Shown: in pieces, positions 1 to 64,000 of the stretch
Position numbering within the stretch: the first letter of the stretch is position 1
Layout: every line of letters starts with the position of its first letter
NCBI GenBank assembly: GCA_020831585.1
Contig: JAFIGE010000005.1
Span: 1 to 64,000, forward strand
DNA from: Opitutales bacterium
Lineage (GTDB): Bacteria; Verrucomicrobiota; Verrucomicrobiia; Opitutales; Oceanipulchritudinaceae
Direction: 5' to 3'
Length of the DNA stretch: 64,000 bases
Notes under the pieces: model-generated
Databases searched by the model: none
The model's input: the letters and a program-made list of their open reading frames with translations, nothing else
Told to the model about the DNA's origin: nothing
Made by a program: the position numbers and the translations under genes

Positions 1-169
1 CACGACTCTGGCCGAGATCTCACAAGCCCTTCCAAAAGCTCACGCTTTCGGCTACGGAGCGACCGGTGGTTTGGGGCTCGTAGCCGAATTCGTCAGAATT
101 TGGAAGCGGGGTTTCACGACTCTGGCCGAGATCTCACAAGCCCTTCCAAAAGCTCACGCTTTCGGCTAC
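1..169. repeat. GTAG-headed REP-like repeats, class II (downstream of the PKD protein gene)
   Basis: A 55-bp direct repeat is seen at 1-55 and 115-169. Each copy ends in an arm that, read on the minus strand, starts GTAGCCGAAAGC and folds into an 8-bp stem with a GTGA loop. Between them, at 79-102, a plus-strand arm starts GTAGCCGAATTC and folds the same way with a GTCA loop. This is the geometry of REP elements: a GTAG tetranucleotide, then a short hairpin. The block ends 16 bp beyond the stop codon of the secreted protein gene on the minus strand, a usual place for REPs. It probably continues beyond the window edge. Confidence 0.7.
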
Positions 170-185
170 CCGCCTTGCCTCAAAT

Positions 186-3100
186 TCATTCATCGGTGAC
201 CAGGAGCATGCGCAGGCGTATGAATACGGCTCCGCCGGAGGGGATGGGCTGGCTGTGGATGGTATGGGTCACGGTGCCGTCTTCATGGAAGAGGGATTCG
301 GCCAGGGCCATATCGGCGGGGAGCCAACTGGCCAAGTCGGTGGACTCCTCGATGATACATTCCACGTCAGTGCGATCCGCGCGGGAGCGGTAGGTGAAGA
401 GGAGCCGCTCGCCCTCGGGGGTGGATGCATGCCCGGTGTGCGGCCTGAACGCCTCGGGAAGAGCCTCTGTGGGAGCGATTCCGGCAAGGTATTTGAGCAG
501 ATTGGGCACACCATCTTTCAGGAACGAGGCACCCGGGGCGGTGTCCGGCCCCTCCCCCAGCCCGTGAGATACTAACCATGCGAGATACGGATGGGGTTCC
601 GGTTCTGGATCGGTGCTGTTGAGCACAATTTGCATGCCGTTGATGCCATAGCGTTGCGCTCCGTCACTCCGGTCGATATTCAAGATGAATGAGGTGCCGG
701 AAACACCTTCGAACCTTACATAATTATGCCCGTCGATCGCGTCAGCCGAGGTCGTGGCGATGGAGCGCCGGTGAACGCCGTCCCAGGTATTGTTGGTATC
801 GCGAATCACATAGCTGGTGTCACCAATGGTGTAACGCGGCAGGAAGGTCTCGTTGCGACTACCGCCGAAGTAGACGATCACATCGTAGCTACCTGTAGCG
901 AAGCCAGTCGGGAGGTCGCTGACGGTAACAGTGATGGAAGCCCCCTGCGTCCCCCGGTAGGAAGACATCATACGGTGGTCGCCGCTCAGGGTGGGATCGT
1001 CAGCCGTCGTGTAGGGGTTCGCGTTGTGCTCAACCACAGCTTGCGTCACAATGCCGTTGGCATCCTTCAAGTTACTCACAGGCGTGGTCGTCACATTGTT
1101 CCAATTGGAGGCGGGGACAACACCGGCAACCTCCGCGCCAGCCAAGCTGTTGGCACCAAAATTGATACTGATCAATGATATGACCGGCGCGGCGGTGACC
1201 TCGATAACCACGATCGCGGAGTCGGTATGGCCATTGCTATCAGTCACGGTGAGACGGACCAGGTGATTCCCGGCGGCGAAGGTGTGCGAGGCCGTTTCAC
1301 CGGTCGCATCAATGGTGCCGTTGGCATTCCAGTCCCATTCATAGAGAACGAGGGTGGCATCCCCTTCGACGTAGGAACCGCTCCCGTCAAAATTGACCAA
1401 GAGGGGTGCTTCACCGCTCAGGGTGCTGGCGGCGATGACCGCGACCGGCACTGTTTGCGTGGGATCAGCAACCGTCACGGTGCGGCTGGTGCTGGCCGTG
1501 CGGCCCTGATCGTCAACCACGGTCAGGCCAATGGTGAAGACTCCCGGATCGACAAAGGTATAGTTCGTGACGGCTTGCGCCGTGATGTGATCCGCTGTCC
1601 CGTCATTATTCCAATCCCAGCGGTATTCGACGAGGGTAGCCTCGCCAATCGATGCGGAGGCATCGAATTCAACCGCCAATGGCGCGGTGCCGCTTTGCGG
1701 GCTCATGCTGAAATGGGCAATGGGATCGGATATTGTCTGGGTAACATCCACATAGCGATGGGAAGTCGCCTCCAGGCCCGCGCTGTTGAGGATACGCAGG
1801 GTCACGAGGTAACGCCCGGGGGTGGTCCAGGCGTGCGAGGCTTGTTCGCCCTCCACTTGCCGGCCATCACCGAAATCCCAGAGATAGGAGACCACCGGAA
1901 GGCTGCTTTCGCTGGCAGCCGCGTCGAAGCTGAACGGACCGCTCCCGGAATCAGCGACGGAAAACGTCGCAAAAGGACGCTCCGAAGAAAAGGGCTTCAA
2001 GGCAAAGATACCACTGATGCCGTTGAAGCTGGGAACACCCCACTCCGGCACTTGCGCAGTGGGGATGTCGTTACCCGAGGCAAGATTATGGCCGACGACG
2101 AGCAGCCCCCCGCTGACCGGGAATATGCCGCTCAGGACCGTATTGGCTGCGCCAACCGGCTCGGCATCGATGTCATCGTCCGGATAGGTCCAAACGCCGG
2201 TCAAGGCACTGGAGTAAGCCAGTTGATTCAGCATCGGCTCATACACCCGCACCCATCGGTTCCAGGGCGAGGTGCCTTCATTTAAGATGGGATTATCGTG
2301 CCCAAGACGTCGCGGCAATTTTTGCATGGCATTGCTGGTGGTGACCATGCGGGGGCCCAGCCCGGTTGTGAAGACCCGTCCGTCCGGACCTATCCGGGTC
2401 GAGTTTTCCATGGTACGGGTAGTGGTCACATCCGGCCAACCGGCATTGTGGTGGGGCCAACCGTCGTGAATCGGTTCCGGGTAAGCCGTCGTCGGCCAAT
2501 TGCCCCGATTGCCCATGACCCGACGGAAAAAGCCGGCCAGATACGTGGCCGCGAGCAGATTGCCGTCATCCGCGCGCAAACGGCCTATCCAGCTGATGTG
2601 GATATTCCCCTCGGTGCCGGTGAAGCGGTTTTGAAAACCATTTGCGCCGGGATTGAGGGCGACCGCGTTGCCCGACCAGAAGTTGGAAGTGTTGTTGCCG
2701 TGACAACGGGCCACCACCACGACGCTGCCTCCCTCGCTGAGCGGCACGGAATAATCGACCTCCAGACCGTCGATGTATTGATCGGGAGGCGAAACGAAGG
2801 TGGTATCGATGAGCCCGTCACCCGTGGTGTCGAGAGCCTCGGTGTAGAGGCGGCTCCACCACATCATGCTGCCATCGGCATGGTAAGCGATCACGGCCGG
2901 CTCAAAGTCGGGCTGCTCCTTGTTGGCAGGGGCATCCCAAAAGATCGACTTGATGTTGAAGCCGTAGTAGAAATTGTTGTTGCGCCGATCCACCGTCACC
3001 GCGCCTATCCAATGCCTGCCGGCGGTGCGGTATCCATTGTAGCCATAGGCCCGGTTATTGATAATGCGAATTGGATCTCCCGTATCAAAGGAGTGGGTCA

Positions 3101-3914
3101 CCATGATATCGATCGGCCAGGTTCCCTGGCGGATACCGCCATTGCCATCGGGAGTGATGGCAAACAGTTCGGCGTCATTCCACGATTGGTTGTCCGTCGG
3201 CAGGCGGATGGCGCTGTGCGTGGCGGTTGGAAACTCCGTAGGCAGACCCCGCTGCCACGCCCCATCCACCCAGTGACTGGCGCGCAAGGCCGGGAGGCTG
3301 GTCAAGTTGCCCGCCGGATCGAGAAATCCGATGGTCGCGCTGAATTCACCGCCGTGGGCAAACACCACCCTGCCGTCATTGCCAACATCCCAGGCTTGGT
3401 AAACCTCATGCCCGTTGGCGGCCGCCGCCACATGCACCCAATTCAAAGCGTCGGGCACCCCCTGCACAAAGTTGTTGTTCAGTGGCCCGATGAAATAGCC
3501 GCCGCTGACTTGCCCGGAGACATAGAGGGTTCCGGTCGGGTCACCCGGCACTTCGGTCGAACGCATCCAGCGCAAGTTGAGAGCGGCCCCGGCGGGCAAA
3601 TGAACCACCTCCGGAATCCGCTCGGTATCCCCACTCAAACGCATGATGAACGACACGGTCGTGCCGGAGGGCGCTGGCAATCCCGTAACGCTCAACTCAG
3701 TGCGCGGCACCGCGCTGTCGATCCAGTTCAAGTTGGCCGACACCCCCGCGACCAGAAGGGTGCCGTCCGATAGTTCCCGCACATCGGTGAAGCGGGTGTC
3801 CGCACCAGCCCCGGCGTAGGTCACAACGAACCGTTGATCGGCGTGCACTGCACTGCATGCGAGGATAAGCGAGACGAGCAACGGAAGACAAACCAATAGG
3901 GGGCATCGTTTCAT
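186..3914 (-). CDS. Large secreted PKD-domain protein with verrucomicrobial C-terminal module
   Basis: A 1242-residue protein with a clear signal peptide (positively charged start, hydrophobic core, cleavage near residue 25 after VHA), so it is exported. Residues of about 30-690 form an unrecognised, possibly beta-propeller region with repeated short blocks about record-like values. Three PKD domains follow (about 690-960), recognisable by WDFGDG, WDWNNDG and WDWNANG motifs with later T-x-R-x-V-x-V-T strands. Next is a carbohydrate-binding, malectin-like domain (about 960-1120) starting INFG. The last 130 residues contain GVPNLLKYLAG, a module also found at the end of the giant protein at 6226. 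No catalytic motif was recognised, so a role in surface or polysaccharide binding is inference. The start is the only ATG before the signal peptide. Confidence 0.75.
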   Translation of the reverse strand: MKRCPLLVCLPLLVSLILACSAVHADQRFVVTYAGAGADTRFTDVRELSDGTLLVAGVSANLNWIDSAVPRTELSVTGLPAPSGTTVSFIMRLSGDTERIPEVVHLPAGAALNLRWMRSTEVPGDPTGTLYVSGQVSGGYFIGPLNNNFVQGVPDALNWVHVAAAANGHEVYQAWDVGNDGRVVFAHGGEFSATIGFLDPAGNLTSLPALRASHWVDGAWQRGLPTEFPTATHSAIRLPTDNQSWNDAELFAITPDGNGGIRQGTWPIDIMVTHSFDTGDPIRIINNRAYGYNGYRTAGRHWIGAVTVDRRNNNFYYGFNIKSIFWDAPANKEQPDFEPAVIAYHADGSMMWWSRLYTEALDTTGDGLIDTTFVSPPDQYIDGLEVDYSVPLSEGGSVVVVARCHGNNTSNFWSGNAVALNPGANGFQNRFTGTEGNIHISWIGRLRADDGNLLAATYLAGFFRRVMGNRGNWPTTAYPEPIHDGWPHHNAGWPDVTTTRTMENSTRIGPDGRVFTTGLGPRMVTTSNAMQKLPRRLGHDNPILNEGTSPWNRWVRVYEPMLNQLAYSSALTGVWTYPDDDIDAEPVGAANTVLSGIFPVSGGLLVVGHNLASGNDIPTAQVPEWGVPSFNGISGIFALKPFSSERPFATFSVADSGSGPFSFDAAASESSLPVVSYLWDFGDGRQVEGEQASHAWTTPGRYLVTLRILNSAGLEATSHRYVDVTQTISDPIAHFSMSPQSGTAPLAVEFDASASIGEATLVEYRWDWNNDGTADHITAQAVTNYTFVDPGVFTIGLTVVDDQGRTASTSRTVTVADPTQTVPVAVIAASTLSGEAPLLVNFDGSGSYVEGDATLVLYEWDWNANGTIDATGETASHTFAAGNHLVRLTVTDSNGHTDSAIVVIEVTAAPVISLISINFGANSLAGAEVAGVVPASNWNNVTTTPVSNLKDANGIVTQAVVEHNANPYTTADDPTLSGDHRMMSSYRGTQGASITVTVSDLPTGFATGSYDVIVYFGGSRNETFLPRYTIGDTSYVIRDTNNTWDGVHRRSIATTSADAIDGHNYVRFEGVSGTSFILNIDRSDGAQRYGINGMQIVLNSTDPEPEPHPYLAWLVSHGLGEGPDTAPGASFLKDGVPNLLKYLAGIAPTEALPEAFRPHTGHASTPEGERLLFTYRSRADRTDVECIIEESTDLASWLPADMALAESLFHEDGTVTHTIHSQPIPSGGAVFIRLRMLLVTDE

Positions 3915-4005
3915 GAGGAGGGGCGATGGGGGGTGAAAAAACAGGGGAGGGAAAGGGCTATTGTAGCGGATACCGCCCTAAATGCTACGCCCTTTCACGC
4001 ATTCG

Positions 4006-4022
4006 TTTTTTGGATTTGCGCA
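4006..4022 (-). promoter_or_regulatory. Sequence element shared upstream of both giant secreted genes
   Basis: The plus-strand text TTTTTGGATTTGCGCA here matches TTTTTGAGTTTGCGCA at 13255-13270 in 14 of 16 positions. Both lie in the short upstream region of a giant minus-strand secreted-protein gene, about 45-110 bp from the start codon. It may be part of a common promoter or regulator site; nothing else shows its function. Confidence 0.35.
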
Positions 4023-4066
4023 ACATCAGGAGATTTTTGGGATGGGTATCCCGTGACTTGGGTGAC

Positions 4067-5017
4067 GTAGCCAGCCTCGCCAGAGGGTGGATGGGCCGGG
4101 TTCGAAGATACGGGCAATCCGGTCCACGCTTTGGCAAGCGTGGCTACGGGGGTTCCTTCGTGGTTTTCGGCCGGACTCCTTCGTAGCCAGCCTCGCCAGA
4201 GGGTGGATCGGCGGGGTTCGCAGATCCGGGCACTCCGCCGTCCACGCTTTGGCAAGCGTGGCTACGGCGGTTTTTCGTGGTTTTTTGGCCGGACACCCCG
4301 TAGCCAGCCTCGCCAGAGGGTGGATGGGCGGGGTTCGCCGATCCGGGCACTCCCTCCACGCTTTGGCAAACGTAGCTACGGCGGTTCCTTCGTGGTTTTT
4401 CGGCCGGACCCTCCGTAGCCAGCCTCGCCAGAGGGTGGATGGGCGGGGTTCGCCGATACAAGCACTCCGGTCCACGCTTTGGCAAGCGTAGCTACGGCGG
4501 TTCATTGTGGTTTTTCGGCCGGACGCCTTCGTAGCCAGCCTCGCAAGAGGGTGGATTGGCGGGGTCCGCAGATCCGGGCACTCCGTCCACGCTTTGGCAA
4601 GCGTAGCTACGGCGGTTTTTCGTGGTTTTTTGGCCGGACACCCCGTAGCCAGCCTCGCAAGAGGGTGGATTCGGCGGGATTCGACGATCCGGGCGCTCCG
4701 GTCCACGCTTTGGCAAGCGTGGCTACGGGGGTTCCTTCGTGGTTTTCGGCCGGACGCCTTCGTAGCCAGCCTCGCAAGAGGGTGGATGGGCGGGATTCGA
4801 AGATACGGGCACTCCGGTCCACGCTTTGGCAAGCGTGGCTACGGGGGTTCCTTCGTGGTTTTCGGCCGGACACCTTCGTAGCCAGCCTCGCCAGAGGGTG
4901 GATGGGCAGGGTTCGAAGATACGGGCACCTCCCTCCACGCTTTGGCAAGCGTGGCTACGGGGGTTCCTTCGTGGTTTTCGGCCGGACACCTTCGTAGCCA
5001 GCCTCGCCAGAGGGTGG
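4067..5017. repeat. Tandem REP array I, eight full units plus one left arm
   Basis: Left arms beginning GTAGCCAGCCTCGC start at 4067, 4183, 4300, 4415, 4531, 4645, 4762, 4878 and 4994, a period of 114-117 bp. The ninth unit is cut after its left arm. Each full unit pairs the left arm (GTAG, 8-bp stem, loop GCCA) with an inverted right arm whose minus-strand reading begins GTAGCCACGCTT or GTAGCTACGCTT and has an almost perfect stem with the same loop. The arms are separated by about 30 bp containing GATCCGGGCAC-like text, and units are joined by a linker rich in TTCGTGGTTTTCGGCCGGAC. This is the layout of a BIME, paired inverted REPs in tandem. Reading frames through it are by-products of the repeat. 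Confidence 0.9.
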
Positions 5018-5665
5018 ATGGGCAGGGATTCCCACACATTTCTCCTTGAGGTCCGCAACCCGCTTTTTCAGCATCCTTCCGTGTCGGCATTTCACTCACT
5101 CCCCTCGGATTTCGGGAAAAAGCGCCACCTGCCCCGACTCCCGCCAGCTCATTACCAGGGCGGCTCATTCGTCTTTTGGACACATACCGTGGCCAACCGC
5201 TCCACAGGATGGCTTTCCCCGACCGTCCACCTTGCCTTTCGCGAAGCATTTCTTCACGCCCAAACCCGCGAAGGGCTCGCCTGCCCCGTGTATGTGCTCA
5301 TGCCCGATCACCTCCACTGTCTCTGGATCGGCGCATCGCCGGCATCCGATCAGCGCCTGGCCGCGCGGGCGCTCCGCCGCCAGATAACCAACCTCATCCG
5401 GCCACATCGCCTCCAGGATCAAGCCCATGACCATGTTCTGCGCGAGGAAGAGCGGACGGAAGGCGCCTTCGCCACCGTGTGGCAATACATGGCCGAGAAT
5501 CCCCGACGCGCCGGCCTCGTGGACGACTGGCGCGGCTATCCCTATCTGGGTGCCCTGGTCCCCGGCTACCCCGGCCTCGATCCCCGCGAAGTCGATTTCC
5601 TCGCGCGATTTTGGCGCGTTTACCAAGCCTTCTCCGATCGCCTAAGGAAATCGCCGCCTTCGTAG
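5018..5665 (+). CDS. REP-associated tyrosine transposase (RAYT, IS200/IS605 Y1-like)
   Basis: A single-strand DNA transposase of the HUH superfamily, expected to nick at GTAG-headed REP hairpins and to mobilise or process them. The signature DHLHCLW (H98 and H100 from the ATG at 5018) is the HUH metal site, and the probable catalytic tyrosine is Y157 in the YMAENPRRAGL block. At 215 aa it is of usual size; the conserved fold begins near residue 40, so GTG at 5081 is another possible start. The ATG at 5018 directly follows the ninth REP left arm, whose stem provides AGAGGG as a ribosome site. The TAG stop (5663-5665) is part of the GTAG of the first REP of the next array. Flanking by arrays on both sides supports this being the cognate enzyme. 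Confidence 0.88.
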   Translation: MGRDSHTFLLEVRNPLFQHPSVSAFHSLPSDFGKKRHLPRLPPAHYQGGSFVFWTHTVANRSTGWLSPTVHLAFREAFLHAQTREGLACPVYVLMPDHLHCLWIGASPASDQRLAARALRRQITNLIRPHRLQDQAHDHVLREEERTEGAFATVWQYMAENPRRAGLVDDWRGYPYLGALVPGYPGLDPREVDFLARFWRVYQAFSDRLRKSPPS

Positions 5666-6213
5666 CCAGCCTCGCCAGAGGGTGGATGGGCGGGGTTCGC
5701 AGATCCGGGAGCTCCCGGTCCACGCTTTGGCAAGCGTGGCTACGGGGGTTTTTCGTGGTTTTTCGGCCGGACCCTCCGTAGCCAGCCTCGCCAGAGGGTG
5801 GATGGGCGGGGTTCGCCGATACAGGCAATCCGGTCCACGCTTTGGCAAGCGTAGCTACGGGGGTTTTTCGTGGTTTTCGGCCGAACGCCTCCTTTGTAGC
5901 CAACCTCGCCAGAGGGTGGATTGGCGGGGTTCGAAGATACTGGCGCTCCCGGTCCACGCTTTGGCAAGCGTAGCTACGGGGGTTTTTCGTGGTTTTCGGC
6001 CGAACGCCTCCTTTGTAGCCAACCTCGCCAGAGGGTGGATTGGCGGGGTTCGAAGATACTGGCGCTCCCGGTCCACGCTTTGGCAAGCGTGGCTACGGGG
6101 GTTCCTTCGTGGTTTTCGGCCGGACACCCCGTAGCCAGCCTCGCAAGAGGGTGGATTCGGCAGGGGTTCGCCGATCCGGGCACTCCGGTCCACGCTTTGG
6201 CAAGCGTAGCTAC
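5662..6213. repeat. Tandem REP array II, five units
   Basis: Left arms start at 5662, 5778, 5896, 6015 and 6131, with a period of 116-119 bp, and the last right arm ends at 6213. The units are the same as in array I. The third and fourth carry the variant GTAGCCAACCTC and an enlarged linker with GCCTCCTTT, and are almost identical to each other, which points to recent local duplication. The array ends 12 bp beyond the stop codon of the giant minus-strand gene at 6226. Confidence 0.9.
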
Positions 6214-6225
6214 GGGGGGCGGCGG

Positions 6226-9200
6226 TCAGTCGTCGATCTCCACCCGGACCTGGACAAACCGCGGCGTGGAGGCGGATATCGGGCCGTCCGGATGGGTCAC
6301 CTCGACGTGTTGGATCTCACCGGCGGCGGAATCCTGAACGTGGGCGGGTCCGCTCCAGGCATCGGCACCGGGTTCGAGCGTGGCGATGGCTGTCCAGCTG
6401 CCGGGCGCGAGGGAATCCGAGGTCTCGACAAGGATACGCACATCGACGCTGGCCCGCCGGGTAAAGGCGATCACGTGGCCATCGTGCATCACGGGCAGGC
6501 CCGCGCGGGCGTTGGGCAGGAGGTCGAGGCCAAGGGCGTATTCGAGCAGGTTCGGAATCCCGCGTTGCCAGGGGTCGGCCCCGGGCGCGCCCGCCGGATC
6601 CAGGAGATCCCCGAAGCGGTCCATGCGCCACGCTTCATAGCCATCGGCGATCCGCCGCGCCTCGATGCGCACATTGTCGAAAACGCCGGACAACGTGCTG
6701 GTCGAGGCTGAGCCCCCGTCGGCGCTGTAGCGCAGGCGCACACGGACATCGGCGGCATCGCGCAGGGCCCCGATTTCCGCCAGATCGAGGGCGACAAGGG
6801 TTGTCGTGCGGTAGTCCGCACTGGCGAGGGTGGTGAAGGCGGTGTAACTGAGCCCTCCGTCGACGCTCCATTCGACGGTCGCGCTTGACGGGAGCAGGTC
6901 GCCCGTTCCGTAGGCGAAAGAAATCATGGCTGCCTCGAAACCGGTCATGTCGAAACGCAGTTCGACGATGCCGTTGTCCCAACGCGAATTGCGGCGCAGT
7001 TCGATCCGACCGCCCGCCACCGTCCCATCGGAGGCGTTGATGAGGGTGCCCCCGCTGGGGCTGCGGGCAAAGTTTGTCCCGGAAGCCTGCGTGCTGCGGA
7101 CGAAGAGGATGCCGGAGCCAAGGTCAGCCGGCAGCGACTCCTCAAAGCCGGTGGTAACAGTCTCAGAGGCAAACTGGTTGAAGTTCCATTCCGCCAGCAC
7201 CACTTCCATCGACGGCAGGACAAACAGGAAAACGCTCGCCGGGGCACTCTCCACGCTGCCGCCCGCATTGGTCACGACAACATCGTAGACACCCTCATGC
7301 GGGAGCCCGAAGCCGCTGATTCGCAGCGTATGGGTGTCGGCACCGGAGACGCCTCCGCCGTTTGCCAGCGGCACGCCGCCGCGGCGCCATTGGAAGGTGA
7401 ACGGCGCCGAACCGGAAACCTCCACGGAGAGAACCAGCTCCCCACCCTCGTTCACCGTTCCACCCTGCGGCTGACTCGTGATCTGCGGGGCGACCAGCTC
7501 GGTCACCTGAAGATTGGCGGGGTTGCTCACGGCGAAGCCCACCGAGTTGGTCACGACGACGTCGTAGGCACCCTCGTCGTCATAGGTCAGGCCGGAGAGC
7601 GTCAAGGTGTGCGTGCCGGCACCCGATATCCGGGGACCGTCGTCGAGCGGTTCGCCGTCCTTGCGCCACTGGTAGGCGAAAAACGGAGGCGAACCGGTGG
7701 CGACCACGCTGAACTGAATCGTCGCCGTCTCGTAGGAGAGGGTGTCCGGCGGATGGCCAACAATCACCGGTGCCGAAGGCTCCGAGAAGACATCGATCAC
7801 GACCGATGCGGTGGACTGCAGGTTTGCGCTGTTCGTCGCCGTGAGCGTAAGGGTGTGCGTGCCGACGGAGAGGTTGCCCACGCTCAGCGTCGAACCGTTG
7901 CCAAGCGCGCCGTCGATACTGGAAGACCACTCCAGGAAGGGATTGTCCAGGGGGCCATCGCTGTCCTCGCCCGAACCGCTGAGCATGATCGGCTCGCCCA
8001 GGAAAAACCAGTCGCCGTTGGCCGGAGATTCAATGCTCACGATGGGTGGCGCATCGGGGCTGCCGGTTTTATCGACAATCTGAAAGCCGGAGATGGCCTC
8101 GCCGTTGCGCTGTGGTATCGAAAGCACCATGTCGGCACCCATCAAATTGCGCCAGAGGATGACGTTGTCTCCCCGGATCGCCTCGCCTGCGGTGGCCGCC
8201 TCCGAGACCCGCCACTGGCCGGGGAAATCGTGCCCCGGCTTCCAGGCCCAGCGCCGGATGCCGTTCACATCGATCGCCCGCGGTTCGTCCACGTTGGCAC
8301 CGGCATAGTAGACATAGACGTCATAAACCGCGTAGGGAATGTTGGCGACTTCAAGGGTGAAGCCGGTGTCGCTTCCCCAGGGCTGCTTGCCCAGGTTGAT
8401 CTGGGCGAGGACCGTGTCGCCATTGAAGGGATCCACGGTGTGCGCGGCGATGAAGATGGCTTGATTTCCTGTAGTGGAAAAATGGATATTCACCGGCTGA
8501 CCGGAGGAATCATACCAACCGGCGCTGACAGATTGCCGGATATTGTTCCAGTAGCCCACGGGGATGACGCCGGCCCCACGGGTGAAATCCATCCGGCGCG
8601 CCCGATCGTTGGCATTGAAACTGAGCACGCCCCGCCCGCCGTTGGGCGGGAGGACTTCGACCGTGTGAAATGCGCTGCTCACGCGACCGCGCTCGTCCGT
8701 CACGATGAGGACGGGATTGTAGACGCCCGCTTTCCGGTAGGTGTGGGAGGCCGACTCGCCGGTCGCAAAGGCACCGTCGCCAAACTCCCAGCGAAAGGTC
8801 ATGGCGTCGCCATCGGGATCATAGGTGGAAGCGGCGCTGAAGTGAACCGTGCTGCCGGCGAGGAGGATCGTGTCGCTCGCGGAGATGTGGGCCACGGGAG
8901 GCGCGTTCGGCGAGGACGGGGCGACCGTGATGGTTTCCGAGATCTGGGCAGATTTCCCGAGGGCATCCGTTACAGTGAGGAGCACGGAGTAGATACCCGG
9001 CTCGTAGAAAGTGTGCTCCATCCGGTCCCTTTCCACAAGGTGGCGAAGCACGTTGCCGTTACCGAAATCCCAGGTGTAGTAGAGCCAGTCGCCGTCCGGA
9101 TCGACCGTTGCGCTGGCATCGAAGCTCACCGTGAGCGGGGCCTCGCCGGCGTTTGTCGATACGGCAAGGGTGGGAACGGGGGCGGTATTGCCATCGATGT

Positions 9201-12200
9201 TCGGATCGTGTTCGAAGTAGTTGAACAGTTGGATCTCGGTCAGCTCCACCCGGCCATCGATACCGCCCGACTGATTGCGCAGGTGAAAGAGGTAGTGCGA
9301 ATAGGCCTCATCGTTGGGCAGGGAATAGATGGTCGGTATGCTGCGGGCCACTCCGGCCTGATCCCGCACGGTATCGATGAGTGTCCACGAGGCGTTGACC
9401 GCACCGGGCTCCATGGAGAAGGGTTGCGGATTGTTGGAACCATAGACTTCCCAATCTTTCGGATCGCGGTCGGCCGTCCACGGAAGCCCGCCGGCGGTGA
9501 AGGCATACTCGGTGATGTTCACCCGCCGGTCCGCACCGTCGCGGTTGGTGAAGCGGAACATGACCCACTCTTCGGGATTTTCCGATACCCAGCGTGTCTC
9601 GAACTTTCCGTCGCCAAGCATCGCTCCACCGAGGTCCGGGCGCAGTTGGGAGGAAAAGGTCAACTCGACGCCCGGCTCGAGCACCTGATTGACCGCCTGG
9701 GTGGTGTCACGCGGAGCGGTGCGCTGATCGAAGGCGTGGCGGGTGCGGGTGATGGAGGTTTGCGGGATCATGACGAGCCCGGCATAGCGCGACACGGTGA
9801 TTTGTTCGCCGACAACAATGGATCGGCCCGTGCTGTCGGTGGCCGTGAGGGTTGCGTTGAAGACCTGGTGGGCCAATTCGGAGGGCAGGTGGTAGGTGTG
9901 TGCTACACGGCGTTGGTTGCTCGTGTTGCCGTCGCCGAAGTCCCAATGGTATTGCAGGGGCAATCCGTCCGGACTGTTGAAGGTGGACTCAAACATCACC
10001 GTGCCGCCGTCGTAGACCGTCGCGGGCGTGGCCGAAAAGGTCGGCTGAAAGAGCGACACCTGCGAAAAGAGGATGCTGTCCGGTATCGGCCGGTAGCGGT
10101 CTGTTCCGGGGGGTGCCCAGGAAATATCGAAGCGGTTCCATTCTTCGTGCGCATCCTCAACGTTGTAGGTCGCCTCAATCCGGAAGGGATGCCAACCGGC
10201 CTCGAGGGCCACAAGTGATTCAAAGGTGGGGGAACCATGGGGATAGGTGCTGCGGACCGCGATCTGACCGCCGATGTGGATACGCGTCTCGTTGCGCGTG
10301 CGCAAGCGGAAGGCGTAGGCCCCGGTCTCTGCGATGTGGATGTAGCCGTCGAAGACAAGCACGTAGAGATTCGCCAAGTTGGTCACACCGAGATCGTAGT
10401 TGGAGATACGGCCGCGGTTCAGCGGGCGCAGGGTCGTGATCTCCGGCATATTGGTTCCGCGCGTCGGGTCACCGCGAAACACCTGGTAGTTCAGGCCCTG
10501 CAACAGGTTTTCCGGCTCTTCCACGGAAGCGATGATGTCCTGCGGCCCGAGGGCCGTGATCCACCTCGACACTTGGTGGGACTTGCCCGCGCTGTCGATT
10601 ACGGTAAGCCGCACGCGGTGCTCTTTCGCCTGCGTGAAGGTGTGGGTGATCAAGGGATGGGTCGTCTCTGTGATCGTGCCGTCGTTGAAATCCCAGCGGT
10701 AGAGCAGCGGGTCACCTTCCGGATCGAAGGAGGCGGAGGCGTCGAAATCCACCGAGAAGGGCACAAACCCGCCGAGCGAGCTGAAGGTAAAGCTGGCCAC
10801 CGGAGGCAGGTTTTCCACGCGGATGGCGATGCGCGCGGCATTCAGGTTGCCCGCCGTGTCCTCCGCCCGCAGTTCCACCTGATAGGTGCTCTCCGTCGGC
10901 CAGCTCACCTGAATGGTCTGGCCGGTCATCGTGCGCCCGTCGCCAAGGAACCATTGGTAGGTGAGAGGATCATTTTCGGGATCCGTCGACGTCCCGGCGT
11001 CGAGGGTGATCGTCACTCCCGGCAGCACCGTGGTCGCGCTGGCCGTGATGCGCGCGGTCGGCTCGCGGTTGCCGACAAAAATGTCGCGCACGACGCGGTC
11101 CGCCCCGCCATTCCCATCGTCCACGCCCAGACTGACAAGGTAAAGGCCGTCATTGGCGTAGGTATGGCTCAGGGCCTGCGCTGTGGACGTGGTGCCGTCG
11201 CCAAAGTCCCAGGAATAGACTAGGGTCTCCGCCGTATCCACGAAGCCACTACCATTGAAGCTCACGCTCAGCGGTGCCAGCCCACGGGTGGGATTCGCGG
11301 AAAGGCCGGGCGCGGTGGACCGGTTCAAACCCGTCAGCGTCGAGGATTCGATGCGCTGGGTGGCGGCGTTGTAGGTCAGCACGCTGTTTCCGAGTGTGAC
11401 CGCCGCATCCAGCCCCGACCCTACCATGGAAAAAGCCGGCGGCGTGCCGTGACCGGTCGCCATGACCACCCAGATATCGATGTTGGCCGCGTCGTAGGCA
11501 TAGCGGGTCGCCTGATTCTGGGTGATGAAGCCGTTGCCGTGAACCATGAACCAGGCCTTCAGGTAGGCGCCGTTCGCATCCACGGAGAGAAAGTAGTCGA
11601 CGTCATAGACCGTATCCGTGCCCACCGTCACGGTCATGCCCGGCTGGAATAGATTCCAGGCATAGGTGTGCACTTCATTGGCGCGGAGGCGGTCGAAGGT
11701 GGAAATGATCGAAAAGCCTTCCGGAGAGAAATCGGCCATGACGTGGCGAACGGCCTCCGCCACCCCGAGGTTGCTGAATTTGCTCCCGCCGTTGACGATG
11801 GCGTAGCCGCCCTGCGGGGCCACGCGGTGCTCCACCGCCGAACCGGTCCCGGATTCGGCGCGGGCCAGACCATTGACGAGAATCTGCGAAAAGGCCGTGT
11901 CCAGCCCGGAGGTCGCCGGACCGGGCCCGTAGCCCCACTTCGCGCCGTGCGAGAGAATGTTGATCTGCCCGGCGTCGAGCTGGTTCCATGAACGCCCGTA
12001 GGCCCCCGTATCCGACCAGAGGCTGACGATCGTATCGTTGGCATCAGTCCAGCCGCTGCGCATGACGTAGCCCCCGCGGCTGTCGTTGATGACCGTCGGG
12101 TAATGGCCAAACGGATCTTCCGCGGGCACACTGTTCGGGTAGCCGATGAGCGCATAGATCGTGCCGCCGGCCTGGTAATCATACTTGGCCGAAGGCGGGG

Positions 12201-13173
12201 CGGGATTGTGGATGCCCCGGTAGCGATCGTAAAACCAGCGGTAAAAGCCCGTCTCCCCCTCCGGCACGAGGGCCAGCAGGGCGCTCGTCATACCGGCGGG
12301 CGGCAGGGTGTCGCCCCCGACGCCCCAGGTGAGCGAGTTTTGCCCGGCGTTGAACTGGCCCGCATACATGATGATGTGATGCGGACGGCGGCTTGCAAAG
12401 CTGGGCTCCACGTGCGGATCGCCGATCTGGCGCAGGGCCATCATGGCAGGAAAGAGGTATTCCATGGAGAGCCCGAAATAATAATTGCCCTCCTGCGTCC
12501 ATCCGCGGTCGCCAAAGGAGGCCAGGTGGGTGCGCAGCAGCTCGCGGCTGCGCTGGAAATCAAAGCGGCGCGTGCGCTCCTCGCCCATCGCGATGAGGGT
12601 CATCACGTGCGCCCCGGCCACCACCCCGCTCCAGTTGGAGTTGTTCGCCTGATAGCCGATGTTGGGATGCGAGAGCGCCTGCGCCGCATACTGGTTCAGG
12701 CCGCTCGTCACCTTGCCCGCCACCCAGTCCCGCTGCGCCGGACTCAGGCCCTCGTAGGCCCAGTTGTAGGCCATGGCAAAGCTGGCGATGGTTTGCGCCC
12801 GGCCCAGGCCGCTGGCCGCATCGGGGGCCGCCTGACCGTCCGGCACGCTGATCGTGTAGATCTCCTGCAATCGGTCAAAGGCCACCTGCGCGTAGGCGGC
12901 ATTGCCCGTGAGAAGGTAGAGGAAGGAAGCCTCCCGCGCCATGTAGCCGCGCTGGTAGCTCGACGTGCCCGGAATATGATTCGCGTCCACCCGCGCCTTG
13001 AGGGCGTGGTAGGCCTCGTGATGGGTCGTCCCGGGCACGGTCACAAGCGTGCGGATCTCATCAAGACGCGCCTCATCGAGCAGAAAAAGAGCGGGTCGCG
13101 CCGCCAAGGCGGAGGCTGTCAGGCCAAGAAGCGCGCAGCACCACAGGAAAAGGCAGGTTGATCGGAGTCTCAT
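6226..13173 (-). CDS. Giant secreted heparinase/alginate-lyase-like protein with PKD, PA14, discoidin-like and Ig-like domains
   Basis: About 2315 residues from the ATG at 13173, which puts a signal peptide (RLRST, then a long hydrophobic run ending ASALA) at the N-terminus; an in-frame start at 13209 would add 12 residues. Residues of about 30-620 resemble the alpha-toroid plus beta-sandwich of polysaccharide lyases of the heparinase II/III and alginate-lyase type (EARLDEIRTLV, NNSNWSGVVAG, SWNQLDAGQINI), suggesting uronic-acid polysaccharide cleavage. PKD domains follow with WDFGDGTT, WFLGDGRT and WDFNDGT motifs, a PA14 domain (about 880-1010), another PKD, a discoidin-like domain, two more PKDs, a malectin-like domain, Ig-like domains with YQWRKDGEPL and FQWRRGGVPL, and a beta-sandwich. 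The C-terminus carries the GIPNLLEYALG module shared with the protein at 186. Enzyme specificity is not established. Confidence 0.75.
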   Translation of the reverse strand: MRLRSTCLFLWCCALLGLTASALAARPALFLLDEARLDEIRTLVTVPGTTHHEAYHALKARVDANHIPGTSSYQRGYMAREASFLYLLTGNAAYAQVAFDRLQEIYTISVPDGQAAPDAASGLGRAQTIASFAMAYNWAYEGLSPAQRDWVAGKVTSGLNQYAAQALSHPNIGYQANNSNWSGVVAGAHVMTLIAMGEERTRRFDFQRSRELLRTHLASFGDRGWTQEGNYYFGLSMEYLFPAMMALRQIGDPHVEPSFASRRPHHIIMYAGQFNAGQNSLTWGVGGDTLPPAGMTSALLALVPEGETGFYRWFYDRYRGIHNPAPPSAKYDYQAGGTIYALIGYPNSVPAEDPFGHYPTVINDSRGGYVMRSGWTDANDTIVSLWSDTGAYGRSWNQLDAGQINILSHGAKWGYGPGPATSGLDTAFSQILVNGLARAESGTGSAVEHRVAPQGGYAIVNGGSKFSNLGVAEAVRHVMADFSPEGFSIISTFDRLRANEVHTYAWNLFQPGMTVTVGTDTVYDVDYFLSVDANGAYLKAWFMVHGNGFITQNQATRYAYDAANIDIWVVMATGHGTPPAFSMVGSGLDAAVTLGNSVLTYNAATQRIESSTLTGLNRSTAPGLSANPTRGLAPLSVSFNGSGFVDTAETLVYSWDFGDGTTSTAQALSHTYANDGLYLVSLGVDDGNGGADRVVRDIFVGNREPTARITASATTVLPGVTITLDAGTSTDPENDPLTYQWFLGDGRTMTGQTIQVSWPTESTYQVELRAEDTAGNLNAARIAIRVENLPPVASFTFSSLGGFVPFSVDFDASASFDPEGDPLLYRWDFNDGTITETTHPLITHTFTQAKEHRVRLTVIDSAGKSHQVSRWITALGPQDIIASVEEPENLLQGLNYQVFRGDPTRGTNMPEITTLRPLNRGRISNYDLGVTNLANLYVLVFDGYIHIAETGAYAFRLRTRNETRIHIGGQIAVRSTYPHGSPTFESLVALEAGWHPFRIEATYNVEDAHEEWNRFDISWAPPGTDRYRPIPDSILFSQVSLFQPTFSATPATVYDGGTVMFESTFNSPDGLPLQYHWDFGDGNTSNQRRVAHTYHLPSELAHQVFNATLTATDSTGRSIVVGEQITVSRYAGLVMIPQTSITRTRHAFDQRTAPRDTTQAVNQVLEPGVELTFSSQLRPDLGGAMLGDGKFETRWVSENPEEWVMFRFTNRDGADRRVNITEYAFTAGGLPWTADRDPKDWEVYGSNNPQPFSMEPGAVNASWTLIDTVRDQAGVARSIPTIYSLPNDEAYSHYLFHLRNQSGGIDGRVELTEIQLFNYFEHDPNIDGNTAPVPTLAVSTNAGEAPLTVSFDASATVDPDGDWLYYTWDFGNGNVLRHLVERDRMEHTFYEPGIYSVLLTVTDALGKSAQISETITVAPSSPNAPPVAHISASDTILLAGSTVHFSAASTYDPDGDAMTFRWEFGDGAFATGESASHTYRKAGVYNPVLIVTDERGRVSSAFHTVEVLPPNGGRGVLSFNANDRARRMDFTRGAGVIPVGYWNNIRQSVSAGWYDSSGQPVNIHFSTTGNQAIFIAAHTVDPFNGDTVLAQINLGKQPWGSDTGFTLEVANIPYAVYDVYVYYAGANVDEPRAIDVNGIRRWAWKPGHDFPGQWRVSEAATAGEAIRGDNVILWRNLMGADMVLSIPQRNGEAISGFQIVDKTGSPDAPPIVSIESPANGDWFFLGEPIMLSGSGEDSDGPLDNPFLEWSSSIDGALGNGSTLSVGNLSVGTHTLTLTATNSANLQSTASVVIDVFSEPSAPVIVGHPPDTLSYETATIQFSVVATGSPPFFAYQWRKDGEPLDDGPRISGAGTHTLTLSGLTYDDEGAYDVVVTNSVGFAVSNPANLQVTELVAPQITSQPQGGTVNEGGELVLSVEVSGSAPFTFQWRRGGVPLANGGGVSGADTHTLRISGFGLPHEGVYDVVVTNAGGSVESAPASVFLFVLPSMEVVLAEWNFNQFASETVTTGFEESLPADLGSGILFVRSTQASGTNFARSPSGGTLINASDGTVAGGRIELRRNSRWDNGIVELRFDMTGFEAAMISFAYGTGDLLPSSATVEWSVDGGLSYTAFTTLASADYRTTTLVALDLAEIGALRDAADVRVRLRYSADGGSASTSTLSGVFDNVRIEARRIADGYEAWRMDRFGDLLDPAGAPGADPWQRGIPNLLEYALGLDLLPNARAGLPVMHDGHVIAFTRRASVDVRILVETSDSLAPGSWTAIATLEPGADAWSGPAHVQDSAAGEIQHVEVTHPDGPISASTPRFVQVRVEIDD

Positions 13174-13253
13174 CAGGGGGAATAGGGGATTCAGAAATCG
13201 AAAAACCATGGTAGCCGACAGGGTTGTTTCGGGCTATGCGTTTTCCCGTATAA

Positions 13254-13270
13254 CTTTTTGAGTTTGCGCA
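13254..13270 (-). promoter_or_regulatory. Second copy of the shared upstream element
   Basis: The plus-strand text TTTTTGAGTTTGCGCA nearly repeats the element at 4006-4022. It lies about 80-100 bp upstream of the start codon of the lyase-like gene. Function unknown. Confidence 0.35.
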
Positions 13271-13275
13271 TCCCC

Positions 13276-13393
13276 GTAGCCGAAACCGTCAGGTTTTGGA
13301 ACGGGGATTTCCGGGATTCCCGAGCCGTTCCAAACGCTCGCGGGTTCGGCTACGGAGTGGCCGGTGCCCTAAATGCTCACGCGTTCGGCTACT
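13276..13393. repeat. Class II REP-like pair plus an extra right arm
   Basis: A plus-strand arm starts GTAGCCGAAACC at 13276 (stem of 8 with one wobble pair, loop GTCA). It is followed by an inverted arm ending at 13353 (minus strand GTAGCCGAACCC, loop GCGA) and a partial inverted arm ending at 13393. These match the class II elements at 1-169 and lie between the lyase-like gene and the vapC stop codon. Confidence 0.7.
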
Positions 13394-13396
13394 CCC

Positions 13397-13843
13397 TCAA
13401 AGATCGACTGCGCCGGGCGAAGCAACTATGGAATCCCCCGGAGCAAGAGAACGGAAGTGCCGGAGATTCAGCGTGTAGAGGGCCGTGCAGCCAACGCTGC
13501 GGGCAGCGACAAGGTGCAAGGCATCGTAGATGGCTCCGCTGGAAAGGTTTTGCTGCACCGTCAGTTGCAGAGCCTCCCGGTAGTCGGCGGCGCTCTGGGG
13601 AATGAGGGTGAAATACGGAAGAATGCTTTGCTGAATAATCCGATCCACGTCCGGGGGATGCAAACGGGGCTTGAGCGGCAAAGCGGTGAGCGTGGCAAAC
13701 AATTCGGCGAGACCGTGCGTGGCCAAGTGCCCACTTATCGTCCCGGACTTCACCTCCCGGAGAAGGGGAAAAGCGAGCGCGTGGTGCGGATGGTGCTGAA
13801 GCAGTGCCGCGACCAGAGCAGAGGTGTCAAAACAGGCTTTCAT
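13397..13843 (-). CDS. vapC: PIN-domain ribonuclease toxin, VapC family
   Basis: A 148-aa PIN-domain protein expected to cleave RNA, often tRNA or rRNA, when freed from its antitoxin. Visible acidic active-site candidates are D6 (in CFDTSAL), E47 (GLAELFA) and D107 (IYDALHL), and the C-terminal TLNLRHF block is the usual last PIN strand, with asparagine where some relatives have aspartate. It starts 3 bp after the stop codon of the AbrB-type gene at 13847, giving a two-gene toxin-antitoxin operon. The length is typical. Which RNA it cuts cannot be told. Confidence 0.88.
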   Translation of the reverse strand: MKACFDTSALVAALLQHHPHHALAFPLLREVKSGTISGHLATHGLAELFATLTALPLKPRLHPPDVDRIIQQSILPYFTLIPQSAADYREALQLTVQQNLSSGAIYDALHLVAARSVGCTALYTLNLRHFRSLAPGDSIVASPGAVDL

Positions 13844-13846
13844 GCC

Positions 13847-14110
13847 TCACATGCCACCGATTTCACGGCTGCGCTGGTCTCTTTGCTCTTCCAAAAACGA
13901 GCCCGTGTCCCAGACAGATGCCGGAACTTCGCTTGAGCAAAAGAGAAGGCCCTCTTTCTCAACCAGCGGAGACGCAGGAACGGCCGGGCGAAGCCGAATG
14001 CCGTCGGATTCCACGATCATCTCCAGTTCGTCCCCCGGCTTCAGAGCAAAGCGATCCCGAATCGCCTTCGGCACGACAATCCGGCTCATACGATCAAGCG
14101 TAAGATTCAT
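13847..14110 (-). CDS. vapB: AbrB/SpoVT-type antitoxin, VapB family
   Basis: An 87-aa protein whose N-terminal half is a swapped-hairpin AbrB DNA-binding domain: MSRIVVPKAIRDRFALKPGD is close to the family consensus of R-V-x-I-P-x-x-I-R-x-x-L-x-L-x-x-G-D. The C-terminal half (about 45-87) would wrap the PIN toxin. It precedes vapC in the usual order and would repress its own promoter. A longer in-frame reading upstream crosses the terminator at 14162-14213 and is rejected; the ATG at 14110 starts exactly at the domain. Confidence 0.85.
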   Translation of the reverse strand: MNLTLDRMSRIVVPKAIRDRFALKPGDELEMIVESDGIRLRPAVPASPLVEKEGLLFCSSEVPASVWDTGSFLEEQRDQRSREIGGM

Positions 14111-14161
14111 GACAGTGCTTCTGCCAAATCTCATTTGATTTGTCAAATCACAAAACCAAAA

Positions 14162-14213
14162 CAAAAAACCGCCGGGCCTTCGGGCAATTGAGTGCCCGGG
14201 GGACCCGGCGGCT
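14162..14213 (-). terminator. Intrinsic terminator after the PEP-CTERM gene
   Basis: CCGCCGGG (14169-14176) pairs with CCCGGCGG (14204-14211), with an inner CGGGCA/TGCCCG stem. On the minus strand this strong hairpin is followed by a T-run from the A-rich stretch at 14163-14168. It ends transcription from the PEP-CTERM gene. Confidence 0.85.
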
Positions 14214-14243
14214 GAGGGATTAAAAAAGATCCGTCTGAAAAAA

Positions 14244-15128
14244 TCAGCGGCGCGCGCGGCGACGCCAGGCAACGAAGGCCAGACCGAGGAGGCCGAGGAT
14301 CGCGGCGTAGGTCGAGGGCTCGGGGATGGCGGTGACTTCAAGGTTTTGAATGGTGAAATTGCTGGTGGTCGTCCCAAAAGCAAAGCCGGATATGGTGGTG
14401 GGAACGCCATCACCAAGGGTGTAGGTGGAAACCATTGTGCCAACTCCAGATGCGGCGGACCAGGTGAAGGGAATCCCGCCGGCAGTGTCAGTGCGAGTAG
14501 CATCAAGACGAGGGGTTGTGTAAACTGTGGACAATTGCAGTTGCGTGTCCGAGATCCGCGTCAGAGTCATGGTGACGGTTTGGCTTACATTCTGGTTGAG
14601 CGGTGGGCGAATCCCGCTACCTAAGCGCCCTGCCGCACCATCCACAGCACCGTCGTTGCTGCCCCATCCAAGCGTGCGGGCCATCAGGGGTTGACTGCCT
14701 TCGCCTTGGCGAAAGACCCCACCGTTCACATCACCAGAAGACGAACGCGTTCCGATCGATTGAAAGTAGCCTGTCCATCCATCTGTAACAGCGGTGTCCG
14801 CATTTTGCGTCACGGCAGCTCCGCTGAACAAACCCAAAGCGATCTGGTAACCTGAGTTGTTCTGGGTAATTCCCGAGAGGGTGAATTGCGTCTGGATCGA
14901 ATGCCCGACGGTATTGAGGCTGAACTGGTCGAAGCTCACCGCAATACCTTGGCCGACATCGATACCGGTATCAGCGGCAGTGCGGGTAAACACCCCCGTC
15001 GCTTGGGTGAATGAGCCATTGTTGATAACATACATATCGTCGCTAGCTTGCGAAAAGATAATCTGACCTTGCAGCGCAAGGGAAGCGCCGAAGAGGCCGG
15101 CGAGGGAGAAGAGCAGTTTCTGGGTCAT
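14244..15128 (-). CDS. PEP-CTERM sorting-domain protein
   Basis: A 294-aa exported protein. It has a signal peptide (KLLFSLAGLFGASLALQG) and a complete PEP-CTERM tail: IPEPSTYAAILG, a hydrophobic segment and an arginine cluster. Such tails are recognised by exosortase and attach or release proteins at the cell surface in bacteria that make extracellular polysaccharide. The middle is a threonine- and serine-rich beta region with no cysteine, and its function is unknown. The ATG at 15128 places the signal peptide first; the upstream in-frame extension is unlikely. It has its own terminator and is divergent from the XylR-like regulator. Confidence 0.85.
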   Translation of the reverse strand: MTQKLLFSLAGLFGASLALQGQIIFSQASDDMYVINNGSFTQATGVFTRTAADTGIDVGQGIAVSFDQFSLNTVGHSIQTQFTLSGITQNNSGYQIALGLFSGAAVTQNADTAVTDGWTGYFQSIGTRSSSGDVNGGVFRQGEGSQPLMARTLGWGSNDGAVDGAAGRLGSGIRPPLNQNVSQTVTMTLTRISDTQLQLSTVYTTPRLDATRTDTAGGIPFTWSAASGVGTMVSTYTLGDGVPTTISGFAFGTTTSNFTIQNLEVTAIPEPSTYAAILGLLGLAFVAWRRRARR

Positions 15129-15161
15129 AATAGAATAGATTAGAATTTCGGATGAAGCGCC

Positions 15162-15182
15162 TTGGCCAACATTCGGGGCCAA
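15162..15182. promoter_or_regulatory. Inverted repeat TTGGCC-N9-GGCCAA in a divergent promoter region
   Basis: TTGGCC (15162-15167) and GGCCAA (15177-15182) form a 6-9-6 palindrome in the 92-bp space between the PEP-CTERM gene and the XylR-like regulator. Its symmetry and place suit an operator, perhaps for the regulator itself. Inference only. Confidence 0.4.
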
Positions 15183-15220
15183 AAACACCGTAATCCTATC
15201 CGATACCGGGAAGAATAACT

Positions 15221-16459
15221 ATGAGCCGGTCGGCGAAAAAACTTGTGTTTTTCGGACAAGCGACTGGGCTCGCCGGGATGCCTCCCTATCCCCAGACGGC
15301 CGCTTTCCCCTCCTCAGCGCATGCAATGGAAATGCGCACCGGGGTGTTGGCCTATTGGCGGGAGCATCCGGAGTCCGCCGGCGTGGTCTTGAAAAACCTG
15401 GACGCCTCGGTCCTGGCCGTTGAACCCATCGTCGGTCTCATCACCCCGGTTTATGAGGGCTATTTGATCGAGCACTTTCGGAAGACGGGCATTCCCTTGG
15501 TCAACACATCGAATTTTCGCTTTGCGGACGCCGTCGCGAGTGTTGTCAGCGATGACAGGGAGGTGGGCCGGATGGCGGGGAACTACCTTCTGGGCCGCGG
15601 CTACGGCGACTTTGTCTACATCACCTTTCCCACGGCGGTGCACTCGGTTGAGCGCGAAGCGGGCTTCCGGGAAGCGGTGCAAAGCGCCAACGGCCGGATC
15701 ACCACCTTCAGTTGGCCCGGGACGGGGGGCACACGGATTCCCGCTGGCGAACATCAGCGACAGTTGCAGGAGATTGCCCGGGCGGTCTTGGCCACCGGGC
15801 CGCTGACTTCATGCAGAGCCATCTTCTGCTTTTCCACGAGCTGTGCGGAAGAGCTGCTCCAAGTTGCCCGCGATCTTTTCGGCGAATCCGCCTTCCGTGT
15901 CGGTTGGATGGGCGTGGACGCGCCGGAGGGGAAACTGAGCCAGGTGGGCCACCATCGCCTCACGGCGGTGAGACCCAACTTCCACCAGGTGGGCTATGAG
16001 GGGGCGGCGCTTCTGGCGGCCTTGATACGCGGGGAAGCGCCCCCTCCGGGACCTGTCCGCCTTCCACCGGTTGAGGTGGTGGAAGGCACCACAACGCCCG
16101 GCCCACAGCAAAGCGACGCGCTTGTTTCCACCGTCCTCGCATGGATCGAGACAGCCATTGAGGATGGAGACCCCCTCGAAGTCAGTGCCTTGGCCGCGCG
16201 CGCCCGGATGTCCGCGCGCACCTTGCAGCGCCGCTTCACCGCCACTCTGGGACACGGTGTGAAAAAGGAGATTTACAGCCGCCGGATGCGCCGGGCCTGC
16301 GCTTTGTTGCGTTCCAATGAAATGAGCATCACGGAGATTTCCGTGCACATCGGCTACAGCAATCCCGGTGAGTTCTCCCGCCGGTTTAAGCGCACCTTCG
16401 GCCAAACACCGCGGGAATGGCGCGCAAGCTCCCGCAGGGCAACGGACCCATTCCGATGA
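15221..16459 (+). CDS. XylR-type transcriptional regulator (LacI-like sensor plus AraC HTH)
   Basis: A 412-aa DNA-binding regulator built like E. coli XylR. The N-terminal three quarters (about 8-285) is a periplasmic-binding-like sugar sensor (GIPLVNTSNF, VVSDDREVGRMAGNYLLGRG, VGWMGVDAP). The C-terminal 110 residues hold two helix-turn-helix motifs of AraC type (LAARARMSARTLQRRF, and ITEISVHIGYSNPGEFSRRFK). It probably senses a monosaccharide and activates sugar-use genes. It is followed after 208 bp by an FAD oxidoreductase gene in the same direction and is divergent from the PEP-CTERM gene, so either may be a target. The ligand cannot be read from sequence. Confidence 0.85.
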   Translation: MSRSAKKLVFFGQATGLAGMPPYPQTAAFPSSAHAMEMRTGVLAYWREHPESAGVVLKNLDASVLAVEPIVGLITPVYEGYLIEHFRKTGIPLVNTSNFRFADAVASVVSDDREVGRMAGNYLLGRGYGDFVYITFPTAVHSVEREAGFREAVQSANGRITTFSWPGTGGTRIPAGEHQRQLQEIARAVLATGPLTSCRAIFCFSTSCAEELLQVARDLFGESAFRVGWMGVDAPEGKLSQVGHHRLTAVRPNFHQVGYEGAALLAALIRGEAPPPGPVRLPPVEVVEGTTTPGPQQSDALVSTVLAWIETAIEDGDPLEVSALAARARMSARTLQRRFTATLGHGVKKEIYSRRMRRACALLRSNEMSITEISVHIGYSNPGEFSRRFKRTFGQTPREWRASSRRATDPFR

Positions 16460-16667
16460 ACAGGGCTCCGTGCACATTTATCGATTGGGCTTTTCGATAT
16501 CGGTTCCGGTTTGCGGCTTCCTTTTCCGCTCAACTTTGCCGATAGTGATACGCGGTCGTCGCCCGCACCAGCGCCCCCTGCAGACCGATTCCTTTGCCGT
16601 ATCCACGGAGGGGGGAGGGCGTGCACAAAAGATTTGTCAGGAACCGCCGTCGTTTCATCGTGGACCC

Positions 16668-18227
16668 ATGGAGAGTTTTGAAGTCGTGGTCTTCGGGGCC
16701 ACCCCCGGGGGGATGGCCGCCGCCTGCAGCGCCGCCGAACAAGGGGCCCGCACCCTCCTGCTGGAACCGTCGGACCACGTCGGGGGGCACCTTTCCAGCG
16801 GAATTTGCACGACCGAGATTGAGCACATGTTGCCGGAGTCCTTTCGCGGATGGATGCTGCGGTTTCTGCGCGAAATCGGTCAGCGCTACGGCGTGGAAGG
16901 TCCCCTGCACCGCTGGGAACCACATGTGGCCGAGGCGGTCTTTGAGGAAATGCTCGCGGATGCGGGCGTCGTCGTGCGGCGCGGCACCTATCCGGAAAAG
17001 CTCCACGGGGAGAGCAACCAGATCCGCCACCTCGTTCTCAGCGATGGCTCGACCGTCACCGGAAGGGTCTGGATCGATGCCTCCTATGAAGGCGACCTCA
17101 TGGCGATGGCCAAGGTGCCCTACACCGTCGGCCGGGAATCCCGGGAAACCTACGGTGAATCGCTCGCCGGCATGCGCTTCATTGAAGACATCAGCGAAGT
17201 GCGCAACACCAAGGGGCATGCGGAGAAAGTGGATTCCGTATGGGAAGCCGACCTGCGCACCGCCGACGGAGGCTGGGTTCCGGGTGTCGAAACGGGTGTC
17301 GTCTTCACCGCCGGGACCGGGGATGGCAAGGTCATGAACTACCACTACCGGGTAACCGTGACCAAGGCCGCCAACCGCATTCCCTTTCCCTGCCCGGAGG
17401 GCTTCGACGAAGGGCGCTTCGAACTCCTTGCCCGCTATTTCCACAAATACCCGGACAGCTCCATGCGCCGGATCGTCGGCTTTATCAACAACCCCAGCGG
17501 GCGCTACAGCCTGGACAGCGACGGCAACACGGTCGTGCACGAAGGCGACAAGTGGGAACTCAACAACCACCAGGCCTCCATCCTTTCCCTCGGCCACCTC
17601 GGCGGGCAGTTTTTGTATCCCGACGGTGACCGCGCCACCCGGCAGGCCATCCTCCGGGATCATTATGCCTACAATGCCGGACTGCTCCATTTCCTCTGCC
17701 AGAGCAGGAGCGTCCCGCTGCCGGTGCGCGAGGCCATGAACCGGTGGGGTCTGCCCCCCGATGAATACGTGACCAACGGCCATTGGCCCTACCAGCCCTA
17801 CATCCGCGAAGCCCGGCGCATGGTCGGGGCCTATGTTCTGACCGAACGGGATGTCTTACACGACATCGAAAAGGAGGATGGGATTTTTTGGAACTCGCAC
17901 TGGATCGACTGCCACCACGTTCAACGCATTGCCCTGAGCGACACCCGCTTTCGCAATGAAGGCCGGATCTGGAAAGAAGTAACCCGCCCCTACGCCATTC
18001 CCTACCGCAGCCTCCTCCCCCCGCCGGACAGTGTGCGGAACCTGCTCGTCCCCGGTTGCCTCTCCGCCTCCCATGTCGCTTTCAGCTCCGTCCGCCTCGA
18101 AAGCACGTGGATGGGACTGGGCGAAGCCGCCGCCTGCGCCGCCCTCCAGCTCGTCAACGGACAAGCCGATTGCGTGCACAGCATATTGATAAAAGGGCTG
18201 CAGAAAACCCTTGAGCAGAGGAAGTGA
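16668..18227 (+). CDS. FAD-dependent oxidoreductase (FAD_oxidored family)
   Basis: A 519-aa flavoprotein. The first residues form a Rossmann beta-alpha-beta unit, VVFGATPGGMAAACSAAEQG followed by LLLEP, with the glycine-rich loop as GATPGG and glutamate ending the second strand, as in the FAD-binding proteins common in Verrucomicrobiota and Planctomycetota. A later VTGRVWIDASYEGDLMAMA is the second family signature. The substrate is unknown; family members sit in sugar-degradation loci. The ATG at 16668 begins the Rossmann fold, and the longer in-frame reading from 16368 overlaps the regulator and is rejected. The nearby XylR-like regulator may control it. Confidence 0.82.
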   Translation: MESFEVVVFGATPGGMAAACSAAEQGARTLLLEPSDHVGGHLSSGICTTEIEHMLPESFRGWMLRFLREIGQRYGVEGPLHRWEPHVAEAVFEEMLADAGVVVRRGTYPEKLHGESNQIRHLVLSDGSTVTGRVWIDASYEGDLMAMAKVPYTVGRESRETYGESLAGMRFIEDISEVRNTKGHAEKVDSVWEADLRTADGGWVPGVETGVVFTAGTGDGKVMNYHYRVTVTKAANRIPFPCPEGFDEGRFELLARYFHKYPDSSMRRIVGFINNPSGRYSLDSDGNTVVHEGDKWELNNHQASILSLGHLGGQFLYPDGDRATRQAILRDHYAYNAGLLHFLCQSRSVPLPVREAMNRWGLPPDEYVTNGHWPYQPYIREARRMVGAYVLTERDVLHDIEKEDGIFWNSHWIDCHHVQRIALSDTRFRNEGRIWKEVTRPYAIPYRSLLPPPDSVRNLLVPGCLSASHVAFSSVRLESTWMGLGEAAACAALQLVNGQADCVHSILIKGLQKTLEQRK

Positions 18228-18250
18228 GCATGTGGTGGCGGGGGATTGGT

Positions 18251-18341
18251 CGTAGGGCCGGCGCTTGCCGCCGTGCCATGCGTGGGGCGGATCAAACGTA
18301 GGGCCGGCGCTTGCCGCCGTGCCGTGCGTGGGGCGGATCGA
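18251..18341. repeat. Two tandem copies of a third GTAG-headed hairpin repeat (class III)
   Basis: Two 46-bp direct repeats start with GTAGGGCCGGCGCTTGCC at 18252 and 18298. GTAG is followed by GGCCGGCG, which can pair with CGCCGTGCC leaving one bulged T. A degenerate third copy may follow at 18345. They fill most of the space between the FAD oxidoreductase and transketolase genes. Confidence 0.65.
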
Positions 18342-18501
18342 TCATAGGGTGCCGCGCCGCGCGGGGATGGGGATGTGGGCCGTCAATCCATTCAACGGAT
18401 GAATGGCGAAAATTCGCCCTGAAACGCGGTTACGGGTTGCCAAGAGGCACCGGAAGCCGATTTGCTGGAATTTTTCGTGTTTCGACCCCCCTTCATTCCA
18501 A

Positions 18502-20493
18502 ATGCAAACTGAAGTTCTTGCGAAAGCTGCGGCCGAAGCCCGCGGTCTTGCCATTGATGCCGTCCACAAGGCGGGTATCGGCCACCTCGGCCTCCCCCTC
18601 GGCTGCGCCGAAATCGGTGCCGTCCTCTACGGCCATGCCCTTAACATCGCGCCCGATCAACCCCGTTGGTGGAACCGCGACCGCTTTGTCCTCTCCGCCG
18701 GTCACGGGAGCATGTTCCTCTACGCCTGGCTGCACCTCGCGGGCTACCGCGTCTCCCTCGACGACGTAAAGGCCTTCCGGCAGCTCCATTCGATCACGCC
18801 GGGCCACCCCGAATTTGGCGAAACCGAGGGTGTCGAATGCACCACCGGCCCGCTTGGCCAGGGCGTGGGCAACGCCGTGGGCCTGGCAGTCTCGCAGAAG
18901 ATGGCGGCGGCCCGCTACAACACGACCCACACGATTTTCGATAACCGCATCGTCTGTCTCGCCGGCGACGGGTGTTTGCAGGAGGGCGTGGCGCGCGAAG
19001 CGGTGGCCTTTGCGGGGCACTTCAAGCTCGATAACCTCATTCTCATTTACGACGCCAACGAAGTCACCCTCGATGCCCAGGCCGAGGAGACCCAGAGCGA
19101 AGACACCGCCGCGATCTACACCGCGATGGGCTGGGATGTCTGCGAAGTGGACGGGCACGACATGGAAGCCTTTCTCGGGGCCTACGAAGAGGCGCGGAGC
19201 GAACTGAATGGCCGCCCCAAGCTCATCATCGCAAAAACCGTTGTCGGCCAGGGCATCCCGGAAGTCGCGGGCACCTGGAAAGCCCACGGCGAAGGCGGAG
19301 CCAAGTTTGCCGAGAGTGCCCGCAAGGGTCTTGGCTTGCCCGAAGAGACCTTCTTCGTGAGCGAGGAAACCCGCGCTTACTTCGCCGGGCGCAAGAAGCA
19401 ATGTGCCGCCGCCTACGCCGAGTGGGCCGCGACCTATGCCGAATGGGCAAGGGCGAATCCCGAACTCGCCGCCGAACTCGCCGCCGCTGAAAAGGGCGAG
19501 CGCCCCTCGGCCGCTGAGGTGCTGGCGAACATTCCCGAGTTCCCGGCCGGCACCAAAGCCGCCACGCGCGCCTCCGGGGGCGATGTGCTCCAACCGCTCG
19601 CCAAAGCCTACCCGCGCCTCGTCACGGGCAGCGCCGACCTCTTCGGTTCCACGAAAAACTACCTCAAGGACGGGGGTGACTTCACCGCCGCCAATCCGAA
19701 GGGCCGCAATTTCCGCTTCGGTATCCGCGAGCACGCCATGGGGGCCATCGTCAACGGCTTCGGTTACGACGGTATCTGGATGGGCTCCGGGGCCACCTTC
19801 CTCACCTTCTCCGATTACATGCGCCCGAGCATCCGCCTTGCGGCGCTTTCGAAGCTCCCCATCGCCCACATCTTCACGCACGACTCCGTGGGCGTGGGCG
19901 AGGACGGCCCCACCCACCAGCCGGTGGAGACCGTGAGCGCGCTGCGCCTCATCCCGGGCCTGGACGTGATCCGCCCGGCCGATGGAGAGGAAACCGCCGC
20001 CGCTTTTGCCGCCGCCCTCTCCCGCGCCGACGGCCCCACCGTTCTCATCCTCTCCCGCCAGAATCTGCCCTCCATCGACAGCGTTCCGGCAAAAGAGCGC
20101 CGCGAAGGCACCCTCCGCGGGGCCTACATCGCACGCAAGGAAAGTGCCGCCCTCGACACCATCCTCCTCGCCACCGGCAGTGAGTTGGCCGTGGCCATGG
20201 CCGCCGCCGAAAAGATCGGACCCGGCTGCCGCGTGGTCTCCGTGCCCAGCATGGAAATCTTCGAGCGCCAAAGCGCCGAATACAAAGAGACCATCCTCCC
20301 CCCCGCCTGCCGCCGCCGCATAGCCGTGGAAGCGGGCGTGACCGGTCTCTGGCATCGCTACACCGGCCTCGACGGAGCCGTCGTGGGCATCGACCGATTT
20401 GGCCTCAGTGCGCCGGGCAATGTGGTTATGGAGCACCTTGGCATCCATACTGCTGCCGTCGTCGACGCCGCCACCTCCCTATCGCATGGCTGA
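18502..20493 (+). CDS. tkt: Transketolase
   Basis: A 663-aa thiamine-diphosphate enzyme that moves two-carbon ketol units between sugar phosphates in the non-oxidative pentose phosphate pathway, in the cytoplasm. Visible parts are the substrate histidine near the start ([11 protein letters not shown], in place of the usual SGHPG), [14 protein letters not shown], the ThDP/metal motif GDGCLQEG followed by DANEVTLD, and [10 protein letters not shown] with the second-half signature. The divergent first motif is uncommon but the length and order are standard. The ATG at 18502 starts the conserved region. Its last 8 bp overlap the start of the thioesterase gene, so the two are probably co-transcribed. 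Confidence 0.93.
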
Positions 20494-21004
20494 AACTGAA
20501 ACGCTCTCCCCTCCTGTCGACAACGGCCCCGCTGATGAAGCGGAGCACGACCGCGCCATGCTGGACCTCGCGGCCCTCCAAGCCTATCTGCGCACGCAGA
20601 TCCCCATGGCCGCCGCCATGGGCGCACAGATCGTGGCGGCCACCGGTGCGGAGATCCGCCTGACCGCCCCCCTCGAGCCCAACATCAACCACCAGTCGAC
20701 CGCCTTCGGGGGCAGCCTCTCCACCCTGGCCGTCCTTGCGGGGTGGACGGCCGTGCACTGCCTTCTGAAAACCGCCGGCATGAACGGGCAGGTGGTTATC
20801 CAGCGCAGCCGTTACCACTATCTCGCTCCCGTCGACCGCGCCTTCGAGGCCGTCTGCCGCCCACCCGACAGCGAGGCCGTGGAAGACCTCTGGGTTCGCC
20901 TCAAGCGCTACCGCAAGGCCCGCGTGCGCCTCGCCGTGGACATCCTCTGTGGCGGCACCCGTACCGGCTCCTTCGAGGGCGATTACGTGATTGTCGCCCC
21001 GTAA
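20486..21004 (+). CDS. YiiD-C-type thioesterase domain protein
   Basis: A 172-aa hot-dog-fold protein of the putative thioesterase type found at the C-terminus of YiiD. The conserved core reads [21 protein letters not shown], with [14 protein letters not shown] and a closing G-x-Y-V-I-V strand. It would hydrolyse an acyl-thioester, but the substrate is unknown. The ATG at 20486 overlaps the transketolase stop by 8 bp, indicating translational coupling. Its stop lies 18 bp from the convergent argH stop with no clear terminator between. Confidence 0.75.
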
Positions 21005-21022
21005 GGCCGCAGGGAAGTCGAC

Positions 21023-22438
21023 TCAGAGAGCATCAATCGATCCCAGGTCCCTTGACCAACGGGCGATCTCGGCGGCGACTTGGCGGGGACCGGGCATACC
21101 GGGCATCTCGCGCGCAGCAAGGGCGCGGGGGATGTCAAAGCAGACCCGCCAGTCGTCCCCGAAGCGCGCATCAATCGCCTTGACGTCGGCATCGCTTAAT
21201 TCGGGGAGGGGGCATGCCTTTTTTTCGGCCAAGCCAACGGCCGCCCCCACGAGGTGATGGGCGTCGCGGAAGGGCACGCCTTGGTTGACGAGATAATCCG
21301 CCAAGTCCGTAGCGAGCAAAAGCGGGTCGGCCACCGCCGCCGCACAAGCCTCCGGTCGCGCCTGCATGCCGTCGAGCGTGCCGCTGAGCACATCGAGGCA
21401 GCTCAGGAGCGTATCGAAGGCATCGAAAACCGGAGGTTTGTCCTCCTGAAGGTCGCGGTTGTAGGTGAGCGGCAGCCCTTTCACGAGCGTCACGAGCGTC
21501 GTGAGCGACCCATGCACGCGGGCGGACTTGCCTCGGATCAATTCCAGCGAGTCCGGATTTTTCTTTTGCGGCATGAGGCTCGAACCAGTCGTAAAGGCAT
21601 CGGGCAGATCGACAAAGCGGAATTCGCTGCTCGCCCAAAGAATGAGGTCCTCCGCGATGCGCGAGAGGTGCACCGCGCAGAGGGTGGCGTGGGAGGCGAA
21701 CTCCAGAAAAATATCGCGGTCGGCCACGGCATCGAGGCTGTTGCGGGTCATGCGGGGATTGCCCGCTTCATCAACAAAACCGAGGAGACGCGCGGTGTGC
21801 GCGCGATCAATCGGAAGAGTCGTGCCGGCCAGCGCCCCGGAGCCCAGGGGGCAAACATTCGCCCGCTGGCGGAACTCCTGAAATCGCTCCCGGTCGCGCC
21901 CGAACATCTCCACGTATGCGAGCAGGTGATGCGCCATCGAGACCGGCTGCGCGCGCTGCAAATGCGTATAGCCGGGGATCGCGACCGCCTGCGTGGCCTC
22001 CGCCTTTGCGAGAAGACTGCGCATCACACCCTCCAGCGCCGACACCACCGTCTCCGCCGCCGAGCGGAAAAACAGGCGCATGGCCGTGGCCACCTGATCG
22101 TTCCGGCTGCGTGCGGTGTGCAGCTTGGCAGCCGCCGGCACCCGCTGCCGCAGCGCTTGCTCCAAGTTCATGTGCACGTCTTCCAGCGCAACATCCCAAT
22201 GGAAGGCCCCCGCCTCGATCTCCGCCTGAATCTGCGCAAATCCCCCGGCGATGGCCGCCCGCTCTTCCTCCGTGATGAGACCGACCTTGGCGAGCATCGC
22301 GGCGTGCGCCAGGCTGCCCTCGATATCGAAGAGCGCCAACCGGTGATCGAAGGAGACGGATTCGCTGAACCGGACCATGCGCGGGTCCGGTCCCTCGGAA
22401 AAACGCCCGCCCCACGTTGCTTGTTTTCCTCCAGACAT
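21023..22438 (-). CDS. argH: Argininosuccinate lyase
   Basis: About 471 aa. It splits argininosuccinate to arginine and fumarate, the last step of arginine synthesis. It has the fumarase/aspartase superfamily signature [15 protein letters not shown], the [12 protein letters not shown] start, and the helix with [16 protein letters not shown]. The ATG at 22438 leads directly into the conserved N-terminus; ATG at 22447 is possible, and the longer in-frame start at 22555 lacks family similarity. The gene is divergent from uvrC and convergent with the thioesterase gene, so it is likely a single transcription unit. Confidence 0.93.
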
Positions 22439-22563
22439 TCCGCACATTCCACTGTGCCCGCACCGGGCAGACAACCGCAAAAATCTCGTCTCCGGAGTTG
22501 CCGCCAACAAACATTCGCTTTGCGCTGAAGACTGGGTTTTCGGTCTGACCGCCATTCGTCAAT

Positions 22564-24075
22564 ATGCCCCGTGATACAGCCAAACTAAAAGAGAAGGTGC
22601 GCACCCTTCCCCACGACCCCGGCGTCTATCTCATGAAGGACCGCCTCGGGAGCGTGCTCTATGTGGGCAAAGCGAAGGATCTGAAAAAGCGCGTGAGCAC
22701 CTACTTCCAAGCCTCCCGCAAGAAAATGGTGCAGCAGCCGAAGGTCCGGGCGATGCTCGACCTCATCCACGATTTTGATTACCTCGTTGTGAAATCCGAG
22801 AGCGAGGCCCTCCTTCTTGAAGGCAAACTCATCAAGGAATGGAAGCCGCGCTACAACACGGACTTCACCGACGACAAACGCTTCCTCCTCGTGCGCGTGG
22901 ATGTGGAGAATCCCCTCCCCCGCTTCCGCCTCGTGCGCTTTCGCCAGAGCGAGGTCTCCCTCTACTTCGGCCCCTTCGCCCACAGCGGCCTCCTCCGCCG
23001 CACCCTCGGGGAACTGCGCGTCAAATACGGTATCCTCCTCTCCGATGGCAACCCTACCCGCCTTCCCGACGGCTCCTGGCGCCTCTACGACGACGCCCGC
23101 GCGGAAATTTACGGCCACACCAACACCGTCACCACCACCGACTATCAGGAGCGCGTGCGCGCGGCCTGCGTTTTCCTCGAAGGGAAATCCCGCGAATGGC
23201 TCGCCGAACTGCAAGAGGAGATGGTCGCCGCCGCAGCCGACCGCCGCTTTGAAAAGGCCGCCGAGCTGCGCGACATCATCTTCGCCCTCAAGGGCACGAT
23301 CAGCCGCACGCGCAAGTTTGTCCGCGCACCCGCCGTCAACAACGATCCCCTGCCCGCCCTGCAAAGCCTCCAGGCCGCCCTCGACATGCGCACGCTGCCC
23401 GCGCGCATGGAATGTTTTGATATCTCCCATATCTCCGGCACCTATTGCGTCGCCTCCATGGTGCATTTTGCCGAAGGCCGACCGGACAAAGCGCAATACC
23501 GGCGCTACAAAATCAAATCGTTCATCGGCAATGACGACTTTCGCGCCATGGAGGAGGTCGTCGGGCGGCGCTACCGGCGATTGCAAGAAGAAGGGCAACC
23601 CTTTCCCGATCTGGTTGTCATCGACGGTGGGGCGGGTCAGGTCGGGGCGGCCCTCCGGGCCTTTCTCGGGCAGGGATTGGAGCCCCCCGCGCTCGTCGGC
23701 TTGGCCAAGCGCGAGGAGACCATCATCTTCTCCGACGGACGCCCCTCGCTCAAGCTCCCCGGCCACCACCCGGCCCGTTTGCTCCTGCAACAGATCCGCG
23801 ACGAAGCCCACCGTTTCGCCAACACCTTCAACGCCGAGTTGCGCAGCCGCCGCCTCAAGGAAACCATTTTGCACGACTTCGAGGGTCTGGGCGATGTCCG
23901 GCGGCGGGCGCTCTGGGCGCATTTCAAGACGCTCGACTGCCTCAAAGCCGCCTCCATGGAGGACCTTCAGGCCGTCGAGGGTATCGGACCCAAGCTCGCG
24001 GGGAATCTCCATGCCTTCCTCCAGTCCACCTCTGTGAGGGTTTCCAAAGGCTCCCCGGAAGCGCCCGGAGATTAA
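22564..24075 (+). CDS. uvrC: UvrC excinuclease subunit lacking the usual cysteine motif
   Basis: A 503-aa protein of nucleotide excision repair that cuts on both sides of a lesion with UvrB. It has the GIY-YIG nuclease at the start (GVYLMKD and VLYVGKAKDLKKRV), a UVR helix pair binding UvrB (ADRRFEKAAELRD, about 228-240), the RNase H-like second nuclease (FDISHISG, DLVVIDGGAGQV), and C-terminal helix-hairpin-helix motifs (LQAVEGIGPKL). It is about 100 residues shorter than E. coli UvrC. Between the nuclease and UVR motifs, the place where most UvrCs carry four cysteines for an iron-sulfur cluster has none: that stretch reads KYGILLSDGNPTRL and WRLYDDARAEIYG. Confidence 0.9.
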   Translation: MPRDTAKLKEKVRTLPHDPGVYLMKDRLGSVLYVGKAKDLKKRVSTYFQASRKKMVQQPKVRAMLDLIHDFDYLVVKSESEALLLEGKLIKEWKPRYNTDFTDDKRFLLVRVDVENPLPRFRLVRFRQSEVSLYFGPFAHSGLLRRTLGELRVKYGILLSDGNPTRLPDGSWRLYDDARAEIYGHTNTVTTTDYQERVRAACVFLEGKSREWLAELQEEMVAAAADRRFEKAAELRDIIFALKGTISRTRKFVRAPAVNNDPLPALQSLQAALDMRTLPARMECFDISHISGTYCVASMVHFAEGRPDKAQYRRYKIKSFIGNDDFRAMEEVVGRRYRRLQEEGQPFPDLVVIDGGAGQVGAALRAFLGQGLEPPALVGLAKREETIIFSDGRPSLKLPGHHPARLLLQQIRDEAHRFANTFNAELRSRRLKETILHDFEGLGDVRRRALWAHFKTLDCLKAASMEDLQAVEGIGPKLAGNLHAFLQSTSVRVSKGSPEAPGD

Positions 24076-24195
24076 GTTTTCCGTCAATTTCCGCCGAGAT
24101 GGCCCCGCGCGCTTGCCAGATCGCCGCCCGCCACCAACCTCCCTCCAAGTCTGCGCTACGACTGCTTACCGAAACGAATTGCCAATGCCGCCCAA

Positions 24196-24591
24196 ATGAG
24201 TCAGGAACCACGGAAATTTATGGAACAGGATATCGAAGTCGCACCGGGCCAAACCATCATTGAACAAGGGGACGAGGGTTCCGGCTTCTTCATCCTCAAA
24301 AAAGGAACGCTGGAAGTCTATAAAGACGATGTGCTCCTCGCCGTTCTCATGTATCCCGGCACGATTTTCGGGGAAATGGGGGACATCCTCGGTCGCCCGC
24401 GCACCTGTACGATCCGCGCCAAAGGGACGTCACTCATCACCCACGTCGAAGTGGATTCGCTTGAGGAACTCGTGGAAATGCGCCCGGACATCGCCGCAAA
24501 AATCATCCGCACCCTCGCCAGCCGCCTCGACCGAACGACCCAAAAGCTCATCGATACCGCCCGGGAAAATCCCCTCTGGTCTACCAAGTAA
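24196..24591 (+). CDS. Cyclic-nucleotide-binding domain protein
   Basis: A 131-aa single-domain protein of the CRP/CAP effector type. Its beta-roll signatures are QGDEGSGFFILKKGTLEVYKD and the phosphate-binding cassette FGEMGDILGRPRTCTIRA. No helix-turn-helix follows, so it is not a full CRP regulator but a stand-alone cNMP-binding module, perhaps binding a partner. It ends 24 bp before the TauE/SafE exporter gene in the same direction, so the two may be co-transcribed. Ligand and partner are unknown. Confidence 0.8.
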   Translation: MSQEPRKFMEQDIEVAPGQTIIEQGDEGSGFFILKKGTLEVYKDDVLLAVLMYPGTIFGEMGDILGRPRTCTIRAKGTSLITHVEVDSLEELVEMRPDIAAKIIRTLASRLDRTTQKLIDTARENPLWSTK

Positions 24592-24615
24592 GGGCCGCCG
24601 CGCCGCGCGCCCCGC

Positions 24616-25371
24616 ATGGAAATCGAGCTCTGGCAATGGCTCCTCGCCGCCCTCGGAGCCCTCCTCGTCGGCCTGGGAAAAGGCGGCCTGCCGGGAGTCG
24701 GCAATCTCACCGTCGTCATCTTCGCCCTTACCTTTGATGCCAAAGCATCGGTCGGGCTCCTCTTGCCCATTTTGATCAGCGCGGACATCGTCGCCATCGC
24801 AATCTACCGCCGGGAGGTCCATTGGGGGCACCTCTGGAAACTCCTTCCCTGGATGATGGTGGGGACGCTCATCGGCTACTTCACCTTCGCCCGCATCTCC
24901 AGCGAGCAGGTCCGCATGCTCATCGGGATCACCGTTCTCGGAATGACCGCTTTGCACTTCCTCCGGCAGTGGTCGCTCAAACGCAAAGGACCGGCGGCGG
25001 AAGACCTCCTCCCGCACACCCGCGCATTCGCTGGCGGCATGGGCATTCTCGGCGGCTTTGCCACCATGATCGCCAACGCCGCCGGCCCGGTCGCGCAGCT
25101 CTATTTCCTCGCCGTCGGCCTCCCGAAGATGGCCCTCATCGGCACGGGAGCCTGGTGTTTCTTTCTCATCAACCTCTTCAAAGTACCCTTTCAAGTGGAC
25201 CTGGGAATCATCCACCTCGACTCCATGCGCGTCAGCCTCACCCTCGCGCCCGTCGCCATGATCGGTGCGCTCGTCGCCCGAAGCATTGTCGTGCACATTC
25301 GACAGAACTGGTTCGAATTTCTCATCTGGACCTTCATCATCGTCGCCGGGGTGCGCATGCTTTGGGGCTGA
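24616..25371 (+). CDS. TauE/SafE family membrane exporter
   Basis: A 251-aa integral membrane protein with about eight hydrophobic segments. The family marks are the early glycine-rich loop GLGKGGLPGVGNLTV and its second-half counterpart GGFATMIANAAGPVAQLYFL. Relatives export sulfite, sulfoacetate or other organosulfur anions. The substrate here is unknown, with no sulfur gene nearby. The preceding cNMP-binding gene (24 bp away) may be linked to it. Confidence 0.83.
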   Translation: MEIELWQWLLAALGALLVGLGKGGLPGVGNLTVVIFALTFDAKASVGLLLPILISADIVAIAIYRREVHWGHLWKLLPWMMVGTLIGYFTFARISSEQVRMLIGITVLGMTALHFLRQWSLKRKGPAAEDLLPHTRAFAGGMGILGGFATMIANAAGPVAQLYFLAVGLPKMALIGTGAWCFFLINLFKVPFQVDLGIIHLDSMRVSLTLAPVAMIGALVARSIVVHIRQNWFEFLIWTFIIVAGVRMLWG

Positions 25372-25485
25372 CGCCCGGACCCGCAGATCGGTTCCCCGCT
25401 GATCGGCCCCGTCAAGGCGGCTGAATCACGGGCCCGGCCCCCTTTGACATTGCCTTGCCCGCCGAACCGTCGACCGTTTCTCCCC

Positions 25486-26631
25486 ATGCAGCCGCCAGCC
25501 TTCGTTTTTATCGCCCGCCACTTCGGGGAATCCGAGGAACTGCACGCCTGGAAAGCCTTTGCCGAGAAAGAAGGCCACCCCGCCCTCTCCCTCTGTGCCG
25601 CAAAAGGCCGCCATCCCCACGCCCGTGTGCACATGGGCGGCAGCCTCCTCGGGCTGCGCAGGCGATTCCGCAAGAGCCAGGCAGCGCTGCCCCCGCATCG
25701 CTTTCACATCTACTTCAACGGCTGGGGCGTGGATGCCCTCGCTTCCGTCGATTCCGCCGCCCGCCGCTACGCCTTCTTCCTCGAACCCGTGCCGTATTTC
25801 GAGCGCATGGTCATCCACTCGCTGCGCTTCGTGCAAGGAGTCATCGTTCCCTCCGAAGCCATGAAAACCTACCTGCGGCAAAAAGCCGGCTTCATCCCGG
25901 AACGCCTCATCACCGTCCTGCCCCCGCCCTGGGAAGCCGCCGCCGCCCTCAGCGCCGATGGGGAAACCGCGGCAGACTCCCCCGTGGTCGGCTTCGCGCC
26001 CCGCCTGGAAGTTCGACAAAAACGCGCCGAGCGCCTCCTTCCCTTCCGCGCGGCCCTGCCCGAGTCCACTCTGCCGCAACTTCGCTACTTCGGCTTTGGC
26101 ACCAACGCCCACCGGCTCGGTCGGAAAATCGCCCAAAAGAACGGTTTCCACCAAGTTACCCGGACAACCTTTGCCGAACGCATGGCGGAAATCGACCGGT
26201 GGGATGTCGCCCTCTGGCTGAGCAGCTACGAAGGAGCCCCCCAGGCCCTCGGGCGCACCATCGTGCGCGGCGGCCTCCCCCTCTTTCCCAAACCCGATGA
26301 CACCCCCCCGCCCATCCCACTCCACCCCGCCTGCCTCTATCCCGCGCATGAAATGGAAGCAGCCGCCCGCTCCCTGCTCGACCTGATCGCCCTTTCGCCC
26401 GAGAAGCGGCGCATCATCATCCAACAAAACCGCGCCGCCCTCGCTAAAATCATCGCGGCGGAAGCCGCCTGGGAAGCCTTTGTCGAAGCCGAGCAAGCCC
26501 GTGCCCCCCGCCCCCTGCCCCGCAAAGCCGCCTTCGGCCCCCTCTGGCCCCTCCGCATCTACAGCACCTTCCTCCAATTCGCCCGCACTGGCCAATTCGA
26601 GTTCGAACGCCCCGTGGTTGAAATTTCATAA
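25486..26631 (+). CDS. Glycosyltransferase-like protein (GT-B fold)
   Basis: A 381-aa soluble protein with no signal or membrane segment. Features of GT-B enzymes are a mid-protein VQGVIVPSEAMKTYL (sugar acceptor half ending), a second-half start PVVGFAPRLEVRQKRAERL, and the nucleotide-sugar side WLSSYEGAPQALGRTIVRG-like block, where the family E-x7-E site is weak. It would transfer a sugar to a lipid or polysaccharide acceptor. The ATG at 25486 begins the first beta strand (FVFIARHFG). The gene is isolated, followed by an AT-rich 190-bp gap and the convergent MarC gene. Donor and acceptor are unknown. Confidence 0.6.
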   Translation: MQPPAFVFIARHFGESEELHAWKAFAEKEGHPALSLCAAKGRHPHARVHMGGSLLGLRRRFRKSQAALPPHRFHIYFNGWGVDALASVDSAARRYAFFLEPVPYFERMVIHSLRFVQGVIVPSEAMKTYLRQKAGFIPERLITVLPPPWEAAAALSADGETAADSPVVGFAPRLEVRQKRAERLLPFRAALPESTLPQLRYFGFGTNAHRLGRKIAQKNGFHQVTRTTFAERMAEIDRWDVALWLSSYEGAPQALGRTIVRGGLPLFPKPDDTPPPIPLHPACLYPAHEMEAAARSLLDLIALSPEKRRIIIQQNRAALAKIIAAEAAWEAFVEAEQARAPRPLPRKAAFGPLWPLRIYSTFLQFARTGQFEFERPVVEIS

Positions 26632-26820
26632 CCCCCGCAGGCACAAACCCTGCCGAACCATCAAGTATTTTTACCGCGTTTAATGCAACGTCAATGTAAC
26701 ACAATTCTTGTATCCATTCATGGGCCCCACAGTCATTTGCTTCGTCAAACGGCAAGTAATTTTATTTTTTACCAGGTTAATATTTGGGATTGCTATGGAC
26801 GCCATTTCCCGGCGGATCGA

Positions 26821-27396
26821 TCAAAGGAGGGTGCGTATGGCGTCGAGCATCATCTCGACGGAAATTGCCGTGAGCAGCAGGCCCATGAGGCGCTGGATGG
26901 CGGCGAGGCCGCGGCCACCCGCAATGCGGTGAAGGGCGGGGGCCCCGAAGAGCACCGCCGTGGAAACCGCCGAGGCCACGAGGACCGCAAGCGTCCAGGT
27001 GATCATCCGTCCGGGATCCTGGGCAGCGAACAGCATCACCGTGGCTGCCGCGCTCGGCCCGGCGATGAGAGGAACGGCGAGCGGGAAAAGTATGGGCTCC
27101 TCGCCCTGGCCGGAGTCGATCCAGTTCGGCCCCATGGCAAAGATCATCTTCAGTGCGATAAGAAAGAGAATGATGCCACCCGCTAATTGAATGGCTTCCT
27201 GCGAAAGATCGAGGGTGCGCAGCAGGAACGGTCCGAAATAGAGAAAGAAGAGCAAGACCGCGAGGGCCAGGACGCTCTCCCGCAAAATGAACCACCGCTT
27301 CCGCCGCACTCCTTCCAGCAGGGTGATCACCGGAGGAATGTTCCCCAGCGGATCCATGACAATGATGAGGAGAATGATGGCGGAAGGCAGGTCCAT
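26821..27396 (-). CDS. marC: MarC family integral membrane protein
   Basis: A 191-aa inner-membrane protein with about six transmembrane helices. It has the MarC signatures IIVMDPLGNIPP near the N-terminus and VPLIAGPSAAATVMLF in the middle. The family, once thought to be involved in drug resistance, has no settled transport substrate. The ATG at 27396 starts at the first helix. The region between this gene and the convergent glycosyltransferase-like gene (26632-26820) holds a weak GCAGG/CCTGC hairpin but no clear terminator. Confidence 0.85.
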   Translation of the reverse strand: MDLPSAIILLIIVMDPLGNIPPVITLLEGVRRKRWFILRESVLALAVLLFFLYFGPFLLRTLDLSQEAIQLAGGIILFLIALKMIFAMGPNWIDSGQGEEPILFPLAVPLIAGPSAAATVMLFAAQDPGRMITWTLAVLVASAVSTAVLFGAPALHRIAGGRGLAAIQRLMGLLLTAISVEMMLDAIRTLL

Positions 27397-27471
27397 AATG
27401 GAACCACCACGTCTGTTGCGGCCGTTCGCTTCGGTCAAGACTGCTCGGCAGACCAAGCTTGGGGCCCCGCC

Positions 27472-28146
27472 TCACACATCGACATCACACAGCCGCCCGG
27501 CGGGGTCACGCCGGGTGGGCATGCGGCGTATGTGGGGCACGACCTCGCGGGCAAAGACATCGTGCAATCGGTGCAGCTCTTGAATCGGCTCGGAATGCTC
27601 GTCCACGCGGATGTCCCAGAGCGGATACTCCTCGGAATCCACAATGTAAATCGTGGCCGAGACCGCACCCTCAAGATCACCCCCGGCGCGATCACCCGCC
27701 TCGAGGGCCTCAATCAAGCGACGGGCGAGCGGCTCCCCGGCAAAGTCATGAAAGGCCGCCTCCATCGCGGCGAGGACCTGCGGTCCGGCGAGCCGGTTTC
27801 CCTGCAAACTCAGGTTGGGTCGCGCCCGGTGCCCCGCCCAATCAAGGCAGTCGCTCCCTGTCCAGGCTTCGGTAAGCCCCTCGCGGTCGAGCACAGCAAA
27901 TTGACGCCTTTCAGGGTGCGGATCTCCTTTCAAGAGCTCACGCGCCACTTCGACGGCCCCCATTCCCTTGCGCAAGAGCGCGATGCCATCGATTCCCAGA
28001 TACGGGTTCACTCGGGCTTGGGTTGCCACCGCCCCCCACCCCGGAGCCGCATGCGTCACCAACTTACCGACAGCCGGCACCGCCGTCGTTGCCGCCACAC
28101 CAAACTGCCCGCTCTCCGGGCAATGCGCAATCAATGAAAAAGTCAT
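27472..28146 (-). CDS. DUF1028 (Ntn-hydrolase-like) protein
   Basis: A 224-aa protein of the DUF1028 family. The start MTFSLIAHCPESGQFGVA is typical: threonine 2 after the initiator would be the N-terminal nucleophile if processed as in Ntn hydrolases. The middle has LAGPQVLAAM, and the end has DIRVDEHSEPIQELHRL, also typical. The enzymatic activity is unproven. It lies 75 bp upstream of marC on the same strand and may be co-transcribed with it. The start at 28146 is chosen because it exposes the family N-terminus. Confidence 0.8.
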   Translation of the reverse strand: MTFSLIAHCPESGQFGVAATTAVPAVGKLVTHAAPGWGAVATQARVNPYLGIDGIALLRKGMGAVEVARELLKGDPHPERRQFAVLDREGLTEAWTGSDCLDWAGHRARPNLSLQGNRLAGPQVLAAMEAAFHDFAGEPLARRLIEALEAGDRAGGDLEGAVSATIYIVDSEEYPLWDIRVDEHSEPIQELHRLHDVFAREVVPHIRRMPTRRDPAGRLCDVDV

Positions 28147-28250
28147 GATTCCGCAGGTTCTCACCTCGCCGCCCAGCGTCCAAGAGAAAACCGGATGGCC
28201 CTGACCGGAACCTCTTCGCGGATTTGGCGGTTTCCGCCATGCCGATCTCG

Positions 28251-29369
28251 CTAAAACGCCATCCGCCGCCAGGAACCCTTCCGGGTCTGCGCCGGAGGCA
28301 GCCCGAGCAGTTCGCGGGCAGTGCGCACGTAGAAGCGGTAGTTTTCCAGCGGTGTGCCGTTGGGAATGCGATGATCGAGGCCGAAGACAAGGCCTCCCCC
28401 GCGCATCGAAGGTTGTAGCTTGTAGGCCAATTCCGCGCAGATCTCATCGGGCGTGCGACGAAGCACGTGTTTATCGATGCCGCCTTTCATGAGAAGCCGC
28501 CGACCGTATTTCTCTCGAAGACGCACAATGTCCATCCCGGCGGCAGGCTCCATCGGGTATATCTGGGTGATGCCCGCATCGAGAAGCGCGTCGATCACCG
28601 GATCCACCTTGCCGTCGCTATCGATGGAGAAGATCCGCGCGCCCGCCTCTTGCGCGCGCACCCACACCCTCGCGTAATAAGGTTTTAAATACGTCGAGAT
28701 CATCGTCGGCCCAATGAGAGGACCGGATTTTCCCGCGAAATCCTCATGCACATGCAGGTAATCTATCGGACACCGAGCAGCGATGCGATCGATCACAGCG
28801 CACGTCATATCCGCCGCCGCTGAAAGCATCTCCGTGATCATTTCCGGCTCTTCAATGAAAGCCATGCAGGCGTTCTCCTCACCCATCAACTTTCGCGGAA
28901 GGTCAAATCCCCCAAGCATGCCGAAGCTGACCAGTGCGCCCGCTTTATGTCGGGCTTTCGACTTCGCGCAAACCGCCTCGTCAACGCGACTCACATGATC
29001 GGCCAGCCAGTGGCGGACCTTCCGCCAGTCATCCGGCGTCTCTACGGGGTAATCCATCGGCATCGGCAGCGTCGCTGTGGCCTTTATGAGCTTCATGCGG
29101 CGCCCCAGCTCATCGCGATGAATGCTGTATTCGGGACTGTCGAACTCCACTGCGGGCGTGTAGTCGCCCCGGACTTTGACATCGCCCACCCAGACAAGCT
29201 CCACTGAATCAAAGTCAAAAGCATCAAGGCTCAGTTCATCCGCGCTCGCCCCTTGCGCCCGCCACTCCCCCTCCAAGCCCACGAGTGGACCGAACTGCTC
29301 AACAAAGACTTCCCGCCCAATCCCCCGACCGAGCATGTGCTCAAAGTATTCTTCGCGGTGTAATCGCAT
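28251..29369 (-). CDS. Uroporphyrinogen-decarboxylase-like protein
   Basis: A 372-aa TIM-barrel protein of the URO-D superfamily, not a true haem-pathway HemE: it lacks the early R-Q-A-G-R motif of HemE and ends differently. It has VHEDFAGKSGPLIGP and the barrel strands IFSIDSDGKVDPVIDALLDAGI and QIYPMEPAAGMDIVRLREKYG, as in corrinoid-methyltransferase-like relatives common in Verrucomicrobiota. It starts 1 bp after the stop codon of the PhyH gene, so they form an operon that faces an AraC regulator. The substrate is unknown; a role in demethylation or degradation of a small metabolite is inference. Confidence 0.8.
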   Translation of the reverse strand: MRLHREEYFEHMLGRGIGREVFVEQFGPLVGLEGEWRAQGASADELSLDAFDFDSVELVWVGDVKVRGDYTPAVEFDSPEYSIHRDELGRRMKLIKATATLPMPMDYPVETPDDWRKVRHWLADHVSRVDEAVCAKSKARHKAGALVSFGMLGGFDLPRKLMGEENACMAFIEEPEMITEMLSAAADMTCAVIDRIAARCPIDYLHVHEDFAGKSGPLIGPTMISTYLKPYYARVWVRAQEAGARIFSIDSDGKVDPVIDALLDAGITQIYPMEPAAGMDIVRLREKYGRRLLMKGGIDKHVLRRTPDEICAELAYKLQPSMRGGGLVFGLDHRIPNGTPLENYRFYVRTARELLGLPPAQTRKGSWRRMAF

Positions 29370-29370
29370 C

Positions 29371-30252
29371 CTAGCAACTCACGTCCCTTCCCTCGCTGCC
29401 GAAAACGGCCAGGCGCTCTTCCGTTGATGTCTTTGAACACGAAATGCCCGCATAGTGGAATTGCAGAGCCTTCCGCCGCAGGGGCGAGTAATTGGTCGGC
29501 GTGCCGTGAGGAAGGAGTCCATCAAAAAGTAGCAGGCCACCGGGATTGAGCGGCACCGCCACACAGGGTTTCCCCATGATCTCGGTATCGCAAATCTGCC
29601 AATCCCGCCGCTTGAAGTGAAGCTGTGGTCCGCTCTGGTGACCGCGCGGTTGCACATGCATGCACCCGTTTTTGATCGTCGCCGGATCCAGGGCAATCCA
29701 CACGCCTACGACACGTGCCGACACCGAAATATCAAAGTAGGCCTTGTCCTGATGCCACGGCTTCTCCCGTCCCAAGAGGGGAGGTTTGATCAACGCCATA
29801 TCCTGAAACATTTTCGGCGGTTCACCGAGCAAACGCTCCAGAAGCTTCTCCATTCGAGGGTCATGGGCAAGGGCCGCGAGCCACGCATCGTAGCCCACGA
29901 AGTGCATGAGCTTGCGCACCGCATCCTGACGCTCCTCAACCGTGAGGGTGTCCAATTTGGCCGCCGCCTTCGCCTCGAAAACGACGCCCGTGAAAGCAGG
30001 ATTCCGACCGGCAATCAGATCCACCAAGGCGTCTGCGGCAGCCTGCGTGACCTCTGGCGAAAAGACGTTTTCAATCGCGAGGTATCCCTCTTGTGCATAA
30101 AAATCCAGATGCTCCTCTGTGACGCTCTCCAGACCGTCCACCGCCCTCGCGACTTCGGCACTCTTGTAAAGACCCGGATCGTGGGCCTCCGATCCGGGAT
30201 CGATTTGTGAGGGATCAGGACGTTTCAACACGCTTTCTTGCTTTGTATTCAT
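29371..30252 (-). CDS. Phytanoyl-CoA dioxygenase family (PhyH) oxygenase
   Basis: A 293-aa Fe(II)/2-oxoglutarate oxygenase. The facial triad is visible: H167 and D169 in WHQDKAYF, and H249 in LLPHGTPTN, with R259 or R260 as the likely 2-oxoglutarate arginine. The length is normal. It is the first gene of an operon with the URO-D-like gene, 1 bp away, and is divergent from an AraC regulator 70 bp off. That arrangement suggests an inducible pathway for a small metabolite. The substrate is unknown. Confidence 0.87.
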   Translation of the reverse strand: MNTKQESVLKRPDPSQIDPGSEAHDPGLYKSAEVARAVDGLESVTEEHLDFYAQEGYLAIENVFSPEVTQAAADALVDLIAGRNPAFTGVVFEAKAAAKLDTLTVEERQDAVRKLMHFVGYDAWLAALAHDPRMEKLLERLLGEPPKMFQDMALIKPPLLGREKPWHQDKAYFDISVSARVVGVWIALDPATIKNGCMHVQPRGHQSGPQLHFKRRDWQICDTEIMGKPCVAVPLNPGGLLLFDGLLPHGTPTNYSPLRRKALQFHYAGISCSKTSTEERLAVFGSEGRDVSC

Positions 30253-30322
30253 ACGATCCCAGTGTAGGCAAATAACTCCAGCCAGTAAATGGTTCGAAGC
30301 GACATTGTTTTGTATTTTTCCG

Positions 30323-31165
30323 ATGAATCTTGATTGGCACCTTCAATTGACCTCCGCCGGACGCGTGCGGTGCGAACCCGGATGGTCCCTCGATGCCGCC
30401 TGGAGCACGCGTCTCCAGGACTGCGATCTCTGGTTCGTTCATGAGGGACGCGGAACCATGCAAACGCGAACCGGTGACCTTGAGTTGAAGCCGGGCACCT
30501 GCCTCTGGATGCGCCCCGGTGGTCTCTATCTCGCCCGCCATGATCCGCGCAATCCGCTGGGGGTAACCTATATGCACTTCACGCCGAAGACGGCCTCCGG
30601 CGAGCCGGTCCTCGACGACGCCCGATTGCCTCCGGAACGATTCCACGTGCGCGATCCCCTCTTCTACACCACTCTCAGCGATCAAATTGTGCGGATCATG
30701 CGCAGCCGTCCGGCATTGCCCGACGCCGACTTTCAACGCACTGCGTCCTTTAAACAGGCAACGCATCTCCTCCACGCACTTGTTCTGGAGCTACTGGATG
30801 TCGCCTCGGAAGCGACGGGGATTCCGCGAGTTCATCGGGCCATCATTGAAGAACAAGCCAACACCATCTTCGAGCAACCCGGGCAGGCACCCTCCGTGCG
30901 CGAGCTCGCGCGGGCCGCCTGCCTCTCCCCCGACCACTACGGCCGCCTCTTCCGCGCCATCAACGATTGCGCCCCGCGCGAGTGGATTCAGCGCGCCCGT
31001 CTCCAGCGCGCCTCACAATTATTGAGGGAAACACCCCTATCGATCAGCGAGATTGCCGCCGAAACCGGCTACGCCGATGTCTTCCAGTTTTCCCGCATAT
31101 TCAAGCGCCGCATGGGCCTGGCCCCCAGCCACTGGCGACAAAGCGACACGCCATCAAGCATGTGA
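30323..31165 (+). CDS. AraC family transcriptional regulator with cupin sensor
   Basis: A 280-aa regulator. The N-terminal 150 residues form a cupin-like sensor (WFVHEGRGTMQTRTGDLEL, LKPGTCLWMRPGGLY). The C-terminus holds two helix-turn-helix motifs, SVRELARAACLSPDHYGRLF and ISEIAAETGYADVFQFSRIFK. It faces the PhyH/URO-D operon across 70 bp and is the natural candidate to control it. The ATG at 30323 starts the cupin; an in-frame TTG at 30305 is less likely. Confidence 0.85.
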   Translation: MNLDWHLQLTSAGRVRCEPGWSLDAAWSTRLQDCDLWFVHEGRGTMQTRTGDLELKPGTCLWMRPGGLYLARHDPRNPLGVTYMHFTPKTASGEPVLDDARLPPERFHVRDPLFYTTLSDQIVRIMRSRPALPDADFQRTASFKQATHLLHALVLELLDVASEATGIPRVHRAIIEEQANTIFEQPGQAPSVRELARAACLSPDHYGRLFRAINDCAPREWIQRARLQRASQLLRETPLSISEIAAETGYADVFQFSRIFKRRMGLAPSHWRQSDTPSSM

Positions 31166-31466
31166 TCAAATGCACCCGGCGCCACGCCCCCACCCAATCA
31201 ATCCAGTCAACGGCCCCACCACACGCCACCAGCCCAACCTACGTCAAACTTTTTGACCTGGTTTATTTATCTTAGAGGTAGAAGCTCGGTCGGGGGCGGC
31301 AAGGCAACACTCCGTCAAGCGAGTGATCGCTCATACCCTGCACGATAAACTCCATCGCCAGATCCATCAATAATTTTGACATGGTATTTTTTAGTAGTAG
31401 TGGCCATTCGTTGGAAAATCAAGGGCTTGCCAGCGGTGGGAAGAGGTCTGATGCTCCGCGACCATT
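31166..31466. other. Intergenic region with a perfect GTCAAA-CTT-TTTGAC palindrome
   Basis: No gene is seen between the AraC regulator and rpiB. A 15-bp perfect inverted repeat lies at 31243-31257, and TTTTGAC recurs near 31375 in the upstream region of rpiB. It could be an operator or part of a promoter, but the spacing to a convincing -10 box is not clear. Confidence 0.35.
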
Positions 31467-31925
31467 ATGAATACGGGCGTCATTTCCCTGGGGACCGACC
31501 ATGCCGGTTACCCCTACAAGGAGCGTGTGCGGGCTCATCTGGAGAGCCGCGGGTTCCGTGTGCTTGACTTCGGAACAGACTCCGATGCGTCCTGTGACTA
31601 TCCGGATTTTGTGAATCCGGCTGCGCGGGCGGTCGCCTCCGGGGAGGCACAAGGGGGCGTGGTTTTTGGGGGTAGCGGAAACGGAGAGGCCATCGTCGCC
31701 AACAAGGTGAAGGGCATCCGCTGCGGCGTTTGCTGGAATGTCGAAAGCGCCCGTCTGACGAAATCCCATAACAACGCGAATGTCATTTCCATCGGAGCGC
31801 GCATGGTGCCGGAGAGCGAACTTACGAAGATCGTCGATACATGGCTCGACACCGCTTTTGACGGCGGGCGCCACGCCACGCGGGTGGCCAAGGTGCACGC
31901 GCTCGAAGACCCCCCGGCCTCCTGA
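31467..31925 (+). CDS. rpiB: Ribose-5-phosphate isomerase B
   Basis: A 152-aa cytoplasmic enzyme that interconverts ribose 5-phosphate and ribulose 5-phosphate, feeding the transketolase pathway. The N-terminus ISLGTDHAGYPYKERVRAHL is the family start with the phosphate-binding DHAG. The active-site loop reads FGGSGNGEAIVANKVKGIRC. In E. coli RpiB a catalytic cysteine lies here; this form has serine and a following glutamate, like the actinobacterial type in which glutamate is thought to act as base. Confidence 0.92.
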   Translation: MNTGVISLGTDHAGYPYKERVRAHLESRGFRVLDFGTDSDASCDYPDFVNPAARAVASGEAQGGVVFGGSGNGEAIVANKVKGIRCGVCWNVESARLTKSHNNANVISIGARMVPESELTKIVDTWLDTAFDGGRHATRVAKVHALEDPPAS

Positions 31926-32053
31926 GACGCACGCGCGTCATCGAAGGAGCGGCAAGAGAATCGATTTCTCGTTTGCCAGCTTGGCGAACCCGCTTACCGT
32001 CATCCGTTTTCCGAATTCACCGACTAATCCACAACTCAACCAAAAGAACACAC

Positions 32054-32542
32054 ATGGCCCTCTCCGTTTCCACACCCGCACCGGAATTCACTCTGAAGCG
32101 CAAAACCGACTCCGGTTTGATGGATGTCGCTCTCTCTGACTTCAAAGGGCAGAAGAAAATCGTTCTTCTGTTCTTCCCCCTCTCATTCACGGGTGTCTGC
32201 CAAGACGAGCTGTGCTCTGTCTCGGGCGGACTCGATGCCTACAGCGCGCTCGACGCGGAAGTGCTGGGCATCAGCGTGGACAGCCCCTTTGCCCAGGAGG
32301 GCTTTGCCAAGGCAGCCGGGATTTCCATCCCCCTGCTCTCCGATTTTAATCGCGAAGTCGTGAAGGCTTACGATGTGGCCTATGATTCTTTTCTCCCCGA
32401 TGTGCTCGGTTACCAAGGTGTCGCCAAGCGGAGCGCTTTTGTTATCAACAAGGAAGGCATTATCGTCTACGCGTGGTCCAGCGACAACCCGAAGGACCTG
32501 CCCGCGTTCGACGAAATCAAAGCGGCTCTCGCCGAGGCTTGA
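32054..32542 (+). CDS. Peroxiredoxin (AhpE/Bcp-like)
   Basis: A 162-aa thiol peroxidase of the AhpC/TSA superfamily that reduces peroxides in the cytoplasm. The peroxidatic cysteine is C49 in PLSFTGVC; C54 follows in QDELCSVS and may resolve as in some Bcp-type enzymes. The C-terminal VAKRSAFVINKEGIIVYAW is a standard strand. No reductase gene is nearby. The ATG at 32054 starts just before the first strand. Confidence 0.88.
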   Translation: MALSVSTPAPEFTLKRKTDSGLMDVALSDFKGQKKIVLLFFPLSFTGVCQDELCSVSGGLDAYSALDAEVLGISVDSPFAQEGFAKAAGISIPLLSDFNREVVKAYDVAYDSFLPDVLGYQGVAKRSAFVINKEGIIVYAWSSDNPKDLPAFDEIKAALAEA

Positions 32543-32626
32543 TTTCTGCTACTGCCCGCCTTTTGAGCACGGCTGTGCCTGGTAGCCCGACCGTCCGCCT
32601 GATTCCTTGAACCTTTGTCTTTTCCC

Positions 32627-35356
32627 ATGAGTTCTCCTAACGATCCGTTTAATGCCCGCCGGTCCTTTGCCGACGGGGAGTTGTTCAGCTTACCAGCCTT
32701 GGCCGAAGCCGGGTTCGGCAAAATCACGCGGATGCCCGTGAGCCTGCGCGTGGTCTTGGAATCGCTTCTGCGCAACTGCGACGGCAAACGGGTGACCAAG
32801 GAGGATGTGGAGACCTTGGCGAACTACGACGCCTCCGCCCCCAGTCCGCGCGAGATCCCGTTTGTCGTCAGCCGGATCGTCTTGCAGGATTTCACGGGCG
32901 TACCGCTCCTGGTTGATTTGGCGGCGATGCGGTCGGCGGTGCAGACGGCGGGGAAAGATCCGGCCATCATTGAGCCGCTCGTGCCGGTGGATCTCGTGGT
33001 GGACCACTCGGTGCAAGTCGACCGCTCCGGCACACCCGACGCCTTCAAGCGCAACCTGGAAATTGAGTTCGAACGCAACCGCGAGCGCTATGAATTCCTC
33101 AAGTGGGGGCAACAAGCTTTCGAGACTTTCGCCGTGGTGCCGCCGGCCATCGGGATTGTTCACCAGGTCAACCTGGAATACCTCGCCAAGCTCGTCTTTG
33201 CCAAAGAAGGCATCTACTACCCCGACACCCTCGTCGGAACCGATTCGCACACCACGATGATCAACGGCCTCGGCATCGTCGGCTGGGGTGTGGGCGGCAT
33301 CGAGGCGGAAGCGGGCATGCTCGGTCAGCCCATCGCTTTCCAAACACCCGAAGTGATCGGCGTCTATCTCTCCGGAGTGCTTCGCGAAGGCGTCACCGCG
33401 ACCGACCTTACCCTGCGCGTCACCCAGATGCTCCGCGCTGAAAAGGTCGTGGGTAAGTTTGTCGAGTTCTTCGGTCCGGGGGCGGCTTCCCTGGGCTTGG
33501 CCGACCGCGCCACCATCGCCAACATGGCTCCTGAGTACGGGGCCACCATGGGCTTCTTCCCTGTGGATGAAAAGACACTCGACTACCTGCGCATGACGGG
33601 CCGCGAGGAGTCCCTCATCGAGCAAATCCGCGACTACTACAGCGCGCAGGGTCTCTTCGGCATGCCGGATAAGGGCCAGATCGATTACAGCAAGGTGCTT
33701 GAGCTTGACCTGGATTCCATTGTGCCCTCGGTCGCGGGGCCCAAGCGTCCGCAAGACCGCATCGATCTGCCCGATCTGAAAGAACGTTTTGAATACCTCT
33801 TGCGCGTCCCGGTCGCCGAGGGCGGCTACGGCATCGGATCGGCCGAACGCGACACGCGTTGCGAAGTGCGGCCGACCGAGCGGGCCACCGGGCGCTGGGA
33901 GGGCGAAGGCGGCGCGGCGGTAGCCACGGAGTCGATTCCCGATCTCGGGCACGGTTCGGTCGTGATTGCGGCAATCACCTCGTGCACCAACACATCCAAT
34001 CCAAGCGTCATGATCGGAGCCGGGCTCGTCGCCAAGAAGGCCGTCGAACGCGGCCTCACGGTTGGGCACGTCGTGAAGACCTCGCTGGCACCGGGTTCCC
34101 GCGTAGTCACCGATTATCTCAACGCCACCGGGCTGCAAAAGTATCTCGACCAACTGGGCTTCAACCTCGTTGGCTACGGATGCACCACCTGCATCGGCAA
34201 CTCCGGCCCCCTCGATCCGGAAATTGAGGAGGCCATCGTTTCCGGCAACCTCGTGACGGCCTCGGTGCTCAGCGGCAACCGCAACTTCGAAGCCCGCGTC
34301 CACGGTGCCGTGAAGGCGAATTTCCTCATGTCCCCTCCCCTCGTGGTGGCCTACGCGCTCGCCGGACGGGTGGACATTGACCTCGACAACGATCCCCTCG
34401 CCCACGATGCCGACGGGCAACCCGTTTATCTCCGCGATCTCTGGCCGACCCATGCCGAAATCGAGGCGGAAATCGCCAAAGGCATCCGCCCGAAGATGTT
34501 CACCGATCAATACAGCGACATTCTCTCCGCAAACCCCGAGTGGGCCGAGATCCAGTCTGCCGAGGGCGCCATCTACGACTGGAAAGAGTCGAGCACCTAC
34601 ATCCAGAAGCCGCCCTTCTTCGAAGCCTTTTCCATGGAGACCACGCCGATCCAGCCCCTCAAGGGCATGCGGGCAATGGGCATCTTTGGGGACTCCGTCA
34701 CCACGGACCACATTTCACCCGCCGGTTCGATCCCCGAATGGGGGCCAGCCGGTAAATACCTTATCGAAAAGGGTGTCTCCAAGGCCGAGTTCAACAGCTT
34801 CGGCTCCCGCCGTGGAAACGACCGTGTGATGACCCGCGGCACCTTCGCCAATGTCCGCATCAAAAACCTCATGGCGGGCGGAAAAGAAGGCGGCTACACC
34901 TGCACGCCCGAAGGCAAGGTGATTGACATCTTCGACGCCTGCGCGGCCTACAAAAGCGAAGGAACACCCCTGATCGTCTTTGCCGGGCACGATTACGGCA
35001 TGGGATCGAGCCGTGACTGGGCGGCCAAGGGCACCAACCTTCTCGGTGTGCGTGCGGTCGTGGCCAAGAGCTTTGAGCGCATTCACCGGAGTAACCTGCT
35101 CGGAATGGGCGTGCTGCCCCTCCAGTTCAAAGAAGGCGAGGATGCTGCAAGCCTCGGACTCGACGGGTCCGAGTCCTTCGATCTCAGCAATCTGGACGAC
35201 AACCTCACCCCCGGTCAGGATATCGATCTCACCATCACCAAGGACGGCAACGCACGCACGGTGACGTTGAAAGTCCGCATCGATACGCAGATCGAGCTCG
35301 AATACTATCGTCACGGCGGCATCCTGCCCTACGTCCTTCGCGGGCTCATGGCTTGA
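32627..35356 (+). CDS. acnA: Aconitate hydratase A
   Basis: A 909-aa iron-sulfur enzyme of the citric acid cycle that isomerises citrate to isocitrate. The [4Fe-4S] ligands are C453 in SCTNTSNPS, and C519 and C522 in [12 protein letters not shown]. The N-terminus has [23 protein letters not shown] in two blocks, and the swivel domain at the end has ITSCTN-independent blocks such as [16 protein letters not shown]. Length and order match AcnA/IRP1, not AcnB. It stands alone between a peroxiredoxin gene and PBP2, with 84 and 127 bp gaps. Confidence 0.95.
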
Positions 35357-35483
35357 TCGGTTTTGCGAAGCTACCCAGATCAAGGGATTCGGCCGCCTTT
35401 GGCCGGAAGACGGGAAAATCCCATGGCGAACGTCGGCTCCGGCTTGCTATGCCCTTGTCAACCGGCAACGTTGAAACCTGCAG

Positions 35484-37424
35484 ATGGTAGAAAGCGCGCG
35501 TGAAACCCACAACAACCGGAATTCAAGGGTTTATCCCTTCTATGCGCTTCTGGCTGCGGGATTGCTGACACTTATCGGTGGATTGGCGTATCGCCAACTG
35601 ATCCTTGTCGATGAGTATCAAATCGCTGCTGAAAGACAGAATTTCCGCCGAATTCTCACGCCCGGGCCGCGCGGTCACATTTATGATCGCGAAGGTCGCC
35701 TTCTCGTGGGCAACCGGGCCGTCTTCTCTGCGGCTGTCTACTTGAATGAGCTGCGCCCGGAGTTTCGGCGGGAGTATTTCGCCCTGGTCCGCGAAGCCCG
35801 CGAACGCCACCAGACTCCGGATCGCCTCACTTTGAATGTTCGGGCACGCCGCAACGTGGTGCAGCGCTATCTCGACGAGATCAATCGCATCCTCGACCGC
35901 ACCGAACAAGTCGACGCGGTTCGGATTGAGAGGCACTTTTCGCGAAGTCTCCTGCTACCGTTTCCGCTGCTCGTGGATATCACGCCCGAAGAGTATGCCC
36001 GCCTCATCGAGCGGATCCCCATCGACTCACCGATTCTCGTGACCACCGAAAGCGCGCGCCACTACCCCTTCAATGATGCGGCGGCTCATGTCCTCGGTTA
36101 TGTCAGCACCACGCGCGAGTTTCCCTTTGAGGAGAATGAACTGGGAGCCGGGCTCCTCACCTTTCGACAAGCGGGCACCGTGGGAAGGGATGGTATCGAA
36201 CGGCAAATGGATGCCCACCTTGCAGGCACGGTGGGGCTGGCAATCTGGTCCGTCGATCCCGGCGGCTTTCAATATGAACGGATTTTTCACGAGGTACCCG
36301 TTCGGGGAAATGACCTCATCACCAGCATCGACATTGACCTTCAGGTCGCAGCCGAAGCCGCCTTTGGAGACAAGACCGGGGCCTTCGCGCTCCTCGATAT
36401 CTCCACCGGCGAAGTGCTGGCTCTCGGCAGCCGGCCCGCTTTCGATCTCAATCGGCTGTCTCCCTCCCTGCCGGCCACGGTCTTCAATGAAATCAGTGAA
36501 TCCGGCGGATGGCTGAACCGGGCCACACAGGGCCTCTACCCGCCCGGCTCCACCTTTAAGCTGATCACCGCCCTGGCTGCCCTCCGGGCGGGCCTCGTCG
36601 ATGAAAACACCATCACACACTGTCCCGGTTTTCACATCGTGGGCAACCGAACTTTCCGTTGCCACAATCGGCAGGGATTTGGTGACCAGAATCTCATCGA
36701 AGCGCTTCGCGACAGTTGTAACGTCTTTTTCTATCAAGCGGGCCTGCAAACGGGCATCCGCCGGATAGCGGCAGAAGCGCGCCTGTTCGGCCTCGACAGC
36801 CGCACCGGACTTGACCTCCCCGGCGAAACCGGGCGCATGCTCATTCCCGATCCAGCCTGGAAAGCCCGCCGACTTCATGGCGAAGCGTGGTTCGAAGGCG
36901 ATACCGCAAACGTTTCCATCGGGCAGGGCTTCCTCCTCCTCACCCCCCTGCAGATGGCCACCTTCGTCGCGTCGCTCGCCCGGGGTGAGACACGCACGCA
37001 ACCCACCCTCATCGCCCGGCAAAGCGGCGGCCGGGTCGACCACGGAGGTGAAGCCATCGGTCTGCCTCCCGAAAAAATCGAGCTGGTTCTCGACGGAATG
37101 CGGGAAGCCGGCCGCACCGGAACCGCCCGCCACGCCGGACGCCGGGATATGCCCGTAGCCGGAAAGACCGGGACCGCCCAAGTGCGCAAAGACGGCCGCC
37201 CCACCACCCTCGCCTGGTTTGTTGGCATGGCCCCGGCGACCAATCCGCGCATCGCCATCGCCGTCATGGTGGAAGGCGTGCCCGATTCGGAAACCACCTT
37301 CGGCGGTGGGTCCACAGCCGCCCCCATCGCCCGCGAAGTCTTCCAAAAATACTTTGAAAAAGCATCCCTCGAAGGCCGACTGGCCCTCGACTCCGGACTT
37401 GACACCCGGCCCCGCGCGCCGTGA
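35484..37424 (+). CDS. mrdA: Penicillin-binding protein 2 (peptidoglycan transpeptidase)
   Basis: A 646-aa membrane-anchored transpeptidase that crosslinks wall peptidoglycan during cell elongation. One transmembrane helix lies at about 18-38 (FYALLAAGLLTLIGGLAY). A dimerisation/pedestal domain follows, starting PGPRGHIYDREGRLLVGN. The catalytic motifs are S356-T-F-K359, S411-C-N413 and K561-T-G563. The size fits PBP2 rather than FtsI. A rodA gene, often adjacent in other bacteria, is not next to it here. The tRNA-Leu gene begins 48 bp after its stop. Confidence 0.92.
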   Translation: MVESARETHNNRNSRVYPFYALLAAGLLTLIGGLAYRQLILVDEYQIAAERQNFRRILTPGPRGHIYDREGRLLVGNRAVFSAAVYLNELRPEFRREYFALVREARERHQTPDRLTLNVRARRNVVQRYLDEINRILDRTEQVDAVRIERHFSRSLLLPFPLLVDITPEEYARLIERIPIDSPILVTTESARHYPFNDAAAHVLGYVSTTREFPFEENELGAGLLTFRQAGTVGRDGIERQMDAHLAGTVGLAIWSVDPGGFQYERIFHEVPVRGNDLITSIDIDLQVAAEAAFGDKTGAFALLDISTGEVLALGSRPAFDLNRLSPSLPATVFNEISESGGWLNRATQGLYPPGSTFKLITALAALRAGLVDENTITHCPGFHIVGNRTFRCHNRQGFGDQNLIEALRDSCNVFFYQAGLQTGIRRIAAEARLFGLDSRTGLDLPGETGRMLIPDPAWKARRLHGEAWFEGDTANVSIGQGFLLLTPLQMATFVASLARGETRTQPTLIARQSGGRVDHGGEAIGLPPEKIELVLDGMREAGRTGTARHAGRRDMPVAGKTGTAQVRKDGRPTTLAWFVGMAPATNPRIAIAVMVEGVPDSETTFGGGSTAAPIAREVFQKYFEKASLEGRLALDSGLDTRPRAP

Positions 37425-37472
37425 TTTGGAAAGTTCAATGAAGTGGGATGGCTTTCCCTCCTCAAGTGACTT

Positions 37473-37557
37473 GCTCAGGTGGTGAAATTGGTAGACACGC
37501 TGTCTTCAGGCGGCAGTGCCTTCGGGTGTGGGGGTTCGAGTCCCCCCCTGAGCACCA
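37473..37557 (+). tRNA. tRNA-Leu(CAG), CCA encoded
   Basis: The acceptor stem GCTCAGG pairs with CCTGAGC, and the 85-nt gene ends with an encoded CCA at 37555-37557. The anticodon stem CTGTC/GGCAG encloses TTCAGGC, so the anticodon is CAG. A long variable arm and GGTTCGAGTCC T-arm are typical of leucine tRNA. It marks one end of a region of foreign-looking sequence, and may be an integration site. Confidence 0.95.
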
Positions 37558-39001
37558 CTTTCCCTCGTAAGTCCTTCATTTGAAGAACTTAACAAATCCC
37601 CTCAAATGTGTAACACAACTTGCACACAGCAAACTGACTCTGTGATCCCGGCCACATCGCGCTGGGGAAACTTCCAAGCCACGAACCCCGGCAAACCCGA
37701 CAGCAGGCAGTTTCGAAGCCAACTGACCCACACGCATCCACCGGGCTCCCTTCCCGCAGAGTGCGCCCAACAATCCCGAGAGCACTTCTTTCTCCAAAGA
37801 AACGCACCCCACTCAAGGTTGTCCTGCACACCGCTGAGAACACCCTCCCCTCGTCGGGAGAAAAGGACCGCATCGCTGCAGAGGTGCCAGTATGGACCTG
37901 CTGCGCGACCGATCACCTGACGACTGGGAGATCCGCAACCAAGTGAGTGCAAGATTGTTACCGTCCGGCAAATGACCATCTGAAAGGCGTGTGGCGGGAT
38001 GGTAGACTGGGGGGGGCATGGAGGTTACACATGATTCACCCTCACCTCCGCGGCGCACACGTCGGCGTTCACCGCCGAGCAGCGAGCAGCTCATTTCGCC
38101 GGTTGGAACGGCAGCGGACAAAGCGCCCGCGATTACGGTCGGCTCTATGCGCTGGACACTTAGCAGTTCTGCGCCTGGCAGGACCGGCAGAAGCGCCCGG
38201 CCCTCCTGTCTCTTTTCTCCTCCTATTGCCTACAGAGGATTTTCCCCTCGCGCGCACGCTGGGGGGGCCTTGCGGATTGAAATGTCCTGAAACATAGGCA
38301 CCGGAAGCCGCGCGTGTCCTCTCGCTGCGTTTGGCGGAGGACGGTCCGGGCGCACAGCAGGCGCCAACGGTGACCCTGCGCCACGCGGGCATGGAGCCCA
38401 CCCCCGAGGAAAAAAACGAGCGCAAGCGGATTCGGTGCGGTGCGGTGCGGTGGTGGCGGCAGGTTCCTTCTGTTTGATTTTGCTCGGTCAGGGCGACGGC
38501 ACCGGGCAAGGAACGGCCAGGCGCTTTTCGCTCATGCGGCAAGAATCACCCTTGATTGTTGCAGGTAGTTCGTGAAGAAATCGAGTTTACTGGAGCGCGA
38601 GAGACGCTCGTGGAATGCCTGCGACACGGCCACACCAGTCTCGACACCAAAACTGCTCGAATCGACGTTCCGCCCGACCAAGATCGGAGCAAATTATGGC
38701 CTTCATCAGCCATCCCGCCGCCAGAGCGAAATCATCAACACTCTGCTGGCGCATGCACCGCATTGAGCCGCGAGCCTCCATCGACCTCCACGTCAAAATT
38801 TTGTCAAATTTTCCGGGACTTCAGGATTCATTGACTACGTCGGCACTCGTGTCATTAAATTAAGTTTTTAACATATTATATCCCTTAAAAAACAATCCAA
38901 GAAACATCAATTTAGATCTACCGATAATTCTGGCACTTAGGTATCTATGGTTCAAGAGTTCCCACGAGAGTACGCCTACGGAACCAAAAATTCCGGAGAA
39001 A
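37558..39001. other. Decayed 1.4-kb region between tRNA-Leu and the orphan gene
   Basis: No intact gene is convincing in this stretch. A fragment resembling an IS66 accessory protein is seen near 38068. One open stretch around 38320-38470 reads like true protein (SLRLAEDGPGAQQAPTVTLR) but has no start and no known family. Base composition shifts to AT-rich near 38820. It looks like debris of past insertions at a tRNA gene. Confidence 0.5.
38068..38199 (+). pseudogene. Remnant resembling IS66-type TnpA accessory protein
   Basis: One frame reads RAAHFAGWNGSGQSARDYG, RLYALDT, a stop at 38161, then QFCAWQDRQKRPALL. This is similar to the start of IS66 accessory TnpA proteins, of the form W-x-x-S-G-x-S-x-x-x-Y-x-x-x-x-G-[IL]-x-x-x-x-F-x-x-W. 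No full element, transposase or terminal repeats are seen, so it is a broken piece. Confidence 0.4.
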
Positions 39002-40420
39002 GTGCTCAAAGAGATCGTTAGCGACATCGAATCCGGGTGTCCAATCGTCGATCCCGAGTCCAGCTCCGGCTATGATCACCACAGAATCCTTTTTGCGACG
39101 GGCTTCCTCATGGGCCTTCACCAGCGCTGGAAAGACGAGGGACGGAGCGGAACTTCTCCCCAAATCAAGGCAAAAGCCAAAAGAATATACCCGTATAACT
39201 TTTTTGATCAAAAGGTCCGTCTCGCAATTGATCTATTATGCTCTGACTTGAACAAATCATCGCGATATGAAGAGAAAGAGAGGATGACTACGCGATTTTC
39301 CGGGGACCAAATCCACAAGTCAAACAGGTGGATTTTCTATCTTGGGTATTCCCGCGGATACAAAGGAGTTGAAGGAGGTTTGAAAGCCTCAGGTTTCAAT
39401 ATCAAGAGTTCTGAATCGAAAATCCTGTACCTCATTTGGGCTCACATCTGCTTTGTTGATGAACCGGTAAAAATAGAGAAAGTTTTTTACCTTTTCAGGC
39501 CACAACTTGGTGATCTAAAAGAAGATGCATTCCTAAAGCTTTGCACCGGGTTCGGATTGAGCGTTGAAAGCCCTGGCGAGATGAGTGATCTGGATCAAAA
39601 GAAACTGAAGGGGTTTCAAGTTATGAAGATCTTCAAAGAGTCCGTATCTGAAAGCGTGGATTCCATACCGGCTCAAAATTTACCTAACAGTTCCGAAGCT
39701 ATCTTTCGTAAGGGCCTAATTCAGAGAACCTTGGATTATCCCGCAATTGAAGCTTCCTTGATTTTCAAAATTGGCTTTCTGCGGGGACATATGGAAAGGT
39801 TTTCGGAAACGAATGGATTTCCCTTACCAGAACGGGCGATACCTCGGGCGCGCCAAAATCGGTGGCGCAGAAATAAAATTGTGACAAGGCTCAGCACATT
39901 CTATCACGCACGTTTGAAGTCGCACCATCTAACGGTAAAAGCATCATTCAGTTTGGATTTAATGGCGATTGAGCGAACATTGACGGAATCGGACTTCTCA
40001 AAATTAACAATGGCGGATCGCGAACAATATTTTGATGGATATAGCCTTGGTTCAGAGGGTTTCATGAGATGCGAACGAGTTACTGGGAATGGAGGAAAAT
40101 CAAGATTGGTGCGTGTCACATCCGGTATGATGCAACTTGCCAATGAAAAATTCAGATCCCAAAAACACCCATCAAAAGAATGGAAGCGCCTGGATACAAC
40201 TTCATCTAACAATAGGGGCTCCTTGAACAATGCTGTTTTCCGTGAATCGAAGAGATTGAATTATCTACTCGATGGTATGCTTGGGAGAATCAAGTTTCTT
40301 TTCGGTCGTGAAGTAATAATGAACCCACCCCAAGCAGACTCCCCGGACGGCCAGAGCAGCGAAGATTATAGAGCCACCATGGTGGAGGTAAAACACACAA
40401 GTGAACGAATTGCTCTCTAA
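39002..40420 (+). CDS. Unrecognised AT-rich 472-aa protein with an internal duplication
   Basis: I do not recognise this family. It is more AT-rich than its neighbours, which suggests transfer. A two-part layout is visible: F-x-x-G-F-L-x-G-x-x-x-x-[FW] occurs near residues 33-43 (TGFLMGLHQRWK) and again near 257-270 (IGFLRGHMERFS). A second motif, Y-x-x-G-Y-S-x-G, follows each: FYLGYSRGYKG near 116 and YFDGYSLGSEGF near 345. So the protein seems to be two tandem copies of a helical unit of about 230 residues. No signal peptide, membrane segment, nuclease or nucleotide-binding motif is seen. The start is GTG at 39002; the nearest ATG upstream is out of frame. It lies beside an integrase gene and a defence island, so a defence or mobile-element role is possible but unproven. 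Confidence 0.6.
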   Translation: MLKEIVSDIESGCPIVDPESSSGYDHHRILFATGFLMGLHQRWKDEGRSGTSPQIKAKAKRIYPYNFFDQKVRLAIDLLCSDLNKSSRYEEKERMTTRFSGDQIHKSNRWIFYLGYSRGYKGVEGGLKASGFNIKSSESKILYLIWAHICFVDEPVKIEKVFYLFRPQLGDLKEDAFLKLCTGFGLSVESPGEMSDLDQKKLKGFQVMKIFKESVSESVDSIPAQNLPNSSEAIFRKGLIQRTLDYPAIEASLIFKIGFLRGHMERFSETNGFPLPERAIPRARQNRWRRNKIVTRLSTFYHARLKSHHLTVKASFSLDLMAIERTLTESDFSKLTMADREQYFDGYSLGSEGFMRCERVTGNGGKSRLVRVTSGMMQLANEKFRSQKHPSKEWKRLDTTSSNNRGSLNNAVFRESKRLNYLLDGMLGRIKFLFGREVIMNPPQADSPDGQSSEDYRATMVEVKHTSERIAL

Positions 40421-40643
40421 GAATAGTGGATGCGCGTATGTCGACCGATCCAGACCGTCTCTTGTACTTTGCACCCGGAACGGCTCTGGAACCGAGACTT
40501 TCCGAAGCCGACGCCCGAAAGCCCCCTCCGGGCTTTAAAGCGCTGGCCCGCCGTCCCCAATATCACCCTCAACGATCTGCTTTAAGCGATTTCCGAAGAA
40601 TTCAGATCGACAGAGTTGAGAACACTTAATTGTATGAAACCGT

Positions 40644-41861
40644 ATGAAGCCTGAAAATAGATATCCCCTTACATTGAAGTCCGGGTCGGTCCGGGTAAAA
40701 ATCTACAGGACCCGACACCGGGGAACCCGAGCCGGATGGGTCTACCAACTTGCGTGGCACGATGGTACTCAGCGGCGTACGCGCCAGTTTGCCGACCCTG
40801 AGCGGGCCGAAGCGGAAGGTCGGCTATTGGCTGATCAGTTGGCCGATGGACGGGCGGAGCATCGAAGGCTGACTGTAGATGAAATCGATATCCTTTCGTC
40901 GGCACGCCAATTGGCCGGTGAAACAGGTATTCTCGTGGCCTTGCGCGAGTGGCGCGAAGCTTCGGAACTCACAGGAAATCGCGTTGTCGAGGCCTGCCGC
41001 GAATGGGGCCAAGCACACGCGTCATCCACCGGAGATCTCCCTCTTGCGAAGGCGGTGGAGCGGTTCACCGCCGCCAAATCGCGCCTCGGAGTGAACGTTG
41101 GCAAGGCTTATCAGGGGCGTCTTCGCCAGTTTGCCGAGCGCTTCCCGGACACCGCTGTGGGCGGCATCACGACTCCGCAAATCAGCGTCTATCTTGATAC
41201 TTTTAGCAACGCGACCACACGGAACTCCCATCGAAAAAATCTCGTAACCTTTTTTTCCTGGTGCCGACGCCAAGGCTACCTCCCGGCGATGATGGAAACG
41301 GCCGCAGCGAGAACAGATCGTGCGCTGGAAAAACCGGGGGAGATCGGCATTCTTCACCCGGAGGAGTTTGCCCAGGCTCTTTCATGGTTGCGGACCCATC
41401 ATGCAGCAACTTTACCGGCGGTCGTTCTAACAGCTTTTTGCGGTTTACGCCGGGAAGAGGTTCACAGCCAGAAGTGGGACGACATCGACCTTGTGGCCGG
41501 GAGCCTTCATGTCAGCTCCGCGAAGGCGCGAACGCCCGCCCACCGGATCGTTCATTTAACGGAGAACACCCGTGCGTGGCTCGCCCTCGCGAAAAACCGA
41601 ACCGGATCCGTCTGTGACGGCCCTGTTCTCGACCGGGTGCGCGTCCTTTTGCGGCGTCAGTTTAATCCGGTCCCGGCAAACGCCTTTCGCCATTCCTACA
41701 TCACATACCTCATGGCCACTGGTCGCACCGCTGGCGAAACCGCCGCCCTCGCGGGAACGAGCGAGCGCCACATTCACCATCATTACCGCCGGCCCTGCCA
41801 CCGTACTCAAGGCGAAGCATGGTTCTCACTGCATCCGGATTCGGTTACAGGTGAAGACTGA
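40644..41861 (+). CDS. Tyrosine-type site-specific recombinase (integrase)
   Basis: A 405-aa phage-integrase-family protein. The N-terminal 100 residues look like an arm-binding and SAM-like region, followed by a core-binding domain (LAKAVERFTAAKSRLG to TFFSWCRRQG). The catalytic domain has the first arginine in FCGLRREEVHSQKWDDID, the box II histidine with arginine in NAFRHSYITYLM, and the tyrosine in HHHYRRP. The usual second-box H-x-x-R is altered (H-S-Y), so activity is uncertain. It may have moved the adjacent defence island; it is convergent with the helicase gene at 41909 and lies 3 kb from the tRNA-Leu gene. Confidence 0.83.
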   Translation: MKPENRYPLTLKSGSVRVKIYRTRHRGTRAGWVYQLAWHDGTQRRTRQFADPERAEAEGRLLADQLADGRAEHRRLTVDEIDILSSARQLAGETGILVALREWREASELTGNRVVEACREWGQAHASSTGDLPLAKAVERFTAAKSRLGVNVGKAYQGRLRQFAERFPDTAVGGITTPQISVYLDTFSNATTRNSHRKNLVTFFSWCRRQGYLPAMMETAAARTDRALEKPGEIGILHPEEFAQALSWLRTHHAATLPAVVLTAFCGLRREEVHSQKWDDIDLVAGSLHVSSAKARTPAHRIVHLTENTRAWLALAKNRTGSVCDGPVLDRVRVLLRRQFNPVPANAFRHSYITYLMATGRTAGETAALAGTSERHIHHHYRRPCHRTQGEAWFSLHPDSVTGED

Positions 41862-41908
41862 AGCCCAGGTAGACCAAGAGCAGCTTTTGCCGGTCCACCC
41901 GCACCCGA

Positions 41909-44704
41909 TCAGCTCCACGGTCGTCGCAGCAATTCGGTTTGGCTCACCCGGTTAACCACTTCGGTGCATTCCTCCCAGTTATCGTCGTCCACCCGGCTGT
42001 ATTTTTCGTCGAAGGGATTACGGGCGTGCTCGGTTCGGTCAATCAGGGTCTTTGCCTTATCCTCCTCGTCCAGAGCAAGGTGCACCCACACGTCTTCCAT
42101 GGTGTCGGGGATTTGCCCGAACAGCTCGCGGATTGAGGCGAGGCGGCTGGAGAGAAGGTTGTGGACCCGGTCTTCGACGGAATCCCGATAGCGAAGGTTG
42201 GCGATGAAGACCTCGGACCGTCGCTGCCCGATGCGTTGAATCCTCCCTTTGCGCTGTTCCAGGCGAGTCGGGTTCCACGGCAGGTCGATGTTAATAAGGG
42301 TGCCCAGTTTTTGCAAATTCAAGCCCTCCGACGCAGCATCCGTTCCCAAAAGAAGGCGCAGTTCTCCGTCGCGCACTCTCTGTTTGAGCAAATCGCGGTC
42401 GCACCGCTGAAACTCTCCGGCTCGCCAAAAACCCGAGCGGTTGCTGCCCGCATAGAGTCCAATATCCCCATCGGAAAACGGCGATTGCCGGGCCAACTCC
42501 TCGCCAATCCAGCGAACCGTGTCATAATATTGTGAGAAGAGAATGCAGCCAAGGTCGAGCCAACGGGTCTCCGATCCGGTATTCGTCCCCAGAAGGTAGG
42601 CGATCACCGCCTCGAGTTTCGGATCGCGGTTGGTTCCCTGCCGCATGAGATCAAGGCACCGCTCAAGGGACTGAACCTCAACGTCTTCAAAGTTTTTCAA
42701 ACTCCGTGTGGCCGAGGCCCCCCGTCCGCGCGGTTTCGGTTCCTCCTCTTCCATGTCGTCGTCATCTTCATCCGATTCCACTTCGGGATCCTCTCCGAGC
42801 AACCGTTGGACGGTGCGACGACCGGCTTCGATGGAACTCCCGAGACGCCTGAGCAGAAGCGTCTTGAAGAAACCCGCTCCCTGCACGCGGTTTTGCAGCA
42901 GCCGGGAGAAATGCTCCGCTTCCTCATAGGCTTCTTTCAAGTATCCCCCGAGCGTGAGCGCGCCTTCCGAACCTTCGCCGAAGAGCCTCACCGAGACACG
43001 CGGGAGAAAATATTCACCTGTCGCCGGGTTAATCGTTTCTTCGAGATAACCTCGCGTACGGCGCACAATGCACCGCAAAAGCGGATTAAACCGCGACCCA
43101 AACCCGGGAAGCACTTTGCTCTGCAACTGGACGCGGCGAATTGCGGGAGAGAGCGCCTCCAACCCTTCGGGTCGAAATTGCCAGTCACTATCCTTCGCCT
43201 CAAGATTTCTCCGGATACGCTCAAACGCGGGATCCTCCGACCGGGCAGGCATGGGATCGCGGACAAACTCCCAGCCGGCATGAAGATCCGGCGGGACCCC
43301 TTCCCGCCCGGTGGCGATCCGAAGACACCGGCTCGCTTGATACCAGGGGCTCGTTCGCGTCCATCCGCCCAACACGCCATCGTTTCCGTGGGAAAGCGCA
43401 TGGAGGAGATCCCACGCCTCAACCGGGTGCAGTTGCACTGGCGTGGCTGTGGCCAGGAGCATGCTCTTCGTCCGTTCGCCGATTCGGCGGAGAAACGTCA
43501 TCAATTTGTTCGGATCGGCGATGTCGTCGACTTCGTGATCTTTTGCGTCCACTTTGGGCACCTTGTTTCGACGGGCGCGGTGGGCTTCGTCAACGATCAC
43601 ACACGTGTAGCGCAGCGAGAGCAACTGATCGACCACTCCGGGAGCCCCCCTGACGATGAGCCCCTGCGATACCAAGCCGATTCTGCGCGGGCATTTGGCC
43701 AGCGACCGGATGCCATTGGCGGCATGCTCCACATCGTTCTCGTCCACCCAGGAGCGCCCCGTCCAACGCGCCGTGGGCAAGTGGAGCAGTTCCATGAGTT
43801 CACCCTGCCACTGGCGCAGGAGGGGCTTTGGTGCGAGAACAAGAATGGGGCCGCTGTCCGGATCATCCAAGGCCATGAGGAGGGCGGCCATGGCCAGTTG
43901 GACAGTCTTTCCCAAACCCACCTGATCGGCCAGGATCAGGCGCGCCCCACCCAACCGGTGCCGCTCAAGAGCGAGCCGGGCAAAATATTTCTGGTGAGGC
44001 CAAAGACCTTGTTCTCTTCGATAAACGGGAGTCTCCACAGCCGCCGCAGCAGCGGCCGCCGACACATCGGGATTCATCCTAAGCGCTTCCGGTTCAATCA
44101 CCCGACGGGAAATTATCCGCTTCACATCCTGCCGAATGAAGGGGCAGCAAGCCAAATCAATCGCCCGGCGGTCATTCCAGAGGGACTCGAACTCCTCCGT
44201 GACCCACCGTAGGCTCTCCTCGCTGTCATCTTCCCAAAGAAGCTCATAGTTTAACGCCCATGCGCTCGCGCTCTCATTGACACTGCCCAGGAAAGTCGTG
44301 GCGGAGCCATCGGCGCGCCGGATCACGCCCGCTTTTCCGTGGATGAGCCCGAAAGCGGAGTCCGGGAGTACGCGGATTTCCACTCTTTCGGAGACCAATA
44401 CATCGTAAAGGGCGCGGTAGCGGGGCAGGGCCGACGGTGGGGCCTCCTCAGGGCGCGCCGCGCACCAGCTTCTCCGCAACGCCGCCTGGGCAGCCGCCGC
44501 CGTTTGCAAATCAAGCGGGTCGCAATCCGAGTTACAGATAATCCGCACCTTGCCCGAGACCCCATCCAGCGCCTCTCCCGCCACCTCAAACAGGCTTGAT
44601 CGGAAATACCCCGCTATCCGGTCATAGGACACCGCGCCCGCCAATCGCTCCGCAAGAACAGAGCGATCAAGACGCTGGCGACGACTGGAGTGGCGGCGGA
44701 GCAT
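41909..44704 (-). CDS. PLD-nuclease/SNF2 helicase fusion, anti-phage type
   Basis: A 931-aa protein. Residues of about 25-200 form a phospholipase D-like domain: H122-G-K124 with GSVNES at 140-145 is an HKD-like site with N replacing one canonical residue. The rest is an SNF2-type DNA translocase: Walker A DQVGLGKT at 260-267, DEAH at 372-375, LLATATPVQLHP, and helicase C-terminal motifs including GTDAASEGLNLQ and R-I-x-R-I-G-Q-R. An acidic linker lies near 660. PLD-SNF2 fusions occur with DUF1156 and DUF499 genes in anti-phage loci, and those genes lie upstream in this island. It is the last gene of the minus-strand series, 3 bp after rloB. Confidence 0.85.
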   Translation of the reverse strand: MLRRHSSRRQRLDRSVLAERLAGAVSYDRIAGYFRSSLFEVAGEALDGVSGKVRIICNSDCDPLDLQTAAAAQAALRRSWCAARPEEAPPSALPRYRALYDVLVSERVEIRVLPDSAFGLIHGKAGVIRRADGSATTFLGSVNESASAWALNYELLWEDDSEESLRWVTEEFESLWNDRRAIDLACCPFIRQDVKRIISRRVIEPEALRMNPDVSAAAAAAAVETPVYRREQGLWPHQKYFARLALERHRLGGARLILADQVGLGKTVQLAMAALLMALDDPDSGPILVLAPKPLLRQWQGELMELLHLPTARWTGRSWVDENDVEHAANGIRSLAKCPRRIGLVSQGLIVRGAPGVVDQLLSLRYTCVIVDEAHRARRNKVPKVDAKDHEVDDIADPNKLMTFLRRIGERTKSMLLATATPVQLHPVEAWDLLHALSHGNDGVLGGWTRTSPWYQASRCLRIATGREGVPPDLHAGWEFVRDPMPARSEDPAFERIRRNLEAKDSDWQFRPEGLEALSPAIRRVQLQSKVLPGFGSRFNPLLRCIVRRTRGYLEETINPATGEYFLPRVSVRLFGEGSEGALTLGGYLKEAYEEAEHFSRLLQNRVQGAGFFKTLLLRRLGSSIEAGRRTVQRLLGEDPEVESDEDDDDMEEEEPKPRGRGASATRSLKNFEDVEVQSLERCLDLMRQGTNRDPKLEAVIAYLLGTNTGSETRWLDLGCILFSQYYDTVRWIGEELARQSPFSDGDIGLYAGSNRSGFWRAGEFQRCDRDLLKQRVRDGELRLLLGTDAASEGLNLQKLGTLINIDLPWNPTRLEQRKGRIQRIGQRRSEVFIANLRYRDSVEDRVHNLLSSRLASIRELFGQIPDTMEDVWVHLALDEEDKAKTLIDRTEHARNPFDEKYSRVDDDNWEECTEVVNRVSQTELLRRPWS

Positions 44705-44707
44705 GGC

Positions 44708-45460
44708 TCAGGAATACCGGCACGGTATCTTCCGGATGTGCGGCTGCGCAGCATCGTTTAGAGCGCATGTCAGCAAATCGGCTTCAGTCGAAGGGTTTGG
44801 CGGCGGAGGGGTATTGGCGGAAACGTGATGTTGCCGGACTTGCCGGGCATGGCGAACAGCGATCGGCCAAAGCGAGAGCAGCTCCGCAAACGCCACCTCG
44901 GTGACGGATCGGTTGGTCGAATAGTCACGGCCAAACACTTCGCGAAATATGCGCTTGGCGGCATCGCCATCCACCAGATCGGCCCGGGTCGTCTTCTGAA
45001 GGTGGAGGAGGAGCCAAAACTCGAAACAAGGTGTCGAATGGGCCAGGTTGACATTGAGGTCGCGCGCTTTCTGGACGACATCGTTCCAGAATCCCTGCCG
45101 CACAGCGACATCCGTGTCGATTACAGCCCATACGTGATCGAACCGATCAAGTTCGTCGACCGCTGTCCTCTTTCGGCGGACACGATGGGCCAGCGCCTTA
45201 ACTTCGTCGGCTGCGGTTTGCACAACATGACGGGGATCGGAGGCTCGTCCGGGAATGACTTTCACCGTAACGGTCGAGAGCTGGAGCGATTTGCGAAGCA
45301 GTTCGAAATAAACGGGCTCGGAGACCGTGCCTTCCGTCACGATCAGGAAAGCATCGCCGGGTTCGGCGCAGGCCGCCCGAAAGGCCTCGGCGGCCTTTCG
45401 CTTGAGGCTGATCTCCCTCGCTTGCCACCACGGAAGAGCGCTCGCATGGGGATCAGTCAT
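44708..45460 (-). CDS. rloB: RloB-like TOPRIM protein, partner of the AAA15 ATPase
   Basis: A 250-aa protein of the RloB family, a TOPRIM-like nuclease fold. The signatures are FLIVTEGTVSEPVYFELL (canonical EGEKTEPxYF), VWAVIDTDV, and STPCFEFWLLLHL. It overlaps the 3' end of the ATPase gene by 8 bp, so the two are made together. ATPase plus TOPRIM pairs of this kind include AbiL (AbiLi/AbiLii) and, more distantly, PARIS (AriA/AriB), in which the TOPRIM part is the toxic effector. The specific system name is inference. The start at 45460 begins the family N-terminus (PWWQAREISLKRKAAEAF). Confidence 0.8.
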   Translation of the reverse strand: MTDPHASALPWWQAREISLKRKAAEAFRAACAEPGDAFLIVTEGTVSEPVYFELLRKSLQLSTVTVKVIPGRASDPRHVVQTAADEVKALAHRVRRKRTAVDELDRFDHVWAVIDTDVAVRQGFWNDVVQKARDLNVNLAHSTPCFEFWLLLHLQKTTRADLVDGDAAKRIFREVFGRDYSTNRSVTEVAFAELLSLWPIAVRHARQVRQHHVSANTPPPPNPSTEADLLTCALNDAAQPHIRKIPCRYS

Positions 45461-46823
45461 GCGCCGTCTCCTTCCCCGCCACGGCTTCTTCGATGGCCGG
45501 AAAGGTTCCCAGCAACCCGTCAGGAACGAAAGGAACCGCGCCATAACGACCGGCCATGTATCCGCGGATCAAGGACTCACCCTGGCGCGGCTGGTAGTCG
45601 CTCAGGGGATACAGGTGTGCCGCTCCCTCCTCATCCTTGTCCGTAAACCAGACCTGATCGCGGCGCATCAGGGTGCCGTCGAGAAGCAGTGGATTGTGGG
45701 TGGTGAAGATGATCTGCGCACCCGCCCGATTCTCTTCCTTGCTGAAAAAGAGCTTCAGAAGCTCGCGAACCATGAGGGGGTGCATGCTCGTCTCGATTTC
45801 ATCGATACAAACGGTATTGCCGTTTTTCAAGAAATCCAGGAAAGGTCCGATAAGGGCGAAGATCCGGTGGGTTCCCGAGGATTCGCGCTCCCAAGGCAGG
45901 GCTACCGGTTTGTTCTCCGGACCTTTGTGAAAGAGTTCCGGCACCAAAAATCGCGGATTAAGCCCCCAGTCCTTCGCAACAGCCATGCTTGTGCCGGAAA
46001 GAGCCCGCAACCAATCTCTGCCTAGTCCCGGGGGCGCGCTATCGATGGAGCGCGCGTCAACGATGCCAAGGTCAGCATGTCTGAGGGCGTTGAGGATTTT
46101 CTCCTTCATCCCGGCATCCCCGGAGTCGATCCGGCTGAGCGTAAACCCTCCCTCCAAACTCGAACGGTTGCTCAAATCGAGAAAACGCAACCCCCGCACC
46201 AACCATTGAAAGGCCGGCTCCACCTCTTCCCGGGCTTCGGCAACCGCCTTCGAAAGGTAAAGCATGTTGCGGAGCGTGCGATCCTCCACCGTTCGATTCC
46301 GCGCCATACCCGTGGGGTTTTCGGGCGAAAACATGTGCTCTCTCTTTTCGGCATTCCAATCACGCTCAAACCAGACCTGCTCCTTGCCCACGGGCCATGC
46401 GCGGAGGGATTCATGTACAACAAGGTTCCGGGTGGCCGCCACACGGTACTCGAAACGGGTGCCCCCAGCCACAAAGACGATGGCGAACGCCGTGGGTTCC
46501 GGTGGAGCCGAAGGGTTTAAGGCAAACGGGTCGACACATTCGATGGCGTCTTCGGGATCGGTCGTCTTGGCCGAGGTCCGCACCCAATTGGATAGCGCTC
46601 TCATGGCTTCAATAAGAGTACTCTTGCCGCTTGCATTGGCCCCGTAGAGCGCCACCCCCTTCAGCCAGCGCTTCCCCTTCAATCCGGGAAAGTCCGGCGT
46701 CACCGTGTTCTCGGGCAGGTCCTTGTCGTAATTGCTCGCGGCCAGGTTGAGCGTCTGCAAGCCACGAAATGCCCGAAAGTTGGAAACTGAAAATTGGAGG
46801 AGCATGGAGGAATGATCCGGCAT
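45453..46823 (-). CDS. AAA15-type ATPase (RloA/AbiLi/AriA-like)
   Basis: A 456-aa SMC-like ATPase of COG1106 type. The start SVSNFRAFRGLQTLNL is the family N-terminus, Walker A is GANASGKS at 61-68, Walker B is CIDEIETSMHP, and the switch is IIFTTHN. It would sense phage action or hold the adjacent RloB effector inactive. It overlaps rloB by 8 bp and follows the UvrD-like gene by 80 bp. ATG at 46805 is an alternative start that trims six residues. Confidence 0.82.
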   Translation of the reverse strand: MPDHSSMLLQFSVSNFRAFRGLQTLNLAASNYDKDLPENTVTPDFPGLKGKRWLKGVALYGANASGKSTLIEAMRALSNWVRTSAKTTDPEDAIECVDPFALNPSAPPEPTAFAIVFVAGGTRFEYRVAATRNLVVHESLRAWPVGKEQVWFERDWNAEKREHMFSPENPTGMARNRTVEDRTLRNMLYLSKAVAEAREEVEPAFQWLVRGLRFLDLSNRSSLEGGFTLSRIDSGDAGMKEKILNALRHADLGIVDARSIDSAPPGLGRDWLRALSGTSMAVAKDWGLNPRFLVPELFHKGPENKPVALPWERESSGTHRIFALIGPFLDFLKNGNTVCIDEIETSMHPLMVRELLKLFFSKEENRAGAQIIFTTHNPLLLDGTLMRRDQVWFTDKDEEGAAHLYPLSDYQPRQGESLIRGYMAGRYGAVPFVPDGLLGTFPAIEEAVAGKETAHD

Positions 46824-46903
46824 AAATCACATGATGTCGACATTTAAGCGGATTTTCCGCCAAAAAACACCTCTGGCACCTGGATTGATGAAGCACGAAT
46901 GGG

Positions 46904-48886
46904 TCAGGTTTTAGGGGGATGGAAAGTGCCATAGGGCGATTGGCTCTCGGCAACCTGCAAGGGGACAGCGTCTGCCCCTTCCGCCGCACGGCATTCCTCG
47001 ATTTCCCGCAGATAACGGGAGGGCGACTGTTTAACGCGGCATTGATCGTCCCACGGCATGAATCTCGCCACTGGCCAGGTCATGTAGAGAAGGCGTTTGG
47101 CGCGGGTGGCGGCCACAAAAGCATCGTTTCTCTCTTCCGCAAGAGCGCTCCCCCCGGATTTGACGGCGCGGTAGTCGGGAAAGGTCCCTTCAACCATGCC
47201 GATGAGGAACACGACTTCGAATTCCAGTCCTTTGACCGTATGCACGGGTGCCAACATGAGCCCTTCGCCGGTCATGTGGGGAAGGATCTCTCCGGTGGCC
47301 ATCTGGTTACGGAATTGCCCCAACGACCGCGCTTCCCCGGCAACCTTCCGGGAATATTTACCCCAGCAATCGCGGAGAAACTCGAGGTCGCCGAAGGCTT
47401 GTTCTCCCGCAACCTTCTCCATATCGGCCTTCGTCGCCGCATCCATCCAAGCTCCTTCGAGCGTTTGCATCGCGGGACTAAATCGGTTGATATCGAGAAG
47501 AACCGCTTTAACAAAATCCAATAGCGGCCCGAGCCAAACCTGCCACTCTGCCGAAGCGACTTGAAAAACTTCTTCAAGGATGGGCACTCCATCCTTTTCG
47601 GAAGCCAATGCTTTCGGCGGGATCCCGAGAATCCGGCAAAGCTCATTCCCGATCAATTGGTTGCGCGGGTTGATCGCGAGACGTATTGAAAGATCGAGCA
47701 TCTTTCCGAGGTCTGATTCAAAGACCGCTCCGCCGCTTGGTTGCCGCAGATGAAACGCGATACCGGCGTTTTCCAAGCGCTGCTGCAAGGGAGCGAAGAC
47801 AAAGCGATTTCTTGCCAACACAACGATGCGATCAAGCGTCAGGCGACCTTCAATCTCAGAATGCTCCCCCTTCTCCAGCAATTCCTGTATCCGGTGGACA
47901 ATCCAATCGGCCTCCACCGCCTCATTGAGACACCGGACAATCACCGCTTTCCCTTCCAGCGCCGCTTTGTCCACCTCATTGCTCTCCGGATAGAGGGCGT
48001 TGGCCACACGGATCACGGCCTTGCTTGAACGGTAGTTTTGCCGCAGTTCGATGGTTTCGGCACCGAAGTCCCGTGGAAAATCCTCCATCATAAAGCGATG
48101 GCTTGAACCGTTGAAACCATAGATTGCCTGGTTGGGATCTCCTACGATGAGAACGGACCTCGCCTCCGATCCCAGGGTTCGGATCAAAGCATATTGAACC
48201 GCGTTGAGGTCTTGGCCTTCATCAACGCAGAGGTATCGATACGTCCGCCGATAGATGTCCGCAACCGCCGGACGCTCCGTGAGGATTCTCAGGGCGAGCA
48301 AAAGAATATCGTCAAAGTCGATCACTCCCTGACTGGCAAGATGGTCCTGATACTCGCGAAAAACCCGCGCCTCGACTTCGCTCATCCTGTCATTGGAGGA
48401 GATGTTCTGAAAAAGGCCCCAGTCCCGCTTACAGAAACTGATCTTCTCCAGCACGCGATAGAGGAACTTGCGCTTCGAGGCTGCGTCCGGGTGCTGACGC
48501 AAATGGCCACGCAACTCCGGGCTTTCTTCGAATGCCTTTTCCAGCATCGCGATTCGATCGGCCTCTCGCTCGAGAATCGCGGGCAGCGTGACAAGTCCGA
48601 CCACGCGACCATGGGATTCCAGGATGGATTGGCAAAAGCTGTGAATGGTGCCGATATAAGCGCGATCCTGCAAATCCGGAACCGATCGGATCCGCTGGCG
48701 CATTTCTTCGGCGGCCTTATTGGTGAAGGTCAATGAAAGGACCCGTGACCGGACTTTCCGGTCAGCGATCAGGTGTCGCACTCGTTCGGTCAGCACACGC
48801 GTCTTGCCTGCGCCCGCCGAAGCGACCACCAGGTAGTGACCGTCGGCCGCCTCAACAATGCGTTTCTGGTCCGGGGACAGGTTCAT
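46904..48886 (-). CDS. gajB: UvrD-like helicase, Gabija GajB candidate
   Basis: A 660-aa superfamily 1 helicase. Motif I is ASAGAGKT at 22-29, Ia TFTNKAAEEMR, II VDEGQDLNAVQ, III GDPNQAIYGFNG, IV LRQNYRSS, V VHTVKGLEFEVVFL, and VI AATRAKRLLYM. It starts by an ATGA overlap with the OLD-type gene upstream. OLD nuclease followed by a UvrD helicase is the Gabija arrangement, with GajB the helicase that senses nucleic acid or nucleotides. It is somewhat longer than the reference GajB of about 500 residues, so it is Gabija-like rather than certain. A region before the ATG in the same frame encodes only a repetitive P-S run and is not used. Confidence 0.8.
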   Translation of the reverse strand: MNLSPDQKRIVEAADGHYLVVASAGAGKTRVLTERVRHLIADRKVRSRVLSLTFTNKAAEEMRQRIRSVPDLQDRAYIGTIHSFCQSILESHGRVVGLVTLPAILEREADRIAMLEKAFEESPELRGHLRQHPDAASKRKFLYRVLEKISFCKRDWGLFQNISSNDRMSEVEARVFREYQDHLASQGVIDFDDILLLALRILTERPAVADIYRRTYRYLCVDEGQDLNAVQYALIRTLGSEARSVLIVGDPNQAIYGFNGSSHRFMMEDFPRDFGAETIELRQNYRSSKAVIRVANALYPESNEVDKAALEGKAVIVRCLNEAVEADWIVHRIQELLEKGEHSEIEGRLTLDRIVVLARNRFVFAPLQQRLENAGIAFHLRQPSGGAVFESDLGKMLDLSIRLAINPRNQLIGNELCRILGIPPKALASEKDGVPILEEVFQVASAEWQVWLGPLLDFVKAVLLDINRFSPAMQTLEGAWMDAATKADMEKVAGEQAFGDLEFLRDCWGKYSRKVAGEARSLGQFRNQMATGEILPHMTGEGLMLAPVHTVKGLEFEVVFLIGMVEGTFPDYRAVKSGGSALAEERNDAFVAATRAKRLLYMTWPVARFMPWDDQCRVKQSPSRYLREIEECRAAEGADAVPLQVAESQSPYGTFHPPKT

Positions 48887-50718
48887 GGTTCCGCTTGGGC
48901 TTGGGCTTGGGCTTGGGCTTGGGCTTGGGTTCCGTTCAACTTTTCGTCCACCGCATCCAAAAGCGCGCGGATGGCCGGAGGAACGGAGCGTTCGCCGTTG
49001 AGGCTGAGGATGGCGTGCGCCCAGTGGGCGGCCATCGCAACCTTGTTGGAGGCGAGGTGTTGAATGAGGTCGGCGTCGGACCAACCCATCACTTCCCTGC
49101 GCTTTGCCGCCTCGTGTTGCGGGGAATGATAGGGCCTTCTGCTTTCGAAAACGGCTGTCCGGAGTTCCACTCCGTAGCCCTCATCAATCAAATACCCTTC
49201 AATCGCCAGATTGTTCGGCAAAATGACGACGCGCGGGTCCGGCAGCGTCGCAGCGAACGGGGCCATTGCCCGGCCGACCCTGGCGCGGGCGTTCGGCTCC
49301 CCGTCACCAAAGATAAACCAAGGGATGCCCATCGATTCAAAAACGCGCAAAAAGGGCTGGTAGTTCCCGTCGCCACTGACCCCCACAAAGGCCACTCCCC
49401 TCTCGAAGGGATAGCGCCCCCAATGATGTCGGGCGAACATGGGCAGCGCCTGTTCCTCGGTTTCGCCTTCGAAAAGGACAACCGCCTGGGCAAAGAGCAG
49501 CTCACCCCGGGACCGCATCACCTCCCGCCGTATCTTGCGCAGATCCTCCGGTGGAAGCCCATCGGTGGCGAGATGGCGAACCCGCGTTTCCGTGCCGTGT
49601 TTGGAGAAATGGATCAACTCCCCAAGGTCTGCCTGGCCTGCGATGTAAGGGGAGTGCGTGCTCACGATTCGCTGGCCATGACTGCGCGATAGTTGGTCAT
49701 ACACCGCCCGTTGCGCGTTTGGATGAAGATGGGCCTCGGGCTCTTCCAAAGAAAGCACGGGATGAAAGGGGACCCCGTTGTCGACCGACAATTTTGCCGT
49801 CCAGGAAACATAGGCTTCGAAACTCAGAAGGGAGGCCCAACTGCGGGTGCCCATGCCGTGGGATTCGAGAGGAAACGAAGAAGTGCCGCTGTCTGAAAAC
49901 CGCACGCCAAGGCCCTTGGTGAGATCGCGGAGTTTCTTGCTCACCGGTGTGAGTTCGACGCCTTCACCAAACGCGGGGACGGTTTGATTGAGGGCGGCGA
50001 GCGCATCGCGCAAATGGATCAGCACCTCGCTCTCATTGACTATATCCTCGTTCAGGATGCGGAGCCGTTCTTCCAAATCCGCCACCGCCGCTTCCGGTAC
50101 CTCAATTTTGGAGAGCAGCCGACCGAAGTAGGAGGACCGGTTGCGTAGATCGGCCACCACATCCCGCTGCGCGTCGATGAAATACGAAAGCAGCTGGTTG
50201 AACCTTGAAACCTTGCCTCCGGCGGCAGCATCCATCCACCCGTCAAAATCGGGCCATTCCTCCAAACGGCGACGCTCAAGATTGAAATCGCTTTTGACCG
50301 GGTCGTAATGAATACGGGTGCGCACGGCGATGAACTCGCGGTCTTCCGAGTCGGTCGAAATGACCCCGCCGCCGAAATCGCCATCAATCCATCCCTCCGC
50401 AAACTGCCGGCTCCGCAAACCGTCTGCGCAGCACGGTGTGATCCGGACATCAATGAGAATCCCGTCGGCTTGTCGACCCGCCTCGTCGACGAAAAAATCG
50501 TCCGGCGAGAGGAGACGGCGATCGGCACCAAGGGCGAGGTGCAGGGCCCTCAAAAAAGAGGTCTTTCCCGAATTGTTCATGCCCACCAACACGGCGATGT
50601 CGCCCAGCTTCACTTCAACGTTTCTAAGCGAGCGGAAGTTGGCCACGCGCACCGTATCGACGCGAATGGCGGAGACGGGTGAAGGGTGAGCGGGGGGGGC
50701 TGAAGCGAGTGGCATCAT
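48883..50718 (-). CDS. gajA: OLD-family ATPase/TOPRIM nuclease, Gabija GajA candidate
   Basis: A 611-aa protein. The ABC-type ATPase has Walker A GMNNSGKT at 46-53, signature/Walker B VLSLEEPEAHLHPNAQ and the H-loop STHSPYIAG. The TOPRIM nuclease follows, with FEGETEEQALPMF near residue 412 and the acidic FGDGEPN. Such OLD proteins cut DNA. It is directly upstream of the UvrD-like gene (4-bp overlap), as GajA is in Gabija. The C-terminus ends in alternating Ala-Gln residues from a (CCAAGC)6 repeat at 48893-48928. It lies 33 bp after the DUF1156 gene stop. Confidence 0.83.
   Translation of the reverse strand: MMPLASAPPAHPSPVSAIRVDTVRVANFRSLRNVEVKLGDIAVLVGMNNSGKTSFLRALHLALGADRRLLSPDDFFVDEAGRQADGILIDVRITPCCADGLRSRQFAEGWIDGDFGGGVISTDSEDREFIAVRTRIHYDPVKSDFNLERRRLEEWPDFDGWMDAAAGGKVSRFNQLLSYFIDAQRDVVADLRNRSSYFGRLLSKIEVPEAAVADLEERLRILNEDIVNESEVLIHLRDALAALNQTVPAFGEGVELTPVSKKLRDLTKGLGVRFSDSGTSSFPLESHGMGTRSWASLLSFEAYVSWTAKLSVDNGVPFHPVLSLEEPEAHLHPNAQRAVYDQLSRSHGQRIVSTHSPYIAGQADLGELIHFSKHGTETRVRHLATDGLPPEDLRKIRREVMRSRGELLFAQAVVLFEGETEEQALPMFARHHWGRYPFERGVAFVGVSGDGNYQPFLRVFESMGIPWFIFGDGEPNARARVGRAMAPFAATLPDPRVVILPNNLAIEGYLIDEGYGVELRTAVFESRRPYHSPQHEAAKRREVMGWSDADLIQHLASNKVAMAAHWAHAILSLNGERSVPPAIRALLDAVDEKLNGTQAQAQAQAQAQAEP
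48893..48928. repeat. Hexanucleotide microsatellite, six copies of GCTTGG (CCAAGC on the minus strand)
   Basis: Six perfect copies, read as repeated Ala-Gln at the end of the OLD-type protein. Being a multiple of three, copy-number change would alter the tail length without a frameshift, and it lies just before the ATGA overlap with the helicase gene, so it could also affect coupling. Confidence 0.9.
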
Positions 50719-50751
50719 CTACTGCGCATTCTCTCAATGATCGAATTTCCC

Positions 50752-53595
50752 TCAAGCCTCATCATTCCGCAGGCGGCCGGCGAGGATGCGGGCGGCTTGG
50801 GAGTCGTGGGTCCATTCGGCGGTGCCTTCGGCGTGGCCGAGGGCGGCGAGCCAGTCGAGGAGCCGGGTGAAGCGGTCGCGGTGGCTCCAGTAGGCTTGGC
50901 CGAAGGTGTCGCGGAGGTATTGGCGGGCCGGTTCGGGGTCGTCGCCGGCGCGGTGAGTTTCGCGGATGGCGAAGAGGAGGTGGCGCAGGGGGGCGGCGGC
51001 GAAGGGATGGGCCGTGGCGGCGGCGCGCCCGCGCTGCCGGGGCAGGCCGGGACCGCCCGCTTCGGCCCCTTCGGGGGCGGCGAGGAGTTTGTCCCCGAAG
51101 CCGGAGGGCGTGTGCATGCGCGCGCCGTTGGCTTTGTCGCTCTTGAGAAGGGGCTTGATGTCGGCCACGGCGAAGCCGCGGGCGAGTTCCTCATACATGC
51201 CTTTGCGGCGCTCGCCACGGCTCTCAATGTCGAGGGCGCGCAGGTAGTAGCGCTCGACGAGGGAGAGGTCGCGCCAGAGGGTGTCGAGCCCCGCCGGGAC
51301 AAGGAGGTCGCAGGCGATGGTGATGGCGCGCTCAATGACGATCTGGAAGGCGCTCTTTTCCCGCTTGTCGCGCACGGCAAAGACCTCGTGCTCAACATCC
51401 CTGCCGTCGAGGGTGGCGTACTGGGTGAGCACCTTGAGGGCGGCGGCGTAGGCCGCGAGCTGGTAGTCGGCGTCGTTGAAGTTGGGCTCTCCATCCTCGT
51501 CGAGCGCCTGCATGGAAGCGATCTGGCGGCGCACTTCGTCTTCGACGAGCGGATACACTTCGTCGAGGAAACCGGGCTCCGGCGAGGTGCGTTTGCGCAG
51601 GACGAGGCAGACCGTGCCGGTGACGTAGTTGCCCTTCTTGATCCCGACAGCCTCCGTCTCCGTGCTGATCGTCCAGGCCGCCGTGGCTTTGAGCCCGGCC
51701 GCCCAGAGGATCATGCCGAGGTCCGCCCAGACCGCCGGATCCTGGTGGGTGAACTGCACCATTTGCAGGCCGTTGTCGGGCATGTGCCGGGCAAGGTTTT
51801 TATAGATGTCGACCATGGCGCGGCGGAAACCCTCGCCGTCACCCCGCACGGCCAGCTCAGCACGGGCATCGGGCGTCCACTCGGGAAAGGCACGGGCGAG
51901 CTGCTTGTCCTGCCAGGCAAGGAAAAAGTCGCCCAGTTCGTGGTAGTTGACCGCGTCCGCATAGGGTGGATCGGTCACCCAGAGGTCGCAGGTCTCGCGC
52001 AGGTCGCGGGCGTCGGCTACTGCAACGTCAGTCAGTGAAACACGGTCATTAGTGATTCGAATAACTGCAGGCCATGCTGTATTGAGCTTAGGGACCGGGC
52101 GTACACAGTAGCTAAATAGCGTGTTTAAGGCTTGGTTTGCAAACGTGTGCGCCCCGCCTTCCTTCGTATGGTCAGCCACCCATTGGCAAAGTCGAGCATC
52201 CCAGTTCGCAATCCGCCCCAACCCCAGCAAGCAGCCGACCTTCGCCTCCTTCGACTGCGCCAGCCGACCGGAGATTTCCGCCAGGAGACCGTGAGTGAGG
52301 AGTTGGCGGGGGGTGAAGAGGTGGTGCCAGTGGGTCCATCCGCGATTGCGGATCGGTTCCTCGGTTTTATCCCCGCCCTCAGGAATCCGTTTCGACGGGA
52401 TGAAGCCCGCCTCTTGCCAATCGGCGAAGTGTTCGCGAAGGAGGTCGAGCACGCGGGCCTCGCGGGTGAGATCGGCTTCGGTGGGGGCGGCGTAGCGGCG
52501 GACTTCCTTCGGCTTTCCGTTGCGCGTGACCGTCTTGACCCAGCGGATACAGTAGAGGCGTTCCTGAAAAACATCGCCGGGGCGGGGCACGAGGTCGGCG
52601 TTGCTCCAGCGGCGCAGGCCCTGCGGTCCGCGCAGGGCTTCAACCGACCACGAACGGTTCCGGTCGAAGGGATCGACCACGCGGCTGTCGACCACGGTGG
52701 CGTCTTTTTTGTTTTTGTAGGCCGTGACCCCGGCGGCATCGACCATGACGATTTCCGGGCGCAGGCGGTCGGAGCCGGGATCGCGGTGCCAGCGGCAGAC
52801 GACTTTGGACTTCTCCCCCACGAGCCAGCTCGGGGCAAGGGGAATGAAGGTGTCGCGGCCCTCCGGTTTGACCTCGACGCAATAGAGGAAGGCGTCGGCG
52901 CGCTCGCCCGCTTCGTTGTGCTCGATGCCCCATTCGGTGACCTGGCGGTCGGCCTCGGCGAGGGCCTCGGCCTGCACACGCATGACCTCCCTCTGCACCT
53001 CCGGTCCACCGCCGAGGAGATGGAGGCTGGCCCAGGTGAGGAGGCCGGCGACGGGGTTGAGATCGGAGCCAAAGGCCGCGCAGCCGATGCGGGCGGCCTC
53101 GAAGGGGATGGAACCGCCGCCGCAAAAGGCGTCGCCCACGCGCGGGGTGTGGCCGAAGGCGCGTTGGCCGAGTTCCGCGACCAGCTCCGGCAGGCAGGTG
53201 GCGCGGGTGCCCAGATGGGCGTTGATCCCGGCCCAGGCTTCGGCGGTCGGGCCGGCGATGTTTTCCGGGCGCTCGCAGTCGCGGAGGCGCTCGGCGTAGG
53301 GCATGGCATCGAAGGCCGCGCGGGTGGTCTTGCGCTGGGCGGCGGGCTTACAGCGTTCCCACGCCCCATCGTCATCCATGGTGAGGATTTTGAGAAAGAT
53401 TTCCCGGTCTCTTTTCGGATCCTCCGAGGCGGGCATGAGCATGCCAAGAATGGAGGCGCGCACAAGAATGAGCGGCTTGCGCCCCCACCACTTCCCCAGC
53501 CGGGTGAGCGTCTGGCTGTTGTTGGCCTTGCGCTCCTTGTAGGCCTCGGCCGAGAGCCGGGCAATGGGGAATTGGGTTTCGATGAAAGCGGGCAT
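50752..53595 (-). CDS. DUF1156 anti-phage-associated DNA methyltransferase
   Basis: A 947-aa adenine-type DNA methyltransferase of COG1743, with a DUF1156 N-terminus: FIETQFPIARLSAEAYKERK and LGKWWGRKPLILVRA are typical. The SAM site is DAFCGGGSIPFEAARIG at 155-171, and the catalytic DPPYAD starts near residue 542. The last third is a helical region of unknown role. It is expected to modify host DNA to mark self. Together with DUF499, DUF3780 and a PLD helicase it forms a modification-based defence system. There is no target-recognition domain of the type I S kind, so the recognised site cannot be read. Confidence 0.88.
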   Translation of the reverse strand: MPAFIETQFPIARLSAEAYKERKANNSQTLTRLGKWWGRKPLILVRASILGMLMPASEDPKRDREIFLKILTMDDDGAWERCKPAAQRKTTRAAFDAMPYAERLRDCERPENIAGPTAEAWAGINAHLGTRATCLPELVAELGQRAFGHTPRVGDAFCGGGSIPFEAARIGCAAFGSDLNPVAGLLTWASLHLLGGGPEVQREVMRVQAEALAEADRQVTEWGIEHNEAGERADAFLYCVEVKPEGRDTFIPLAPSWLVGEKSKVVCRWHRDPGSDRLRPEIVMVDAAGVTAYKNKKDATVVDSRVVDPFDRNRSWSVEALRGPQGLRRWSNADLVPRPGDVFQERLYCIRWVKTVTRNGKPKEVRRYAAPTEADLTREARVLDLLREHFADWQEAGFIPSKRIPEGGDKTEEPIRNRGWTHWHHLFTPRQLLTHGLLAEISGRLAQSKEAKVGCLLGLGRIANWDARLCQWVADHTKEGGAHTFANQALNTLFSYCVRPVPKLNTAWPAVIRITNDRVSLTDVAVADARDLRETCDLWVTDPPYADAVNYHELGDFFLAWQDKQLARAFPEWTPDARAELAVRGDGEGFRRAMVDIYKNLARHMPDNGLQMVQFTHQDPAVWADLGMILWAAGLKATAAWTISTETEAVGIKKGNYVTGTVCLVLRKRTSPEPGFLDEVYPLVEDEVRRQIASMQALDEDGEPNFNDADYQLAAYAAALKVLTQYATLDGRDVEHEVFAVRDKREKSAFQIVIERAITIACDLLVPAGLDTLWRDLSLVERYYLRALDIESRGERRKGMYEELARGFAVADIKPLLKSDKANGARMHTPSGFGDKLLAAPEGAEAGGPGLPRQRGRAAATAHPFAAAPLRHLLFAIRETHRAGDDPEPARQYLRDTFGQAYWSHRDRFTRLLDWLAALGHAEGTAEWTHDSQAARILAGRLRNDEA

Positions 53596-53710
53596 GGGGG
53601 AAAATTAGGAATTATGGATTATGATGGAGAAAGGCAGGCTTGCACAGAGGCATTTAGGGCGACGGAGGAAAAAGATTGGTGGATTGGCGTTGACTAAGTC
53701 GCACAGGAGG

Positions 53711-53782
53711 CGTTGGATCAGGCCAATCCAGGTTTCTGGAGGTGGAAGGCTCTGCCTTCGGCGCCCACCGGGCGCTTTTTTT
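53711..53782 (+). ncRNA. Cluster of hairpins ending in a T-run: candidate small RNA or terminator
   Basis: Within 72 bp, the plus strand has TGGAT/ATCCA (53714-53730), or alternatively TCCAG/CTGGA with loop GTTT (53727-53740); then GAAGGC/GCCTTC with loop TCT (53745-53759); then GCGCCC/GGGCGC with loop ACC (53761-53775) followed by seven Ts (53776-53782). The last is an intrinsic terminator, but the genes on both sides are on the minus strand. So there may be a short plus-strand RNA, or a terminator for antisense transcription. A possible -35-like TTGACT lies at 53690, with no good -10. No family match is claimed. Confidence 0.45.
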
Positions 53783-53795
53783 ATGCGCGGATCCG

Positions 53796-54578
53796 TCATG
53801 GGAGCCACTTCCGTCCGTAGCCATCAACCTTTCCTGCCTTCGACCGATGGTATTTTGATCGGTTCAGAATCCGGACGATTTGAATTCCGAAAGGAGCCGT
53901 CATCGCTTCCCCCTCCTTTTCCGCCAACATGGACCGGAAACTCGGATGGGCCAGCAAGTCGGCAATTTGGAGACCCGAAATATTGTTCGCTTTTGGTTTC
54001 ACTTTGAGTTGGCGGCTGGTAAGGGCGGAAAGAAAACGCTGGGGTTCGACGTAATCAGTTCCGGAAAGGACCAATTTTTCAAAACTCTCTTTGAGGCGGC
54101 GGTCCTCTTTTCCTCCCCGACTCTCCGCCATTACATCGCCCCGACAGCCTTTTGCTTCCAAGATGGCAACGAAGCGCTCGAGCATTACGCGTAAGCAATA
54201 ATGATAGGGATCAAAACGCCAAACGGAGTAGCGGTTCTTGTGTTCCATCTTGTCGATAGCGACCGTCACCACGGTGTATTGGAGGCGCTCAAGAAGTTCG
54301 AGGATCTCGCTGTTGAAGGCGGATGCTCTCGCGGAGTCCTTCAGCCGCTCGAAGGGGTATTTCTTTGAAACCAACTCTTTCCGGTGGAGAATCACCGGAT
54401 CATCCGGGTGCGACTCGAAATGCTTCCTCTTGAGCGCCTCGATCTGCGGAAACGCCACCTCTTCGACGTAGGCCAAATCCATCAAAACGCCCGTGAGGCT
54501 GAGATAGCGGTGATTTTTGTCCTCAGAAGATCCCAAATCCGGATTACCCACTTCATCGACATACAGGCGCAGCTTCAT
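53796..54578 (-). CDS. DUF3800 protein
   Basis: A 260-aa protein of DUF3800, an RNase-H-like fold. It has the start LRLYVDEVGNPDLG (family D-E-S-G, here D-E-V-G), HRKELVSKKYPFE, and VKPKANNISGLQIADLLAHP near the end. Members are common in defence and mobile regions and may act on nucleic acid; the exact activity is unsettled. It is in line with the island genes but has a 200-bp gap downstream that holds the hairpin cluster and a 306-bp gap upstream. Confidence 0.8.
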   Translation of the reverse strand: MKLRLYVDEVGNPDLGSSEDKNHRYLSLTGVLMDLAYVEEVAFPQIEALKRKHFESHPDDPVILHRKELVSKKYPFERLKDSARASAFNSEILELLERLQYTVVTVAIDKMEHKNRYSVWRFDPYHYCLRVMLERFVAILEAKGCRGDVMAESRGGKEDRRLKESFEKLVLSGTDYVEPQRFLSALTSRQLKVKPKANNISGLQIADLLAHPSFRSMLAEKEGEAMTAPFGIQIVRILNRSKYHRSKAGKVDGYGRKWLP

Positions 54579-54884
54579 GATAGATTCTCCCGCCTAAAAA
54601 AGGGGTCGGCGTCGATAAGAATGGCGATACGGCGCGTTCTCATCTCGCCAACCGGACAAAAAGAAAGCCCCAGGATTTCGGGAACTGCCCAGGATAGACG
54701 GGCAGCCCTACTTTCAGGGGGCGGATGGTTGAAAGGTAGCCAAACAGGTGCCGGGCGCAAGGAGAATTTTCCGGGGGCATGCCGGTGCCAGTCGGCGCAG
54801 CCATGCGCTCTGCAACGGTCACAGCGGACAGCCTGGCGATTGGGAACAGGGTATGGGGGGAGAATGACATTTTGTAAAAGTGGT
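54579..54884. other. Gap between TcmP and DUF3800 genes
   Basis: I see no gene here. A CTGCCC/GGGCAG inverted repeat lies at 54686-54706 without a T-run. Open frames across it lack family similarity. It probably holds a promoter for DUF3800, but none is clear. Confidence 0.4.
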
Positions 54885-55961
54885 CTAGGATGGCGAATGA
54901 AGGGGTCGGGGGTAACCGTGGTTTCTGGCATCGGGAACTCGCCATGTCATACAGACATCTCCGGTCTTCTTCAATTTCTGAAGGACCGGGGTGGCGTGTT
55001 GTGGGGTGACGCCATGCTCAAAACAGACCTCAAGGATCTGCAATTCATCCCGGATGCGACCGCTGCAAATGGCGGCTTCCAGCGATTCCTCGAAGACTTC
55101 GACTTTCTTCGGTTTGCCGGCGAAATCGAAAAGGAAATTGGATTCTCCATGAATACCTTCGCGTTCAACGTCGTAGTTGGCGGATCCATTGACGTTATCC
55201 AATTTCCAAGCCGACCGAAGAAACTTGGCCATGCCCAACGGATGGCCGGAGCCAAAGACAACGCCATAGATATTTGATCCGGATTTCAGCGAAAACTCAC
55301 CGAGGTAATACTTCCGGTCTGCAGGCAATCGCTTTCGATAAGCTTCGAGAACGGCCCGGTGGGCCAAGTGGTAGGCATCCGGCCGGCGGTCCACGAGGTA
55401 ACGCTTAACCTCCGGTAATGAATGGAAACGCTGGAACCAAGAAGACGAGACAAAGGCGAGCACATCTGTCGTTGGGCAATCGATGAGGGCGTCGAAGGTG
55501 CTTTCGAAATGCTGAACCCCATATTGATCGACTATCAGCAGATTCGCGGCTTCGTCTCTGTAGAGCTGGGAGCGAAGTTGTTCGAACCGTTCCGTAAAGG
55601 GCACGGCCTTCAGGATGATTTCCGCCGGAACATTGCCAAGTTGACGGGCGGAAATGTGCTCACGAAGTCGGCAGATTTTCGCCTCCAATTTGTCGGAGCA
55701 GAATACGCGGACCCGCGCTTGCCTGGCGGAGATGAGGCTGTCGAATTCACGGATGACCGCAAGCATTCGCAAAGCGCTCCCCGCTGTTCCGTTGCTGTCC
55801 GTGCCGCTTCCGCAGAAGAAGTCGCAAATGTTGATTTCTGTGAACCGGCTGTGTTCGCTGAGAAAGACAGGCAACCACTCACGAGCATAGCGTTCGAAGA
55901 GTTCCAGCTTTGTCAGCGTCGCCTCGTTGAACGGTTTATCGTCGATCTCTGCGCGGGGCAT
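54885..55961 (-). CDS. tcmP: Three-Cys-motif partner protein TcmP
   Basis: A 358-aa protein of the TcmP family, named for its genetic partnership with a three-cysteine protein. The family start LELFERYAREWLPVF is clear, and INICDFFCGSGTD (about 43-55) looks like a methyltransferase-type SAM loop with glycines. The middle has LLIVDQYGVQHF, similar to a catalytic D-x-Y. It begins 10 bp after the stop codon of the three-Cys (DUF5131) gene, so the pair is intact. The biological role is unknown; the pair is often found in mobile and defence regions. Confidence 0.85.
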   Translation of the reverse strand: MPRAEIDDKPFNEATLTKLELFERYAREWLPVFLSEHSRFTEINICDFFCGSGTDSNGTAGSALRMLAVIREFDSLISARQARVRVFCSDKLEAKICRLREHISARQLGNVPAEIILKAVPFTERFEQLRSQLYRDEAANLLIVDQYGVQHFESTFDALIDCPTTDVLAFVSSSWFQRFHSLPEVKRYLVDRRPDAYHLAHRAVLEAYRKRLPADRKYYLGEFSLKSGSNIYGVVFGSGHPLGMAKFLRSAWKLDNVNGSANYDVEREGIHGESNFLFDFAGKPKKVEVFEESLEAAICSGRIRDELQILEVCFEHGVTPQHATPVLQKLKKTGDVCMTWRVPDARNHGYPRPLHSPS

Positions 55962-55971
55962 GGGAATCCAT

Positions 55972-56763
55972 TCAGGTTAGCGCCACGCACTCGCGCATGG
56001 CGCGTTCGCGCTCGTCTTTTATCGGAGGATCCTTTGGCAGACGCAGTGGAAACGCATCGTAAGTTTGTCTGTCGAGATTCCGCCCGTGTTTCGCTTTTTG
56101 GACGCCGCCCCATTGTTTGAAGAAGAAAGGGACATTTGCAGCCGCGCAAAGATCGCGAATACGGATGACCCAATCACGGTGCATAGGGCGCGCTCCCGGG
56201 CCGCTCTCGCCCCCGACAATGACCCAGTCGATCCCACTGAGATCGAATTCCCCCAAGTCCTCGAGCAGGGGTTCGATCGAGAGAAATTTCATCGCCGCCC
56301 CGGACCTCCGGAGCATCTCGACGCGGGGAAGACCATGCCGACGGTTTTCCACACTCACGCCCCACCAAATATGGCGGCATGCGGCCGCATCGGCAAAGCT
56401 GCTCCGCAGAAGCTCACACATCCGTTCGGGCCGCTTGGTCAAAACCTGATAAATGTGCCAATCCGCCGCCCGCATCACCGCAGATACCTTGCCGATGAAT
56501 TCATCCGGAACGCCGGGATGAAAGAGGTCGCTCATGGAGTTGACAAAAATCCGGCGGCTGGCAGCCCATTTAAAAGGCTCTCCGAGTTTCTCCGGAACGA
56601 GACGAAGATCGAATCCCTGTTCAAATGGGTGCCCCGGGACACCCCGAAAACGCTCCGCGAATGTTTCGGCGTAACAATGGACACAGCCGGGACTAACTTT
56701 GGTGCATCCACGAACGGGATTCCACGTGGCGTCGGTCCATTCAATCTTAGAAGTCGCGCTCAT
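55972..56763 (-). CDS. DUF5131 (phage Gp37/Gp68) three-Cys-motif protein
   Basis: A 263-aa protein with the N-terminal motif WTDATWNPVRGC and then KVSPGCVHC: cysteines at C20, C27 and C30 form the C-x6-C-x2-C of this family, similar to a radical-SAM iron-sulfur loop. Further blocks FVNSMSDLFHPGVPDEFI and LTKRPERM are diagnostic, and VIVGGESGPGARPMHRDWV follows. It probably binds an iron-sulfur cluster and SAM. It is followed by tcmP, its usual partner. The AT-rich sequence just upstream (56764-56790) has an imperfect palindrome and a TATACT that could be a -10 box. Confidence 0.87.
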   Translation of the reverse strand: MSATSKIEWTDATWNPVRGCTKVSPGCVHCYAETFAERFRGVPGHPFEQGFDLRLVPEKLGEPFKWAASRRIFVNSMSDLFHPGVPDEFIGKVSAVMRAADWHIYQVLTKRPERMCELLRSSFADAAACRHIWWGVSVENRRHGLPRVEMLRRSGAAMKFLSIEPLLEDLGEFDLSGIDWVIVGGESGPGARPMHRDWVIRIRDLCAAANVPFFFKQWGGVQKAKHGRNLDRQTYDAFPLRLPKDPPIKDERERAMRECVALT

Positions 56764-56814
56764 TTAAGTATACATACGTTCATTTAATTGATCGTCGAGG
56801 CTAAATGCAGGATT

Positions 56815-57804
56815 TCAATGGTTGGCGTAGGCGTAGACCCGCCTTTCCGCGAGGGCTTTGATGAGGGCCTGGTTGGTAATCTTCGGCAAGTCGTGGATGA
56901 GGACATCCTTGATCGCCTCTTCGCAGGCGCGGGTGATTTCCGCATAACTCAAACCTTCGGCGGCCTGCTCGACGCGCCGCCAGGAGAGCCGCTCCGTGCC
57001 GACGTTGTGCAGGAGCCGCTTGATCGTTTCGCGAACCTGTTCCGAAGCGGGCAGGCCGAATTCGACGAGATCGTCGAAGCGGCGGAAGAGAGCTTTGTCG
57101 AGGCGCTCGCCGTAATTCGTCGCGGCGATGATCATGCTGTTGCTCCGAAGACGTTCGATGAAGACAAGGAAAGCGTTGAGGACACGGCGCATTTCACCGA
57201 CATCGTTGGGCGCGTTGCGGGTGAAGCCGATGCTATCGAACTCGTCAAAGAGGTAAACCGCGCGAGTGGTCTCCGCCGCCTCGAAAACCAGCCGCAACTT
57301 TGTCAAGGATTCACCGAGAAAGCGGCTGAGGAGGGAATCCAGCCGCACAACGAAGAGCGGCAATCCCAATTCATTGGCGAGGGCGGAAGCGGTGATCGTT
57401 TTACCGCAGCCCGGAGGGCCGGTGAAGAGGAGCCGTTGGCGGGGACGAAGGTTGTTTTCCTTGATGCGGCTGAGGTTTTTCTGTTCCCGGAGGATGCGGT
57501 CGATGCGCTCCCGCAGGCTTGGCTCCAGCACAAGGTCAGTGGTCTTCAGATGAGTGGGAACCCCTTCCAAAATGTCGGCGGCCTCACCCGTGGGCCTGGC
57601 CAAGGCAACCACATTACCGACGGCCTCGGATGAATCGATCCGCTTGCGCGTGTCCCGGACGAGATCGCGGATCTCCGTGGCGAGTTTTTGGTGCCCCCGC
57701 CGGGCCTCGGCCGCCGCCACCTGAAGAGCAACCGCGTAAAACTGCTCGTCGTCACCGGTTGAGTGACTTCGGAGGAGCGACTTGATCTGGTTGGCGGTGG
57801 GCAT
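56815..57804 (-). CDS. AAA+ ATPase, IetA-like, without a neighbouring protease
   Basis: A 329-aa AAA ATPase: Walker A GPPGCGKT at 129-136, Walker B LFDEFD at 185-190, sensor 1 MIIAATN and an arginine finger in ALFRRFDD. An N-terminal helical domain of about 90 residues precedes it, as in IetA. In the IetAS defence system such an ATPase is followed by a subtilisin-like (S8) protease, but here the next gene is DUF5131 and no S8 motif is seen in the window. It may work alone or with another partner. The ATG at 57804 is preferred over an upstream TTG. It follows a VapBC pair by 26 bp. Confidence 0.8.
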   Translation of the reverse strand: MPTANQIKSLLRSHSTGDDEQFYAVALQVAAAEARRGHQKLATEIRDLVRDTRKRIDSSEAVGNVVALARPTGEAADILEGVPTHLKTTDLVLEPSLRERIDRILREQKNLSRIKENNLRPRQRLLFTGPPGCGKTITASALANELGLPLFVVRLDSLLSRFLGESLTKLRLVFEAAETTRAVYLFDEFDSIGFTRNAPNDVGEMRRVLNAFLVFIERLRSNSMIIAATNYGERLDKALFRRFDDLVEFGLPASEQVRETIKRLLHNVGTERLSWRRVEQAAEGLSYAEITRACEEAIKDVLIHDLPKITNQALIKALAERRVYAYANH

Positions 57805-57830
57805 GGTGGAAGGAGGCAAAACGGCGGGGC

Positions 57831-58262
57831 TTAGGCGGGCGCAAGAACATGGAGGGCGGCCGGACCGCCAGGGATGAGGGAGGCGTCGATGTTTTCATCC
57901 AAGGTGGCGAAGCGCCCGCCGTTCTTAATGGCGAGAGCGAGTAGGTAGAGGTCGGTGAGCGCCGTGACGCCGGGCAGGTGCCGGAAACAGCTGGAATCCC
58001 GGAGGGTGAGATCATCCGGGAAAAAATGATGACCTTGGGTGGCACAGTATTGGACCAGAAGCTGCCGGGCAAGTTGTGGCGACCCCGGCCCGTTCGGATA
58101 ACGGGGACGCCCGAATATGCGCACGAATGCGTTCTCAACGAGGGGACAGGTTGCCCAGCCTTCGCGCTGTGCGCTTGGGAAAAACCGCAACGCCCGCGTG
58201 TGATGCGCATGCCCGGTATCGAGCAAGGCAATCAAAACATTGGCATCAAGCAGGTAGATCAT
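57831..58262 (-). CDS. vapC: PIN-domain toxin, VapC family (island copy)
   Basis: A 143-aa PIN protein: D6 in YLLDANVL, E43 in VENAFVRI, D104 in ALTDLYLLA, and D122 in FATLDENI make up the acidic site. It is in the clade with H-T-R-A after the first helix. It overlaps the antitoxin gene by 17 bp, so translation is coupled. The C-terminus ends just before the AAA gene. Confidence 0.87.
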   Translation of the reverse strand: MIYLLDANVLIALLDTGHAHHTRALRFFPSAQREGWATCPLVENAFVRIFGRPRYPNGPGSPQLARQLLVQYCATQGHHFFPDDLTLRDSSCFRHLPGVTALTDLYLLALAIKNGGRFATLDENIDASLIPGGPAALHVLAPA

Positions 58263-58554
58263 GACCTTCCCGTAGGTTCATGGCGCGTTGGAAATCTTCC
58301 TCATCGCACTCGTCTTGCAGCCGCCGTACATCCTCATGGGTGATCGGCTTGGCACCCGGGCGACGCCTGAGGACGAGCAGCCCGAGAGGCCCCACTTCGA
58401 ACTTCTCGGGATCCGGGTTTTCCATCTCTGCGGGGGGTCGGATTTCCCGGCGCAGCGCCTGTTCAACGATGGATTTAAGGGTTGTCTTGCGACGGGCCGC
58501 GAGGGTCTTGGCCTCAATGAGGAGATCGTCGGGAAGGTCGAGAGTGGTCTTCAT
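58246..58554 (-). CDS. vapB: VapB-type antitoxin (ribbon-helix-helix N-terminus)
   Basis: A 102-aa protein. MKTTLDLPDDLLIEAKTLAA plus TTLKSIVEQALRRE is a ribbon-helix-helix DNA-binding domain. The rest, ending REGHDLPA, would bind the PIN toxin encoded 17 bp into its 3' end. The ATG at 58554 starts the ribbon. This antitoxin differs in fold from the AbrB one at 13847, so the two VapBC pairs are unrelated. Confidence 0.85.
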   Translation of the reverse strand: MKTTLDLPDDLLIEAKTLAARRKTTLKSIVEQALRREIRPPAEMENPDPEKFEVGPLGLLVLRRRPGAKPITHEDVRRLQDECDEEDFQRAMNLREGHDLPA

Positions 58555-58596
58555 ATGGGTCAAAGTATGGTTTTACGGCCAGGCGTCAATCTCCCA

Positions 58597-59211
58597 TCAA
58601 AGCCCGAGGGTGAGTTGGGCATGGCCGAGAAGCTCGCGGCGGGCCTTTGGGGACATGCCTTCTCCCTTGATGAAAGGGTTGTCAGCGAGTGCGGCGCGGA
58701 GGGCCTTGCGCCAGCCGATGCCTTTTTTGAGGGCTTGGCCGGTGGTCGCGACGGTCATAGTGTAGAGCCACCAACGCTCTTCGGGGGCGAGGGCCTCCCA
58801 GTTGTGCAGGGCGTTGGGGATGTCGTCGGGCGAGGCCTCCTCGACGGCCCAGCAGAGGATGCAGAGTTCCTTGCCGAGGGAGGGATGGACGGGGACAGGT
58901 TTTGCCGGGTTTCGCTGGAACTTGCAAAGGGGCAGTCCGTTGGCGCGAAGGCGGCGGTTGGCATCTTCCCAGAAAGCGGGTGCGAGTTCGAGCCAGCGCC
59001 GCCGGTCAAGGAGCACGCGCACGGCGGGATCGGCGGGAGCTTCCCGGGGAAGATCGGTCGGCTCCTCCGGAGCGATTCCGCGAAACTCGGAAATCTGTAC
59101 GATGTCGTCGGCCCCGCTGCCCTTGGGAACAAACACGCGAAAGCCATGCCGGGCCTGGTCGGCGAGAAAACCGAGGCCGAGAACACGTTGCTTGGCGGGT
59201 GAACGGGGCAT
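58597..59211 (-). CDS. DUF3780 anti-phage-associated protein
   Basis: A 204-aa protein of DUF3780. It starts KQRVLGLGFLADQARHGFRV and has WWLYTMTVATTGQA and a GIGWRKALRAALADNPF block. The enzymatic role is unknown, and it accompanies DUF499 and DUF1156 genes. It begins 11 bp after the DUF499 stop. ATG at 59211 is chosen because it begins the conserved region; the longer upstream reading overlaps DUF499. Confidence 0.82.
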   Translation of the reverse strand: MPRSPAKQRVLGLGFLADQARHGFRVFVPKGSGADDIVQISEFRGIAPEEPTDLPREAPADPAVRVLLDRRRWLELAPAFWEDANRRLRANGLPLCKFQRNPAKPVPVHPSLGKELCILCWAVEEASPDDIPNALHNWEALAPEERWWLYTMTVATTGQALKKGIGWRKALRAALADNPFIKGEGMSPKARRELLGHAQLTLGL

Positions 59212-59222
59212 GTTGGCGGGCC

Positions 59223-62200
59223 TTATTGCGTCACTTCGGAAAGATCGAGGGAGCGGTTGGTTGCGCGCAACCAGTCGAGCAGACCTTGACCACTGGGGAA
59301 GGAAAGCGAGTTCACATGCATGCGCAAGCTGCCCTCTCCGGCGAGTTGTTGCATTTGCTCGGCGATGAGTTTGATAACCGCTCCGGTGTAGCCTTCGGTG
59401 ACCGCTCCGGTGAATTCGAGGTGTTGTTGGCCGTCCGCGTTTTCCGCTGTCAGGGAGATATCGTGCGCGGTCGTCCCCGCCGCCTTTTCCATTTTCCCGA
59501 TGAAATCCCACACCGCTCCGGTGTCGTCGAGGCGCAGCCGACCGGCCCAACGGGCGGGCTTCACGGGATCGAGCTGGCGGCCCTCCTCGCCCTTCCGGGG
59601 GATCTGCACAGTCAGCACGGCGGAGTTGAGCTGATACGCCTCGGCAACGGCCACGGCACAGATCACACGGCAGCGCGCGGGCACGCGAATGGGGCCGTCG
59701 TAGCGCGCCGCGCCGCTGTTGATGGGCGATGAACCGTCGGTCGTGTAGCGAATGACGATGTCGCTCGCATGGGGCAGGGCCTGCAGTTCCAGTTCCAGGT
59801 GATCGCCACGGTCGATCAGTCGCTGTTTCAAGCGAAGAGTGGCGGTCCAGTCTTTGACATGGCTCACACGGTCGGGGTGCTCCGGATCAATTGCGCGGAA
59901 GCGGTAGCGGAGGGCCTTGGCCTCGAAGCGGGCGGGCGTGGGCACCGGCGACGAAGCGGGCGTGGGCTCGGAATCACCCGTCTCAAAAACAATGCCCGGA
60001 GCGTGCAGCGGATCCACCTTGAGGTAGGCGTAGCCGGGAGCGTCTTCCTCGACTGAGAGCGTGCGGACGGAGACCTCGGGCTCAGGCGGGGGAAAGGGTC
60101 CGCGGCGCACATGGTTGCCCTCCTCCCGCCAGAGGTCGCGGCGCACGCATTCAGCGCGCAGGTCTTCAAGGGCCGATGGCTTGTGCAGCGGCCAGGTGGT
60201 GTTCACGGCGGCGTTGCGCTTTAGGTCCGACCAGAGCACGACCTTCGTCTCGGTGGATCCGAAGAGGCGGGCCTCTGCGCGTGTGCGAAAGCTGTCGTCA
60301 TCAATCTTTACGGTGAACTTCTGCACGCCTTCGAGGGTTTTGCGGAGCGTGGCCTCGCCGTTTTGATTGCCCGCGAAGGCGAGGTCAATGGCGGTGGAGC
60401 GCAGAGCGCTGTTGATCGAAGGGTAGACAATTTGGTCGAAGGCTTCTTTGAGAGCGGCGCTGAATTGCAGCGTTATGCGGTCGCGCAGGGTATCCAGGGC
60501 TTGCCACTGGGGGTCACCGGCGGGAGTGGCCTCTGCCTTCAAGTCCGTCTCAATACTGTCGAGCGCTCGCGTTTGGCGGGCTCCGTCGAGCACCTTCTGA
60601 AAAGTGTCGCGCGATCCTGAGAGAAAGAGAACCCGGTTTTTATACTGCTGCTGCTCCCACCACGCCTGCCAATCCGGGGAAATCGGCAGTTGGTTGGCCA
60701 AGCCGCCCGGACGCACGATGACAAGAGTGGTCTTCTCCGCCTCCAACTGCACCTGGTCGGGTGGCGGAAGCACTTTCACGGTCTGGTAGCAGTCCCTCAG
60801 CGAAGGCGCAAAGTAGCTTTCGAGGTGATCCCGCAGCAACCGCTCCACTGTCTCGCCATGGAGGGACTGGGCCGTCGACCGGAGTTTGGCCGCAAGGTTC
60901 TGCTGATTCTTGAAAAAGAGCCGCCCGTCCGCCGAATTGTGGAGATACCAGGCCCGCATCGCGAGCTTGTCGAAGACGTTGACCTTTATGTTCGAAAGGT
61001 CCCGGCCCGGGCGTTGAAGGCAGTCCACCAACTCAAACTCGCGGAGCCCGTGCACGGCTCCCGGCGTGGTCGAGAGCGAGGCCACCAGGATCAGTTTGGC
61101 TGTGTCGCTGGCGTCGTGATGCCCGTTCTGCCCGTCGATCTCCTCGGCCTCGGCGCTCCCGCCGTGGGCGATATCGTTGGCAATGGCTTCGCTCAACGAA
61201 CCATTGATGGTGCGGATCTCCGAAGCGATCTCGTCGTGGTTGAGGTCGATATCGTATGGGTGAACGAGATCCTGCGTCTTCGCCTTTCCGCTTTGCCAGA
61301 GGCGGGCCACCACCATTTGCATGAGCCGGATGACCCCCCGAGTTTGCTGGAATCCATCATTCTCCTTAAACCGCCCGACAAGGGAACGAAGGTCGGGATG
61401 GAACGGGTAAGCGTCGAGCACCCGCGCGTGCAACGCTTCCGGAGACGACGAGGTCAGCCCCATACGCTGGGCCTCCCGCAGCGCTTCGCTGTAGGCCCGC
61501 GCCACGGGTTCGATTGCTCCGGACTCCGGAATTTCTTTGAATAAGCGTTTACGCAGAATATGGTACAACTCGTCGCCGTTGGGATCCACCGGGGTGATGG
61601 GAATGGCGATGCGCTTGGCTTCGCCCGCGATCCCCTGGACCGCCCGGTCGACCGCTGTCTGCAGCCTCTGCTGTCCCGCCGTGTAGTTCGTGCCCGCCAA
61701 GTCCGAGAGCACGAGGCTTACGTTATCCATTTCAGCCACAGCCACGAAGAGATTGCCCAGAGCGGCCGTGGTCACGATTCCGAGGTCACCATTGCCGACC
61801 GGAACGGAAACGGCGTATTCCAGATAGGGTGGCAGTTCATCGAGGAAAATGATGAGCGGCTCTTCGCCAAAGAGGTGTTTCCACGCTTCCGGTCCCGGTG
61901 CCGAAAGCATGGGCGAAACATAACGGGCGAACTGCGCCTCTTTGCCCAGTTGCTCGGCGAGGGCACCCCAGATTCCGCCGGCTTTGTCCGTGCTCCGTCC
62001 GTTGAATCCAATCACCCGGCATGCTTCCAGATCGGGAGCCGGATTGCCGTCCTTCATGACCTCCGCCCGAAGCGCCGGATCCTGCGCCAACAGTCCCAGC
62101 CCGATCATGCTGTGCGTTTTTCCGCCTCCCATCGCTTGCGAGAGCTGAAACACCGAAGACCCTGTGCTCTTTCCCGAAATCTGCCGAAAGACCCGGTCCA

Positions 62201-62354
62201 CCAATGTGGTCATTCCCCCCGTGAAATAGTTCTCGGCGAAAAAAGCCTTCGCATCGATGCGCCCAAGGAGGAATTCGTCGAGACTGAGAACCGTGGCCCT
62301 TCGATTCGTCGAAAAGGTGGATTCACGCGGGATACATAGGTCGGTCAGGCTCAT
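59223..62354 (-). CDS. DUF499 ATPase of an anti-phage system
   Basis: A 1043-aa AAA+-like protein of COG1483 (DUF499). The P-loop is QAMGGGKTHSM at 73-83, with K79 or so binding phosphate; Walker B is IIFLDELPPYLEYA with D172 and E173. The C-terminal part has two beta-rich regions with a proline-rich linker near 860-880. It is the first gene of the island series and probably the motor that drives restriction or modification with the DUF1156 methyltransferase and PLD-SNF2 helicase. The ATG at 62354 begins the conserved sequence; an in-frame start at 62471 is less likely. Confidence 0.87.
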   Translation of the reverse strand: MSLTDLCIPRESTFSTNRRATVLSLDEFLLGRIDAKAFFAENYFTGGMTTLVDRVFRQISGKSTGSSVFQLSQAMGGGKTHSMIGLGLLAQDPALRAEVMKDGNPAPDLEACRVIGFNGRSTDKAGGIWGALAEQLGKEAQFARYVSPMLSAPGPEAWKHLFGEEPLIIFLDELPPYLEYAVSVPVGNGDLGIVTTAALGNLFVAVAEMDNVSLVLSDLAGTNYTAGQQRLQTAVDRAVQGIAGEAKRIAIPITPVDPNGDELYHILRKRLFKEIPESGAIEPVARAYSEALREAQRMGLTSSSPEALHARVLDAYPFHPDLRSLVGRFKENDGFQQTRGVIRLMQMVVARLWQSGKAKTQDLVHPYDIDLNHDEIASEIRTINGSLSEAIANDIAHGGSAEAEEIDGQNGHHDASDTAKLILVASLSTTPGAVHGLREFELVDCLQRPGRDLSNIKVNVFDKLAMRAWYLHNSADGRLFFKNQQNLAAKLRSTAQSLHGETVERLLRDHLESYFAPSLRDCYQTVKVLPPPDQVQLEAEKTTLVIVRPGGLANQLPISPDWQAWWEQQQYKNRVLFLSGSRDTFQKVLDGARQTRALDSIETDLKAEATPAGDPQWQALDTLRDRITLQFSAALKEAFDQIVYPSINSALRSTAIDLAFAGNQNGEATLRKTLEGVQKFTVKIDDDSFRTRAEARLFGSTETKVVLWSDLKRNAAVNTTWPLHKPSALEDLRAECVRRDLWREEGNHVRRGPFPPPEPEVSVRTLSVEEDAPGYAYLKVDPLHAPGIVFETGDSEPTPASSPVPTPARFEAKALRYRFRAIDPEHPDRVSHVKDWTATLRLKQRLIDRGDHLELELQALPHASDIVIRYTTDGSSPINSGAARYDGPIRVPARCRVICAVAVAEAYQLNSAVLTVQIPRKGEEGRQLDPVKPARWAGRLRLDDTGAVWDFIGKMEKAAGTTAHDISLTAENADGQQHLEFTGAVTEGYTGAVIKLIAEQMQQLAGEGSLRMHVNSLSFPSGQGLLDWLRATNRSLDLSEVTQ

Positions 62355-62930
62355 TGGTGCTGGAAGTCGCGTCAGTTCTCTGGGGTATTTACCGGTTCCG
62401 CAATTGAAAAACGCAGGAAATCGCACTCTCCAACGGAGCTTCCTGAGCAAGACGGCTCCCAGAAGCGACATCCTTCACAGAACTCACCGAAACGACCTCC
62501 CCCACCGCTTGCCATCGGGCAACCCTTTTCCCAGGTTCACGCCCCTCATTTCCCGCGAACCTCGCTCAAATGACAGCCCTCCCCCCGCTTTTCCGGCCCT
62601 CGAAAAAACTGCGCAGCCAGGGAACACAGTGTGGCCACATTTGGCCAGATCCGGCACCCCCGGGCCGGAAAACCAGCTTTACGGAGCGTTTCCGCACGCT
62701 TGGAAATTTTTCCACGCGAATTCTTTCCGGATTCCATAGAGTTTCCATACGGTTGCCAACGCGATGGCATTGATTTCGTGTGACGGCTGACCGTTACCCT
62801 GCGTATACGCACCTTTCCGGGTCGCGGCTTTACGTGGGGGCCTATTGCCGGACAACAGAAAACCAGCACCCAGTGCCCGCAACGAGCACCCAGTCATTCA
62901 GCGGTTTCTGTTTTTCGCCATTTACACCCT
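62355..62930. other. Intergenic region at the island end
   Basis: No gene with family similarity is seen in these 576 bp. The promoter of the defence series must lie here. TGTGGCCACA at 62630-62639 is a perfect palindrome, TCCGGC/GCCGGA forms a hairpin at about 62649-62668, and AGCACCCAGT occurs twice near 62866-62895. No copy of the tRNA-Leu 3' end is present, so the right end of the putative island is not marked. Confidence 0.45.
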
Positions 62931-64000
62931 TCATCCGCCGTTCCCGTTTTGGGGGCTGTCTGCGTCGTCGGTGGCCAGGACTTCGGGGGTCGTATCGTCG
63001 GCGGGATCGGGTTCCCCGGATACTGCCAGGTCGCCCGCAAGGCTGCCATCCGCCGAAGCCAACACCTCGGTCGGGGCGGCTTCCGGAGCGCTATCCTCCA
63101 ATGCATGGGACAAGGCTCGCACGGCACCCGAGAGCCGCCGCACCTCGGCAAATCGCTGGTTCATTTCCTCAATCTCCGCTTCCACCTGCGTTTGCAGGGC
63201 TTCAAATGACCCTGCCTGCTCAGAACGAACGGCGGCGACCGCGCGGGTGGCCCCGGCCATTTCCTCCAAGCCGTCGGCCAAATCGCTCTCTAAACGCCCC
63301 AAACGCCGCCCGAAGTCTTCAAGGCTGTCATGAGTGCCACCGGCGAGCGAGCGGAGGTCCTCCAACTCGTCGAACAGAGAGGAAAGCAGCCCCCGCTGTT
63401 CGGAGGCCAGCTCCTGCAGCTCCTGGCCAAAGGTCCCCTCACGCGCCTGCGCGGTCGCCTCGGCCTCGGCGAGGGCAGCCTGCAGCGACATGACGGTTGC
63501 AGAGAGGTCGGCCCGCGCGCGGCGATCCTGCCAGCCCCCCAGAAGCGAAAAAAGAAAGAGCAAGGCCACGGCCCCCCAGAGGGGCCAGGCGGAACGGGAA
63601 AATGCATCCATGATCGTATCTCCAGAGGATTGTTTCGGGCGGGCGGAAGGCGCGGCGGATGGGCGGCGGGTGCTGGCGGCGACCCAGCCCGGCTCCACCG
63701 CCACCAGAAGCACCGTGATGTTGTCCTTGCCCGAGGATTGGTTGCCCGCGTCGACAAGCTTCTCCGCAAAGGCGGCGAGATCACCCGCCACCAGTTTCTC
63801 GAAGCCGCGCTCCAACTGGGTGTCGCTCAAGCCGTCGGTAAGGCCGTCGCTGCAGAGCAAATAGACATCGCCGTCTTCCACCGGATGGTGCGCCACGGTC
63901 GAAGCAAATTTCTTCGGGTCCATCCCCACCGCGCGCAGGATGACATGCCGCTCCTTGTGCTGACGGGCCTCCTTTTCGTTGATCACGCCCGAAGCGAGCG
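62931..64000 (-). CDS. PP2C-type Ser/Thr phosphatase with membrane anchor and coiled-coil tail (partial, runs off the edge)
   Basis: The 5' part lies beyond the window. Visible is the end of a PP2C domain: VINEKEARQHKERHVILRAVG, VYLLCSDGLTDGLSD and GKDNITVLLVAVEP are standard late motifs, and the aspartates in CSDG and GKDN are metal ligands. A short linker, one transmembrane helix (WPLWGAVALLFLFSLLGGW) and about 150 residues of heptad-like coiled coil (A-L-A-E-A-E and L-E-D-L-R-S-L repeats) follow. It ends in an acidic tail. Such proteins pair with Ser/Thr kinases of signalling at the envelope; the partner is not seen. Confidence 0.85.
   Translation of the reverse strand, partial: LASGVINEKEARQHKERHVILRAVGMDPKKFASTVAHHPVEDGDVYLLCSDGLTDGLSDTQLERGFEKLVAGDLAAFAEKLVDAGNQSSGKDNITVLLVAVEPGWVAASTRRPSAAPSARPKQSSGDTIMDAFSRSAWPLWGAVALLFLFSLLGGWQDRRARADLSATVMSLQAALAEAEATAQAREGTFGQELQELASEQRGLLSSLFDELEDLRSLAGGTHDSLEDFGRRLGRLESDLADGLEEMAGATRAVAAVRSEQAGSFEALQTQVEAEIEEMNQRFAEVRRLSGAVRALSHALEDSAPEAAPTEVLASADGSLAGDLAVSGEPDPADDTTPEVLATDDADSPQNGNGG

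Follow-up and report, generated by a model that had tools for sequence, protein, structure and literature searches.

REPtrons and the translation of RAYT genes

Among the closest described counterparts of the locus are REPtrons whose RAYT (REP-associated tyrosine transposase) genes are accompanied by GTAG-tagged REPs. The GTAG termini of REPs often supply the TAG stop codon of flanking ORFs (PMC3733652, 2013), and RAYT genes with REPs overlapping their 5' or 3' end are marked in the same study, which also names the verrucomicrobial O. terrae as rich in GTAG repeats. It has likewise been noted that REPs can follow rayt stop codons directly and that the 3' ends of rayt genes are incorporated into BIMEs (PMC2817692). 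RAYTs seem to be kept at a low level and their mode of expression is not known, with hairpins suggested to reduce RAYT translation as in IS200 (PMC3733652); for IS200 tnpA, a hairpin that covers the ribosome site is reported to have been demonstrated (PMC12594629).

A divergent RAYT gene within a BIME array

The frame at positions 5018 to 5665 (+ strand) of the window, the 64,000-nucleotide stretch of Opitutales DNA that was analyzed, holds 215 uninterrupted codons up to a TAG at 5663 to 5665. Counted from its ATG, the putative product has 215 amino acids, with the conserved domain starting at about residue 34 (5117). It matches the NCBIfam model REP_Tyr_transpos with an E value of 4e-16 and 59.1 bits, a score below the curated NCBIfam equivalog cutoff of 80, and a Pfam search of the protein gave no significant match. 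The best relative of solved structure is E. coli TnpA_REP (4ER8; E value of 6e-5). In an 11-row alignment the histidines of the motif H98-L-H100 are invariant and Y157 is at least 90% conserved, giving the HUH motif and the catalytic tyrosine of Y1 transposases. The gene is the sole copy found in the genome. A scan of genome contigs gave only three distant loci. On the published features, namely the HUH motif with its tyrosine and recurrent flanking GTAG REPs, we call the protein a RAYT, as a divergent member.

The gene sits in a BIME array at 4067 to 6213 with a unit period of approximately 116 bp and 14 left REPs, each unit combining a left REP on the + strand (GTAGCCAGCCTCGCMAGAGGGTGGA) with a right REP on the - strand (GTAGCCACGCTTGCCAAAGCGTGGA). 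In the upstream part (4067 to 4993), left REPs at 4067, 4183, 4300, 4415, 4531, 4645, 4762, and 4878 (+ strand) alternate with right REPs on the - strand, the last of which lies at 4934 to 4958. The left REP at 4994 to 5017 (+ strand) abuts the gene on its 5' side; it consists of GTAG and an imperfect 8-bp stem with the loop GCCA, in the layout GTAG-CCAGCCTC-GCCA-GAGGGTGG, and its 3' arm contains AGAGGG (5009 to 5014). An identical left REP occupies 5662 to 5685 (+ strand), and the downstream part (5686 to 6213) holds further left REPs at 5778, 5896, 6015, and 6131 (+ strand) and right REPs at 5719, 5834, 5953, 6072, and 6189 (- strand). The two REPs nearest the gene are thus direct repeats (4994 and 5662, both +), their inverted partners being the next units out (4934 and 5719, both -). 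Allowing up to three mismatches, 38 left and 49 right REPs were found genome-wide, densest near the RAYT gene, while reversed-pattern controls gave 0 matches genome-wide in the same search. On both sides, the gene is accompanied by GTAG-tagged palindromes found repeatedly in the genome.

The locus is very probably a compact REPtron, a single RAYT gene set flush between GTAG hairpins, the presumed binding and cleavage substrates of its protein. The profile match, the 4ER8 relationship, the conserved HLH and tyrosine, the concentration of REP matches around the gene, and the recurrence of the REP-derived TAG in relatives (see below) all favor this reading; the subthreshold NCBIfam score and the shared direction of the REPs that touch the gene, where inverted flanks have been described, count against it. 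The protein would act on the hairpins as single-stranded DNA. Functional REPs would hug the gene, and because of this the gene ends would meet them: the invariant GTAG provides the TAG on which the ORF terminates, and at the 5' end the gene would approach the preceding REP or extend into it.

Several other features were noted. A second large array of the same REP family, with seven left REPs and without a RAYT gene, is present at L151 (G000:C255:15621-16565), and a small one with a 92-bp period and a different linker (CCCCCGATCCGGAGA) at L152 (G000:C42:2951-3318). Long frames at 4026 to 4832 (-), 4826 to 5665 (+), and 5394 to 6086 (-) of the window are probably spurious ORFs arising from the REP arrays and could be annotated as proteins by gene callers. 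On either side of the REPtron is a large minus-strand gene (186 to 3914 and 6226 to 13209). Both genes have apparent PKD-type repeats as judged by eye, and the stop codon of the second is approximately 13 nt from the last REP. No sigma-70 promoter or terminator was found in a scan of 4850 to 5700.

The stop codon is supplied by a REP, here and recurrently in relatives

The first-pass annotation had proposed that the gene is framed by REPs and that its stop codon is the TAG within the GTAG at 5662. The latter is borne out, as the TAG at 5663 to 5665 lies within that REP, and the framing itself is supported by both the sequence and the comparison with relatives. For the comparison, relatives were drawn from the family, the order, a second family, and the class, oriented, and cleared of redundant copies, leaving 99 nonredundant loci, 98 of them with a complete stop codon. 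In 20 of these 98 the stop coincides exactly with the TAG of a GTAG hairpin that is repeated locally, sharply at one offset, with other overlaps of + strand REPs and stop codons in the set occurring as scattered singletons; a REP overlaps the stop or lies within 10 nt of it in 55 of the 98. Of 43 TAG stops, 37 read GTAG, while a G precedes TGA stops in 11 of 44 cases and occupies 32% of third positions. Against this 32% wobble G, the excess of GTAG at TAG stops has a P value of about 3e-13, although the sequences are not independent. Of 42 loci, 24 have their nearest + strand REP in frame (P = 0.002); both P values are approximate because the loci are related. On a quick tree, the strict REP-TAG state changes at least 16 times and the GTAG state at least 27 times, so the GTAG stop has been repeatedly gained or lost. 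Together, the REP-TAG counts, the GTAG excess, the in-frame REPs, and the tree changes indicate, at the level of sequence, that the REP-derived stop is real and recurrent among RAYT relatives, beyond chance. A Pirellulaceae locus (L007), outside the main statistics of the final set, also has a REP-given GTAG stop.

The start codon and the upstream REP

The ATG at 5018 to 5020 (+ strand) directly adjoins the end of the REP at 5017, as the first-pass annotation had stated, and is a putative start codon. It is, however, part of the REP linker (ATGGGCAGGG), and the same ATGGGC follows 9 of the 14 left REPs of the array; the ATG is therefore repeat sequence and not a gene-specific feature. The AGAGGG described as lying at a fitting distance is indeed present, but that wording overstated the case, the spacer being only 3 nt from AGAGGG and 4 nt from the GAGG core. 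Pairing of AGAGGG with the standard anti-SD tail, assumed here since a search of the assembly for the organism's own tail did not recover the 16S end motif, amounts to -7.9 kcal/mol and is equaled by 8.7% of random sites in the window.

An ATG is present between the REP and the conserved block in 60 of the 99 loci, most commonly 12 to 27 nt before the block (median of 21). The ATG at 5018 is extreme in this respect, lying 105 nt before the conserved HLPR block and giving the longest N terminus of the 60. In the closest relative, L002 (55 to 57% identity), that N terminus is absent, as an in-frame stop excludes any start before approximately residue 17, and a GTG and an ATG are found at residues 21 and 24. 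The in-frame GTG at 5081 to 5083 (+ strand) is residue 22, a position typical of the relatives, whose starts fall at residues 24 to 32. Translation might accordingly begin at this GTG, leaving the REP and the ATG at 5018 in a 5' leader with no direct role in initiation, a reading that we hold tentatively. Against it, the GTG lacks ribosome-site complementarity (+1.2 kcal/mol), and GTG start codons are less common than ATG. In favor of the ATG at 5018, the open frame has no other ATG ahead of the conserved block, and the codon-usage score of 5018 to 5116 is best in its frame of all six, over a stretch too short to fix the start. On balance the GTG at 5081 is slightly favored over the ATG at 5018.

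In relatives the ATG usually lies 7 to 180 nt beyond the REP, and in L028 and L134 (the latter assigned by reading) it comes 1 nt after the REP with no ribosome site there. A REP-given ribosome site is therefore not shared, and a conserved ATG directly after a REP that carries the ribosome site was rejected by this comparison. Thus, across RAYT loci the REP-overlapping stop recurs but the REP-given ribosome site does not, and the start half of the earlier finding is a coincidence of repeat sequence until the start is mapped.

In approximately 13 loci forming one clade (L018, L024, L028, L134, L108, L099, L101, L103, L105, L017, L039, L137, and L144), the open frame includes the upstream REP, about 30 to 60 nt before the conserved block; membership was assigned by reading of the sequences, with two changes on the tree. 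There the REP would be read in the same frame, as [S/R]-x-x-E-R-x-R-V or similar, for example SSHERERV. By reading, the N-terminal stretches of L018 and L024 outside the REP differ partly at third positions, as expected of coding sequence. This clade lends some support to translation of the REP in the present locus as well, from a TTG at 4826 or a GTG at 4835 or 4898, the frame being open from 4766. Such a start is nevertheless highly improbable, as there is no ATG in that stretch, the sites are weak, and one or two more REPs would have to be crossed.

Predicted folding around the putative ribosome site

The left REP alone is predicted to fold at -12.6 kcal/mol, a value reached by 10 of 200 shuffled sequences, and together with the preceding right REP it gives a larger predicted structure (-63.4; z score of -4.4). 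Of three fold contexts, two leave the core G5010 to G5013 almost completely paired and the third opens one of its bases; the AUG is largely paired in one context and open in another. As the GAGG is mostly paired in these predictions, translational damping could occur, and a hairpin hiding the putative ribosome site of the RAYT gene is possible.

The fuller proposal is that translation starts at the ATG at 5018 from the AGAGGG and that the REP hairpin hides this site and limits transposase synthesis, as in IS200 tnpA. Pairing of the GAGG in both local and extended folds and the IS200 5' stem-loop that sequesters the ribosome site (PMC12594629) speak for it, as do the features of the ATG and GTG given above. 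The proposal is nonetheless unlikely: it depends on a start that the comparison does not favor, the spacer is short, the pairing is matched by about 9% of random sites in the window, the ATG belongs to a generic repeat linker, a ribosome site within the REP was not seen in relatives, and one of the three folds leaves the AUG unpaired. Under the preferred reading of a compact REPtron, the upstream hairpin and the larger folds of paired REPs may still lower translation, as a by-product of the role of the REP as DNA.

It is also conceivable, if rather improbable, that selection acts on the REPs of this lineage in two ways, for their use as DNA substrate and for their part in the gene (stop codon, N-terminal codons, and damping hairpin), such that each REPtron would limit its own transposase and REP changes would coevolve with protein output. 

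GTAG serves recurrently as the stop, in 20 to 37 of the 98 loci. Together with the clade with a REP-read N terminus, this shows a tight interlocking of gene and DNA substrate, and these loci are natural variants with which the effects of REPs on RAYT output could be tested.

Comparison with known systems

With E. coli TnpA_REP (4ER8) the locus shares, by sequence, membership in the HUH/Y1 transposase family and a BIME-flanked gene, but similarity is low and the REP sequence is different. As for IS200 tnpA, a hairpin over the ribosome site has been proposed; for the present locus it comes from predicted folding, and the start is uncertain. The REPtrons with GTAG REPs (Di Nocera 2013, PMC3733652; Nunvar 2010, PMC2817692) have in common with this locus the HUH motif and tyrosine, the BIME context, GTAG REPs at both ends, TAG stops from REP termini, and REPs overlapping the gene ends. 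Unlike in those REPtrons, whose RAYTs are described with inverted flanking REPs, the touching REPs are direct here, and the open frame extends exactly from the ATG behind one left REP to the TAG supplied by the following one, within an array of 14 left REPs. The locus thus belongs to a described kind, the REPtron with overlapping REPs; the present analysis contributes figures for a single RAYT lineage and the clade with a REP-encoded N terminus.
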